Assembly (NCBI GenBank): GCA_941918925.1
Contig: OW799234.1
Location: 65,687,543-65,751,542, forward strand
Length of the DNA: 64,000 bases
Source: Phyto melanocephala
Taxonomy: Eukaryota; Arthropoda; Insecta; Diptera; Rhinophoridae
Direction of reading: 5' to 3'
Shown here in pieces: positions 1-64,000 of the stretch (position 1 is the stretch's first letter; each line of letters starts with the position of its first letter). The translations under genes and the position numbers were made by a program. Under the pieces are notes generated by a model that was given only the letters and a program-made list of their open reading frames with translations, made no database searches and had not been told where the DNA came from.

Positions 1-713
1 TTACTGCAATTTTTGTATTGAAATTTTTCCCTAACTAAAAAGTTTATGCCTCTTTCCAAAACACCAAATAAGTGTTTATTAAAGCAGCTAATACACGGTA
101 TGTCATTTACATCTGACTTTTAAAATGCATCTGTCAACATTTCAATTAGAGCGCGCTCTAATTTGTTTTGACAAGCCAGCTGACATCAGCTGCTGGCAGA
201 AATATCTGATGGCAGAAAGGAGTATTAAATAACAATTTTCACAGACATAAACAATAAAAAATAGATGCCAATTTACCAAGTCCGATGTTTATAACGTGCT
301 GTGTAATAGCTGCTTGACATAACACAAAAACTACACATTATCAACGAAAACAGAAGGCAAGCAAGATAAAACATTAAAAATTTTTTAATAAATCATTTAA
401 AAAAATTATAAAAAAGGTATAACAAGAGATCCTTGAGTTACGAATAGAAACAAAGTAACTTCTACCACTTAGATATGAGTATATGGTGAAAACCCAAAAT
501 AGTTGAATAATGTCTTCCTTAGTTTGTACTACCCTGTCTTACCCTTTTGATAAAGCCATCGAAAGAAGTACTACATTTTTACTTCTATCCAAAGACTTTC
601 TTACAGAATCAGTAAGACCAATAAGAGGCGAATTTATACAAAATTCTTGGCGAAAACCTGACTAAAAGCAATTTATTAGGGAATTTTGGTCAAGATGCAT
701 AATCACTAAGTGC
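1..713. other. Intergenic DNA, no gene seen
   Basis: AT-rich sequence with no convincing coding region, RNA gene or transposon end. It ends at the TTAA that flanks the first piggyBac element. Confidence 0.5.
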
Positions 714-1164
714 TTAACCCTTTATGGAGCCATGTTGCAAATCTGCAACATACCATTTAAATAGAAATAAAAAAATAACAAAAAGTAAATAGCTGACTTT
801 GGGCAGTGTTGTACATCAACAACAAAGCATTCTAACGGTAAAGTAATAAATTTATTTACTAAAAAGTAACACTTGTGTAAGAATGTTATTCCAGTGCCAA
901 ACGTAAACAAACCTGTTTCGCGCTGTTCGGCTTTATATAGAAAAAGTAATTATTTGGTAAAATACTAAGATTTAGCTGGTGAAATTTACGTGGCTTAAAG
1001 ATAATAAGATTAATTTCAATAATTAATGTTGGTTTTCTTTCCAAAATCTATATTTTTTGCTTCCAACAATAATTTTCTATTGTTGCATATATGCAACATT
1101 GCGCGGTGTGATCCATATTATTTCAACAAATTTTTTATATGAATGTTAGTAACGCGGAATCAAA

Positions 1165-1506
1165 ATGAGTCGTAAATTCCATAACTTGACCACCCAGGAT
1201 CTGGAAAATATATTAGAGGAATGGGAAGACAGTGAAGATGGCCTTGACTTCTCTGACGACGACGATGCCGTCGATCCAACATATAACTATGAGCCGAATG
1301 TGTCTGAAAGTCCTGATGATGAAATAGAGTTGCCATCTGATTTTCCAAATGAAGTTAATTCTACCAGCACCTTACCACCTGCAGATATTAATACTCAGAA
1401 TGTTATTGCTGCAACGGATCTAGATGTGGCATCTGAATCTCCTGGCACTAGTTTCTCAGCAGCTTCGAAGACATCTAATCGTATTTCGAAGTCTAACATC
1501 ATATGA
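1165..1506 (+). pseudogene. piggyBac transposase, N-terminal part
   Basis: An ATG at 1165 opens a 113-codon frame that begins MSRKF and is very acidic around residues 14-35 (an EEWEDSEDG and SDDDD run). Serine/acid-rich, poorly conserved N-termini are typical of piggyBac transposases. The frame stops at 1504-1506, and sequence resembling its continuation runs on to about 1600. The following region of the DDE domain that carries the first catalytic aspartates is absent. In a working protein this part would precede the DDE domain. It lies 447 bp inside the left inverted repeat, and its expression is doubtful. Confidence 0.8.
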
Positions 1507-1610
1507 AAATCCAAAAACCTCAACTTAAATAATGACCAAATGCGTTTTAGTGGATCTGACAAGTTACCTCCAGAAATACTTTGCATAGATACTCCATTTT
1601 AGATACTTGA

Positions 1611-2342
1611 TACTTGTCCAATCGTGGCATTTTGGCATTAGGGACTATAAGAAAACCCCGCATTCCGAATAGCAAGTTGCCCGATGAAAAAGTATTAAAA
1701 AAAGAACCGCGAGGTACTTCAATAGAGCAGGTCGCTAACTGCAATGGAGTCGACGTGGCTGTAGTTGCTTGGAGGGATAATAAAATCGTTACCTTAGCAT
1801 CCGATTTTGCAGGAAAGCACCCAATGTCTGTGGTGAAAAGGTGGGATAAATCAGAAAAGCAATACGTGTCTGTTGATCTTCCTTTTGTGGTAGCAGAGTA
1901 TAATCGACATATGGGTGGTGTCGACCTTTTAGACTCTGTCATGGGCCACTATAAAATAAAACTTCGCAGTAAACGTTGGTATCTGAGAATATCTTATCAT
2001 TTCTTAGACATGGCTATGTGCAATTCATGGCTTTTATATCGTAGAATAAATTCTGAAAAGGGTAGTACCAGTAAAACCCTAAGCTCAGCTGAATTCAGAG
2101 TAGCTATAGCAGAGACGTTATGCAAATACAAAACAGTAAACCGTTCTAAACGAAAAAGTGATGCCGAAAGTCTTATTCAAAACAAAAAGAAGAAAGGACC
2201 GGCTCAACACGTTCCTCCGAAAGATGTGCGGTTGGACCAATACGGTCACTGGCCTATTTGGTTGGATAAGCGAATGCGTTCCAGACTGCAAAGGCTATAC
2301 GCAAACAAGCTGCGAAAAATGTGGAATAGGTTTATGTTATAA
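1611..2342 (+). pseudogene. piggyBac transposase, C-terminal half (DDE_Tnp_1_7)
   Basis: The frame is open from about 1611 to a stop at 2340-2342. It shows the family pattern: a GILALGT segment near the start, a DVAVVAWRDNK segment, and the highly characteristic YNRHMGGVDLLD motif, which contains the last conserved aspartate. An RRINS helix region and a basic C-terminus follow. No ATG starts this frame, and a TGA (1608-1610) precedes it. Joined to the N-terminal part it would still lack roughly 200 residues of the catalytic domain, so it cannot be an active transposase. The cysteine-rich C-terminal zinc finger of some relatives is not evident. Confidence 0.88.
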
Positions 2343-2570
2343 TAAGCAAAACAATTGCTTTAAAAATTTTCATTTGTCGTAATTTTACCGTAAATTTTTT
2401 GCACAGTTGACGCAATGTTGCATAACTGCAACAACTAGTTTTTTGGCCAATAAAAATACTGAATTTAAAAAAAAAATTTTTTTAATATTTTTTATGTTAC
2501 TTATACACCATTTACTATCTATTGTTTAAAGAATTGGGAAATTTAAGGACCTTGCTCCATAAAGGGTTAA

Positions 2571-3345
2571 GAATATGCTCAATAATTTACAAACGAAGTG
2601 GCAAAATAGATATTGTTCGAAAACTTGCCCTCTTCTTTTATTGGAACAACTCTAGCTTTATTTTATTCTTATGGAAAAACAAAGGCCATTTCAATAATAT
2701 TTATTAAATTAAGAAAATGAAATAACACTAAGGGAGAAATTTTCTTAATAAATTTTAATGGTAAACAATCAGGACCCACTGCTTTAGTTTAAATTTTTCC
2801 AAGTGCCACATACAATTTCTTTTGATCGATACAACAACTAAAGAGCCAGTTCTAACGCTACTAAGCAAAATTCAATAAAAATGTTTTGGGTTTTAATTTT
2901 AAATATTTTCAATAACTTGTGACTAATGCAAAATGGGTATTTTAAAGAAATATTAGGACTGTTCGACATAAATTCGGGTAAAGTATAGTAAAATGAGGGC
3001 AAATAAAAAATTCTCTCCGCAAACTATAAATTTGCCCAAAATTGCTGGAACGCAAAAAATACACATTTCAAACCGGAGAAAAACTTTCAAAACTTTACAG
3101 CTGTTATTAAGAGGTTGATGGAATTACAGCCGGCTTATAGCCGCTGTTGAATTGTTTTGTTTTGAAAGAGCCGTAGTCGGCTTTCTCAGCTAATGGCCTT
3201 TTACAAACAAGAAATTGAAAATCATAAATCAGAAGACAGGCAGAAATTTAGTTTTCCCAATTTTCTTATTTTCGCCGTCACATGGTCTTTAACTCCTATA
3301 AAAATCACAAAAAGTTTTTATGAATATTTCTGTTTTATCTATAAA
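2571..3345. other. Intergenic DNA, no gene seen
   Basis: AT-rich sequence without recognisable coding or repeat ends. It contains short poly-A and poly-T runs only. Confidence 0.4.
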
Positions 3346-3720
3346 CTAGCCAAGCCCGGCGCGCGTTGCTACGCCCCTTAATGAATAATAATGCATTCTA
3401 AATTTTAATTGAATATTAAGTGCAAGGCTAAAAATTAAAACTTTTTTTATGGGCGTGGCACTGCCCAGTTTTATAATCACAAAACTGTATAGTGATGACA
3501 GCTCAATATGTGTATGCAAAGTTTCAGAAAAATCGGTGAAGTTCAAGTACCTTAAAATTATAACTTTTTTTATGGGCGTGGCCCTGCCCACTTTTATAAT
3601 CACGAAATTATATAGTCATGACAGCTCAATATGTGTATGCAAAGTTTTAGAAATTCGATCTAGTGCAAGTAGCTAAAATGATAACTAATTTTTATGGGCG
3701 TGGCCCCGCCCTACTTAAAA
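3346..3720 (-). mobile_element. Helitron 3-prime end fragment
   Basis: Read on the minus strand, the fragment ends in a GC-rich stretch (GCGCGCCGGGCTTGG) and then CTAG followed by T, which fits the CTRR-T rule for Helitron 3-prime ends. Inside are about two to three copies of the roughly 120-bp unit containing GGGCGTGGC and TGCCCAC. The same unit and terminus occur at 22481-23327 and 56348-57089. The 5-prime half is missing; it abuts a different repeat at about 3721. Confidence 0.75.
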
Positions 3721-3877
3721 TTGATTTCGATAAAACACACGGACAGACGGAAAACTCATAAGACGTACAGACGGACAAAGCTCAATCGACTACCCTATTC
3801 ATAAGCTTTCATAAAACATATACATAATTGAAAGGGCCGAAAATCAAACGGAATGCTGCTAAAGGTGAAGGGTATAA
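3721..3877 (+). repeat. 3-prime tail of a (GTCY)n-type interspersed element
   Basis: It contains a GACAGACGG microsatellite, a CTATTCATAAGCTTTCA motif and a terminal AGGTGAAGGGTATAA. All of these are shared with the tails of the full copies at 20889-21742, 35507-36274 and 38944-39717. Confidence 0.7.
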
Positions 3878-4842
3878 AAGAAACACTTAATGAAAGTGCA
3901 TTGAACTTCAAAAAACGTGTGAATGCCAGCAAGAGAATAAGTTTTTGTTTTGAATGGACTAGTGTTTATGCAAAAGCTTCTGCAATGTATGTGTGTGTGC
4001 AATTTTCATAAAGCTGTTATTGATGACGTACATAAAAACACACACACTCTCAAACATACATACATTTGCAGACACATAATACCAACTAAAAATGAAGTGG
4101 AAACAATAAAACCCAAAAACAAAAGCTCTATTTTTAGACTTGCTCTAAATAACAACAGTCGTGTCGACGGTATTCTTTTGAATTTAAACTTTTTTCTTAA
4201 ATAGTATCATGATTGTGTTTGTATATATATGTATGTATGTGTGCCATAGTATATTAATATTTATTGTATTAGTATATTGCAATAGTTTTTTTTCTACTTA
4301 ATGTATTGTTGCTGTTGCTGGTATTTTTATATTTTAAAAAGGATGCTGGTGTTTGTATTAAAAAAGTAAGAGTAACATATACATATACATGTTTTCATAT
4401 ATATACCCTTGTTTATATGCACATATGAATGTAAAAATATGTATTTGGAGACGACTTTATTTAAGCTTTAAATTAAATGAATGAAAAGTAAGTATGAATC
4501 ACCAACAAGACTAAGAATGAATTCAACAAATATTATATAAAGGCAAACACGCTCAAACCGACTACACACACAACAAAATATATTTGTATATTATGTATGT
4601 ATGTATGTACTTTAAAAAGTGTACAAGGTATTAAGATGCGTGTTTGCCAACGTCTGAGTTTACTTAAAACTGTACATGTGCGTAGGATGAGAGTATAATA
4701 TCTAATGATAGTACTAAAGAAAAGTTTAGGTTTATAAAACAAATACTATAGTTAAACTGTTACAACTGAAATCACTTTTTATTAGAAAGACAGTTTGATT
4801 TCGAGACTTTAAAAATCATCCATTATACTAAGCAGTAAACTA
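3878..4842. other. Intergenic DNA with short microsatellites
   Basis: No gene is seen. Short (TATG)n and (CA)n tracts are present around 3980-4060, 4220-4245 and 4595-4610. Confidence 0.4.
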
Positions 4843-5782
4843 AAGGGTTCGCCAAATAATTTTTTTTTTAAATGCTATAAAAAAAATATAGCTTCGGCTG
4901 TGCGGCACGTAGCGCAGTCCTGTTGAAACCAAATGTTACCAATATCCTCCTCTTCCCGATAACGATCGCCATTAACTACGGCAACTCCTTGCTCATCTAT
5001 ATATATAAAAGCGAAACCCTGTCTGTGCGTGTGTGTGTAAGCTATAGACTCCGAAACTGTAAAACCGATCGGACTCAAACTTTGGCAAGTTGTTATACTC
5101 ATAACAGGGAGTGTTTATGGGAGGAAAAAAGTGGACGCGGCCACGCCCATAAAAAATTATTGATAATTTTTAGCTACTTGCACTTGACCGATTTTTCTGA
5201 AACTTTGCACACATATTGAGCTGTCATGACTTTATAATTTCGTGATAAGAAAAGTGGGCGGGGCCACCCCCATAAAAAAGTTATAATTTGAGGTACTTGC
5301 ACTGGACTGATTATTCTGAAACTTTGCACACATATTGAGCTGTCATGACTTTATAATTTCGTGATAAGAAAAGTGGGCAGGGCCACGCCCATAAAAAAAG
5401 TTATAATTTTGAGGTACTTGCACTGGACCGATTTTTCTGAAACTTTGCACACATATTGAGCTGTCATGACTTTACAATTTCGTGACTAGAAAAGTGGACG
5501 GTGCCACGCCCATAAGAAAAAATTATCATTTTAAACTGCGACAATTTTGCTTGTTTACATACCCGCCAAGATCAAAATGAGCTTCATCTGAAAAGATGAT
5601 TTTTTTAGCAAAATCGGCCAAAGTAATGTGGCAATATTTCCCAACGTTGTTCAAGCATATACACAACCATATTCGTTCAGCAGAAGGATAAAACTAATTA
5701 GCTGTCAAATCAGACATGAGCTAAGTGTTACAATTCACGAAATAAGCACTAGTTGAAAAAAAACGTTAGATGGCGAACCCTT
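4843..5782 (-). mobile_element. mariner-like element, deleted, with Helitron insertion
   Basis: Inverted ends AAGGGTTCGCCA (4843-4854) and its complement (5771-5782) are each flanked by TA. On the minus strand, 5650-5530 encodes a segment reading FSDEAHFDLGGYVNKQNCR, and 4995-4875 encodes NIWFQQDCATCRTAEA. Both are transposase signatures of mariner-type elements with the first and second catalytic aspartates. The region between them is interrupted by a Helitron, and part of the transposase is deleted. The end of a second copy lies at 7109-7374. Confidence 0.85.
4996..5533 (+). mobile_element. Helitron, 5-prime end intact, 3-prime end truncated
   Basis: It starts with TCTATATATATAAAAG after an A, the standard Helitron 5-prime terminus. 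A (TG)n tract and the conserved GTAAAACCGATCGGAC block follow, then three to four units of about 120 bp containing GGCCACGCCCATAAAAAA. The CTAG 3-prime end is missing. The host mariner sequence resumes at about 5534, so the element sits inside that transposon. Confidence 0.8.
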
Positions 5783-5927
5783 TAGTTAGTAAATTTCGAT
5801 TGACATGTTAATAAGGTTCTGGGCTTTTGAGCTATTTCTGGCTTTGTCTGCTTTAGAAATAAATTACAAAATTTCACAGTAACATTGTACCTCCATAATT
5901 TTTTAATTTGCTTCAAATCATCAGAAA

Positions 5928-6894
5928 CAAGGCGAATTCAATCAGGTGATCTCTTCCCTACAACAACACTAAACTACATGTATTTTTTTTTTGTATATTT
6001 AAACCCAAGGCATATCAATAAGGTATATGCAACGGCGAATTGATACAACAAAGCATGTTTTCACGGGATGTTTTATGTCAAGGCCAATTCGTATATCAGG
6101 GATGGAAAAGTTGTTTTTACATAGTAAATATAATAAAATTTGATTAAAGAAAGGATATAAATTTTTGAAACACATTATTAATGACGCAAAAGCTACAAAC
6201 ATACATAAATTTAGCACATCTATTATCAAAAAAGTACACTCAAGCTAATTGTTTAATACCGAAACCAAAATCACATTTCCTATCCCTGCAATAATAAATG
6301 AAATCAAGGCGAATTCAACCAATTTTGACAAAAAGTTTCCCCATCAGCAGGGCTGATAATTTCACCTGTATAAATTCACCTTGTTTAAACCTTTTTGTCG
6401 AAAATTTTCTGACTAAACACACATTTGTTTAAATTTTTTTTTAAAGCAAATTATGCAAGTCACACTAAAAATAAAGAACTTTAATGTTTTTTTTTCAAAA
6501 CTTTATATATATTTATATGTATATTTTGCTCATCATTAAGTACACGAATATAGTTCCACTACCATTAAAATATTTGTTCTACACATCGCGCAGGAAGGCA
6601 TTTCTTCACGAAAAATTTTACAATTTGTTAGTCTTTTAACAAAAACGCAAATTTTTTATGTTTTTTTAATTTTTAAATAATTAACACAAATTTATGTACA
6701 TAAATTTACTTAGAGTTGAAACTGTATTATTATTAGAAATTAAATTTTTTCACTTTTTAAAAATTTATAAAAATTTTCCGGCAAACGAATGTAAACAAAC
6801 ATAAAAACACAAATTTTGACATTTTGTTCTTAAACTTCGTTCACAGCTGATGAACAGCTGGGCTAAAGAGTTCACCTGATATGAAATCGCCTTG
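5928..6894. mobile_element. hAT-type MITE, CAAGGC family, 967 bp
   Basis: The ends are CAAGGCGAATTCAATCAGG and the inverted CGCCTTG. An exact 8-bp direct repeat ATCAGAAA lies at 5920-5927 and 6895-6902, the hAT target-site signature. Internal sequence (CAACGGCGAATTGATACA, ATATCAGGGATGGAAAAGTT) recurs at 16.9, 17.6, 45.7 and 46.4 kb. No transposase is encoded. Confidence 0.9.
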
Positions 6895-7031
6895 ATCAGA
6901 AATATTTATAAATTTGTGTCGGAAAAAATTATTTTGTGTCCAATCGAAAATTCATTGTTCTTAAAAAATTAATTAGAAATCAGCACTGCCAAAAATTTCC
7001 GTTTTTATAATTTTGAAAAAAACTGTACATA

Positions 7032-7108
7032 AGGTGATTTCATACAGGTGAAAGTATCAGCACAGCTGGTGAGGAAGCATGATGTCAAAATTTGTTAAAT
7101 TCGGCTGG
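7032..7108. mobile_element. Short degenerate CAAGGC-family fragment
   Basis: The order AAGGTGATTTCATACAGG, CAGCTGGTGAGGAAGCAT, TCAAAATTTGTTAAATTC parallels the sequence at 46128-46180. No target duplication could be confirmed. Confidence 0.4.
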
Positions 7109-7374
7109 ATTTCATTCATTTCGAGTCACTGTTTGGTGCGGATTTTGGTCCAGAGGTATAATTGGGCCATTTTCGAAAATGAATAAGGAGTTGCCGTTAC
7201 AGTCAATGACGATTGTTATCGGGCCATGCTAAACGAACTTTTGTTCACAAAAATTAAAGAGGAGGATGTTAGCAACATTTGGTTTCAACAGGACGGCGCT
7301 ACGTGCCACACAGCCGAAGCTACACTTTTTTATAGCATTTAAAAAAAAAAAAAGAAGTTATTTGGCGGACCCTT
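7109..7374 (+). pseudogene. mariner-like transposase fragment with right terminal repeat
   Basis: From 7125 the frame reads VTVWCGFWSRGIIGPF. After a frameshift come DCYRAMLNELL and NIWFQQDGATCHTAEA, carrying the second catalytic aspartate of mariner transposases. The fragment ends with TTATTTGGCGGACCCTT next to TA, the same terminus as the element at 4843-5782. The N-terminal part, the third catalytic residue and the left end are missing. It belongs to the same family as that element but is less deleted in this part. Confidence 0.82.
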
Positions 7375-7399
7375 TATAAAAAAATATTTTACTATAATC

Positions 7400-7525
7400 C
7401 AATATTTCGCTACCACATTGAGTAGCTTCAGGAAAATGTTCTTGTTTTGTAAATTAAATATCAAAATCCAATAAACAAATAAACTTTCTCCTGAAAAAGC
7501 TACTCAATATGGTAGCGAAATATTG
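7400..7525. repeat. Long hairpin (inverted repeat)
   Basis: CAATATTTCGCTACC at 7400-7414 and GGTAGCGAAATATTG at 7511-7525 begin arms of roughly 40 bp with a few mismatches. They are separated by about 45 bp. No transposon family is recognised. Confidence 0.7.
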
Positions 7526-10383
7526 AATTTTAAAAAAATATTTTTTTATATAGAAAAAAAACTGATCTCAAGCTTTGCCAAAATCTTGATAGAGAAAGCT
7601 CGAAGAAATTGATAAATTATTAAGCACATTTATTTTAATTAATTCTAAATCATATTCTTATAGAATTTTTCTTTTTAGATTGAATACTTTTGTTACACAA
7701 TATCTGCTCTACCTTTTACCATTCCTGTATTCAATTATAGTTGTAGTCGTCATTGATGTCATTGCTATACACAGAAGCTTTGAATTCGTTTAAAGATAAA
7801 ACTTCGTAAGATTCGTGTATTTTTGTTTTTGCTTTACGAAAGGGGTCACATTACTACTAACACACTGACCTACTGACGATTTGCAAAAAAGCGAAACGAA
7901 CTGTAAATTTCGACAGCAGCATACAGTTATGTGACGTCATGGATGGCATTCATTCACAGTTTTGCAAAACTGGCAGCAACATACATACAACCAACGAACA
8001 ACAATTGCCATGTGACTCCTAAAAAAAAAAAACAAAACAAAAAAAATATATGCTCATATATAAAACATGAAAAAAAACCTCCGTTTGGCGCAAAATGAAA
8101 ACATGGAAAAGAAAAGGATTTCGAGGGCAAATAAAAAGATGCATAATATATGAACATACACACTCATATGTGTGTATCTTTGTATACATGAATTAATATC
8201 GATGGCTTAATAAAGAAAGGGGCATATCTCGGTTTTTAACGAGATCGCGTTTTCAACGTTTTCTGGTACTTAGTCCACATCACCCCTAAAAAGTTTAGTG
8301 AGCCAAGGGTGAAAATAATATATTAAAAAAGCTGTAACTTATTTAATTCTTTCAAAATTTTATTCAGTTTTTTTCTTCTCCTGTTAATTAATAAAAAAAA
8401 AATCGAGATACACCTTTTTTGTATTAAACCATCGATATGCTCGTATATATGTAAATATTACTGTTACTGCATCAGCGCCAGGCAGGCAACAGCAGCAGCA
8501 GTACAATTTCATTGAGAAAATTTTTCTACAATAGCAGCGGTAACAGTAACGAAAAAAAAACGTTATTGTGAGAGCGGTCATGTTGATGATGGTGAAAAAA
8601 CGGGGAGTGGCGTTTTATGTGTGCTTGTACGATACATAAACGATGAAAGGACGATGTTGCACAGATTGTCAAGACTGCATTCATTGTATATTGTATTTTA
8701 TAGTTGTTCGTATACATGTACTTATAAAAGCGCACACATTTGTACACATATATTTAGTCTATGTAAACCATTTGCAATTGTCGGTTAAGACAGAGGAGGA
8801 CATTGCATTCGCAAGCAGTAACCTTTACATGGTCGCAGTATTTGTAAGCGATTTTGGTTGTGTTTGGTTTGGTTTAGTTGAGTTTAAGGTTTTGGTTATT
8901 TTTTCGTCAGTCACTCAGCCAATGTTGTTGGCATTTCTCCTGCTTCTACTTTCGATCCGGCCTCACTATACCGTCGTCATCAACAACGTTCTCATCTTCA
9001 GCTGCCACAACACAACTGCAGCAACAATAATAATAACAACAACAACATATTTAGTTAATTTTAAGCTTACATATAAAGCATCCAACATATCTGAAATTAG
9101 TTGAAGTTCTTATTTCAAACTATCAAGTTGGCCGAAAAGTTTCCTCAACCATAAACATTTTAATCTACATAGTGAATAATACTTACAAGTTTGTGAAGCA
9201 CAATTTTTGAAAAACTATGGAAAACAATAAAAAATTAAATTTTGAAATAAAAAGATACAGCATGAGAAATAATCTCAATTTTTTAACTAATAAAACCAAA
9301 AACTATGCTCAAAGAAAAGTTAAATGTATAGGAAACGGAAGTTGTTGTTGAAAAAAAAAATTAACTGATATTATAATTTACAACAACAAAAGTAACAATA
9401 TTGCACTTATGTTTTTTTTTTAACTAAATAAAATGTAAAACTAGAACTCAGGGACGGAAAAATGGTTACCAAAAGACAATTAAAAGATTAAATTTGTTGA
9501 AATTTCGAAAAGTTTTTTTGTTTTAAAGCGTTAATGTTACACACATACATCATAACTATTTAATAATATTCTCTTTAAAAGTAAATAATTTTTAACTTAA
9601 TTTCCTTCTTAAATTAGACTTTTCCTTCTCTCATTTACTGTTTGTTGTAGCCATTATAAACACTGTCAATTTACAACAGCTTCGAATTTGTATTGAATAT
9701 TCAATAATAGTTTTGAAAATTTTAAAGGTAAGTAATAATTATTATTGAATATTGTTTTTTAATATACATATAAGTTTATTTATTAAAATATATATGCTTT
9801 TTATAATTCTAATACGTTTTAATTTCTTAAAATATCTGTGCCAAAGAGAAAAGCTGCTTTTGTCTGTTCTTATAGTTTTTTTTTACGGGAAAGCACTTGT
9901 AAATTTTTAAGCTGATTTTCATAATAGAATAGACAAATTTTCATAAATATAAATTTCTTCTACTTAGTAAAAAAAATTCTAAGTTTCGGTTCTTTTGCAT
10001 TGAAACAATCTACGAAAATTTGTTACCGTATTATGCAATTTTTGGATCAACTTTGTTGGTTCCAAGCCAATTAATCGAATGGTATAAATTGATGAGGATT
10101 TTTTAAAAATGAAAATTAATTTTGGAAAAAAAGGTTGTTTGATTTTTAACATGTGCTGCTTTAAGGCAAAAAAAAAAAAATATAAATGTGAATTAAAATT
10201 AGCAAGAGTGCTGATAATCTGATGATACCCTTCACCATCTTGTTCATAGGTATAGTGACCACAGCGTATTATTTTCAATGCCATATCTAATTTTAAATTT
10301 TGAATTTGTATTCCTAATATGTCAGTTGGTTTCGAACCCATCGTAAAATTATGTATTTATGTATTAATAATTATAATTATATA
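7526..10383. other. Intergenic or intronic DNA, no supported gene
   Basis: The region 7850-9100 is less AT-rich than its surroundings, with CAG and CAA triplet runs at 8488-8500 and 9015-9045. It contains an open frame of 153 codons at 8643-9104 without recognisable domains. It could be UTR or intron of a large gene, but no splice structure or homology supports that. The rest is poly-A and poly-T rich. Confidence 0.35.
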
Positions 10384-11165
10384 TAGGGTTGCCATCCGTC
10401 CTCTTTTCCCCGGACACCGTCCTCTTTTTTAGGGCATCCGGGGCAGTCCTACTTCTTTCTTAGCAAATGTCCGGGGTTGACCGGCTTTTTGCACCTTCTG
10501 TGAAGTTTTTTTCTTGCATTTAAACTTAAAATCACAGGTCACAAAATGTAAAAAAAAAGATTTAGGTGCTCGTACAATTAGTTTTCAAAAAGTACAATTT
10601 TATAACTTCTCTTTGTACAAAATTAGTTTTATTATCCTTAATTGTCGCTTTTTATCAAAGTGGCCTATTTTAACTTGTCTTTTATTTTAAAAAGATCGAC
10701 AAAAGGGTCTGCTTGTCAGCTGTGTGTTTTTCATAAAGTTTGTTTTCCAGATATAGAAGAAAGTCTTGAACAAAAAATATAGTAAGGGTATGGATATGGA
10801 TCGCCTAAAGTTTTACACATATTTGAAGAGATGCGATGGTAACATATTGGCTCAAATTGGAAATGTTGAAAAATATATGTAAAATTTTTCAAAGTGTACA
10901 TTCCCGATAATGAATGCAATGAATTTTTGTTCTTTTTTTTGGTTTTTTTGTTTTTATTTTCAACCATTAAATCAGAATAATATGTTAAGTTTGTATTCAT
11001 GTAAATAAAGTTTTTTCGTAAAAAAAATTGTTTTTGTATTTTAAATGGCGTCGTTAATTTTATCAAATTTAATTTTTTTTTAAATGTGTCCTCTTTTTTT
11101 AGGCAAATGTCCTACATTTTTTATGCTGGCGTCCTCTTTTTTTAAAAATATAAATGGCAACCCTA
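10384..11165. mobile_element. hAT-type element, TAGGGTTGCCAT ends
   Basis: TAGGGTTGCCAT at the left is matched by ATGGCAACCCTA at the right. The flanks are an exact 8-bp direct repeat ATTATATA at 10376-10383 and 11166-11173. Subterminal GTCCTCTTTTT and TCCGGGG motifs are repeated near both ends. I see no readable transposase. Confidence 0.9.
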
Positions 11166-11422
11166 ATTATATATGTATATAGTATAAAACTAATGGATGT
11201 ATGTATGTATGTAATACATACATTGTATGTATACAACGTAATAAAAACAGAACATAATAAAATATGTAGATATATCTCAAATTTGGATTACACATATACA
11301 TACATATATACATACAAATCGATTGCAGTATTTTAAAATAAAAATTAAAGCTAGACATCTTCAGATATAAAAAAATCATGTCAAGAGTGGTTTCTTAACT
11401 AAAGAACTTTTTCTGAGCAACT

Positions 11423-11630
11423 CTGTGGTTTTCATGGGCAACAGCATATGTTCATTTTTTACTTGGTTTTAAAAATTTCTTAAATAATATGGACCCATTA
11501 CGATTTTTTTTAATAGCATAACAGCGTAACTTTTTTAAATATTCAATAAGCGTTCAGCACTAACATGGTTTTGTAGCTCTCCTGAAAAATTTGATTTTAA
11601 GACTTACGTGGTTGCCCATGAAAACCACAG
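11423..11630. repeat. Inverted repeat pair, 20 bp perfect
   Basis: CTGTGGTTTTCATGGGCAAC at 11423-11442 is perfectly complementary to 11611-11630. It lies just upstream of the Tc1-like pseudogene and could be an internal part of its terminal repeat or a separate small MITE. No duplication was found. Confidence 0.7.
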
Positions 11631-11792
11631 AATTTATAAAAAAAATTCCAAAAATGTGCGTTTTTTTGTTTACTTAAATAAAGGCACTTCATTATTTCTT
11701 TATTATTTTTAAAATAAGCGATGATTTTTTTTTTTTTGTACGAAGCGATTGTTCATTACAATTTATTACATCTTAATCATTTTACGAGTCAA

Positions 11793-12675
11793 AATGGCAA
11801 AAAAAAAAACAAATATATCGGAAAAAATCGATCGATGTTTACCGTTCTGATGGATATTCTAACCGTGTAATAGCTAAAAAAAATTGAACGAAGCCCACTA
11901 GTTGTCGACAATTACATCAAGGATCCCAAAGGATATGTAAAAAATTTTAAGCAAAGGGTTTCATCGTCCTTATCTACGTATGAGAAAAGAAAAATCATCA
12001 GGATTGCTTCTAATTCTGCCTTATCCTTTTCAAATATAAGAGCTCAAGCTGGAGTGCAAGCGAGCAAGTCATCATTACGCTGAGTAATTAAAAGCTGTCA
12101 GTATCTTAAATACTAGAAATTACAAAAAAAAGTCGCCTCGTAAGGAAAAGCGGCTTCAATTCGCAAAAGACCACATGACATGGGATGTGCAGCAAAGAGG
12201 TCATATAAATGACTGGAGAACCGTTGTATTTACGGATGAGAAGAAGTTTAATTTGGATGGGCCTGATAGTCATAACTATTATTTCTATGAATTGCGCAAA
12301 GAAAAGCGATTTTTGAAGCGACATCACAGCCGAGAGGGACGCGTTATGTTATGGGGCGCTATTATGTACTATGGCATCATCGATCTTGAATTTCAAATAC
12401 TGGTGCAAGCTATAAAACTTTATTGGAATCAGCTGTTCCGAAGTTCAATGAACTATTTGGTTCCATATCTTGGATATTGCAACAAGATTATGCCAGAGTA
12501 GTAAAGGAGTTAATTGCAAGCCAAAATGTTGATATTCTTGACTGGCTACCCTATTCACCAGATCCAAACATTATTGAAAATATCTGGGGTTGGTTATCTC
12601 GTAAGGTCTATGAATATTTTGATAATAAGCAGTCACCAATTCAGGCCATTAAGGATGTATATGTTTATATGATAA
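11793..12675 (+). pseudogene. Tc1-like transposase, frameshifted
   Basis: From an ATG at 11793 the translation needs several frame changes. The order is an N-terminal HTH region (VYRSDGYSNRVIAKKN; NYIKDPKGYVKN; SFSNIRAQAGVQASKSSLR), then RKEKRLQFAKDH, then VVFTDEKKFNLDGPD with the first catalytic D. Next comes RVMLWGAI, then LQQDYARV with the second D, and finally WLPYSPDPNIIENIWG with the third acidic residue. This order is diagnostic for Tc1-like DDE transposases. The spacing from the second D to the last E is about 29 residues rather than the usual 34, so a small deletion lies there. The element is inactive, and I could not locate its right terminal repeat. Confidence 0.88.
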
Positions 12676-12699
12676 TAGTTGTATATGTATGGTAATAAT

Positions 12700-14055
12700 T
12701 TTAATTTGAATTATTAAAAATTTATATAAAAATATTTTTCAATGTAAGTATGTATGTAAAACAAATTGTAGATAAAAAAACAATAGAAAATTTCGTAATT
12801 GAAACAAAAATTTCTACATCACTCCCTTTCACTTGAAAATAGTGTGGATATTTAACAGCAAAGAAATATTTAAGTTAAATTTTTTGTTAATAAAAAAAAA
12901 TAAAACCCTTTAAAAAAATATTTTAAGGAAAATGTGTTAAGTACAGTTAAGGACTTTGACCATCATATAGCTAAAAAAAAATAGAATAAAAAAAGGAGGC
13001 TACAAAAAATTATGTACTATTTAAAAGTTTAAAAGCTAAAAATATAAAAATATTTTTTCTTTATTTTTGGCGGGGGGGAGGTGGGCTTTTCAAAGTCATG
13101 TGCAACAGGCGAATGACGAATGTAAAGTCTCATTTTATCCTTCTATTACATTTCTGTGTACAAACACACACACACACATGTGTATAACTTTATAACAACT
13201 TAAATGCATATACTATACATGTATATTTGAGTGCATTTGTATATTGTATAAAATTAAGAAGGTCAAAATACAGGCGAAATACTTGCATATGTATAGATAA
13301 AATTTGTTATACATATATTGCGGACATTTTAGTATACACAAAATCCATGACGCACTTTCATTTCATTCATTAAAAATTGAAGCCTTTAAACATAAAAAAA
13401 AATTAATATAATTTAATAAGCGCTTATGCCAAACAATGAACTAAAGTCAGTTTTATTTAAAAGAAACATTTTAATTAAATTAGTTTTCTTTTTAAATTTT
13501 TTTATTTTTTAAACTTTAATTTGTTTAATGCAATGAAACTTTTTTAAATATTTTTTCAAATGAATCTCAAATGTGAGATTCGATTTATCACTTTTACTCT
13601 CTCATAATATAGAAAAACTTTGAAACTACAACAAAAGCTTTTTAAGTATTTAGCTTCGCACTTTTTATTTGTTTTATCGATTCTACCAAATCGATGAATT
13701 TAAATCTCTACACACTTTTCATACCCCTGACAAAGCATTTTTAAGATTAGTAAAGTTGCCGGTGCTACTTAGATACAAAGTAAATTCTTTTTCGATCATT
13801 CCTATAAAACTTTGAACACACATTAAATTTCGCTGATACAACAACATTTTGATTATTTCAATGAAATCGAAATAGTAGGCGTGGCACTTGCTAAAACAAA
13901 TAATCATTTATCATAGCGTATCTAAAGAACTACACAATTTAAGGTCTTGTAACTACGTGTGTTTATTTTTGTTCTTAAGATACACAATTATGCGTTATTG
14001 TAAATCCAAGATGGCCGCCAATAATATATTTTATGTACATCGAATTCAAGGTATA
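12700..14055. other. Intergenic DNA, no gene seen
   Basis: AT-rich sequence with a G-run at 13071-13085 and a (CA)n tract near 13166-13180. No coding region is supported. Confidence 0.4.
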
Positions 14056-14446
14056 CAGTAATTTCCGCTTAATTGATTTTTTTTAAATGCACAGGTTTTG
14101 TTGCAATTAACCGGGCATATCATTAAGCCGATACTCTTTTAATTGATTCAGTGGCTCAATTAAAAGAACTCCGCATAATTGCGCAGTGGCATCAATAAAG
14201 CAGTAAAATATTTATATACTAGCATATATGCATATTAAGATTTAAACTTGTGTGGCATGTTTGTATGCTATTTACAGAAATAGTTTTTATTTTATGATTC
14301 AATTTAACGGGTAACGCAATAAAGCGGGACTCATTTAAACGTGAATTTTTCTATAAAACTTATATTGAATATTTTCAGTGTAATTTTTTTGGATCAAATA
14401 AGCGGGTAAATCAATTAAGCGGGAATCAATTAAGCGGAAACTACTG
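14056..14446. mobile_element. pogo/Tigger-type MITE, 391 bp
   Basis: CAGTAATTTCCGCTTAATTG at the left is matched by CAATTAAGCGGAAACTACTG at the right, each flanked by TA. Short AATTAAGCGGG-like motifs recur inside. CAGT-beginning ends with TA duplication are typical of pogo-like elements. No transposase is encoded. Confidence 0.85.
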
Positions 14447-15511
14447 TATATGTAAAACAAAGATATTTGAAAATTTAAAGTCATGACTGAAGCATGAATG
14501 CCCCACCGAAACAGGTCAAGGTTTTGAAACATGTCAGTAAAAAATATTTTAAGTGAAATAATTTTAATTGTTTTAAAATTAAAAAAAAAAAATAATAATA
14601 ATAAATAAAAAGGCCATCACGCCCCTTTACACATCAACAGACTGAATTAAAATTTAAGGGCGCATCCTATTTGTATAACACAAGAGCGAACAATATTTTT
14701 GTTAATTTTTTGTTTTAAAGGTTATTTGGGACGCTGAATCCAAAACTACACTTGGTTTTTTTCTATTAGGTCGACTTTTCTGGATATACCGATATGTCCA
14801 AAATTAAGGCACCTCCACTACACATGTTGCAATAACTTGAAAAATGTTTACCCTATTCAGTTAAAAAAACCCAAAACTCGTGAACAATATTATCTTTAAG
14901 TCGTGCTTACATTGGTTTTAAGTTTGCCCAGTATTTTCATAGATATCGGCGAAGTTGAGACAGACAAATGTGTTTTTTAAACAAAATTTCAAAATTTTTG
15001 ATTTTTTAAAACTTTCTTAAAAATATAGAACGACAAAAATCCCCTTATTTTTTGGCGAGCGTATACCCAAATATGTTTCAAACAAAACGAGCCATATTTC
15101 ATTCAAATCGATCTACAACTTTTGATTTTATTTTATTTTTTAAAATACTACTGTGCTGCGGCACTGCTGTATGTATATTTAGCGATTTATAACACTAAAT
15201 TAACGTTTTTTCCTTCATTTCAAAATGAGGTACCCTCACTTAATTGTGAACCAAAACGAAACGCGTTCGTCGATTTTTATAAACAATATCTCATTTTGTT
15301 CACAGATTATGTGGCTTAACGTGAAAGTAATAAAACTTTACACTTTTTCCCATTTTGGGGTTTTCATAAATTTTTTTAAATAAAAAATTTTCATTTTTAT
15401 TTTTTACTTCAACAACCATTTCTCAGTAATTTTTTTGCGGTTTTAAAAAATTTGATTGTTTTGCAAAGGTAACAATTATATTTAAAAAAAAATTTTGAAA
15501 ATCGCTTGTGC
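14447..15511. other. Intergenic DNA, no gene seen
   Basis: AT-rich sequence without recognised features. Confidence 0.4.
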
Positions 15512-16327
15512 TAGGTGCACAATTGCGACGAACGGCGAATTTCGTCCAACACGACGAACTCGTTGGTAAAAATTCGCTGTGTAAATTCGTTGAATGAAGC
15601 ACAATAACGACGAAAGAGTTAAATATTTTATAATTGAAAAAATTTTAACTATTTGTGCAAAGAAAGAACAAAAATAACACAGCCCGACAAAATTAAAAAA
15701 AAATTTTCTACTTTGAAAAAAAAGCTATATCATGAAAACTAGAGCTGATAGAGACAAACTGATTAGAGATTTGAATTCAGCGCACACAAATTAACTAGAA
15801 TCAGTTTATAAATTCAAAGAAGCAAATTGAGTGTTGACTGTGTAATCAAAGAATTTAAATTTTTGTAAAACTCAGCAATATAATAAATATAATTTATATC
15901 ATAATAAAAACTTTTTTACGTATATGTAAACGTTTACAAAGAATGTGTTGGGTATGTGCAGTAAACAATAACAATAATAATTTTGTTTTTGTATAACAAA
16001 AAATGGTCACATACTAAAAAAAAATTACTAAAAAATTCAAACATTTACAAAAATCCAAATAAAAACAATTTTTGTAGTTTGTAGTTAAAATAAAAAAGGA
16101 AAAAATTATAAAGGTAAAAACTAATTTTATTTTCTAAAAAAGTTAAATAGTAAAACCAAATTTAATAAAAATGGTCACCTTGCACCAATTTGTTCGTCGT
16201 TCGCCGGCGTAAGAAATAAAAATAAATCTATCAAAAATATATCTATCTCATATACACAAATGTGTTTTATTTTTGATGACGAATATTCGCGGCAAAAAAA
16301 TCGTCGTTCGTCGCAATTGTGCGCCTA
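15512..16327. mobile_element. TIR element with GACGAACG-rich ends, 816 bp
   Basis: TAGGTGCACAATTGCGACGA begins the left end. The right end is complementary over 23 bp with one mismatch. Near both ends the words GACGAACG, CGAAT and TCGTCGTTCG recur. A second diverged copy spans 29768-32132, with about 110 bp of homology at one end. No target duplication was found, so the superfamily is undecided. Confidence 0.75.
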
Positions 16328-16486
16328 TCATTAATGAGGAGTAAAATTATGATTTCTTGAACTTTAGATTTAGATATAAAATCAGCGTCCTCAAATTAAT
16401 AAAAATTGCAATTTTTGTTCCCTTGTGTTATCTATAGTGAGTAGCATCAATGCTTTGGGTACATTTGCATTATGCAGAATATGTGT

Positions 16487-16647
16487 CAAGGCATATTCAT
16501 ACAGGTATATGCAACGGCGAATTCGCTGTAATGTTCGCTGTCAAATACCACTTATAAAAAACAAGCAACAATTTTTTATACATGGAGTTGGACAGTAGTG
16601 TTTCCTATCAGCTGGGCTGATAATTTCACCTGTATAAATTCGCCTTG
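16487..16647. mobile_element. hAT-type MITE, CAAGGC family, 161 bp
   Basis: It runs from CAAGGCATATTCATACAGG to TAAATTCGCCTTG. An exact 8-bp duplication ATATGTGT lies at 16479-16486 and 16648-16655. Confidence 0.9.
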
Positions 16648-17130
16648 ATATGTGTCAAAGGAAATTTAAATTATGTGATTTTTACTACTAGTACATAACA
16701 CTAAACCGTCACATGTTTTCCAATTTTTTATACAAAAAATAAAAAATATTAAACAAAATTAGTTTTTTTCATTATTTCCTAAAATTTGGCTTTGCAAATA
16801 CAAATATTGATACATTTTTCAACTGGTAAATTTACAACGTGTTCTTACTGTCATATTGTCATAATTTTTAAAAATTTTAAAATGGTTTACAACAAGTCAT
16901 ATTCATACAGGAATATTAAACGGCGAATGGATACAACAAAGCAACTTTTGTGGGGATGTTTTATTTTAAGGCCAATTCGTATATCAAGATCGGAAAATTT
17001 GTTATGACATATTAAATATAATAAAACTTGAATAAAAAAAAGATATACATTTTTGAAACAGATTATTATTGACGCAAAAGCAACAAATATACATAAATTT
17101 AGTACATTTATTATCAAAAAGGTACACTAA

Positions 17131-17570
17131 TACTACATTTACACCTACACAAAATCTAGTACTTAAGGGATTTTGAGCGAAATCTACCAGATTTCCCATA
17201 CAAAATGAAATCTACTTCGCCACTAGATTTAGGCAAAATCTACTTAAAATCTAGTACTACTTCGTGATGCAACTGTGGTTTTTATTAAATTGTACTAAAA
17301 TATACTACGCTGCACACAGAAAAATTCAATCATAATATATAAGGTGGTTGCAGTTGCACAAGTACTTTATTGTTTACATTTTTTTTTGTATGGAGTTTGA
17401 ATTTTGAAGAAGTAGAGCATAGAGAGCATCTCAGACCACCTTGTAAATAAATATATTGTTTTGAAAACGAAATCTTGCAAAATGTCAGAAAACAGTGGTA
17501 AAAACGGTTTAGATTTTAATAAAGATTTTATATCAAATCTACTAGATTTCGCTTAGGTGTAAATGTAGTA
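17131..17570. mobile_element. PIF/Harbinger-type MITE, 440 bp
   Basis: A perfect 17-bp terminal inverted repeat, TACTACATTTACACCTA, continues with three mismatches to about 31 bp (AAATCTAGTA). TAA flanks both sides, the 3-bp duplication of PIF/Harbinger elements. Comparison with the uninterrupted relatives at about 6226 and 45960 shows where it inserted in the host MITE. Confidence 0.82.
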
Positions 17571-17631
17571 TAAGTTAATTGTTCAATACCGAAACAAAAA
17601 TCTCATTTTCCTTCCCTGCATTAATTTCACC

Positions 17632-18030
17632 CAAGGCATATTCATTCAGGTATATGCAACGGCGAATTATAACAGCAAAGAACTTTTTAGGGGATATTTT
17701 CTGTTTGTCTGTTTTTATTTCCATCCTTGCATTAATAAACGAAATCAAGTTGAATTCAACAAAATTTTTTCCCATCAGCTGGACCAAGGCATATTTATTC
17801 ATCAGGTACTCCTGTTTCGTTAGCTGATTATTTTTTCTTTACGTATTTTAGGTTTCAGCTGTCAAAGACTATAGATAAAAAAAAATTTTTCTTCTCTCTC
17901 ATTAATTTCAAATGTCAAACTTCATATATAAAAAATATATACAAAAAACTTTTCTCCAAACTGCAATTACCTGATGAATAAATATGCGTTGCAGCTAGAT
18001 TAATAATTTCACCTGTATGGATTCGCCTTG
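17632..18030. mobile_element. hAT-type MITE, CAAGGC family, second nesting level
   Basis: It runs from CAAGGCATATTCATTCAGG to GGATTCGCCTTG. The flanks ATTTCACC and ATTTTACC match at 7 of 8 positions. It sits near the right end of the outer copy. Confidence 0.78.
17784..17991. mobile_element. hAT-type MITE, CAAGGC family, third nesting level
   Basis: CAAGGCATATTTATTCATC at the left faces GATGAATAAATATGCGTTG at the right. The flanks CAGCTGGA and CAGCTAGA match at 7 of 8 positions. It splits the end region of the second-level copy. Confidence 0.7.
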
Positions 18031-18319
18031 ATTTTACCTGTATAAATTCGCCCTGGTTTACAATTTTGAGAATAAACAATACAAAACTTTTTATTTATTT
18101 TCAAATTATGAAAAATATTATGAAAAACATTATGAAAATACGAACGCAATCTTTCGATAGAAGTAAATCTGTTAATTTATTAATCAGTTAAAAATTAAAT
18201 GAAATGCAGTCAAAAGATTAATAATAAATTCTTTTAAAAACCTATCCCTCCATATTTTTTGAAATTTAGGGTTTCAAATAGAAAATGTCAAAAAAAAATT
18301 AAAAAACAAAAATGTAGAT

Positions 18320-18860
18320 CAAGGCGAATTCAATATCAGGTGATGTTAAGAAGCCAGCTGATTGTTTTATGCTCCTTTTATTTTTACGGCACAATGTCAA
18401 CGTTTGTTTACATTTAAATTAATTTTTATGTGCGTTAATTGAGAATTTATATATTTTAAAGTGGTAAAATTTGTGAAAAATAATTGTAAAAATACTTATA
18501 TTTGAGCAACAACTTATTGGAAAATAAGTAAAATATATTTTATAATTTGAATAAACAACATTTTTAATGTTTTTAATTCAGAAAATACAAAATTTCTCTT
18601 GTGTTTGTTCTAGTGATTTAAAGTCGTGAAAATTGTGAAAAATGTTCAAAAAAAAAAACACAAATATGTGATATAACCTAGCACAAATTTATGTAATAAA
18701 TTAAAAATACTTATTTATTTTTAAACTTTCCGCGTAAATTTATAAAAATAAAATTTTAATTAAAAGTAAACAAAATATTTGTTTTTTTGTGTTTTGACAT
18801 TCTCTTGGCCTTTTTGTGTTTGTTGCAGGGATGTTAACATCTGATAGTGAATTCGCCTTG
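18320..18860. mobile_element. hAT-type MITE, CAAGGC family, 541 bp
   Basis: It runs from CAAGGCGAATTCAATATCAGG to AGTGAATTCGCCTTG, with an exact 8-bp duplication ATGTAGAT at 18312-18319 and 18861-18868. Confidence 0.9.
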
Positions 18861-18868
18861 ATGTAGAT

Positions 18869-19525
18869 CATTGAAATTTTGACAACAAGTAAAACATACA
18901 TTAAAATAAAAAGAAAATATAATTTGTTTATTCTACAGACTGTACTTTGCAACAAGCAAAAATTCCCAAAATAATTAGTATTTTTTTTTTCATTATTATT
19001 TTAAATTCTTTGGTACTGTTTTTTTTTTGATTTTTTTTTGTGTATAATTTGAGATTTCTGAAGAGGCTGCTCCATACCTTTTGCATAACTTTGAAACGAC
19101 GTACTCGATTTTGTTTAGCAGTTCGTCAGAAAATTTTAAATTGCACCAGCTTTAAGTCTTTCTAATATAATTTTCTGATTTAGCCATCAGTTTTAGAGTT
19201 ATTGAGGCACAACTCGAAAAAAATTAATAAAAAATTTAAAGCAAAAAATAATTACCGGTTTTTGTACTTCTTCGTAAAGCTGCATATATAAGAAATAAAA
19301 TAAATCTTATTGCATGAATATCTACGGATAAATTCTAGTTTCTTTCCCTATAAAGTGAAAGTACACACAAAAAATCTTTTTTGTAAAATATTAAAATTCT
19401 TTAATATAAAAAATTAAAAAAAAAAGAAACAAACAAACAATAAAAAGGACAAAACTTAAAAAAAAAGGTGAAACTGAAAAAAATGTGTATGAAGTTTCTC
19501 ATGACTAGTCAAAAATATGATTAGA
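18869..19525. other. Intergenic DNA, no gene seen
   Basis: AT-rich sequence with poly-A and poly-T runs and no supported feature. Confidence 0.4.
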
Positions 19526-20743
19526 CAAAAATAAATAAAAGTGCTATATTCGGTCATGCCTAATATGCTGTTTTGCTTTATTTCTTTGGACGCCATCTTT
19601 GATTAGCTTTTTACAAAGTTAACTTTATTCTATTAGTCAAGCTCTTCGACATCTATATTGATAGACTTAAGAACAAAAGGTATCCAACATTTAATTTCGT
19701 ACGCCATCTTCCAGTTTATACTTTTACATTGTTTACAGAATCCTACTGTAATATTGGTGATACCAACATTGTGGGGTTGAAGGAGACTAATTCGTAGTTA
19801 CTATATTTCACCCATATATCCGCCATTTACTTTAGGATGCCAACTTAAATTTTAACTTATTCATAGAGTAGTGTATTCTACTCTTTAAGCCCTTTCATTT
19901 TATATCAATATTGAGGATGTTGAGAGGGATAAATTTCTAATTACAAGATTTGGCCCATATTTTTATTTAATGTACACCATTCTGTAGTGGCGGCCATCAT
20001 GGATTTTAATTTTTTTTTATAGTGTATTATACTCTGCTGGTCCAGCTCTTTCAACTGATCTGAACCATTCGGTTGCATTAAGGCTAAAAAAAAATCGATT
20101 TGCGTTTGTAATTTTTAGGAATAATACCAAATTTAGTGCTTATATCTCAGTTAGTTTCAAACCGATTTGTAAGTTTTTATGCAAAAATTTTTAAAATCTA
20201 CGACTAATAATTTGGTGACACTAGCTTATTTGAAAATTAGCAAGGAGCTTGATAAACTCGATATGTTAAGAAAAGTAAAAATTTTTGCCTATAGCTTTGC
20301 CGGTTAGTCTTCTATAGAAAGAAATTGGAAAATACACAATAAAAAAAATTTATAAACCTAAGTGGGCTATATTATCACAATAAGACTATATTTTACGAAT
20401 AGTCCTATAAGTTTATCATAATTAAAAATAGTAACAAGCATGTCTATAAATTAACCGAGGGTTGAAAAATTTTATATTTGCTCATATCTCAAAATGTTAT
20501 GGAGGGCTAGTGCTGGATTTCAATACCGATTTGTTTTCGAATATTTCCAAAAGATTGATATGATATACAGGTCTGTGCAACAAGTTGATTTCAAGCATCA
20601 CATGCACAGACATCATTCCTCAGTTGAATTCCCTATTCACAAGCTTTCAGAAAATATATACATGAGCTGGCCGGAAATCAATATTAAAGAAATTAATTAA
20701 ATTATAGTTATACCCTCAGCACTACAGGTGAAGGATGCAAAAA
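19526..20743 (+). repeat. Degenerate (GTCY)n-type element
   Basis: It starts with a decayed AAAGTGCTATATTCGGTCATGCC and ends with CAAGTTGATTTCA, CTATTCACAAGCTTTCAG and CTACAGGTGAAGG, the landmarks of the better copies. The middle is unlike them, so it is an older or divergent subfamily. Confidence 0.55.
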
Positions 20744-20888
20744 ATAAAAGTGTAAATTGTGTCTATACATCTAAACTTATAAATGTTTTTATTTTTTATT
20801 CATTGCAAGCAAACAAAAATATTAAAAAATTTTAAACATTAAAAGTGTTAAACATTTTATAAAATTTTTGAAAAAAATAATAAAAAAA

Positions 20889-21742
20889 CAAGTAAGAGCG
20901 CTATATTCGGCCGTGCCGAATCTTATATACCCTTCACAACGTGTAGTCATGCAATAACAGTAGTTTGTATCACCATTCATCTCATATGAAATACGTACAC
21001 ACATATAAAAAACACATATATAAAAAACATCCCATTGTAAAATTATAAATTTACGTATGTATGTTACAAAAAAAAATAAAAAAAAAAAATTTAAAAAAAA
21101 AATTAAAAAAAAAAAAATTTTTTAAAAATAATTAAAATATATATAATTAATGTAAAACAAACAAAAAAATAAAAAAAAAAATTAAAAAAAAAATTAAAAA
21201 AAAAATAATAAAAATATAAATAATATATTAAATAAAAAATAAAAAAAAAATAAAAAAAAATTAAAAAAAAAAAATTTTAAAAAAAATTTTTAATATATAA
21301 AAACAATTTTTTTTGGCTCAGCTGGGATTCGATGCCACGTTTTCTCTAACCAGTATACACGTTTGTATGTATGTATGTTGTTGTTGTAATGTTGTTTTTG
21401 TGAAAAAAAAATCGAGGTGGTCGTGGGTTTTTGCTCATATCTCAGTTGTTTATGTACCGATGTTTCTGATTTTCAATAGCGATCTACTCCCGAATATTTC
21501 TGATATTTTAATACCTCACCCGGTTCCAAGCGATGTCGGGGGGCTTCAAAAAGTTGATTTCAACATACACACGGACAGACGGTCAGACGGACAGACGGAC
21601 AGACTGACAGAGCTTAATCGACTTCCCTATTCATAAGCTTTCAGAAAATGTATACTTTATGGGGTCGGAAATGAAAATTGTAGAAATTTCACACGGAATG
21701 ACAAACCTATATATACCCTTTTTCACTGTGTGAAGGGTATAA
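20889..21742 (+). mobile_element. (GTCY)n-type interspersed element (mini-me/DINE-1-like), full copy
   Basis: The landmarks in order are CAAGTAAGAGCGCTATATTC, the palindrome TTCGGCCGTGCCGAA, TATACCCTTCACAACG, and about 250 bp of A/T-only low complexity. Then come GGCTCAGCTGGGATTCGA, GTATGTATGTTGTTG, a GACAGACG microsatellite (GTCY on the other strand), and a terminal hairpin ending TGTGAAGGGTATAA. A T/A-rich core, a (GTCY)n tract and a 3-prime hairpin are what is described for dipteran mini-me/DINE-1 (Helitron-related) elements. The assignment is inference. No protein is encoded. Confidence 0.8.
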
Positions 21743-21776
21743 TAACTGCACCATCATTACGTATGTACTCAAGAGC

Positions 21777-21807
<31 letters not shown>

Positions 21808-21822
21808 TGTATGTATATGTGT
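21777..21822 (+). repeat. (TATG)n microsatellite
   Basis: About ten tandem TATG units just outside the preceding repeat. Confidence 0.9.
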
Positions 21823-22480
21823 GTTCATATACCCCACAACGTCCCCGCATGAACACGATTTTGATGCCATACAAGTGATTTTTATATTTTTATTGCTTCT
21901 ATTGTCTTAAAGACTTCTGTTATTTAATTTAGACCCAACAACAATAACAACACTAACACCTTTAAATAGGCTTCAGTTAAAAAAATAAATAAATAAATAA
22001 AAGTGCATTTTCAATAGTATGCAGTTATTGGGGTAGTTTGTTAGTCTACAAACAAATATTGTTTATTGTTTCTTTTTGTTTTTTCATTTTTGCAAAACTA
22101 ACAGCAAATATTTTCATGCATTCACGTACTAATACAATGACTTGGAAAGCACGCAGACCTTAACAAACTTTTATACAAAATTTAGAAGGTGATAGAAAAG
22201 GAGGCGATCAGAAATGTTGCAATAAGTGGTGGTACCTTCACAGTGAGAAATGGTTTTTGTCGCTTTGCAAATAATAACTATTATATTACATATTAGTAGA
22301 AGGCAGAAATAGAAATGTAATTCTGACTTGAAAAGGGCCTTTAAGATGCCAAGAATATTTCGTTTGAAACTAACAACTCTATTAACTCTATTAACAACTA
22401 TTATAGCTTAAACTATTAATGTAATTGCAAAATAAGGTGTGCAAGTATCCTTAACGAAAATTTAAAATTTTATTATATTA
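21823..22480. other. Intergenic DNA, no gene seen
   Basis: AT-rich sequence without supported features. Confidence 0.4.
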
Positions 22481-23327
22481 CTAGCCAAGCCCGGCGCGCG
22501 TTGTTACGCCCCTTATTGAATAAAAATGCATTCTGAATTTTAATTGAATATATTAAAAATAATATTTTATTGATTTTTATTGTTATGCAAGTGGGTATAC
22601 AATATTTTTAGTTTTTCCATTTGCTGTAAAAATGAACAAATTTGTTGGTGTTCCCACTCTGGAGCATGCGACGTACAGCTGGCCATGTAAAAAGCATGGA
22701 TTTTCCAAATTCAATCCTGCAACAGGCAGAGATTGTCCTTGTGCTTTGTTGATGGTAACAGCGAAGGCAAGGCTAGCTGGAAACTGTAGTCGATTGAAAG
22801 GCAAATCGGTGAGAGCCATTGCAATGCGTGGAAATAGCAGAAATGGGTGTGGTACTGCCCACTTTTTTATCACAAAATTGTATAGTCATGACAGCCCAAT
22901 ATGTGTGCAAAGTTTCAGAAAATTTGATCTAGTGCAAGTAGCTGAAAATGATAACTAATTTTGTATGGGCGTGGCACTGCCCACTTTTCTAATCACGAAA
23001 TTATATAGTCAGACAGCCCAATATGTGTGCAAAGTTTCAGAAAATTTGATCTAGTGCAAGTAGCTGAAAATGATAACTTATTTTTTATGGGCGTGACACT
23101 GCCCACTTTTCTAATCACAAAATTGTATAATCATGAGAGTTCAATATGTGTGCAAAGTTTCAGAAAAATCGGTGAAGTTCAAGTGGCTAAAAATGATAAC
23201 CTTTTACCACCCATAAACACTCCCTGGAATGTGTACAATAACTTGCCAAAGTTTGAATCCGATAGGCTTTACGGTTTCGGAGTTTATAGCTAACACACAC
23301 ACAGAGTTTCACTTTTATATATACAGA
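22481..23327 (-). mobile_element. Helitron, both ends present, 847 bp
   Basis: On the minus strand it begins TCTGTATATATAAAAGTG after an A at the 23328 side and ends GGGCTTGGCTAG followed by T. These are the 5-prime TC and 3-prime CTAG-T ends of Helitrons inserted between A and T. It contains three units of about 120 bp with GGGCGTGGCACTGCCCAC-like boxes, and a remnant of the Rep/Helicase gene just before the 3-prime end. Confidence 0.9.
22583..22873 (-). pseudogene. Helitron RepHel protein, PIF1 helicase C-terminus
   Basis: Ninety-six residues are open on the minus strand. The block FPASLAFAVTINKAQGQSL is the late PIF1-family helicase motif of Helitrons, and HGQLYVACSRVG is the C-terminal motif VI. 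It ends NGKTKNIVYPLA, the usual end of such proteins. The N-terminal Rep (HUH) domain and Walker motifs are absent, so this is a 3-prime fragment that has joined the repeat units. The first residues (MIKKWAVPHP) come from the repeat unit in this frame. Confidence 0.92.
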
Positions 23328-23588
23328 TATCCAGCAAAGTCAAGTCAAGTACAACGCATCCTCATATTGAACACAATTACATATTTCATGTTAAAATAAA
23401 ACAAGCAAGAGTGCTCTTTTCGGCCGTAGTTACATAAGTACATTTTTGATTTTGGTTTTTTTATATAAATATCTGTATTCTGCTAGTCACCCCCCTTTAT
23501 TTGTCACCCGTTAAAAAAATTTGCCATTTTGTTTCAGATGCTATCTTGGATTTCAAATTTTTTCACACTGTATTTTAATGGTTAACTC

Positions 23589-24044
23589 CACGCAAAGAAA
23601 AACCATGGTAACGACATGATCACGACGGTAATATTATAGTTTCTATAACAATATTTGGTTGTCGAAAACAATTAATAGTTATTTTTGTTTCATTTCATCA
23701 TATATTTTGTCACGATAATCAAGCATTTGTTTGAATTCTATCATTTAAGGTTTACATTTCGTAAAAATTACAAAATGGTGATCATTTAAAAATAGTATTA
23801 TTTAAAAAAAAATAAATTGACAAAAATAACTTTATATATAAAAGCATTAAAAATTACAAATAATTATTAAATAATAGGTGAGATAATAGTATGATTACAA
23901 ATTAATCAAGCTATGATTTTTTTTAATAATAATTTGATTTCAACTGTTCTTCTTCTTGCTGAATAAATTATTATTATTTTAAAAGTTTGAGATGTCAAAA
24001 AAATTAACAAAAATTTTGAAAAATTTTCAAATAAACGAGAAAAC
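23589..24044. mobile_element. Fragment of CACGCAAAG-ended TIR element
   Basis: From CACGCAAAGAAAAACCATGG onward it aligns, in reverse orientation, with 37890-38347. It covers one terminal repeat and about 450 bp of interior. The other end is missing. Confidence 0.7.
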
Positions 24045-24094
24045 GGAAATGAAAATTGTAGAAATTTTACACGGAATGACAAACCTATATATAC

Positions 24095-25094
24095 TAGGGT
24101 GATCGATTATTCGACTTTTTTAAGAAACCAGTTTTTAAATAGTTTGAAATTTAAAATTTAAAAAAACCCGGTTGCTATTTTGAAAATTGAGAAAAAACCG
24201 GTTAACCGGTTCGAATATATAATATTTAAAGAAAAAATTTAAAAATATTGTAAAAAAAGATTATTATAAAAATTATATCGAAATATGAAAATTTTACAGT
24301 TTATATACGTTTGGCTGCACAATATCGCAATAACTGACATGAATGCAGTTGACTAATTTGGTTTTAATTAGTTGAATTTAAGGACAAAAGGTACTCTTTA
24401 CAAGTAAAATAAATAAATACAATTACATACAAGTTTGGTACATTTTTTAAATATTAAATAAATCTTTTAAACTTATATGCACTAACGTATTCTGTTTGAA
24501 ATTATTTCTGTAATTTGAAATACATTTTAAAGGCTAGGGAGAAAATCTTTAAAATTTCATTTAAAAAATTCTTTCTTATATCCCAGACAGACATAAAAAT
24601 ATAGGCATAAACTAGTATGTTCGAGGGTTTAGTTGAAATTTAAGTTGACAGACACTCAATGCCATTATTAAAAATTTTGATCTGGAAGTAAAGATTATTG
24701 GTGATCGATCAGCTAAGTTTATGCTTCAATTACCTCTAACTTTTAATGTTAGGCTTATATCCTATAAAAAAAATAATATTAAAGATCAATTATTTTTCTT
24801 ATTTTACTTTTGTTTTTTAAACAACAAGTTAATTTCTTAAAATATTATGGAAGAATATTTAATAGTTTTTATTTTCTGATTTTTGGAAACTTTTCGCGTT
24901 CTAAATATACTACAGTACGATTGGTTACAAAGATATATGAAAATAAACCTAAAAAAATAAAAAAAACCGGCTTTTTCGGATAAAAAAACCGGTGTATTCG
25001 ATATTAGAAAAATCGACATTTAGAAAAAACCGCCAGCTGAAAGAGGAAAAAACCCGGGTTTTCCACTGGTTGTAAAACCGAGTCGATCACCCTA
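24095..25094. mobile_element. hAT-type MITE, TAGGGTGATCGA ends, 1000 bp
   Basis: TAGGGTGATCGA at the left is matched by TCGATCACCCTA at the right. The exact 8-bp duplication ATATATAC is at 24087-24094 and 25095-25102, and the split host sequence CCTATATATACCCTTTTT is directly recognisable. AACCGG words are clustered near both ends. A second copy is at 40371-41234. Confidence 0.93.
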
Positions 25095-25290
25095 ATATAT
25101 ACCCTTTTTCACTTTTGTGTGAAGGGTATAATAATTCCAATACTACATTGTTCGTGAATTGAACAATTGCTGATGAAGCAGTACAAAACTGCTTTTTCCT
25201 AAAAATGGTTACGTTAATTTTCTTGGAGCCTTAAAAATTATACTTCTTTATTGCACCAGTACGTTGCAAACGTATGTATGTATGTACATA

Positions 25291-26162
25291 TGGGCATTTC
25301 CATGTCATCGTACGTGACATTTGTACTCCTATAAAGTGGAATAATTTTTTCAAAAATAAGAGCAACTGAAACAAAATTAGATCTTTATGTTCCATTCAAA
25401 GGGTACTTCATTTAAAAAAAAAATTAATTATATTTGAATTATTGTTGCCTAAAATATCCAGAAAAACAAGAATATATCGTACGTGACATAAAAAAGAAGT
25501 GATTTTGAGGTATATATGGAAATATGAAAAAATCTGCGAATCTTGGGAGGTATTTTTTCTTTTTTATATTTCTTACACTAAACCGGATATTTTTCATTTA
25601 AAATTCATCATACTTAATTGAAAACAATCTTCAAATAATTTTATAATAAACTCAATTTAATATCGTTCGTGACATATCGTACGTGACAGATTTTTTTCTA
25701 ATAGTATTCTTAGGTAAAAAAGTTAAATTCTAAATTAGGTGCTCTTGCGACTGTTCAAATACGAATGACGGAGACAAATATTGCTTTTAAACTACGTACG
25801 TGACATTAAAATTACATCCAAGGGAAATCAAAAAAAATACCGCTAATTGGACTCTATATTTTCTTTTTTCTCATGGATCTTGTTAATTGTTGTTGTTACC
25901 TTAATTTTAAAACATATTTACATTTGCAATTTTTTTTTTACAATTAAGTCGCTAAAAAAATAGTTGATTGCAATTCTGTAAAATAAGTCAAAGAAATAAA
26001 CAGATTAAACTCTTATTATTGCTCTTAAAATAATTTAATAAGCTCTTAATACCTGCGCATACTAAAATTTTAGTGTTTTTTTTTATCAATAAACTTATAT
26101 TGGAAAACTTTTAAGAGTTTTTGTTTGAACAGTCGTGGTTGACATATTCATGGAAATGTCCA
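25291..26162. mobile_element. TIR element with repeated CGTACGTGACA motifs, 872 bp
   Basis: TGGGCATTTCCATG at 25291 is matched by CATGGAAATGTCCA at 26149-26162, with TA outside both. The word CGTACGTGACA, or one-base variants, occurs at 25309, 25478, 25664, 25678 and 25795. An internal inverted pair (GCGACTGTTCAAAT near 25747, TTTGAACAGTCGT near 26125) is also present. No transposase is seen, so the superfamily is uncertain; TA flanks suggest Tc1/mariner-like. Confidence 0.75.
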
Positions 26163-27363
26163 TATGTATTTGTTTTTTAAAAACCAATACCAAAACAATT
26201 CTACTTAGAATCTACTAGTATTCTACGTGATATTATCAAACCCCTACATAAATAAACACCCACAAATTTAATAAATACATTGACGTACATATGTATGTGT
26301 ATAAGTATCTATTGTATAATGAAAGTAGTAGACAAGTAAAATAAGTACAATTTACATTTTGGGTCATATTTCAATTGGCTTCATATGCTACATAGGAACT
26401 ATGTATATATCTTTATTCTTCATATACAAAAGAAAACTTTAATCTAAATCAGAAATATATTTTAAACTTGCTTCTAACTTTACTTGGGGTCAATGACATT
26501 TTAATTTTATATAACTTATATTATAAACTTTATTTAAATTGTATTAGTCCATATATTTATAACTGATAACTTTTTTTTAGGTTTCATAACCTTTTTCTTT
26601 AATTATTGTTATTTGTATTATGGTTTTTCTCTTGTTTTGGGCATTTCGTTTTTGTTTAACATTTTCTAACATGATTATCATGTTTAACAATTCTGAAATT
26701 ATCACACGCAAAAATAGAAAGAAGACCTTTAAAATACTTATGTATTTAAAACAAACAAATCACACAACTATTGAAGACATATTTATTTAATTTCTATACG
26801 AAGGAGGTGCTTGTCGCCTGTCCATTTAAAATGATAACGGGTCGAACAAAACAATACAGCTATTTTGTAACAGATTTTGTTATAATATGGACTGTCAGTG
26901 TCGCCGTTATCGATACTACATGTGCAAAGTAAAATCACACTATTGTTTAATTCCTTTTCGTAATGAATGTGTGAGTGTTGGTAATCACCATTTTAAAGTA
27001 GCCGTAATACATGAATATTTATGTATTGGTAATATTAACCATTGTAGACTAGCACTAGCAGGGGCTTGAGAATTAAAAAAAATATATTTCTTAAATTGTG
27101 TTTTAATATACAATGTACCTTAATATGATATTGCTACCCATAGTTTAATAATCTTAATATTTTGTTACAATCGAATATCTCTTTTTTAGTAAAAAAAAAT
27201 TGGTTACAATTTAATCCTAATCACTGAAGATATAACTTGTTCTTTCTTTTAAAAATATTTGAAGCTATTTGTTCTTTTGAAACGTCACTGTTTGATTTTT
27301 TCAAAATCTTCTTAAAAACATATACAAAGAGAACCGAAGAACACTACTAATAACAGTTACATA
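26163..27363. other. Intergenic DNA, no supported gene
   Basis: A 60-codon frame at 26887-27069 is cysteine- and histidine-containing but too short and unlike known domains to support a gene. Confidence 0.35.
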
Positions 27364-28444
27364 ACAAGTAAGAGCACTATATTCGGCTGTGCCGAATTTT
27401 TTATACCCACCACCAATTTGATGTACTTCAATAGCACAAAATTCATTATTTTTTTTTTTATTAACATTAATCGCTTTGGAATAATCTGTTTATACTAAAA
27501 TATTTATCATTTTCTTTGTATAATCGATATGATATTGAAATATTGTCATAATTGTAGTCTTTCAATGAAAATGGGCAGTAAAGTAGGCGTGCCAATAAAG
27601 TTTCTGCTAATAAATATAATTTAGATATTTAAATATATTCCTTTATTCTTCCAAAAACTTTGTCCATAGAGAAATTATATGAATTTAAGATAAACTGGTA
27701 TATGGAAAATAGACGTTAAAGTGGGCGTGTCATTTTCTGACATAACAATGACATTGAATAGAAAGCTATATGTACGAAATTTCATCATCATACCTCTAAT
27801 TTTGTCGGTTTTATGAGCTTTTAAATTTCATTAGCAGACGATTACGTCAAAAGTGGGCGTGTCTAAGTATTTTCTGCTAATAAATACAACTTAGGTATTT
27901 AAATATAGTCTTGAATTTGAGATAAAGTGTTATATGGGAGGTGGGCGTGTCGCATTTATTTTCCATTAGCACAAAGCCTTTGACCAAAAAGCAATGTTTT
28001 CAAACTTTCAGATTGCATGGATTTAAGCAATTTTTAGGGAAAAATATTTTTTTACTCAGGAAATATACATTCGAAATTTTTATAGGCTCCACGTTATGCG
28101 TTTGGACACAATTGCATTTTATTCGATGTTGGAAGGACATGGTTTTTTTGACCTACTCTTGCATTACGATCTATAGCTCCCTTCCTGATATTTCGATTTA
28201 GCTCATTTTTAATACCAAACAAACCTTGTGTATTAGAAATATTCTGGCAAAATCTGAGCCCCCTTGCTTTTTTAGTCCGCCCTCTATCGTGCTTTCAACA
28301 GACGGACATAACTGAATCGTCATAAAATGAAAACCCGATTCAGAATATATATACTTTATGGGGTCTTAAATGGATATGTCGATGTGTAACAAAGGAAATG
28401 ACAAAATGAATATACCCCCAAAATTTTTTTGTTGCCGGGTATAA
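27364..28444 (+). repeat. Divergent (GTCY)n-type element
   Basis: It starts CAAGTAAGAGCACTATATTC, then TTCGGCTGTGCCGAA and TTATACCCACC. It contains three spaced AAAGTGGGCGTG or AAAGTAGGCGTG boxes, a CAGACGGACATAACTGAATCG stretch and ACTTTATGGGGTC. It ends at GCCGGGTATAA. The architecture is as in the other copies but the sequence is strongly divergent and the microsatellite is collapsed. Confidence 0.65.
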
Positions 28445-29160
28445 AAACTAAACATATAGAAGACCCTTTTAAGTGTACCACAATTATATAAATAGTTCTA
28501 ATTTTATGGACAAAAATTAATTTTACTTTTTTTCTCTAAAAATCGTTTATTTAAAACTCGTCAAGCTAACAGTTTTCCTACAACGTCCACCTGATTTCAT
28601 GTTTCATCTTTGGTCCATTCACCCGAAGCTGATTTCCGTAAAATTCTAACCCACAATTGAACAATTAAAATGTGTTCTTGAATGCCAATTAATAAAAGCG
28701 AATCATTTACAAGTCCCCTAAACTACCTGCCTTAGTTTATTTTAGATCTCCTAAATTATTAGAATAATACTTATTTTGAAAAGAAACAAAAAAAAATTAA
28801 ACAACATGATTGAAATTGCAAGTTTTGGTTTTAAATGTTCATTAATGTTTTACCCTAATACTTATGCATGCATATAAACGATTTACAAAAATAATACATA
28901 TTTAACATGTGCGAGAGTTAGTGTGTATATACATATATATATGAATATATATGTGTGTGTATGTGTGAGTGTATCTCTGTTTATTGGCTTGTGTTCAATA
29001 CCTAATTTAGAAGGGATGGATGGATGGTTAAACTTGTCATACATTCTTCATTTCATTTTGTTTCAAATTCTTAAAAATTAAATAACACAAAAACAACAAT
29101 AACAATAACAACAAAAAACAAAACTTAAACAATCAACTATCAACTAATAAGGTTTTATTA
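28445..29160. other. Intergenic DNA, no gene seen
   Basis: AT-rich sequence with (TA)n/(TG)n tracts at 28922-28972. Confidence 0.4.
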
Positions 29161-29230
29161 GTTGGCTATAAAAGTCAGGTAACTGAGTAGACAAGTCCTC
29201 AGTCAATTATTGTCAATACAGCGTGGGTAC
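29161..29230 (+). promoter_or_regulatory. Possible orphan core promoter
   Basis: TATAAAAG at 29167-29174 is followed by a TCAGTC initiator-like hexamer at 29199-29204, about 34 bp from the TATA start, slightly longer than usual for flies. The downstream 80 bp is less AT-rich than its surroundings. No open reading frame follows, so a non-coding first exon or a chance match are both possible. Confidence 0.3.
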
Positions 29231-30290
29231 ACGTAACCACCACTTGAGCGGTGAAACCGAATAACAGAATCAGCAAAAACGTTAAGAATAAGTGTTATAT
29301 GGACAAAATTAAGGATATTTAAATGCTTTAAAGAAAGAAAAAAAAAATCACAAAATTTGCAAGCCCTAATATACATGTGTGCATATAAGTTGAAACAAGG
29401 ATATAGATTTTTGGATATTAAGTACTTATGTATAACAATGAAAAAAACAAAACTGCTTAAAATTTCCTTTTAAAAAAGTAACAGCCAAGGACTTTTAATT
29501 TTCTTTATTTTTTATTACAACAAAATGTGTTTTAAAATGAAGAGATAATGTGGAAAAATATGGAAAATAAACTCTTATACAAACACTAATACTAAAACGA
29601 AAAGTTTAATAATAAATATTAATAAATAAATAAAAGGATTTCATCAATTAGCGGTTTGGAATTTTTAACATATGTTACCGTTATTACTTATTCAAAGCTA
29701 ACTCCACAACATTCAGTATAGACAACTACATAAATCACAAAAACTATTACCACTACAACTTTAATGCCAGGAACACAATTGTGACGAATGACGAATAATC
29801 GTACCAAAAAATAAAAGAAATTTGTGTACAGGGTGCACCTAACAAGGTATAAAAATCGGTGAATTTAACTGAATGAGCTGTCTCTTATCAATGTCAAACC
29901 TTATTAAAAACAATATCTAAAGGCGAATTCATAATTTTTTTTATATAGAGTTTGACAGCAAAAATCAAAAACGATCAGTTACGGGTACCTTTTTAAGTGT
30001 ATCCTGTTTGTGTATTTTAAAATACATAAAATCATGAGGTAAGGCGAGATCGCGAGCTTTGCAATAATTTTATTTTTATATCTTACGTCGGTGAACGACA
30101 AAAAAATTTGTAAATGTGATCACTTTTGGTTTTCGATTTAAAAATGCTTTTTAAATAAATCTTCTGTTTACTTTAGAATTGTCTTACTTTTATTTTATAG
30201 AATTGAAAATAATTATACAAAAAAGTTAACTGTAACAATTGTTTTTTAGTTGTATTTTTTGTTAAAGTTTCATTTTTATTTATTATTTAA

Positions 30291-31795
30291 ACCCTTATGT
30301 GTGCGGCAAATATATATGCAGGTATATAATATATTCTTTTAGACTCCTTAAGGTGTGCAGCACATATTATTAAATATTCTATATAAACATTTTAATTCTT
30401 ACATAAGGTTTAATTTTAATTTAACAGCTTTTTCCCTGTATGTATATAAAAGCTGACGTTTTCAAATCATATTTAGTACTAATAAAAAGTTGGTGATTCC
30501 CCCCCAATTTGAATAAATACAAAACTTTATGCAGTATTTTGCTTAATATTATTAGTTTGACTTATCCTTTGAAATGTTATTTAATAAACGAAATGAATTC
30601 AAACGCGAGAGCAAGTTATAAAAGATTTAATTCTACTGACATAAATAAAATATTAAGTGAATTAGAAAGCGATGAAGAAGATTTTGTCTGCTGCTGGCGA
30701 TGAAGAATATATTCCACCATTAAACGGCATAACATTGGAAGCTTCAGACACTAAAATGACCAATTCTATAGAAGTGAACGAAGATTCGTATGACTCAGAA
30801 GAAAGCGACGACTATGCAAATGCTGAAGTTCAGACAAGAAGTGAGCTTTGTGCTAAAGCTGGAACTTTGTGGCAACTTAGACCATTTCCAGTATCCCAGA
30901 CTGTAAAAAAAATATTTTACGACAACGTGCAGGTGCAGCCCAAAGACTTAAGTTTTCATCAGCAAAAGAAATTTTTAAAAGTATTTTATCGAGTGAAATT
31001 TGTGACACAATTCTTAGAGAAATAAACCGTAAAGGGCAGCAAATTACAACAGAATATAATACAAGAAACAAACACAGAAAAAATATTTGTGCCTTTTAGT
31101 GAAGAAGAACTCAATGCTTTCCTCGGTATTTTGATTTACTCCGGTGTTCATAAATCAAACAGGGAACTTGTATTCGAATTGTGGAAACCCACTTTTTTAC
31201 CATTGTATCGTTCAGCAATGCCATCCAAATTATTCCGAATGCTTTTACGCTGTATACGTTTTGATAATAGCGTAACTCGGGATATACGTCCAAAGTCTGA
31301 TAAAGCAGCTGCTTTTCGGGACATTTGGATAATGTTAAGCGCCAATTTAGGTCTAAGTTATAAGCCTAGTGAATGCATAACTATTGATGAGCAGCTGTAA
31401 GGATACTGTGGGCGTACTCGCTTTACCAAGTACATGCCATCAAAGCCTGAAAAATATGGCATAAAAATATTTTGGACTTCCGATGTACGTAACTCCTACC
31501 CTTTGCATGGTCAACTATATACCGGCAAACCACCAGAGTGGGAGCGTCAAACTAAAATAGGTGAAAATGGCCACATTTTCATATAAAACACGTACAGGCA
31601 GTTAAGGGTGTTAAGAGTAAATTGGTCTCTCACGCACATTAAAAAAAAAATTTCTAGTACGGTTGCAAAAAAAGTAAATCTTTTCAAAGTTAGTAGATGT
31701 CAAGAAATTTCAGGTATGAATTTTAACAATTTCATTAAAAAAACTTTGATTGAAAACGCCAAAGGTACCCGGGTACCTAGATGCGCACATAAGGG
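30291..31795 (+). mobile_element. piggyBac-like element B, decayed
   Basis: Inverted ends CCCTTATGTGTGC (30292-30304) and GCGCACATAAGGG (31783-31795) differ at one position. TTAA lies at 31796-31799 on the right and at 30287-30290 on the left, with one extra A before the repeat. The interior encodes the first half of a piggyBac transposase only. Confidence 0.88.
30593..31587 (+). pseudogene. piggyBac transposase, N-terminal and first catalytic region
   Basis: An ATG at 30593 begins MNSNARASYKRF and an acidic KILSELESDEED stretch. A frameshift near 30672-30700 leads into DEEYIPPLNG and an acidic linker; another near 30960 leads into KEIFKSILSSEICDTILREI. From 31089 the frame reads FSEEELNAFLGILIYSGVHK, then LFRMLLRCIRFDN and ITIDEQL. 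A stop follows, then GRTRFTKYMPSKPEKYGIKI. This is the canonical order of the DDE_Tnp_1_7 domain, with the first catalytic D in TIDEQL. The second half of the domain is missing. The element is non-functional; it is a different family from element A. Confidence 0.9.
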
Positions 31796-32351
31796 TTAAT
31801 ATGACCAAGCAATTAACTGTTGTTCGGAAACAAAATTTATATTTATTCTACGTTCCCAACCACACTCTTCGCAAACGTTTACTTATAAGCAAAAAAGATT
31901 TTACTATAATAAAAATAATATTTATTATTTTCATAAGTTTTGCAAAAACTGAAATTCTTTGATTAGTTTTTTATTTCTCTCTTTGCACAAACAGTTAACA
32001 ACTTTATCAACTATAAGCTGTAATTTATTAGCCGTTATTGTGCTGAACGGTGAATTTACACAGCGATTTTTTACCGACAAATACATACGTCGTGATAGGC
32101 AAAATTCGTCGTTCGTCCCAGTTATGTTCCTAGCAAAACCATCAATTGTTAACGAATTGTTAATAATATGCTCTACCATTCTCCTACCCATAAATACATA
32201 TGTATGTACTTATATAATTAATTTTGTTTTTTTCTGCGCTTTTTTTAAATCAATTTCTTGACTTCAACATTATAAAAGTTGTTGAAAAAAGTTGATTGAA
32301 AAAAGTGATTTTTAATTTTTTTTATGATTTTTATTATTTATATGCGAACTA

Positions 32352-32445
32352 GTAGTTCTTATTGCAGCTGCTGGCCACTGCACAAGATTAGATTAAATGA
32401 CTCTTGTGCGTGTGACAGCGGCTATTGTGAGATACTAATATCAAC
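32352..32445 (+). repeat. Short duplicated segment, copy 1
   Basis: TTCTTATTGCAGCTGCTGGCC and GACTCTTGTGCGTGTGACA recur at 44606-44690 over about 85 bp. In both places a TCGACC-ended MITE lies nearby, but the order differs. Confidence 0.6.
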
Positions 32446-32692
32446 AGCGTGTGGGGCTCTTCACTAAAATTTTAAAGGATTCCTGCTAACTTATGAAATT
32501 CTATTTTTTATGAATACACGTACTAACATATGTATGTATATGTAAGTCAAGATATACTAGTAAATGGCTTTGTTCGTTTATTAAAAAATTTTGCTGGACT
32601 TTACTGGATTGTTAACGTTTTATAAAGAATTTTGTGTAAACAAACGAAATTAAATAATGTTCAGTATATTTATAAATATACGAAAAAACATA

Positions 32693-32934
32693 TCGACCCC
32701 TGTGCGCAAAATTACCGTAAGTTAAGTTTTTTTAGAAATCGACTTTTTATGCAAATTGGTTCTACAGCCATTTATCCTTCTGCTGATAAAATATTTAGTT
32801 ATGGAGAGGACATTGTGTACATTTTATCGTATGTAGCAGTGTTATTTGCGTATTATTTATTTAAAAGTAATAAAAACGCTCCTCTGTAAATTTTTGTTTT
32901 TGTAACAAATGATAATTTCGCGCACAGGGGTCGA
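32693..32934. mobile_element. TIR MITE, TCGACCCCTGTGCGC ends, 242 bp
   Basis: TCGACCCCTGTGCGC at the left and GCGCACAGGGGTCGA at the right, TA outside each. The repeats extend imperfectly to about 35 bp (AAATTATC). A second copy lies at 44072-44306. Confidence 0.82.
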
Positions 32935-33248
32935 TATTATGTAGTAAAAAAAAATTCTTTCTCATAACCTCAACATTAAATGAAGGGTATAAAAAACAGA
33001 AAACAATCAAATCATTATTAATCTACAAAAATGTTTACTTTTTTATAGAATTCGCTTATAAGATTGTAAAAAACATGAAATATATTTTGGACAATATTTG
33101 ATGGCAGTGTCAGAGTTGCCGTTAGGAGTTTTAAAAAAGAGGCACAAAAAGTCATTTTTTAAAAAAGCTGCACAAATTTTTTTTTTAATAAAAATCGTAC
33201 ACACTTTTTAACAAAATAAAATTACAACTCAAACAAAACATAAACAAA

Positions 33249-33600
33249 CAAGTAAGAGTGCTATATTCGGCCGTGCCGAATATTATATACCCTTCACAAC
33301 GTGTAGTCATGCAATAACAATTGTTTGTATTACCATTCATCTCATTAATATGAAATACGTACATAAATGCATATATGTTTCATTATGTTTATAATAACTT
33401 TATCCGCTTAAAAACATCCCATTGTAAAATTAAAAATTGAGTTTATTTATGTATGTTTAAAAAATTAAAAATAAAATAAAAATAAAGAAAAAAAAAGAAA
33501 TAAAAAATCTTAACTGGGATTCGAACCTACGTTCATCCAGATTGTATTGGTTTGAGAAGACCACTACAAACTACACTCTCTGTGCAGTGTATAAAAAGCA
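33249..33600 (+). repeat. (GTCY)n-type element, 5-prime part only, with tRNA-like middle
   Basis: It begins CAAGTAAGAGTGCTATATTC and TTCGGCCGTGCCGAA like the full copies. After the A-rich stretch it has CTGGGATTCGAACCTACG, where other copies read CTGGGATTCGATGCCACG. The microsatellite and terminal hairpin are missing. Confidence 0.65.
33510..33582 (-). other. tRNA-like sequence (pseudo-tRNA)
   Basis: On the minus strand TAGTTTGTAGTGGTC resembles the A box of insect tRNAs of the TAGTNTAGTGGT type. GGTTCGAATCC follows about 35 nt later as an exact B box. Acceptor and anticodon stems do not pair convincingly, so it is not a functional tRNA. It may mark a tRNA-derived region of the repeat. Confidence 0.4.
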
Positions 33601-34062
33601 TTCATTTCAAAAGCCATTTTAACCTACATACATTTGTATTTTACATAAATGGGCATAGGGCATACTGCAATTAAAAAACTGTTGCAGTAAAATAGGCTTT
33701 TACTGGTAGGAATATACAAAGATAAAATATGGTAGAAAATATTATAAGCTATTAAGAGTAAAAACTCGTTTTCAAGCAGATATGTATTTTATTTTTTCTT
33801 CTTTCAATATTTCTAAACGTATGTACTTGTTTCACAGTATTTTTGAAATTATTATAATATAATAGTTTATATTAAAAATTATATAAAAATATAGGAATAA
33901 AACTTTATAAATAACTGGCTAGTTGAAAAAAAAATATTTGTATACCAATTTCAAGACGTTTAATATACTAAAAAATGTTGCACACTCATTACACACTCAA
34001 CAATACAATATGTTTGTCACTAGTTGGCAGGGCCTCCCCTGTATAAATTATATATTATTTAA

Positions 34063-34741
34063 CTCTTTCGACCCGGATGGTACAAATGTGCACCACTTAA
34101 AGTTTAAACATCTCTCAAAGGTTCAAATTTAATGTTGCTTGGTTGTGAAAAGTACCATATAGTCTTTAAGTTCTCTTGAATACATTCCAGTATGTGGCGT
34201 TATGTTTTTTTTTATTCACGGTAACGCTTTTTGTGACTTGAAACGCAACTATAGTGAAGTGTATAATTGGTTTTTGCATAATATTGTGCGTGAAATTGCA
34301 GAAAATATTCAAAATAAAGAAGAATTTAAATTTTTGCGGCAGGTAAATATTTATAAACAAGCATTTGTTTTATGCTTTCTATATGTACCATATGTACCAT
34401 TCGTCCGTTGAGTATGATATCCTGTCTTCAAGAAAATGTTTTATTTTCCTAGAAAATGCATCCCGAAGACATTCGAAAAGTTTTGGAAGATGAAGCTGAT
34501 AGTACTAGCTATTTCGAAGATTTTTCTGGAGGAAACTCTGAAGAATTTGTACCAAATGATGTATCTGTTTTCAGCGACAACGAAGATTCACCAGACGACG
34601 AAAGCTCTGTTTTGCGAAAAAGCCCCCCCATAATAGTTTTCCAATTTTTTCTTTTACCAACAAGTTATATATTGCTTAAATAACCTGCTGATATAAAAAA
34701 TTTTATTTTAGCATTGCTATTCGAATGTCGGGTCGAAAGGT
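34063..34741 (+). mobile_element. piggyBac-like element C, internally deleted, 679 bp
   Basis: CTCTTTCGACCCG at 34063-34075 and CGGGTCGAAAGGT at 34729-34741 match at 11 of 13 positions. TTAA lies directly outside both (34059-34062 and 34742-34745). It encodes only a transposase N-terminus. Confidence 0.85.
34456..34620 (+). pseudogene. piggyBac transposase N-terminal fragment
   Basis: An ATG at 34456 starts MHPEDIRKVLEDEAD and continues with an acidic, serine-rich tract (SDNEDSPDDESS). This matches the composition and position of piggyBac N-termini such as those of elements A and B (DLENILEE, DINKILSE). The rest of the transposase is gone. Confidence 0.7.
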
Positions 34742-34914
34742 TTAACTGCTTCTACCAAACCAATATTAATGCAGCTTTACACACATTAAGTTACTTTTGA
34801 AAATATTAATTTATGATTAGAAAAGTAAATAGTACTATGTCCATAGAAAAGAAAATCATTCGCAAATAGTTTCATGTTTTTAAGCTTTTGCAAACTATGT
34901 AAGCTAATAACTAA

Positions 34915-35054
<140 letters not shown>

Positions 35055-35506
35055 TTTTTTTTTTTTATTCTTTTTTTTTCAACCAATATTTGTGACTTAA
35101 GCTTGATTGTAAGTATGATACAAATTACTATGTTTAAGCTTCTATTGTTGTAAAGCCTATGTTTTGTTATAGAATTATAAACAAATATACCCCAGAAAAA
35201 TGCTAGAGCAGAACAAAACTAGGATAGATAAAACTAAAATAAATAAAGAAAAAGCATTGTTGTGGTAGGAAAATATCAAAAAAGTAATTTGTTTTTGTTA
35301 CAATAAAAAAAAATTATGTGGAATTTTTACATAAAGCTATTATTAGGCTTCTAAAATAAAAAGAACATTTATTACCGAACACTCAGGTATTGTCGGCTTA
35401 ACAAAAATATTTATCCTAAAATATATTTATGATAAAAAAAATGGCCAGTATCCATAGAAAAATACCAAAAAAAATTATTAAAATAAAACAAAAACAGAAC
35501 TTAAAA

Positions 35507-36274
35507 CAAGTAAGAGCGCTATATTCGGCCGTGCCGAATCTTATATACCCTTCACAACGTGTAGTCATGAAATAACAGTAGTTTGTGTCACCATTCATCC
35601 CATATGAAATACGTACATAAAAAAAAAATTTAAAAAAAATTTAAAAAAAATAAAAAAAAAAAATTTAAAAAAAAATTAAAAAAAAAATTATTATATATAA
35701 TTATAATTATTATATATAAAACAAAAAAATAAAAAAAAATTAAGAAAAAAATGAAAAAAAAAAATAATAATAATAATATAAATAATATATTAAATAAAAA
35801 AAAAAAATTTTAAAAAAATTTAAAAAAAATTTTTACAAAAAATTAAAAAATTTTTTTTTTTTGGCTCAGCTGGGATTCGAAGCCACGTTTTCTCTAACCA
35901 GTATCCACATTTGTATGTATGTATGTTGTTGTTGTTTTTGTTAAAAAGAAATCGAGGTGGTCGTGGGTTTTTGCTCATATCTCAGTTGTTTATGTACCAA
36001 TGTTTCTGATTTTCAATACCGATCTACTCCCGAATATTTCTGATATTTGAATACCTTACCCGGGTCCAACCTATGTCGGGGGGCTTCAAAAAGTTGATTT
36101 CAACATACACTCGGACAGACGGTCAGACTGACAGACTGACAGGGCTTAATCGACTCCCCTATTCATAAGCTTTCAGAAAATATATACTTTATGGGGTCGG
36201 AAATCAAAATTGTAGAAATTTCACAAGGAATGACAAACCTATATATACCCTTTTTCACTGTGTGAAGGGTATAA
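35507..36274 (+). mobile_element. (GTCY)n-type interspersed element, full copy
   Basis: It has all landmarks of the copy at 20889: palindrome TTCGGCCGTGCCGAA, A/T-only core, GGCTCAGCTGGGATTCGA, a short GACAGACTGACAG tract and a terminal TGTGAAGGGTATAA. Confidence 0.85.
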
Positions 36275-36849
36275 AAATAAAATAATAATTATATAGTTTT
36301 TGGACCTGTTTTTAATTTAAATATTAATAAAAATTATTTCATCTAAAGGTCTTTTAATAATAAAAATATTGTCTTTCATTTTTATTAATTATCGGAGTAG
36401 CGAAGTATTGAGATAAATAATAAAAATTAAAAAATTTAAAAAGCACAAAAATTAAAAAAAAAAAATCTTAATTTTATTGTAAACAAAAAAAAAACACGTA
36501 GAATTCTTAACATTATTTCACTGCTAGCCGGATATTAATTAAGTACAATTATTAAACACACCCTTAATATTTACAAACGTAGCAAGAGGTATTAAAAAAT
36601 GTTGGTGTAAAATATAAATAATTCTAGTTTTGTTTGTTTTTTTTTTTTCGAATAAATAAAAATGCAAATGTTTGGCGTTTTGAAAAGAAAATACAAATAA
36701 AAAATGAAGACATACATATCACTCTACTACACTGTTTATAAGCCGATTTCAAAACGAAACAAACAAATGGGCAGACAGAAGAGAAGCAAAAACGTGAACT
36801 AAAAATATGTACTTAAAATTATGTTGTTTTAAATTACAACTTACATTTT

Positions 36850-37468
36850 ACACCCCTAGACGTTAAAGCCCACTTTAGGGGCTTCTAAAGAAGAAGAATT
36901 GAAAAATAAGTTTGTGAGTAAAGAATACACATAATGCAATAGTATGTGTATTCTAATAGTACTTGTAAGGGTCGCTTTAATAAACAAATCAAAAGACTTA
37001 CACAAACGCAAACGATGGAGGAATGCTTTAAACTCGGCGAACTGGGAAGTTTTAATTAATTCTCTTATGCATTTAGCCATTCCTAAGTACTTGCTGGCTA
37101 TAGTGAAGGATTACTTCCGTAATAGAATTCTGCTCTACGAAACCGACAAGGACATACGACAGCATAATATCACAGGTAGGGTCTCACAGGGTTCGGTTCT
37201 CCGACCGTTTTTATGAAATGTGATATATGATGGCATACTTCGTGTGTCTCTTCCTGATGAGGCTAAGATTGTTGGTTTTGCCAATGGCATAACCCTGATA
37301 TGTGTCGCTAGGGAGTTAGTGGAGATTACAACAATTACTAACGCAAGTATAGACCTTGTGGGACCAATCAACATGTTTCGCCATATAAAATTTTGTAAGC
37401 GGACCATATTGGTTAATTTTGAATCTTACTGCGTACCGCGAAAAATTTATAATAATCCCCAATTTTGA
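36850..37468 (+). pseudogene. Non-LTR retrotransposon reverse transcriptase fragment
   Basis: One frame is open from 36944 to 37468 except for a single stop at 37214-37216. The stop lies in the FL*NVIYDG motif, where relatives have FLWNVLYDG, so a Trp codon has become a stop. Recognisable blocks are RWRNALNSANW, YFRNRILLYETD, VSQGSVL (VPQGSVLGP in relatives), YDGILRVSLP and VGFANGITL. In active reverse transcriptases the last block is the catalytic FADD; here the two aspartates are N and G (37277-37288), so the enzyme would be dead. It looks like the R1/Jockey/LOA group; the exact clade is not resolved. Confidence 0.85.
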
Positions 37469-37827
37469 TAACAAACTATCGCTAGTTTATCTGAACTAGC
37501 CGTAAAAAAACATAAACAAAGAAAAAAATTGTGTTCGAAAATATAAAGATATTATATTATTTAAATAAATGTATGTACATATATATGTATGTATATTTTA
37601 ATAAAAGTGAAAAAAGAAATAGTGAAAAATATTTAATAGTGTAGCAAAATGAAACAAAACAATCATCTGAATACCAAGGTTCAAAATGGTGATTTAGAGA
37701 GCAAACCTAGTGGTTCAGATTACCGTATGAACATGGCACAAGTCAACTTCGGGTAGCAAATTGCTTTTGTAAAAATTACGAATAAAATAACAAACTATCA
37801 ATTCATAGTTAATTTTTTTCATATATA

Positions 37828-38347
37828 CACGCAAAGAAAAAATATGGTTGTGGTAACCATAATCGAAGAGCAACATATTATGATTGAATTGTATGATTAT
37901 CGTTAAAACAAATAATGGTTACCCGTTATTATTATTATGTTTAATTAAAATATCATTCAATAATCATATATATGATTACAATTGAAATCGACAATCTTTG
38001 CTTTTTTACTGCAAATTATTATCTTTTGCTGTAACATACACATATTGATTGTACTTACCAATTTAATTGCAATTTTTATACCAACATTTTTTTACATTTT
38101 CTCGTTTATTTGTAAATTTTCTTTAATATTTTAAAATTTGTGTTCCTTTTTTTGACATCTCAAACTTTTAAATAACCATTTTGAAATTTAAATGATACAA
38201 TTTAAACAAATGCTTGATTATCGTGACAAAATATATGATGAAATGAAACAAAAATAACTATTACTTGTTTTCGAAAACCAAAAATTTTTTTAGAAAAAAT
38301 AACATGACCGTCGTGATCATGTCGTAACCATGGTTTTCCTTTGCGTG
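37828..38347. mobile_element. TIR element, CACGCAAAG ends, 520 bp
   Basis: CACGCAAAGAAAAAATATGG at the left and CCATGGTTTTCCTTTGCGTG at the right form imperfect inverted repeats of about 30 bp with TA outside. The interior is rich in GATTATCGT and GTAACCAT words. A partial copy is at 23589-24044. No transposase is encoded. Confidence 0.72.
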
Positions 38348-38943
38348 TACATATTTTCTTATAAATTGTTTTAACAAATTGAAATTTTTTAGTTCAGTGA
38401 AATGTATTATTTGCTGAATACTAAATTCAAAGAGTGCTAAAAATGCCGAGTATAGTGCTGGTGTCGTTAAAATAAATAATAATAAAATTAAATTAATAAT
38501 AATAAATAATAACAAACAATTTATAAAAAAAAAATTAAAGCTAGTATTAAAACCTAATAAATATTGTAATATATATTATTGTTTTGTAAAAAAAAAAAAT
38601 CATTTTTGCGATAAATTGAATTTTTGAAATAACTGAATTTTTATTGTTTTTATTTTAGTTTTTAGATTTAAAAAAAAAATTGTGAATTTTTATTTTTAGA
38701 AAATTCTTTAATTTGTATGACAATTAAATGGAAATTGTATTTTTTGTTTATATTTTTTAGTTAAATTTTTTAAAATTATTTTTAAAAATTTTTTTTAAAA
38801 CATTTCAATTTGTTTATGTATTTTTTGTGTTCATTTAATTTCCAATAAAATTAAGGATTATTTTAAAAACAAACTTAATTAATAAAAAATATTTAAACAT
38901 TTTTGTTCCGAAATATCAAAATCTACAGCAAACTTACAAATAA
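38348..38943. other. Intergenic DNA, no gene seen
   Basis: Very AT-rich sequence with no supported feature. Confidence 0.4.
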
Positions 38944-39717
38944 CAAGTAAAAGCGCTATATTCGGCCGTGCCGAATCTTATATACCCTTCACAACGTGTA
39001 GTCATGCAATAACAGTAAATTCACGTATGTATGTTAAAAAAAACAAAAAAAAAATAAAAAATAAAAAAAAAATTTTAAAAAAAAAATTTAAAAAAAAAAA
39101 TTAAAAAAAAAAATTATTATATACATATATAATATATATAAAACAAAAAAAAAATAAAAAAAAAATTAAAAAAAAAAAAAATAAAAAAAAATAATAATAA
39201 AAATATATATAATATATTAAATAAAAAATAAAAAAAAAAATAAAAAAAAAATTTTAAAAAAATTTAAAAAAAAATTTTTTTGCCTCAGCTGGGATTCGAT
39301 GCCACGTTTTCTCTAACCAGTATACACGTTTGTATGTATGTATGTTGTTGTTGTAATGTTGTTTTTATGAAAAGAAAATCGAGGTGGTCGTGGGTTTTTG
39401 CTCATATCTCAGTTGTTTATGTACCGATGTTTCTGATTTTCAATACCGATCTACTCCCGAATATTTCTGATATTTTAATACCTTACCCGGGTCCAACCTA
39501 TGTCGGGGGGCTTCAAAAAGTTGATTTCAACATACACACGGACAGACGGTCAGACGGACAGACAGACAGACGGACAGACGGTCAGGGCTTAATCGACTCC
39601 TCTATTCATAAGCTTTCAGAAAATATATACTTTATGGGGTCGGAAATGAAAATTGTAGAAATTTCACACGGAATGACAAACCTATATATACCCTTTTTCA
39701 CTGTGTGAAGGGTATAA
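38944..39717 (+). mobile_element. (GTCY)n-type interspersed element, full copy
   Basis: Same landmarks as 20889-21742. The GACAGACG tract is longest here (about 39539-39587). Confidence 0.85.
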
Positions 39718-40370
39718 AAAGCTCCACTTTTGTAAGTATACAAATGTTTAAAGCATAAATATTTTACCATTTATTTTGTTTTCTAAATTCAAAACGCATA
39801 CATATGTATGTCGAAATTTTAATACAACTAAATAAGCATTTAGTGTGTTCACAAGGTGTGCTATCAGGTCATATTGTCAGAATTTCCTATTATTTAAAAC
39901 TGACTTAAAATAATTTAATACAAGCTATGCCTATTGCGACCGTTGGTACAACATAAGGAGGTTGGCCACGAGATGGATTTATTTTATGACGTTGTCTCTT
40001 TAGTGTACAAAAAATTAAAAAGTCTTGATTTCCAGGCATGTTGTATAACTTGGTTGAAATATGAGAAGGTATGTTGACAAGCAAATTTTGATTTTATGCT
40101 TCATTTATTTATTTTAAAAGTTTGTAAGAAGTTTGGAAAGAGAGAATGTACTCGCCTCTCTCACCTACCAACCAGCGTTACCGTTAGGGCCACTAAAGTA
40201 GCATTTTGCCACTTTTTCAAATGCTTGGATACTATTGTGCCACTTTGTCAAAATGCCCCCAAATGTGATACTTTTTATAAATCGTGCCACTTTTTAGATA
40301 CTTTTTACGAAATGGAAATATACTTTCGTTTTGTTAAAACACCTAATTTTAATACATCATGCGTGTTTAG

Positions 40371-41234
40371 TAGGGAGTTCGATTATTCGACATTTTTAAG
40401 AAACCGGTTTTCAAATAGTTTGAAATTCAGAATTAAAGAAAAAACCGGTTAACCGGTCGAATACATAAAATATAATTCTTTCTTATACCCATGACAGAGA
40501 TACATATATAGGTATGAACTAGTTTGTTTTATGGTTTAATTGCATTTTGAGTTAACACAAATTCAATGGCATTATTATAAAATACCGTTAACTTTGTAAC
40601 AAGGAGGTTGTAATAATGAAAAATATTAAAAAGTCACTTCACTGCTCACTGTAGTCACATTTATCTTTTACTAACATTAACTTTGTAGGCGAGCTGTAAT
40701 AATGACCCTTTGTGTGCCAAACTATTTTAGTATACAAGTCAAATGTTATCAGAGATATTAGTAAAGCTATGGGTAGTCTTTAGTACAAGTCGCTAGATTT
40801 CGTAGAAGCAAAATATTATTAAATTCGAAAATGAGATCAAAAAGTATTGCAAAGTACAATAAGTACTGAACACCTGATAATCACACCAAATTATAAGCGC
40901 AACAACGTATTAAATACCTGATCTCCATTTAAAACAAATAATATTTAACCTAATTATTCTTATTTTGAAACAACAAAAAAAATTCTTACAATATTATGGA
41001 AGAGTATTTAATAAAGTTTTTGATTTTTGGAAATTTTTTAAGTAATAAAAATTGTATGTTACGTTTGGTTACAAAAATAAATGAACATACAACTAAAAAT
41101 GAAAAAACCGGCTTCTGTGAGTAAAAAAACCGGTGTATTCGAAATTTGAAAAAATAACATTTGGAAAAAACCGCCAGCTGAAACAGTAAAAAACCGAGTT
41201 TTCCACCGGTTTTAAAACCGAGTCGATCACCCTA
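40371..41234. mobile_element. hAT-type MITE, TAGGG ends, copy 2, 864 bp
   Basis: It runs from TAGGGAGTTCGATTATTCGAC to GAGTCGATCACCCTA. The exact 8-bp duplication GTGTTTAG is at 40363-40370 and 41235-41242. It aligns along its length with 24095-25094, including the AACCGG-rich ends, and is nested in the hAT element. Confidence 0.93.
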
Positions 41235-41317
41235 GTGTTTAGCTTATGTATGTATATGTTTCTTGCGATTGCGTATACTTATGTCCAAAATACATTAAAT
41301 AAGGTGTATGCTGTGCC

Positions 41318-42037
41318 GAATTCAAACAATCAATGTTTTAGCCTAATAATTGATGAAACTACAGATATTTCTATGGAAAAATGTTTGGTGCTGGTGGTTA
41401 GGCAGTTTGATAGTTGCAAAGGAAACACTGTTGATAGCTTCTTTCGGTTAGTGCAGCAAAGCGATGGTTCTGGAGAAGGAATTTGTAACTCCATATTGTC
41501 ATCACTAAAAGAAAATCAAATTCCACTAAAAATTTAATAGGTCTTGCTACAGACAACGCATCTACAATGGTGGGGAAAATAAATGGTGTAGCAACAATAT
41601 TAAAGAAAAAGATTCCGCATTAATTTCATATCGGCTGTGTGTGCCATTCTATAAATCTAGTGAACAATGCATCATTATCTTGCATTCCAAATGACGTTGA
41701 ACAGTTACTTAGAAAGGTTTTAAAGTATTTTAAGAGTGCAAAAATACAACACGATTTGAAGGAGCTGCAAGGTATTTTTGATGTACCTGAACATAAAATA
41801 CTAAGTCTAAGTGATACTAGATGGCTATCATTTAAATCTGTTGCAACAAGAATTCTGGAGCAGTGGTCGGTTCTGCAGCACTATTTTATCCGGGCACAAT
41901 TTGAAAAAAAATGTGCTTCTAATTTAAAAAAAATTCGTGTTATTCTAGACTCTTTGTCGCCTGCAAACAAAACATATTTAAAATTTCTAACTTATATTTT
42001 GAAAACTATGAACAAATTTAACAAAAATTTTCAAAGT
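41318..42037 (+). pseudogene. hAT transposase (DUF4371-like) remnant
   Basis: The blocks in order are CFSLIIDETTDISMEKCLVL with the first catalytic D, then after a frameshift near 41530 GLATDNASTMVG with the second D. HIGCVCHSINLVNNA and LSLSDTRWLSFKSVATRILE follow, the latter with the conserved W of hAT transposases. The order and motifs match hAT transposases related to vertebrate ZMYM/SCAND3-type host genes. At least one frameshift and one in-frame stop (41622-41624) inactivate it. The N-terminal BED finger and C-terminal dimerisation region are not visible. It is carried by the element at 40173-42951, in the same orientation. Confidence 0.9.
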
Positions 42038-42120
42038 TAGTCCTCTCAAATAATATATCTTGTTTCTTCAACCAAAGACATTTTATTAGAGCTTTACAAA
42101 AATTTTTTAAGAAAAGAATA

Positions 42121-42200
42121 TACAGTAGTATCTCGATATAACGATCTATATATTGTCAGCCCTTATCGTTAAATCGAAAATATCGTTATATCGAATGAAT
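42121..42200 (+). repeat. Possible single end of a pogo-like element
   Basis: CAGTAGTATCTCGATATAACG after a TA resembles a Tigger/pogo end, and the words ATCGTTATATCGA recur nearby. The matching right end was not found. Confidence 0.35.
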
Positions 42201-42982
42201 TTTTTGATTATTGAAACTGCAGAGTAAAGCTATTTTTTAGTTTTATTATATGTATGTATTTATTATTATAAATATTTTATAAAAATAAATATAATAAAAA
42301 ACATTAAAAATATGACATTCAGTAATTTATTGGCAAGCAATTATTTATAAAAACTAAGAGAATCCATTTTATGAAATAGAAAAGAGTCTATGAAGATTTG
42401 AAGAATTGATTAATTGTTGTTTGCTTTTGAGGAACTATTAGGCTAATACGAATGGCTTCTTCTTGAAGTTCTATCGATTTCGAAGAATCAATATTATTCT
42501 GTTCGCTCCCGTTGGGCTAGGAACCAGGAAAACAGTTTTGTTTCCATTCTTTCGAATTCCCCCGAATTCATCGATTCTCTGTTTTTACAACCAAAATTTG
42601 TTTTTTCCATATTGTGCAAAAGCTTTTTACCCTGAAGATGCTTCCCATTGTTTTTTAGCGAAATATTGGTTTCTTATAAAAAATTTTTTATAAAAAAACA
42701 AAAAAGTTGATCTCAAGCTTAAATAAAAATCAAATATTATCATTAAATAATATTTTTGTTATGTTTTTATATTATTTTTAATATGTTATTTTAAATAAAT
42801 TTAACAAAATACTTAAAAAAAGTTTTGGTGTACTTTTTTTGATTTTTAAAGAGGTGCCCCTTAAAACAAAAAAATCCCCTTTTTGTTGCCACTTTTGTTG
42901 CATAAATCCCCTTTTTTTGATACTTTTTGAAAATATCCAACGGTAACGCTGCTACCAACGTGTGCGTGCTGTGTTTCTGTAG

Positions 42983-43743
42983 CAGGGTTGCAAAATGAGA
43001 ACATCAAAATTGTACCAAGAAGCTCATATTATTATTTTAAAAATTTTGTTAATTTTTTTATTTTAAATAAAAGCCAGAAAAAAACTTAAACATAACGTAC
43101 AATTGTACTTAAAAATTCATTTATACTTTAAAAGTATATCTTTAAAAAAAGAAACTGCACTAAGGTATATGTATACATATATATGTACATATTTAAACAT
43201 AAAATAAATTACATAAAAAGTCTACCATCAAATTGGTTTTGATAACAAATCATTTGGTATTTTGAAACTAAAACAACAAGAACTTGATAACCTTAACAAA
43301 TCTTTTGTCTGTATAGGACCGGAAACTGTAAGCACATGAAGCCTATTTCGTTCTTTCGTTTTAATAATATTTTGGAAGGAAAAGATCGTCTGCGAATGTA
43401 AAACTGATAATATCCCACCTACAACTCTTGAAAGTTCCGGAAACATTAATTCATTCAATTAGTTTTTCATTTCAGAAACTTTAGCCCAAAAGTTGCATAT
43501 ACTTTCATTTTAAAAATCTTTTAATACTTCTATATCCGCCAGGGATCTAAACTGTGTATTAATTGAGTCAAAATTGTTGTATTCGTTTGGAAAAAATTTT
43601 ATTAGAAGTGGCACTATGCTATTCGTAAACATAAACTGAGAAAGTTAGTAAATTGTACCAAATGGGTAATTAGTGTACCATTGTACTTTTGAGGTTTAAA
43701 TTGTACCACAAAAAGTACAATTGTACCAACTTTTGCAACCCTG
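42983..43743 (-). mobile_element. hAT element, CAGGGTTGCAAAA ends, 761 bp
   Basis: CAGGGTTGCAAAA is matched by TTTTGCAACCCTG. The exact 8-bp duplication TTCTGTAG is at 42975-42982 and 43744-43751. It lies only 31 bp from the previous hAT element. Confidence 0.95.
43228..43560 (-). pseudogene. hAT transposase C-terminal dimerisation region
   Basis: On the minus strand the frame reads LADIEVLKDFKN and ICNFWAKVSEM. After a stop comes MFPELSRVVGGILSVLHSQ, followed by IIKTKERNRLHVLTVSG. This is the hAT family C-terminal pattern (LSRVVxxILSxPHSNAxxERxFS, IKTKxRNRL). The conserved SNAxxER part is damaged. Only the 3-prime portion of the gene remains. Confidence 0.85.
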
Positions 43744-44071
43744 TTCTGTAGTAACTACAGACAAAGAAACATAGAAATACTCAACAAAATAGAAGACTCA
43801 GCGGCACTACGTTTTTGTTTTTTATTTTAAAAATGTTTTCCGAGAAAACTCTAAAAGTTTTTTTTTGTAAAGTAAGATTGTTAACAAAACACCCAACCTA
43901 ACTATAACCCGAGTTGTACCAACTGTGGCAACGTGTATGCATTACAATGCAACATTCTTAGGCCGTTTTAACATTTTTGAAAGTTATGACAATACGACAT
44001 TATAGCACACCTTGTGAATTAATCAAACATAATTAAACTGTAACAATATACTGCATAATCATATGTACATA

Positions 44072-44306
44072 TCGACCCCTGTGCGCGAAATTATCGTATG
44101 TTACGTTTTTTTATAAATCCACTCTTTTATGCAAGTTGGTTCTACATCCATTAATCCTTCTGCTGATAACATATTATAGCAATAACTGTTTTAGTTATCG
44201 TGTGTAGCAGTGTTATTTACGTTTTTATTTATTTAAAAGTAATAAAAACGCTCTCCTGTAAAATTTTGTTTTTGTAACATACGATAATTTCGCGCACAGT
44301 GGTCAA
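44072..44306. mobile_element. TIR MITE, TCGACCCCTGTGCGC ends, copy 2, 235 bp
   Basis: The left repeat TCGACCCCTGTGCGCGAAAT faces ATTTCGCGCACAGTGGTCAA, with TA outside. Homologous throughout to 32693-32934. Confidence 0.82.
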
Positions 44307-44605
44307 TATGTATGTATATTTGACGCCTTATCGTGTACAACACAATACGTCCATATGTACATATATTTGTATGTACATACATATCTAAAAAAGCCATACT
44401 TTTACACGTTTTTAATTGCCTTTTAACAAAGCAACATAAAACCGTAAAAGTGTACATGATAATTAAATCGTTGATTTAAGGTTTTATTTTTATTTCAGTA
44501 CTTACCTTTAACTACGAGTACATATTAGTTTTTCAACTTGATTTTTAAAGAATTCTGAATTCAACACTCATAGCTGAGTAAAAGTTTTGTGTTTACAAAA
44601 AATGG

Positions 44606-44690
44606 TACTTATTGCAGCTGCTGACCACTGCACATGATTAGATTTAATGACTCTTGTGCGTGTGACAATGGCTATTGTAAGTTGCTAAAA
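44606..44690 (+). repeat. Short duplicated segment, copy 2
   Basis: Matches 32352-32445 with a few substitutions (CTTATTGCAGCTGCTGACC, GACTCTTGTGCGTGTGACA). Confidence 0.6.
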
Positions 44691-44763
44691 TCATCAAAAC
44701 AATTTTTGTAATAACATTTACCGAAGTGAGAAGTTTTTAAAAAAATGTGAATTAAAATAAAAA

Positions 44764-45392
44764 CAAGTAAAAGTGCTATATTCGGCCGTGCCGAATCTTA
44801 TATACCCTTCACAACGTGTAGTCATGCAATAACAGTTGTTTGTATCACCATTCATCTAATATGAAATACGTACATACATATACAAAACAACCTATTGCAT
44901 AATTATAAATTGAGTTTACGTATGTGTTTCCAAAAAAAAAAATGTATTAAATCAAAAACAAAAAAAAATAATAAAAAACATTAAAAAAAATTAAAAAAAA
45001 AAATAAAAAAATTTTTTTTTTTTTTTGCTCAGCTGGGATTCGATGCCACGTTTACTCTAACCAGTATATATGAATGTTGTTGTTGTAAATGTGAAAAAAA
45101 CGAGGTGGTCGTAGTTTTTTGCTCATATCTCAGAAAGTTATGGGGCGCTTGTGCTGAATTTCAATAGCGATTCATTCCCGGATATGGCCAAAAGATTGAT
45201 ACCATACTCAGATCTGAGGAACATATAGTTGCTTCTAAAAGTTGATTTCAACCAACACACGGACAGACGGTCAGTGCTTAATCGACTCCTCTATTCATAA
45301 GCTTTCAGAAAATATATACTTTATGGGTCGGAAATGAAAATTGTAGAAATTACAAACGGAATGACAAAGCTATATATACCTTTGTGCATCAA
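44764..45392 (+). mobile_element. (GTCY)n-type element, second subfamily, 3-prime truncated
   Basis: It starts as the other copies but has AAAGTTATGGGGCGCTTGTGC and GATACCATACTCAGATCTGAGG in the body, shared with 47057-47768 and 48340-49089. The terminal hairpin is lost after CTATATATACC. Confidence 0.75.
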
Positions 45393-45733
45393 ATTAGTTC
45401 AAAGGTTTTTAACAAGATTATTAAGAAGTTAACACAAACACATCCTGTTTGAATAATACTGGATAAAGGTATTAACATCACGATAATTTGTTATTTTACT
45501 CCCGTCAGCGTAAGCACCATCCTTTAGAAGAGATATTGTTTTTCAAAATATTCCGATTTTCTGCGGAAAAGTCTGAGTTTTTTTTTCCAATTTCAGAAGC
45601 TTTATATTTATTTTAGTTTTTAAATATGTATATGATTTTTCACAGCGCTTATTTTGTTAAATTGACAACGCATGTAAACTTAGGCTTTGTAACAATTTTT
45701 ACAGAGCATTAACGTACTTGGTAAGAGCTATAG

Positions 45734-46454
45734 CAAGGCATATTCATACAGGTATATGCAACGGCGAATTAATACAACAAAACAACTTTTGAGGGGATGT
45801 TTGATGTTAAGGCCAATTCATATATCAGGGATGAAAAAGTTGTTATGACATATTATATATAATAAAATTTTATTAAAAAGGGATATAAATTTTTCAAACA
45901 CATTATTAATGACGCAAAAGCAACAAATATACATAAATTTAGTACATTTATTATCAAAAACGTACACTCAAGTTAATTGTTTAATACCGAAACCAAAATC
46001 ACATTTCCTATCCCTGCATTAATAAATAAAATCAAGGCAAATTCAACGAATTTCGACAAAAAGTATCCCCATCAGCTGGGCTGATAATTTCACCTGTATG
46101 AATTCGCCTTGAGCTAAGGCATATTCATGCAAGTACCTCGTCATAACAGCTGATCGGGAAGCATAACGTCAAAATTTGTTGAATTCGTCTTAATTTTATT
46201 GATTTGTGCGGGGATGGAAATGAGATTATTGTTTAACAATTAACTTAAGGGTCCTTTTTTCTAATTTTAATTATATTTGTTGTTTTTACATCCTTCATAA
46301 TGGGCTTCACAAATAAATATTCTCTTTTTTATCATAATAACTTTTTTTAATCATAATAACTTTTTTATCCCTGATATACAAATTCGCCTTAACAGAAAAC
46401 GTCTTCTAAAAAGTTGTTTTAATGTATCAATTCGCCGTTGCATATGCCTTGGTA
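45734..46454. mobile_element. Composite of CAAGGC-family hAT MITEs
   Basis: The left end is CAAGGCATATTCATACAGG and the right end GTTGCATATGCCTTG. An inner copy ends at GAATTCGCCTTG (46111), flanked by AGCTATAG and AGCTAAGG. The whole is bracketed by imperfect direct repeats GTAAGAGCTATAG (45721) and GTAAGAGATAG (46455). Two or three insertion or recombination events are needed to explain it. Confidence 0.7.
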
Positions 46455-46674
46455 AGAGATAGTGCGAACAAATAGCACACGTTTTAGAGAAGATATTGTT
46501 TACCAAGAATGATAAAAACAAGATTTCGCATTCCAACTGTAAATAATTTTTGGTTGAACATCATATCAACCTAGCACCACATAATTATATTGTCTGTGCT
46601 AGCAATTAAAAAGGCAAAACATATTATTGCTGATATGATAACCTACCATTTTTAAGTTAATTTTACAAAATAAA

Positions 46675-48198
46675 CAAGTAAGAGCGCTATATTCGGCCGT
46701 GCCGAATCTTATATACCCTTCACAACGTGTAGTCATGCAATAACAGTAGTTTGTATCACCATTCCATATGATATACGTACATACATATAAAAAACATACA
46801 TATATAAAAACATCCCATTGTAAAATTAAAAATTGAGTTTACGTATGTTTCGAAAAAAAATAAAAAAAAATTTAAAAAAAAATTTAAAAAAAAAATTAAA
46901 AAAAAAATTTTTTTAAATAATTAAAATATATATAATAAATATAAAACAAAAAAAAAATATTAAAAAAAAAATAATAATAATAAAAATATAAATAATATAT
47001 TAAATAAAAAATAAAAAAAAAATAAAAAAAAAATTTAAAAAAAAATATAGAAAAAACAAGTAACAGTGCTATATTCGGCCGTGCCGAATCCTATATACCC
47101 TTCACAACGTGTAGTCATGCAATAACAATTGTTTGTATCACCATTCATCTCATATAAAATACGTACATATGTATATACTGGTTAGACTAAATGTGTCATC
47201 GAATCCCAGCTGAGCCAAAAAAATTTTATCTTATTTTATTTAAGATATTATTTATATTTTATTATTTTTTTTTATATTTTTTTTTAAATTTTTTTAAAAA
47301 ATTTTTTAAAATTTTTTTTTTTAAATTTTTTTTTTGTAATTTTTTTTATTATTTTTTTTTTATTTTTAATATATTTTTTTTTTGTAATTTTTTTTTTGGC
47401 ATGTTTTTTGCATGTATGTATATAAGTATGTTGTTGTTGTAATTGTGTAAAAAAACGAGGTGGTCGTGGTTTTTTGCTCATATCTCAGAAAGTTATGGGG
47501 CGATTGTGCTGAATTTCAATTCCTGGATATTTCCAAGAGATTGATACCATATACAGATCTGAGGAACATATAGTTGCTTCTAAAAGTTGATTTCAACCAA
47601 CACACAGACAGACGGGCAGACGGACAGACGGTCAGGGCTTAATCGACTCCTCTATTCATAAGCTTTCAGAAAATATATACTTTATGGGGTCGGAAATGAA
47701 AATTGTAGAAATTACAAACGGAATGACAAAGCTATATATACCCTTGTGCACCACAGGTGAAGGGTATAATAAAAAAAAATTTTTTGGGCTCAGCTGGGAT
47801 TCGATGCCACGTTTTCTCTAACCAGTATACACGTTTGTATGTAGTATGTTATTGTTGTAATGTTGTTTTTGTGAAAAAAAATCGAGGTGGTCGTGGGTTT
47901 TTGCTCATATCTCAGTTGTTTATGTACCGATGTTTCTGATTTTCAATACCGATCTACTCCCGAATATTTCTGATATTTTAATACCTCACCCGGGTCCAAG
48001 CGATTTCGGGGGGCTTCAAAAAGTTGATTTCAACATACACACGCACAGACGGACAGACTGACAGGGCTTAATCGACTCCCCTATTCATAAGCTTTCAGAA
48101 AATATATACTTTATGGGGTCGGAAATGAAAATTGTAGAAATTTCACACGGAATGACAAACCTATATACACCCTTTTTCACTGTGTGAAGGGTATAAAA
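46675..48198 (+). mobile_element. (GTCY)n-type element split by another copy
   Basis: The first subfamily begins at 46675 with palindrome and A/T core to about 47053. It resumes at about 47769 with GGCTCAGCTGGGATTCGATG, GCACAGACGGACAGACTGAC and the hairpin end at 48198. The insert is 47057-47768. Confidence 0.8.
47057..47768 (+). mobile_element. (GTCY)n-type element, second subfamily, nested and rearranged
   Basis: It starts CAAGTAACAGTGCTATATTC and ends with the hairpin CCACAGGTGAAGGGTATAA. The tRNA-box-like segment (CGAATCCCAGCTGAGCC, 47198-47216) is inverted compared with other copies, followed by a T-rich version of the core, so the middle has flipped. Confidence 0.75.
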
Positions 48199-48339
48199 AT
48201 CAATCCTTTTCGTTATATCGTTATTTGTTTATTTGTTACTTTATTATTTACACTTAATTCAATTTTCTTAAATTTTAACTTGTGATATCAATCACGCATG
48301 CACCACTTTGTTGCTGATGTCACATGATAAAGCTGCTTT

Positions 48340-49089
48340 TTATACCCTTCACCTGTGGTGCACAAGGGTATATATAGCTTTGTCATTCCGTTTGTAATTT
48401 CTACAATTTTCATTTCCGACCCCATAAAGTATATATTTTCTGAAAGCTTATGAATAGAGGAGTCGATTAAGCCCTGACCGTCTGTCCGTCTATCCGTCTG
48501 TCCGTGTGTTGGTTGAAATCAACTTTTAGAAGCAACTATATGTTCCTCAGATCTGTATATGGTATCAATCTCTTGGAAATATCCAGGAATGAATCGCTAT
48601 TGAAATTCAGCACAATCGCCCCATAACTTTCTGAGATATGAGCAAAAAACCACGACCACCTCGTTTTTTTTCACAATTACAACAACAACATACATACATA
48701 CATACATACATACATACATACATACATACATACATACATACATACATACATACATGTAAAAAACATACCAAACAAAAAAAATTACAAAAAAAAAAATATT
48801 AAAAATAAGAAAAAAATAATAAAAAAAACTACAAAAAAAAATTTTTAAAAAAATTTAAAAAAAATTTAAATAAAATATAAAAAAATAATAAAATATAAAT
48901 AATATATTAAATAAAATAAAATAAAATTTTTTTGACTCAGCTGGGATTCGATGCCACATTTATTCTAACGTGTACGTATGCACGTATTTTATATGGGATG
49001 AATGGTGATACAAACAATTGTTATTGCATGACTACACGTTGTGAAGGGTATATAAGATTCGGCACGGCCGAATATAGCACTGTTACTTG
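48340..49089 (-). mobile_element. (GTCY)n-type element, second subfamily, full copy
   Basis: Read on the minus strand it has all landmarks from CAAGTAACAGTGCTATATTC to CAGGTGAAGGGTATAA. The terminal hairpin is well formed (ACCCTTGTGCACCACAGGTGAAGGGT, split here by its loop). Confidence 0.85.
48688..48754 (+). repeat. (CATA)n microsatellite
   Basis: About 16 units in the element at 48340-49089; the other copies carry the same motif as short (GTAT)n. Confidence 0.95.
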
Positions 49090-49443
49090 TTTATAACCCA
49101 GCTTGCACAATAGTACGAATATGTCTGAATCAGACAAGTCTTACAAATATCTGACTTTTTTCATGGACATTTCGTACAAATTTCTGTAAGACATGTCTGG
49201 GAAATTTAATGTACGACACGTCTGATAGATTTCTGACTGATTTCGTACGGATATGTTGAAGGGATTTTATTCTTTTTTGTTTACTGACATGTCTGATAGA
49301 TTTCTGACTGATTTCGTACAGATATGTCTAGTTGTTTTTTTATTTCTTTTGTTTAGGATTTTTTGTGTTTTTTTTTTACAAATTAAAACGGAATTTTCTG
49401 CCTTTACCAATTTTGTAATCTTGATTTTGTTTGTTTTACATAT

Positions 49444-49830
49444 TGGGCCAATTCAAAGTGGTTGCATATCAGTCATATTTGTACTATTTCATATTATTTT
49501 ATGCATGCATAAAATTTTTGTTAGTAATTTCCATACACAAAAAATAATATGACTTTACATATTTGTTTCCTATGTATAAGAAATTGTTTATGTTATACTT
49601 TTAACCATACTGTCTCTCAGAGAGAATTTCTTCGCTTCTCACCTCTCAAAGAGAATATTTTCTATTTTCTTCTTTCCCGTGTACATACAATTTTTAACAG
49701 CGTCATCTCTTTGTCTTCTTTCTAGTATTAAATACATAATTTGTTAACAAAAGGTGTTCAAAGTCACTAGTCATATTAATATGAATTATATGACATAGTA
49801 CAATATGAGAGTCTACTTTGAATTGGCCCA
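49444..49830. mobile_element. TIR MITE, TGGGCCAATTCAAAGT ends, 387 bp
   Basis: TGGGCCAATTCAAAGTGG at the left faces CTACTTTGAATTGGCCCA at the right. Similarity continues to about 55 bp (TTGTACTAT, CATATTA). No target duplication was assigned. Confidence 0.8.
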
Positions 49831-50167
49831 TTGTTTATTTAAATCATAAAGTGCAACAAAATAGGTGATCTTAAAAAAAATTAATTTATTAGTGTGTTAA
49901 AAAAGTTTAAAAGTAATACAGAAAGTGATTGTTTTGTGCTTAATAAAAAATATATATGTACATATAAAAAAATGTCACGTCAGGCTTTTCGGAAAAATGT
50001 TAAAAAAGAGGCGTATTTGGATTTTCAAGTTAGCTTAAAATATTTAAAAGAATTGTTTTAACTATTAAATCTAGCATATAAACAATGTATATGAATATAT
50101 GTAATTAGGTAATAAATTAAATGAATAAAAAAATGTTACGTAAAACTGAGTTTTATTTTATTAAATA

Positions 50168-50480
50168 ATTATTTAAATTTGTTAATCAGGCTTGAGTTCA
50201 TATTAATATTCTTTATTTTTACAAAGAATTTGTTTTAATTGTGATAAATGAAAGAATAAATCTTGAAAAATTATATTTTTACCGACACTAGCCGAGTGGA
50301 ATGCATTTTCGAAACCAGCTACGATTTCATCATCAGCACTCTCTGATCGGTGGTTACATGTTGGTTGTAAATATCATCTATTTAACTCACGGGACTTATG
50401 TTAATTGAATTCGGTAACTAATTTTTAGTTTTTCCTATTTCATATATTTTTACCACAATGAGTTAGATTGAAATTTTAAC
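50168..50480 (-). repeat. Left arm of hammerhead-bearing inverted repeat
   Basis: About 300 bp, nearly identical in reverse to 51684-52004. The outer edge is TTAATCAGGCTTGAG, the inner edge GAAATTTTAAC. It contains a hammerhead-like motif at 50281-50351 on the minus strand. Confidence 0.88.
50281..50351 (-). ncRNA. Hammerhead ribozyme-like motif, copy 1
   Basis: The sequence is identical to 51813-51883 but on the opposite strand. All hammerhead core bases (CTGATGA, GAAA, UH before the cleavage position) and the three helices are present, as described for copy 2. If transcribed leftward from inside the arm, it would cleave the transcript between 50299 and 50298. Confidence 0.7.
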
Positions 50481-50595
50481 CAAACAGCAACCCTTTTTAC
50501 TTTTTGTTTGTTATTATCTTTCATTTATCACTATTTTTGTCCTGCTCTAGCCACCAGTTAGGTAGCGATAAGAACAGATAATTGTTTTTAACAAT

Positions 50596-51490
50596 CAGCG
50601 TTGTCAACTTTAAAATTTCAAAAAGCACCTAAACCCCTAAAAAAGCGCGTAATTTTCATAAAAAATCACTGAGTTTAATATGTGTACAAATTTAACTTTA
50701 CATTTGCTAATATAATCATTACTTAAAAAAAAATTAAAGCTTTTAGATGCCAGTTGCCCCCTAAAATAAATTATTTTACAAATGGCAATAAGACTGGAGT
50801 TTTGATTGATATCGATAATCGAAATACAAGTCTAAAGATATTCTGTTCTTTATATTATTAGGCCAAAACATCCAAATGTACTATTAATGCAAATATTAAC
50901 CTTATCAGGGTGTCAATTTGTGCTCTAAAAAATTTTAAAATAAAAAGTATTTGCATATTAATTTCTCTTTTTTTATTTTCACCAAGGTTTGATCAACTTG
51001 AAACTTTACTTACAAAATAAATTCTCGTAACAATTTCATTTTATAAGAAGTAGGTGGTTTATGTCTCATAAACCATACAGGATATCAACAAACCAGTATC
51101 GGAAATAAGTTACAATTAATAATAAACAAGCAAAACACTCAAATAACAGAAACATTGTATACTATCAATCCTTATAATCTACTTAATTATTAGTTTTAGT
51201 ATCATAAGCTGAAAGTATTATCAACATAATATCATTTTACAATGAGTAAATATTTTTTAGCTTTGTTAAGATACAAAATACGTAAGGGTAATTAAAGATA
51301 TTTACCCTTACAAAAATTGTTTTCAATTAAAAAAATTATTTTCGAATTTAGTATTTGGTGTCACCGAAATAAAAATAAAAGCACTAAAAACTTAAAAAAA
51401 AATCACCAAGCACTAACTCGCAATTTTTTCGCTTCCAAAATGTTAAAAATCACCAAAAACGGTGATAAAATCACCGAGTTGACAACGCTG
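50596..51490. mobile_element. hAT-type MITE, CAGCGTTGTCAACT ends, 895 bp
   Basis: A perfect 14-bp inverted repeat (right copy 51477-51490) with an exact 8-bp duplication TTAACAAT at 50588-50595 and 51491-51498. It sits between the two hammerhead arms, so it came after them. No transposase is encoded. Confidence 0.95.
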
Positions 51491-51683
51491 TTAACAATCA
51501 ATGTTTATAATCATTTGTTTTATTTTCTGTGAAGTCAGTATACAACGAAATGTTGACTGACAAACAGTGGATGAATGATTTTTTTTTTTTTTTTTTGCAC
51601 CGTGCCCTGTGTTTATATAAATTGAATTTTTATTTTGTCGAACTTTTCTGTTTAAACTATTATTTAAATTTTTAATCAGGCTT

Positions 51684-52004
51684 GTTAAAATTTCAATCTA
51701 ACTCATTGTGGTAAAAATATATGAAATAGGAAAAACTAAAAATTAGTTACCGAATTCAATTAACATAAGTCCCGTGAGTTAAATAGATGATATTTACAAC
51801 CAACATGTAACCACCGATCAGAGAGTGCTGATGATGAAATCGTAGCTGGTTTCGAAAATGCATTCCACTCGGCTAGTGTCGGTAAAAATATAATTTTTCA
51901 AGATTTATTCTTTCATTTATCACAATTAAAAAAATTCTTTGTAAAAATAAAGAATATTAATATGAACTCAAGCCTGATTAAAAAAAAAATAAAATTTAAA
52001 TAAT
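51684..52004 (+). repeat. Right arm of hammerhead-bearing inverted repeat
   Basis: Reverse complement of the left arm. Its inner edge is preceded by another AATCAGGCTTG (51674-51684) within a TATTATTTAAATTT context that also occurs, inverted, at its outer edge. The right arm itself is therefore bounded by short inverted repeats. Confidence 0.88.
51813..51883 (+). ncRNA. Hammerhead ribozyme-like motif, copy 2
   Basis: Seen in sequence: stem I outer ACCGAT (51813-51818) with GTCGGT (51878-51883), and stem I inner GAGTG (51823-51827) with CACTC (51866-51870). The core CTGATGA is at 51828-51834. Stem II is GAAATC (51836-51841) with GGTTTC (51848-51853) and loop GTAGCT. GAA follows at 51854-51856. 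The palindrome AATGCATT (51857-51864) acts as a tiny stem III, and C51865 is the expected cleavage nucleotide. Known: minimal type I hammerheads with short palindromic stem III, often acting as dimers, occur in Penelope-like elements and retrozymes. One unpaired T (51835) between the core and stem II is a deviation that could reduce activity. Confidence 0.72.
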
Positions 52005-52389
52005 AGTTTATTTTAGATTTCTTTAAGATATCTGTACGATTAATCGGTTCGAATTACATCCGACAAACTTTCAGAAATCTGTCAGAAATCCATACGAATG
52101 TCGTATAATAAATCAGAATTTCCCCTGCTTTTTCTATCAGATTTCTGTCAGATTTCTATCAGACACGTAACACGACACATGTCTGTCAGAATTCATGTTA
52201 ACCACTTCATATGTTTGTCGGTCAGAAGTCTGACAGAATTCGTATAGAATTCTTACCTGTTTGTCGACATTTCTTACAGACATCTGATAGATGTCGAACA
52301 ATTTTTCAGGCTAGGAAATTACAACTTACATACTTATGTATGTATATGCGCAATGCATAATCTTGTTTTTATAATTTTTGATTGTTTAC

Positions 52390-52840
52390 TATTGTTATTG
52401 TTTTTTTTACAATTTCGGTCAGATATATCTTTGTGCCGTGAATCTCATCGCAGCCGGCTTAACGGCAAACGTAAGTGGCCAATTCAAAAAAAACGTAAGA
52501 TTTCTGATGGAGACAAGCAATAGTATTCTCTGCTATGGGTGCGAAGAACGGGGAGACAATAAGATGGAAAAAAAGAAGAAATTCCCTACTAGCATTAAGA
52601 ATAACGTCTGCATATCGCACATACTCAAGAGCCGCAGCACTTATAATAGATAGAATTGAGCTCAAAGTATAAGATCGAAAGAAAATACTTTGAAAAAAAA
52701 GAGAAGGTAAGGTAACTAATAGACGAAACCCTGCATGTCTGGCAGGCAAGATCGACAGCTGAGGTAAAAGGCAGGTGTACTGCCAGACTCCTTTCACGTC
52801 TTGGATTGGAAAAATTTTTTTTTTAAGTTTTGGTAACCTA
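52390..52840 (+). pseudogene. Non-LTR retrotransposon ORF2, region after reverse transcriptase
   Basis: The first frame reads LMETSNSILCYGCEERGD, matching the conserved SVLLYGAEIW block of R1/Jockey-type ORF2. After a frameshift comes ITSAYRTYSRAAALIIDRIE (relatives SAYRTVSxAAxxVIAGxIPI). After another comes DETLHVWQARSTAEVKGRCT and LLSRLG, the WQxRWxxxxKGRWT block. It lies just downstream of the beta-COP stop codon, in antisense orientation to that gene, and is truncated on both sides. Confidence 0.82.
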
Positions 52841-53118
52841 GCCTCTTGGCCATAATCGCTCTCTTAAGTTTAAAATATTTTTGAAAAAATTCATAAATCT
52901 TGCTTTGCTTTTAATAAAATGCAATAATTAAATTTTATTTTATCATAACTGTATTATAACTGTAGTACGTGTGTACACATTATTTTTATAACATAAAATT
53001 TTTTTAATTGTAAAAATACTTAAAATTAAGAGTAATAATAATGAAAAAAAGAAAAATAAACTCATGGTAATTATTGAATCCGAGTTTTTGGAAAAGATTT
53101 GGAATGAGAAAACATATT

Positions 53119-56100
53119 TTATGAAGCTTGTACGCACAGTTTTTGGGATGAACTAATCTTGTCACCCAAACTAAGAGCCATACCCTGAAAGTAAGGAAAA
53201 GGATATTTGTTCAGTTATTTGAATAAAAAAAAATTTATTAATAAAATTTGCATGTAAGATGATACAGATTAATATGAGAAAAAACATAAATTATAAACAT
53301 AAACTGTAACGATAATAAAGAAAATTTAAATGAATAATCTGTGAGTTTAATTGATATTGAACAATTAAGAAAGTATAGTCATGTTACCTATAGATAGCCT
53401 TGGTGGTTGTGGTCTGACGGACTTTAAAAGGGTTTGCAGTTTCTACTGATGGATCTTAGATGGACATTAGTATAGGCTCAAGTGTTTATATAATGGGAAA
53501 ACAACAGGTGGTTTTAAAAACTTTCTGCTGATTGTAGGGTGCTCAAAGCAAAGATATTTGCCATCATAATAGAACACTTTTCGAGGGATAAGAACGTTAC
53601 TCTTTAGGTTGGTAGTCTGTGGCGCTCAAGACTTGAAATGAAAGAACACTATGTCAATTCAAGGCTGTTTAGGAACTGAAATAGGGCTCTTAAAGGAAGT
53701 ATAGGTTTGTTCAACGCCAGGCTATGTTGGGTACAGGGGCACTGCAGTGTTGCCGGCAATGAAATTACAGACAAACTTGCGCGTGGTGGATCAGCACCAG
53801 CGTTGACATGTAAAGAAGCTACAGTCAGGCCACTACTTTAGACGGATTCGAGCTATGGATGTCGGACAAGGTTGATGGAGCATGGAGGAACAGAAGGGAC
53901 TGCAAGCTCAAGGGTGTTAGGCCTGTATCACGCGGCATTGTCCAGTAAGGGCTACGATAAGTCTAAAAGAATGTGTTAGAACGCAGAGAAAACATTAACT
54001 GTAAAGCATGATGTCTGTCACTGTCCGAGAATACAAAACCATAGGCTGGATAAGAGATTACACGATGAATTGGATTATATTTCAACGTGCAAGCTAAAGA
54101 ATATCACAGAATTTATTATTGAAGTCGGATGGATAGTTGATAGACAATGATAGCTTGATTGCACTGGTGTTGGTCTTTTTTATTAATTTCTTCTATCTAT
54201 TTCCAGTATTTTTTCTTTTTAATTTTTTGGTTTTCATATTATTAGAGGGATGCACAATGGACCCCAGAAGTCTCCAATGTAAGTGTTTGAGGTGTATTTT
54301 TGTTTCCGGCACCACCTTAACTACCTGTCAACCTACCTTTCTACCATAGTCAGGCAAAACTGTTGCACCATATAAAAGATATCTTAAAAATGGCTTTTTT
54401 AAAATTTGTAAAAATAAAACACCATACGAAATAGGGCACGTCATTATGTTCGTTCGTTCATTCAAAATTTCTAACAATTTTAAAAAACGTAATTCAGTGA
54501 AGTTAAATAAAAATAATTTTTATAATTTTTTTAGATTAAAGCTATTGAAGTGATTCTTATTACTGTAAAAATCTGTTTTAATTAATGATTAATACAAGCG
54601 CGGATCTAGGAGTACGGAAAAACGCATAAATATCGCTATCAAATGAAAAGGTTTGACTAGTATTATAAACTACACGATAAATAAATTCGAAATTTAATTA
54701 TAAATAAATTTTAAATCTAAGATGACACCCGAAACAAAATGGCGATTAATTCAATCATAATGGATATTAAATAAAAGGGCTTAACTTGTAGAAAACAGTG
54801 AATAATGAATAAATTCAAAATCAAAGATGACCTCCGAAGTAAAATGGTGGAAAACAAATTAATTCAACCCCTCAATAAGGATATAAAGTAGTTGAGCGTG
54901 ACAAATGAATAAAAAATTATCAAATCAATGATGCCGCCCATTCAAAATGGTGTATCTTAGATTAAAGACAGTAAATGCATAACGATGAAGAAATCCTTGG
55001 AATTTTGACATATCAAGGGTATAAAGATTCGGCCATGCCATTTCTGAAATAGTAAATGTCAGGACAAAAATTTTTTTTTTTTAACAAATAGATGAGTTTC
55101 CGTTTACTTTGTTAAAAGGTTATTAACAAATTAGCCTTCGCAAGCACCACACTGAGGTCACTTAATATCCACTTACTTTCTGGCTATGTCAAAGATTTTG
55201 ATAAATTGCTTTTTAACGCAGCAAAAAATCTATGACAAAAAAGTGATTTGCAGGGGTTCAACTGGTGACGAAATGCTTAAATTTAGGTAAAAACACTAAT
55301 GATTTTAACATTAGCGTGTCATTGGAGATCATGTGTTTACATGAATATTTTAATGAACTGCACTCTATTTTAACAAGTGCACAGAACTCATGCATACATG
55401 TATGGTGAAAAGCATCCGCTGTTACATGAGTTAATTTTGTTTGTTTACATGAATTGTATAAGATACTAGTCGCCCGGTACGTGCTTCGCTACGTATAAAG
55501 TGAAATAATAAAAAAAATTTGATTGGAACATCAAATTCATTTGTTAAAAAAAAAATATTTTATTAATTGCTAGCAAGGCGAATTCAATAAGGTGAACTTA
55601 TTAGATCAGCTGATCATCAGCTGTTGACTACTTCTAGGGACCACTTGTCAAATTTTTGTGTATTTTTGGCATATCGTTTTGTTTTACACTAACAAAATAC
55701 ACGTTTGTATTCTTTCACTTTGTAGTTGTTTTAGCGACGAGTTCACCTTATTGAATTCGCCTTGATTGCTAGCTATTTTCAAACTTAATCTAAAACATTT
55801 GGATAAACAATAAAATTTTTAACCCGTTTTATCCCCTTAAAACTCAAAATTTCCAAAAAGTACCAGACACCTATCCAATTATTTTTAACCGGCTCTTTGG
55901 TCCTTTCTGAATTTTTGTTATATCTTTTTAAGCCCGGAGATACTGAGTTACCGATTTTACCCTTTTTTACCCGTAAACCGCTCGACGGATTTTGTGCAAA
56001 CTTCACATAAACCATCTACTAAATAGTCCGAACAAAGCCTAAACATTTGGTTCGGATAAATTAGCCCGTTTTTGAGTTATAAAATTACAACAAAAGTGGC

Positions 56101-59100
56101 ATTGATTTTTATATAAATAGATTTTGCATAATGTTGCATTCATTTTTAAGCACATCATTTATGACAAATTGCTTCGCATTTAGGGAGTCATTTAGAGTTA
56201 TTGCTTTTACACAATTAATTTGGAAGTCTTTAAAATGTAATTCGCTTTGCACTACTACCAATCTTTTTGCTGGGAATGAATATACTAATCTAGGGGACTT
56301 AGGTTTCAAGTATTACTTTTGATCTTTGGGTTTCTAAATATTATTAACTAGCCAAACCCGGCGCGCGTTGCTAAGCCCCTTAATGAATCAAAATGCATTC
56401 TGAATTTTTATTGAATATCAAGTGCAAAAACCTAAAAATTATAATATTTTTTATGGGCGTAGCCCTGCCCACTTTTCTAATAACGAAATTGTAAAGTCAT
56501 AACAGCTCAATATGTGTGCAAATTTTCAGAAAAATCGGTCCAGTGCAAGTACCTCAAACTGATAACTTTTTTTATGGGCGTGGCACTGCCCACTTTTCTA
56601 ATCACGAAATTGTAAAGTCATGACAGCTCAGTGTGTATGCAAAATTTTAGAAAAATCCGTCCAGTGCATGTAACTTAAACTTATAACTTTTTTTTATGGG
56701 CGTGGCACTGCCCACTTTTTTAATCACGAAATTATAAAATCATGACAGCCTAATATGTGTGCAAAGTTTCAGAAAAATCCGTCCAGTGCAAGTACCTCAA
56801 AATTATAACTTTTTTATGGGCGTTGCCCCGCCCACTTTTATAATCACGAAATTATTTAGTCATGAGAACTCGATACGTGTGCAAAGTTTCAGAAAAATCG
56901 GTCATGTGCAAGTAGCTTAAAATGATAACTATTTTTTTATGGGCGTGGCCCCGCCCACTTTTTTCCACCCGTAAACACTCCCTGGTATGTGTACAACAAC
57001 TTACCAAAGTTTGAGCCCGATCGGTTTTACAGTTTCGGAGTCTATAGCTAACACACACACACACAGAGTTTCACTTTTATATATATAGATTTATTCATGA
57101 ATTTTTATAAACTATCTTTACTGTCAGTACGTTTAAGTTTTCTATAAATATTATTAAAGGGGCTTTTTCATAGTTCAAATGGAGTCGTAACAATTTTAAT
57201 CATTTACTTGCAATAAATAATATGTATATCTTCTATTATATTTCCTCTACACTTTTTCTTTCCTTATTTACCCTATCCTTAGGAACTGTTTTTTTCTAAT
57301 CAATTTTCTTCGATTTTTTTCTCTATAAAAGGGCACAAAATTGACCACGTTGGTCTCCGAGTGTGGGTGTTGGAAGTGTCTCTTGCTTCCTGCAATCCCT
57401 TTTCCACCTACTTGTAATAAAGACATGATGCAAACTTTTCGAGATATTTTTATCAGTTATGTCAAGACATATCACATCGAATTGTTTATGCTCGGTTAAA
57501 ATAGGATTAAATATAACGTATTTGTTCTTAAAATTTTTTATGGTGTTTTCCTTTAAAAAAAAAATATTGCAATAAGTATGTATAATATTTTTATCAGTCT
57601 ACACACACCCTTATAAATTTTTCCATTCCTTTTTTGTTTCAATGGAACAGAAAGACTTCTTGGTTTTACACTGGACCTTAATGTATATGTAACGATTCAA
57701 AATTCGAAATTAAAAAAAAGTACTTTGTTACACTGAAATATAATTGGGGGTAAGATTTGATACACTCTCGCCAGTTATTTGTGGCAACATGTTCAGAAAA
57801 GAAAGCAATAACTGTTTGCTCTCTTGCATTTATTTTTAGAATAGAACATAAAACCGCCTGAATGGTAGCATTATTGTAACATTTTTGTCAGAAAGGAAAA
57901 CACTACGTCAAAGTGCGTAATCCAATTAGAAAAATGTAGGTTAATTAAAGTTGGTATGACATGTACAGAATGATGGTGAACAGAATTATTAAAACATATG
58001 TATGTAAACGATTATCTTACCTGACTCTTGGCACGTATTCTAATATGACCGGTAACTTTAGAATCTGGATCATCGACTGGTTTTTCAATACTTAAATTAG
58101 CGAGAGCGTTTTCACCAAAAATGGATCTAAAAAATAACAAAAATATTAGCGTTTAATAATGACTTAAACCATTAATTAAATATAGTTTTATTTTATTTAT
58201 TTTATATGTATTAAAAACACTCACTTTGCATACATGTTGGCCGCCATAAAACCGCATTGACCCGATAAAGCTTTTTCGGGTGTTAAACATTTCATGTTTG
58301 TGCTCTTTAGCAAATGCTTGAGATATTCATGTAAATCAGTAAAGGTTGTATTGACTGTGACCTAAAATATGAATAATAATTTATTAGGTTAATTTTAAAT
58401 ACTAAAAAAAATAATAATTCATTATTTGTACCTTATTTTCCCATTCAAAGTCTTGCCACATTTGTCGGAATTCAGTATCAGTGCAACTAGCTGGTATAAT
58501 ATAGTCCATGATGTCAATATGTATGGTATTTAATACCACAACATTGGTGTTAATTGAAGTGTCGTAAACTGAAATTTAAAATTAAAATTTACTTAGTTAT
58601 TTAATATAGTGCTGGTATTCGTTAAATTTTTTCTATCGGGTTTTACTCTCGACAGTAATGTAACCTTGAAGACGTCATTTCTAAATGTATTAAAAACATT
58701 ACCTTTAGACTATTAATTATTACTTTTTAAAACCGAACTATGTAATTATGTATTAAATCATAATTTACTAGGCTGTGGTTAAAGAACAACACAAAATGCT
58801 GTAGTAGGCACATGTGTTAATTGTAATAAAATATCACTGTTAGTTATGTTGGCAGCGAAACTATTTAGTTTTATTTATTCAATTAAAACATTTAAAATTA
58901 TTTAATTTCATGATTTTATATTTATTCAAAATTTTTTTTAATAACTATTTCAAACTAATTCCTATTATGTTGCTTAAGGAAAAATAAAACAAAAATCTGA
59001 ACCATTTTTAATTTCTTTAGTGAAATTAATACAGACATTTTTATTTGCATTCTTTTAGGAGAGTCGAATTTATATTTGCTCCGTGAGCTTTGCATATTAA

Positions 59101-62100
59101 AATAGCACCTTGAGATATGAAAGTATTTTTTAAAATGCCAAATAAATGGAATCTGAATTCAAAATAAAAACGATTAGAAGTACAAAATGCAATCCGATCA
59201 GAAGGATTTTAATTGAAGACAGGTTTTTTTTAACTCTCAAATTTAAATTGCAGAGGTACGTATCCAAAATACCAGGGTATCCCACGCTAGTTGAGGCTCC
59301 GTAAACTGATCTATACATTTATTTGTATAGAGTCAGAGATATCTGAACAATAAATAAAGATGAATGACTGCTCCATCTACCAATAAATGAGTTTAATTGA
59401 AGTCCTTCAGTTAATCAAATTAACAGCATACAATAAAATGTAGAATCATTACACAATACAGTTACGCGACGCCACACAAATAACCATGTCAAAAGTGAGA
59501 CACAGAAGTCAGATAAGAACGAACTGCTTGATTGCCCTTATACGATATTGTCAATCACAGCTCAATTACAATTCGAATAAAGACAGATATACAAATCAGC
59601 TAATACATTACAATACCATTTTGTTCATTCAATATATTCTTTTAATCCATTTCCTATACCCCTCCATGATATGTTGGTAAACCATAGTACAAATCTATAG
59701 ATTTGTTTAAAAAAATGAAGTGGATGCAATCAGAAAGCGTAACTTAAAACGAAATGGTGGTGAAATAAAACCAAAAAATTTACCAAAGTTGAAACTAAAT
59801 AGCTGCTTGACTATCTTCTTTTAAACTTAATTTTAATTATGTTTACAAATTTAAGATGCAAAAAAATCGATTTAAAATGATTTAAGGTTAAAAACCTACA
59901 ACCATTTATAACAACGTTGAGATTTGGAGAAAAAACTCCGGAGCTCGCTTTATTGCAATTTTTTTTATTTTTTGTTCGATTAAATTTTGTAGTGGATTTT
60001 ATCACAGCGAAAGAAGCAATAGGATTAAAAAGTTATGATTTTATCTTTTTCTATGTAAAGTGTTAAGTATTTTTTATTCTTTTTTTAAAAAAGATACTTA
60101 CCAATATTTCCAAATATGATACCATTTTCTGTAGATGATACCTTGACATTGGCCTTAATGTTACAGAAATCATGTGGAGCCAAAACTACTGGATGAGGTC
60201 GTTCTACCAATTTCAAATCACCCAAAGTTGCCAACTCTAAAGTACAATTTTGCAAAGTGTCATCTTAAAAAAAGATTCAAAGAATTATGTTTAAAATTAC
60301 AATTAAAACTTATGAATAAAAGCTATTCCAACTCACTCGTTTGATTTACAATCAATACATCCAAAACAATATCATATTGATTAACATTAACATAAGCCTC
60401 AGCATAAACAGGATCAGAGAAACCAGTCAATTGTGTAACTTTGTTTAACTTATTGTTCGGCGAAGTAATGTCGCTCATGTTAGTAGACTTGGTTCCAGCT
60501 AAAGCTTGGTTCAAACTAGATTCAAATAAATTTTCACCCAATTGATTTTCACGGCCATTCGAGAGTTGTGAAAAAAGAACTGGATCATCGGGTTGTACTT
60601 TAGCAGCAGCCTTTTGTTTTTCCTTAAGAACACGTTGATCCTCATCGTATTGTGCATCTAACATTTTGCCCAGAGCCTGACGGCAATAACGTTTAAATAC
60701 TTCAACAGCTTCTTCAGTGCGTTCGCTTAATGTGCGCAAGCAAATGAAAATGCGATCCGTATCGTCATTAGTAATGGGTTTCGTAGGAAAACCAGATTTA
60801 CCCAAATGAAGAATAGAACTCATGATAAGCATAACACGAGTTGTCAAACGATTCTGAGCAATCTTAAATGTAAAAATTGTATTAAAATTATATATAAAGT
60901 GTTTGCTTCATCAATTTATTAATATCTTTAATTAAAAGCTTAAAAATACTGTATATTAAATTGCAGCGATAAATATACTTACTGCTTCTTGTTCCAAATC
61001 AGCGTAACGCAATACCAACTTGGTCAATGTGGCCGATAAAGCAGCACCAATAAAGAAATCACCATCCATTAGATATTGTCGTAATGGTGGACGTTTTTCC
61101 TTTTTGGCGATTCTGAAATTTGAAACAAAAAATTTGGCTGAGAAAAAAATTTTATAAAAAGCAATTAACAAACTTACGGCGCCAAACTAAAAGCACTCTG
61201 TGTGGCGTAAGTACCATCAGAGGTAACTTTATTATTCGAAACTTGTACAGTGGTTGCTGAGTTATTTGCAGCATTAGTCTCTTCCTCTGTTTGATCGCCA
61301 GTTAAACGCCTTTGTTCCGCTTCAACCATGGGAATTTCACCTAAAGTTTGACATATAACATCAATAACTTCCAAAATTTGGTTTTTGTCATCAACATATT
61401 CTCCTAAAATCCATACAGCAGCACGATGTATTTTGGAGGACTTTATCTGAGGAAACGCCTCAATCAAATGACCAATAATTAAACCTCTTAAAGAGGGGAA
61501 CTTTTGTATAGCTTCCCGTATGAAAATTAAAACATCAGCAGCAGCTAATTCATTTGTGTCCGAAAGAAATTCTACTAATACTGGTATAACACTAGCAGCC
61601 ACATCTGGGAATTTTATAGAACAAGAATGGAGAGTGCGCACTAAAAGTTGGCGATATTTGCCAGTATCTTCATGTTCAACATTATGAGTTTTGGAAACTT
61701 CTTTCTTCAATACTAACACCATTTCATTAATGTTTCTAGAGGAAACTAAATCCATGGCCAAAGCCAATGTTTTGCGTCTTACTTCTATGTCGGGTGCAGC
61801 CAAAACACGCAGAATATCCATTACTAAATCTTGCATAACCTTTTCCATATTTTCATTTTCTTTCATAGCAATTAGGCGATCCAAGACGATCAGTTTAACA
61901 TTGTTGTCACTCTCCTTTACAATCAATTCAATGTAGCAGCCGGCAGCTGCCTTAATAGCTGTTGGCGCAGATGACAGAGTAATCAAAGTACCTGCTGCTT
62001 CATAACGTACTGCATTCGATGATGAATTCAAGAGATTGTAAATGCAGCGTATAAAGCGTGAACGTTCGGCGGGATTAGCATGACACACTTTATAAATCAA

Positions 62101-63061
62101 CTCAACTATGACCAATTGTAGGATATCACCAAAGCTATTCACTTGATCAATACAGGAAGCCAAATAATTAAGGGCTCTCTCCTGATCGGCATGTAATAGC
62201 ATAAGGAAAGCATTCCGCTTACAGGACATATCTTGTTGAGTATCCAAGAAGTTGGCTATTAACTCTGGACCATCAGGTACTAGCCACTCAAAGTTTTTGT
62301 ATATGGTGAAAATGGCAAGAACTGCATTGCGTCGAACATATGAATGACGATGTTCTAAACAAGCCCGAATCGAAGGCATAAGAGGCTCAAGTAGTTCTGG
62401 TTCCTTAAGTTTGCACAAGAAACGCAAAGTTGAACCACGAAGAAACTCGTTGGGATGCTGAAGATCCTGCAAGGGGAATTAATATTGCTTCAAAAAGTTT
62501 TGGGTTGTTATTGGTATATTACAGTTACAATAATTTCAAATTTTTTTTTTCTTTCAAACATTCCTTTAAAAATTTAGTTACAGAAACTGATGAACACCTT
62601 TAAATCAAAACTGGGTTTTGTGCTTCTACAAACGTGAGAACTACCACATACATACATATATGTATGTATGTAGGCATGTTTTTAATGTACTTTCTCAAAT
62701 ATATATAAGATAATCCTAAGTTTAAAAAAAATCTTACCTTTCTGTATGCATCACACACTAAAATCATTTCCTGTAATAATTTACCATCAGCCGAAGTCTT
62801 TGGTACAATTTCCCAAAAGATAAGCAAAAGCTTTTTAATAGTATGATTCTGTACGGGCAACACAAATCTAATGATTGTCATAATAAGTCCCGACAAACGT
62901 TCACCATTCAGTAATAATTGAATGACCTTTTTCAGGGTGTCTATTTTAACATTCGTGTCACCCTTTTCCAAATCTTGTTTCAGTTGCATTTCATTGGGCA
63001 CCTCTAAATCGGGAGAATTGATAATCGTGTAACAAGGCACAGTGCTACTAGATAAAGCCAT
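53119..63061 (-). CDS. betaCOP: Coatomer subunit beta (beta-COP), nine exons
   Basis: Beta-COP is a core subunit of the COPI coat that buds Golgi-to-ER and intra-Golgi vesicles. Coding exons on the minus strand: 63061-62738, 62466-61178, 61112-60983, 60862-60337, 60263-60102, 58568-58432, 58361-58225, 58126-58021, 53184-53119. All introns are GT-AG and phases agree; the total is 2,877 bp (958 residues plus stop), close to other animal beta-COPs. The start [15 protein letters not shown] has a good context (AAAAATGG). Residues about 20-540 are the adaptin-like helical repeat ([31 protein letters not shown]). [20 protein letters not shown] starts the middle segment. [20 protein letters not shown] marks the beta-COP C-domain, and [12 protein letters not shown] the appendage. 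The last exon encodes [21 protein letters not shown]. Confidence 0.97.
53440..54360 (+). pseudogene. Non-LTR retrotransposon RNase H and C-terminal end
   Basis: [20 protein letters not shown] (near 53727-53787) matches the last RNase H motif (WVPGHxGVxGNExADxLAR). After stops and frameshifts, KSKRMC, then [13 protein letters not shown] and [20 protein letters not shown] match the C-terminal zinc-finger tail (EHLLCHCPALA, LxxLxxISxxxxxxLLxFIxxxGW). It ends near 54150, and a 3-prime UTR (GGGATGCACAATGGACC to about 54360) follows. It is antisense to beta-COP within its last intron. The presence of RNase H suggests an I/LOA-type clade, different from the fragment at 52390. Confidence 0.82.
55574..55764. 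mobile_element. hAT-type MITE, CAAGGC family, 191 bp, perfect ends
   Basis: A perfect 25-bp inverted repeat begins CAAGGCGAATTCAATAAGG. The exact 8-bp duplication ATTGCTAG is at 55566-55573 and 55765-55772. This is the cleanest and probably youngest copy of the family in the window. Confidence 0.96.
56348..57089 (-). mobile_element. Helitron, non-autonomous, 742 bp, both ends intact
   Basis: On the minus strand it starts TCTATATATATAAAAGTG after A and ends GGGTTTGGCTAG before T. Five units with a period of 120-123 bp carry GGGCGTGGCACTGCCCAC-like boxes (near 56453, 56574, 56696, 56816, 56938). No protein remains. Confidence 0.92.
57290..57430 (+). repeat. LINE 3-prime UTR fragment
   Basis: GGGCACAAAATTGACC, TGGTCTCCGAGTGT, GGAAGTGTCTCTTGCTTCC and CACCTACTTG align with 54245-54340, the UTR behind the RNase H remnant. 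No coding part remains. Confidence 0.6.
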
Positions 63062-63418
63062 TTTTCCTTCTTTTTTATCGTACGCACACAAAATAAATTC
63101 CTTAATACAATAATATGTATAATCGACCTTTTTTCTAAATTAATTGATGTATGCTGAAATTAACTTTTATTATTTTCGGTATTTTCACGATTTTTTAGTT
63201 TTTAAGAAAATTGACGTGTCAGATTTTTTGGCCACACAGTTGTAAGAAAGAGCATTTTCTTATGTTTGACAAAGTACTAATAAAACAAAAATAAAAACTT
63301 TTTATATACAATCGTTTTAATTCGTAGTATTTATTGTAAAAATACTCTCTCTAATTAACAAATCAAAACAATACAATACCTTCACTAAAAATTAATAGTC
63401 ATAAAGAATTTGTTTGCT
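63062..63418. promoter_or_regulatory. Divergent intergenic spacer, probable shared promoter
   Basis: These 357 bp separate the ATG of beta-COP (leftward) from the ATG of the next gene (rightward). It is AT-rich with no TATA box at a sensible distance on either side, as is common for housekeeping promoters. Both 5-prime UTRs must lie here or begin here. Confidence 0.6.
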
Positions 63419-64000
63419 ATGTCTTGTGGAAAATGCTCACATATAATAAAATTATTAAATATACAAGATAATGATGTCATATCTCATCAAATAATACTAA
63501 TAAAAGGTATTGTAGAACAGAGCAAGTGTTTTAAACAACAAGATATAGAATTGTCTGCAGAAAAAGCGCAGTTTTTAACAACTGGATTATGCAAGAATTC
63601 AGGCCGATTTAAATTTTTAATAGACTTGGGCCAAGAAAATAAGAATTTTGAATTAAATTTCACTTATTGTGAAGATAAATTAAGCATAAATCTTATATAC
63701 CAAAAACGTCTTTCAAAATATAGAATCCAACCACTTCTCATACTAGCCAAAGATGAAGTGGAGCAAAACCAGAACGTAAAATTAAATCGCCAAATAATTG
63801 ATCTAAATCTGCTATTAATACAATCCGTGTACGCAGAAAAGCTTAAAGAAGCAGCTAAGCATAGCTTAACATTCGCTTTTCAAGATAATTGCAAAATATT
63901 TGTTTCCAGTCTTACGCAGCAAGAATTATGGCAGTTAAATGAACAGGAATTGTGGTTTAAATTTGCCAAAGAACTCTTGGAATCTCCATGGGGTCAGCAG
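63419..64000 (+). CDS. Probable zinc-metallopeptidase-like protein (Metallopep/M66-like), 5-prime part
   Basis: An ATG at 63419-63421 opens a frame of 194 codons without a stop to the window edge, far longer than chance in this AT-rich DNA and with coding-like composition. It begins MSCGKCSHIIKLLNIQ. LIKGIVEQ, RFKFLIDLGQENKNFELNF and SINLIYQ suggest a beta-sandwich N-domain. Then QPLLILAKDE and NLLLIQSVYAEKLKEAA precede QQELWQLNEQELWFKFAKEL. This order resembles the N-terminal half of the eukaryotic putative metallopeptidase family typified by yeast YIL108W and S. pombe SPCC607.06c. The HExxH catalytic motif would lie beyond the window, so activity cannot be judged. Head-to-head with beta-COP. 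Confidence 0.7.
   Translation, partial: MSCGKCSHIIKLLNIQDNDVISHQIILIKGIVEQSKCFKQQDIELSAEKAQFLTTGLCKNSGRFKFLIDLGQENKNFELNFTYCEDKLSINLIYQKRLSKYRIQPLLILAKDEVEQNQNVKLNRQIIDLNLLLIQSVYAEKLKEAAKHSLTFAFQDNCKIFVSSLTQQELWQLNEQELWFKFAKELLESPWGQQ

Follow-up and report, generated by a model that had tools for sequence, protein, structure and literature searches.

Why does the window, by which we mean the whole 64,000-nucleotide stretch of Phyto melanocephala DNA that was analysed, carry two identical hammerhead-like motifs that face each other, and what placed them there? An earlier note on this DNA had reported two identical 71-nt motifs in inverted arms, and their identity is confirmed, as the copy at 51813-51883 (+) is the exact reverse complement of 50281-50351 (-). 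We propose, with a probability of roughly 0.7, that they belong to a metazoan-type non-LTR retrozyme family mobilised by a PLE-type enzyme, in which every unit of about 574 bp has one type I hammerhead. The window insertion is composed as follows.

50152-50160: target-site duplication (TSD), left copy, TTTATTTTA; same 9-mer at 52007-52015, boundary set by eye
50161-52006: entire candidate retrozyme insertion, head-to-head, including a later hAT-like insert; from homology to the 574-bp unit and the shared flank word
50161-50595, minus strand: 3' part of a unit (from about unit position 142) with a short 3' end and no tail
50281-50351, minus strand: minus copy of the hammerhead-like motif, with its core at 50336-50330 and cleavage predicted after 50299
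50588-50595 and 51491-51498: 8-bp TSD of the hAT-like insert, TTAACAAT; letters verified
50596-51490: hAT-like, non-autonomous insert within the minus unit; terminal inverted repeat of 14 bp, CAGCGTTGTCAACT, letters verified
51491-51684, minus strand: remainder of the minus-sense unit (unit 1-151) and 3' end of the preceding unit (543-574); from unit mapping
51684-52006, plus strand: plus-sense unit, 5'-truncated (from unit 258), with a short 3' end; from unit and end mapping
51813-51883, plus strand: hammerhead-like motif, plus copy
51828-51834, plus strand: conserved core CUGAUGA, with an extra U at 51835
51865, plus strand: C17, with cleavage predicted after this base
52007-52015: target-site duplication, right copy, TTTATTTTA; letters verified

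The hammerhead-like motifs of the window

The most plausible reading of the inverted layout is a single insertion in which both ends were primed; the head-to-head insertion was then struck by the hAT-like insert, whose label we assume from the rule of 8-bp TSDs. None of the stop-to-stop ORFs that overlap 50161-52006 reaches 80 codons. An insert with the same ends as 50596-51490 also interrupts the element at about unit 140-147 in loci L029 and L040, which are one place, and the nearly equal insert position suggests that the site may be a hot spot.

Elsewhere, the window contains two mir-210 precursor matches above the Rfam cut-off (32352-32447 and 44602-44697, on the same strand and 12 kb apart) and pieces of a coatomer beta subunit gene at 60323-63091 (-), with up to 87% identity to full-length relatives and 77% in the louse Menopon. 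An ORF with a DDE_Tnp_1_7 transposase domain, which we take to be of piggyBac type, lies at 1614-2339. Two large imperfect palindromes (47825-48717 and 45750-46449), 74% and 72% identical to their own reverse complements, lie within a repeat cluster that is common to 20883-21745, 35503-36277 and 38938-39720.

A search of the window for the 38-nt core, with up to three mismatches allowed, gave two occurrences, both exact (51828-51865 on the plus strand and 50299-50336 on the minus strand), and 0 matches in 100 shuffles. Reading the letters confirmed the invariant bases, the 6-bp stem II, the palindromic stem III and the extra unpaired U that had been described: the motif reads CUGAUGA, GAA, A15.1-U16.1 and triplet UUC, both window copies agree with the invariant core (CUGANGA...GAA, A15.1-U16.1, H17), and stem III comes from the palindrome AATGCATT. 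Stem I, which is in two parts, is read here as 6+2+5 bp with internal loops between. For the plus motif this reading predicts cleavage after C51865, a letter that was verified. The extra U lies between A9 and stem II, once per motif, in both window copies and in all 48 full or nearly full copies of the family (48/48). By analogy it has a natural precedent as an inserted core nucleotide, a known exception, and in the chrysanthemum chlorotic mottle viroid the extra A is placed after A9. The plus hammerhead of a viroid is drawn with an extra A (PMC3705267), and some natural core insertions reduce hammerhead activity (PMC3088659).

How often would such a motif arise by chance? A pattern that combined the core with minimum stem lengths of 5 bp (stem I), 6 bp (stem II) and 2 bp (stem III), and that tolerated G-U pairs and one extra base, appeared in 15 of 10,000 simulated 64-kb windows of the same dinucleotide make-up and in none of an earlier set of 150, while the real window has it on both arms. 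A covariance-model match, proposed earlier as a check, was not obtained from Rfam, an outcome that counts against the motif: no hammerhead was found in the whole window at gathering thresholds, nothing matched a 1951-base piece at E<=10, and 101 bases gave only five snoRNA matches, each below its own cut-off. We suspect that the inserted base and the long stem I are responsible. The weak C/D-box snoRNA matches at 51825-51863, likewise below their cut-offs, are probably due to the UGAUGA of the motif, which we liken to a snoRNA C box. A 23-base motif pattern had 0 matches in the viral contigs scanned, and no hammerhead of another family was found in 232,753 analysed bases, in which overlapping loci are counted repeatedly.

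A transcript of either window strand contains one sense and one antisense motif, and the minimum-free-energy fold of 50140-52030 has every motif base (71/71) paired to the other arm. Because the motifs pair together and there is no second same-sense copy for a double hammerhead, the window locus is probably inactive in cis according to these folds, and the idea that facing copies process transcripts of either strand is unsupported. Direct tandem arrays would be likelier source loci than the window. The palindromic stem III is predicted to favour the dimer, with a double hammerhead at -40.1 kcal/mol vs 2 x -11.7 for monomers. Competing predicted folds are lower, at -17.8 for the monomer (hammerhead -11.7) and -44.6 for the dimer (double hammerhead -40.1). 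Folded as a circle with the motif included, the unit gives z = -4.9 against 200 shuffles. In invertebrates, type I hammerheads mostly have a stable helix III and cut as monomers (PMC7761336), whereas stem III is weak in the present motif. Predicted Aedes and Nematostella hammerheads, possibly dimer-requiring, were inactive in the assay of PMC3088659.

The repeat family and its insertion ends

The motif is part of a repeat family with at least 45 matches in its own genome, 40 of the 1404 first-look candidates being scored. The unit of about 574 bp is non-coding, has a GC content of 28%, contains one motif (unit 387-457, predicted cut after unit 439), and its longest stop-to-stop ORF has 96 codons. 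Copies occur as one to five direct tandem units or head-to-head, and some arrays run in both directions and meet head-to-head. Direct arrays have a period of about 574-594 bp; locus L021 holds three consecutive copies, the first 5'-truncated, with a 574-bp period and 100% identity. Up to five units run in one direction (L031); L034 and L035 have four. The family thus consists of dispersed non-coding tandem repeats with a putative type I hammerhead, which supports the earlier claim of a type I hammerhead-like motif in a repeated element, one that resembles retrozymes and has ends like those of PLEs. Since the listing favours the closest copies, the youth of the family is established for the listed copies only. 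Two pairs of loci, L002/L003 (about 10 kb apart) and L012/L013 (about 4 kb apart), show the same insertion structure twice, which suggests segmental duplication after insertion; as they repeat L002 and L012, L003 and L013 do not enter the counts of distinct insertions.

The first 30 loci contain 50 motif places. In 48 of them the motif is full or almost so, and 45 of these are identical; each of the other three carries one change, in CUGAUGA, in GAA and in stem II respectively, a number too small to reveal compensation. Compared with the reference unit, 7 of 4793 motif cells differ vs 30 of 15,000 in two neighbouring arm stretches, so the motif shows no excess conservation and its identity among copies carries no sign of selection; unit 1-257 is more variable (113/12,328 cells). 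Core bases and stems that are all kept in 45/48 copies, together with the rarity of the pattern by chance (15/10,000) and the extra A drawn in the viroid plus hammerhead (PMC3705267), speak against a catalytically dead motif in an element that a PLE-type enzyme would move without self-cleavage. The extra U, the missing Rfam score and the lack of excess conservation would suit such a motif, and so would the anole PLE hammerhead mutants, for which PMC11167929 reports unaffected insertion in vitro. We consider a dead motif possible but unlikely, and judging from its sequence the family is a non-coding jumping element, very probably with a self-cutting RNA.

The outer 3' ends of the insertions were mapped by ungapped anchored extension in 27 insertion records, 25 of them distinct. 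They fall into two classes, short ends at unit 568-574 or up to +4, and tailed ends at +27 to +41. In 16 of the 17 distinct head-to-head insertions one short end is combined with one tailed end, and none has two tailed ends; the exception, with two short ends, is the window. Random pairing would yield 16 mixed pairs with P = 0.0005. Among the eight direct-only insertions, five are tailed (L018 ends at +26) and three short. The 3' end of the element lies at both outer ends in all 17 head-to-head insertions, with two different start sites in 16 of them, while 5' ends and arm lengths differ between copies. According to BLAST ends, the arm junctions overlap by 1-9 nt in 11 of the 17, leave a gap in five and are ambiguous in L032.

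Flank words of at least 9 bp are shared in all 16 tested head-to-head insertions and in two of eight direct-only ones, that is, in 18 of 24 distinct insertions vs 17 of 552 swapped flank pairs in the control. A shared word may extend as far as 8 bases into the element in this test. L040 was left out, and for the window insertion, L011, L026 and L031 the boundaries had been drawn by eye ahead of the count. In the head-to-head assemblies these TSDs measure 9-15 bp, and wherever present they exceed 4 bp. Judged by the flank-word counts, head-to-head assemblies each arise in a single event, and a duplication is missing from most one-sided insertions.

The arms of the window insertion, 97.8% identical over 320 aligned positions (50161-50480 / 51684-51999), could be taken for the long terminal inverted repeats of a DNA transposon. 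The varying 5' ends and arm lengths, the direct-only arrays and the two classes of outer end make such a transposon very improbable. It was rejected by the comparison of copies, in which fixed inverted ends were not found; the same comparison led us to reject a satellite.

Template and mobilising enzyme

Within an insertion, plus and minus arms differ by a mean of 0.46%, vs 0.69% for shuffled arms, and 5 of 2000 shuffles were as low (15 usable insertions, with homopolymer stretches skipped in arm-divergence comparisons). When all units are pooled, 108 of 34,859 sites differ between units of one insertion, and 4623 of 676,037 between units of different insertions. Arms no closer than average are seen in the window (2/294) and in L024, L026 and L034 (about 0.9-1.3%), and gene conversion could contribute to the similarity within insertions. 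In L031, variants at unit 72, 109, 143 and 246 are present in all covering units, plus and minus; they mark subfamilies, because they are also present in two to five other insertions.

A cleaved linear monomer would, from the mapped start sites, yield a cDNA of at most about 135-175 nt. As 48 of the 50 places with any part of the motif continue through the cut site at unit 439-440, we infer for these copies a template that was either circular and closed or a tandem transcript left uncleaved, and not a cleaved linear monomer. A linear monomer would also fit some other arms, which end close to the cut or beyond it on the downstream side (unit 437 in L014, 449 in L024, 477 in L011, 516 and 520 in L040).

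We hypothesize the following cycle for the retrozyme. Direct tandem copies would be transcribed, and the hammerhead would cut at unit 439, probably as a double hammerhead through its palindromic stem III, releasing unit-length RNA that a host ligase could close, as published retrozymes suggest. An enzyme, presumably a PLE-type reverse transcriptase/endonuclease, would then cut both strands of an AT-rich site and prime on one RNA species from both target 3' ends, with a distance of about 35 nt between the start sites. Both cDNAs would then meet head-to-head, and repair would yield the target-site duplication. The motif, the unit, the tandem and head-to-head structure, the TSDs and the two classes of 3' end are observed directly, while cleavage, circle and the identity of the mobilising enzyme are the interpretive parts of this scheme.

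For PLEs, published work describes two reverse-transcription start sites separated by 30-40 nt, priming on both target strands and copies arranged head-to-head, and by this analogy the mobiliser looks like a PLE-type enzyme. More tentatively, a trans-acting PLE-type enzyme may work on a circular ribozyme RNA such that the dimer halves take different start sites of the same RNA species, one per target strand. If true, every concerted insertion should be head-to-head and bear a tail at exactly one of its ends, the machinery behind the movement of animal retrozymes would be named, and PLEs would gain an integration rule. A purified anole PLE protein used start sites alike on both strands (PMC11167929), which does not support one site per strand, though our proposal concerns pairs within one event. 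The pairing of one short with one tailed end (16/17) is a testable clue to integration on two strands simultaneously. What is new is that PLE-type ends coincide with a hammerhead-bearing, ORF-free family; among the open-licence papers listed in literature searches, no title or abstract opening reports such ends for retrozymes. As the ends carry a signature called unique to PLEs (PMC11167929), the identity of the mobiliser can be tested within a single genome that has many nearly identical copies.

Could a LINE-type enzyme mobilise the retrozyme instead, with inversions from twin priming? The 5' truncation, TSDs and short junction overlaps are equally compatible with this. ORFs of at least 150 codons occur in 6 of 40 loci, by coordinates in the flanks except for an overlap of about 30 bases in L034. 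Nine of the ten listed ORFs, all but the 199-codon ORF of L034, were scanned and gave RVT_2, which we take to be Copia-type, DUF4780, endonuclease, DUF5641, RVT_1 and SH3_retrovirus; one had a CALCOCO1 match below the cut-off and two had no match. LINE-type fragments, one endonuclease ORF and, putatively, one RVT_1 ORF, lie near two retrozyme copies. The RVT_1 ORF belongs to L039 and falls beyond the flank words that bound the retrozyme copy there, and none of its 120 listed relatives carries a GIY-YIG label. In L034:2-7000, the head-to-head insertion is flanked by the RVT_2 ORF on one side and by the DUF4780 and endonuclease ORFs on the other. Twin priming inverts a 5' part and does not place the 3' end of the element at both outer ends. 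The latter is what all 17 head-to-head insertions have, 16 of them with two start sites, and we regard a LINE-type mobiliser as improbable.

Alternatively, the element could be a non-autonomous PLE, its unit being the pseudo-LTR of a PLE minus the ORF and its hammerhead the PLE's own. PLE-type ends, head-to-head copies and tails agree with this, and type I hammerheads sit in the pLTRs of PLEs (PMC11167929 and PMC7761336). On the other hand, PLE hammerheads are described in PMC7761336 as minimal, without helix III or loop-loop contacts, whereas in the present motif stem I consists of two parts and stem II spans 6 bp, and the longest ORF of the unit has only 96 codons. A genome search with PF01541 (GIY-YIG), a model whose power for PLEs is uncontrolled, scored 126 candidates and gave one match and no PLE endonuclease; its letters, read by eye, and its MED31-like neighbour mark this match as SLX1-like. 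We therefore think a non-autonomous PLE unlikely and retain the retrozyme moved by a PLE-type enzyme.

Comparison with known systems

PLEs resemble the present family in their ends. A purified PLE protein cuts and extends both target strands and begins reverse transcription at two internal sites that lie close together; this accounts for the 30-40-bp tail, a feature that the authors call unique to PLEs (PMC11167929). PLEs have inverted pLTRs, 8-10-bp TSDs and a 31-bp tail on one inverted pLTR, and head-to-head is their commonest arrangement; the authors favour self-priming on an antisense template as an alternative to two-sided priming (PMC3846280). Shared with these elements are the head-to-head copies, the TSDs, the optional 30-40-nt tail and the AT-rich target, all as given in PMC3846280 and PMC11167929, and in the latter the hammerhead lies upstream of the start sites as it does here. 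The family differs in that it lacks a PLE-sized ORF, and with it a reverse transcriptase ORF with or without a GIY-YIG endonuclease, in that its hammerhead is not minimal, and in that no partner PLE was found with PF01541.

Among hammerhead repeats of insects, pDo500 of Dolichopoda cave crickets (PMC2837043), for which single and double hammerheads were proposed and whose name suggests 500 bp, is a satellite DNA, whereas the present family forms dispersed insertions with TSDs. The putative Aedes aegypti repeat hammerhead, likened here by its description, also has a palindromic stem III and loop and a proposed dimer, and one Aedes RNA was inactive in that assay (PMC3088659). The chrysanthemum chlorotic mottle viroid plus hammerhead likewise has one extra nucleotide in an otherwise standard core, an A there and a U here, in an animal element (PMC3705267).

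Metazoan non-LTR retrozymes share the type I hammerhead, the dispersed short tandem repeats, the absence of LTRs, the low GC content and TSDs of more than 4 bp with the present family (PMC7229834). Their repeats measure 150-450 bp, compared with about 574 bp here, which is outside that range, and their circles 170-400 nt; insects are among their hosts. On the enzyme that moves them the same source is undecided, but it names PLEs as strong candidates. To this group, as described there, the present family adds an extra core U, two-site ends and a head-to-head layout.
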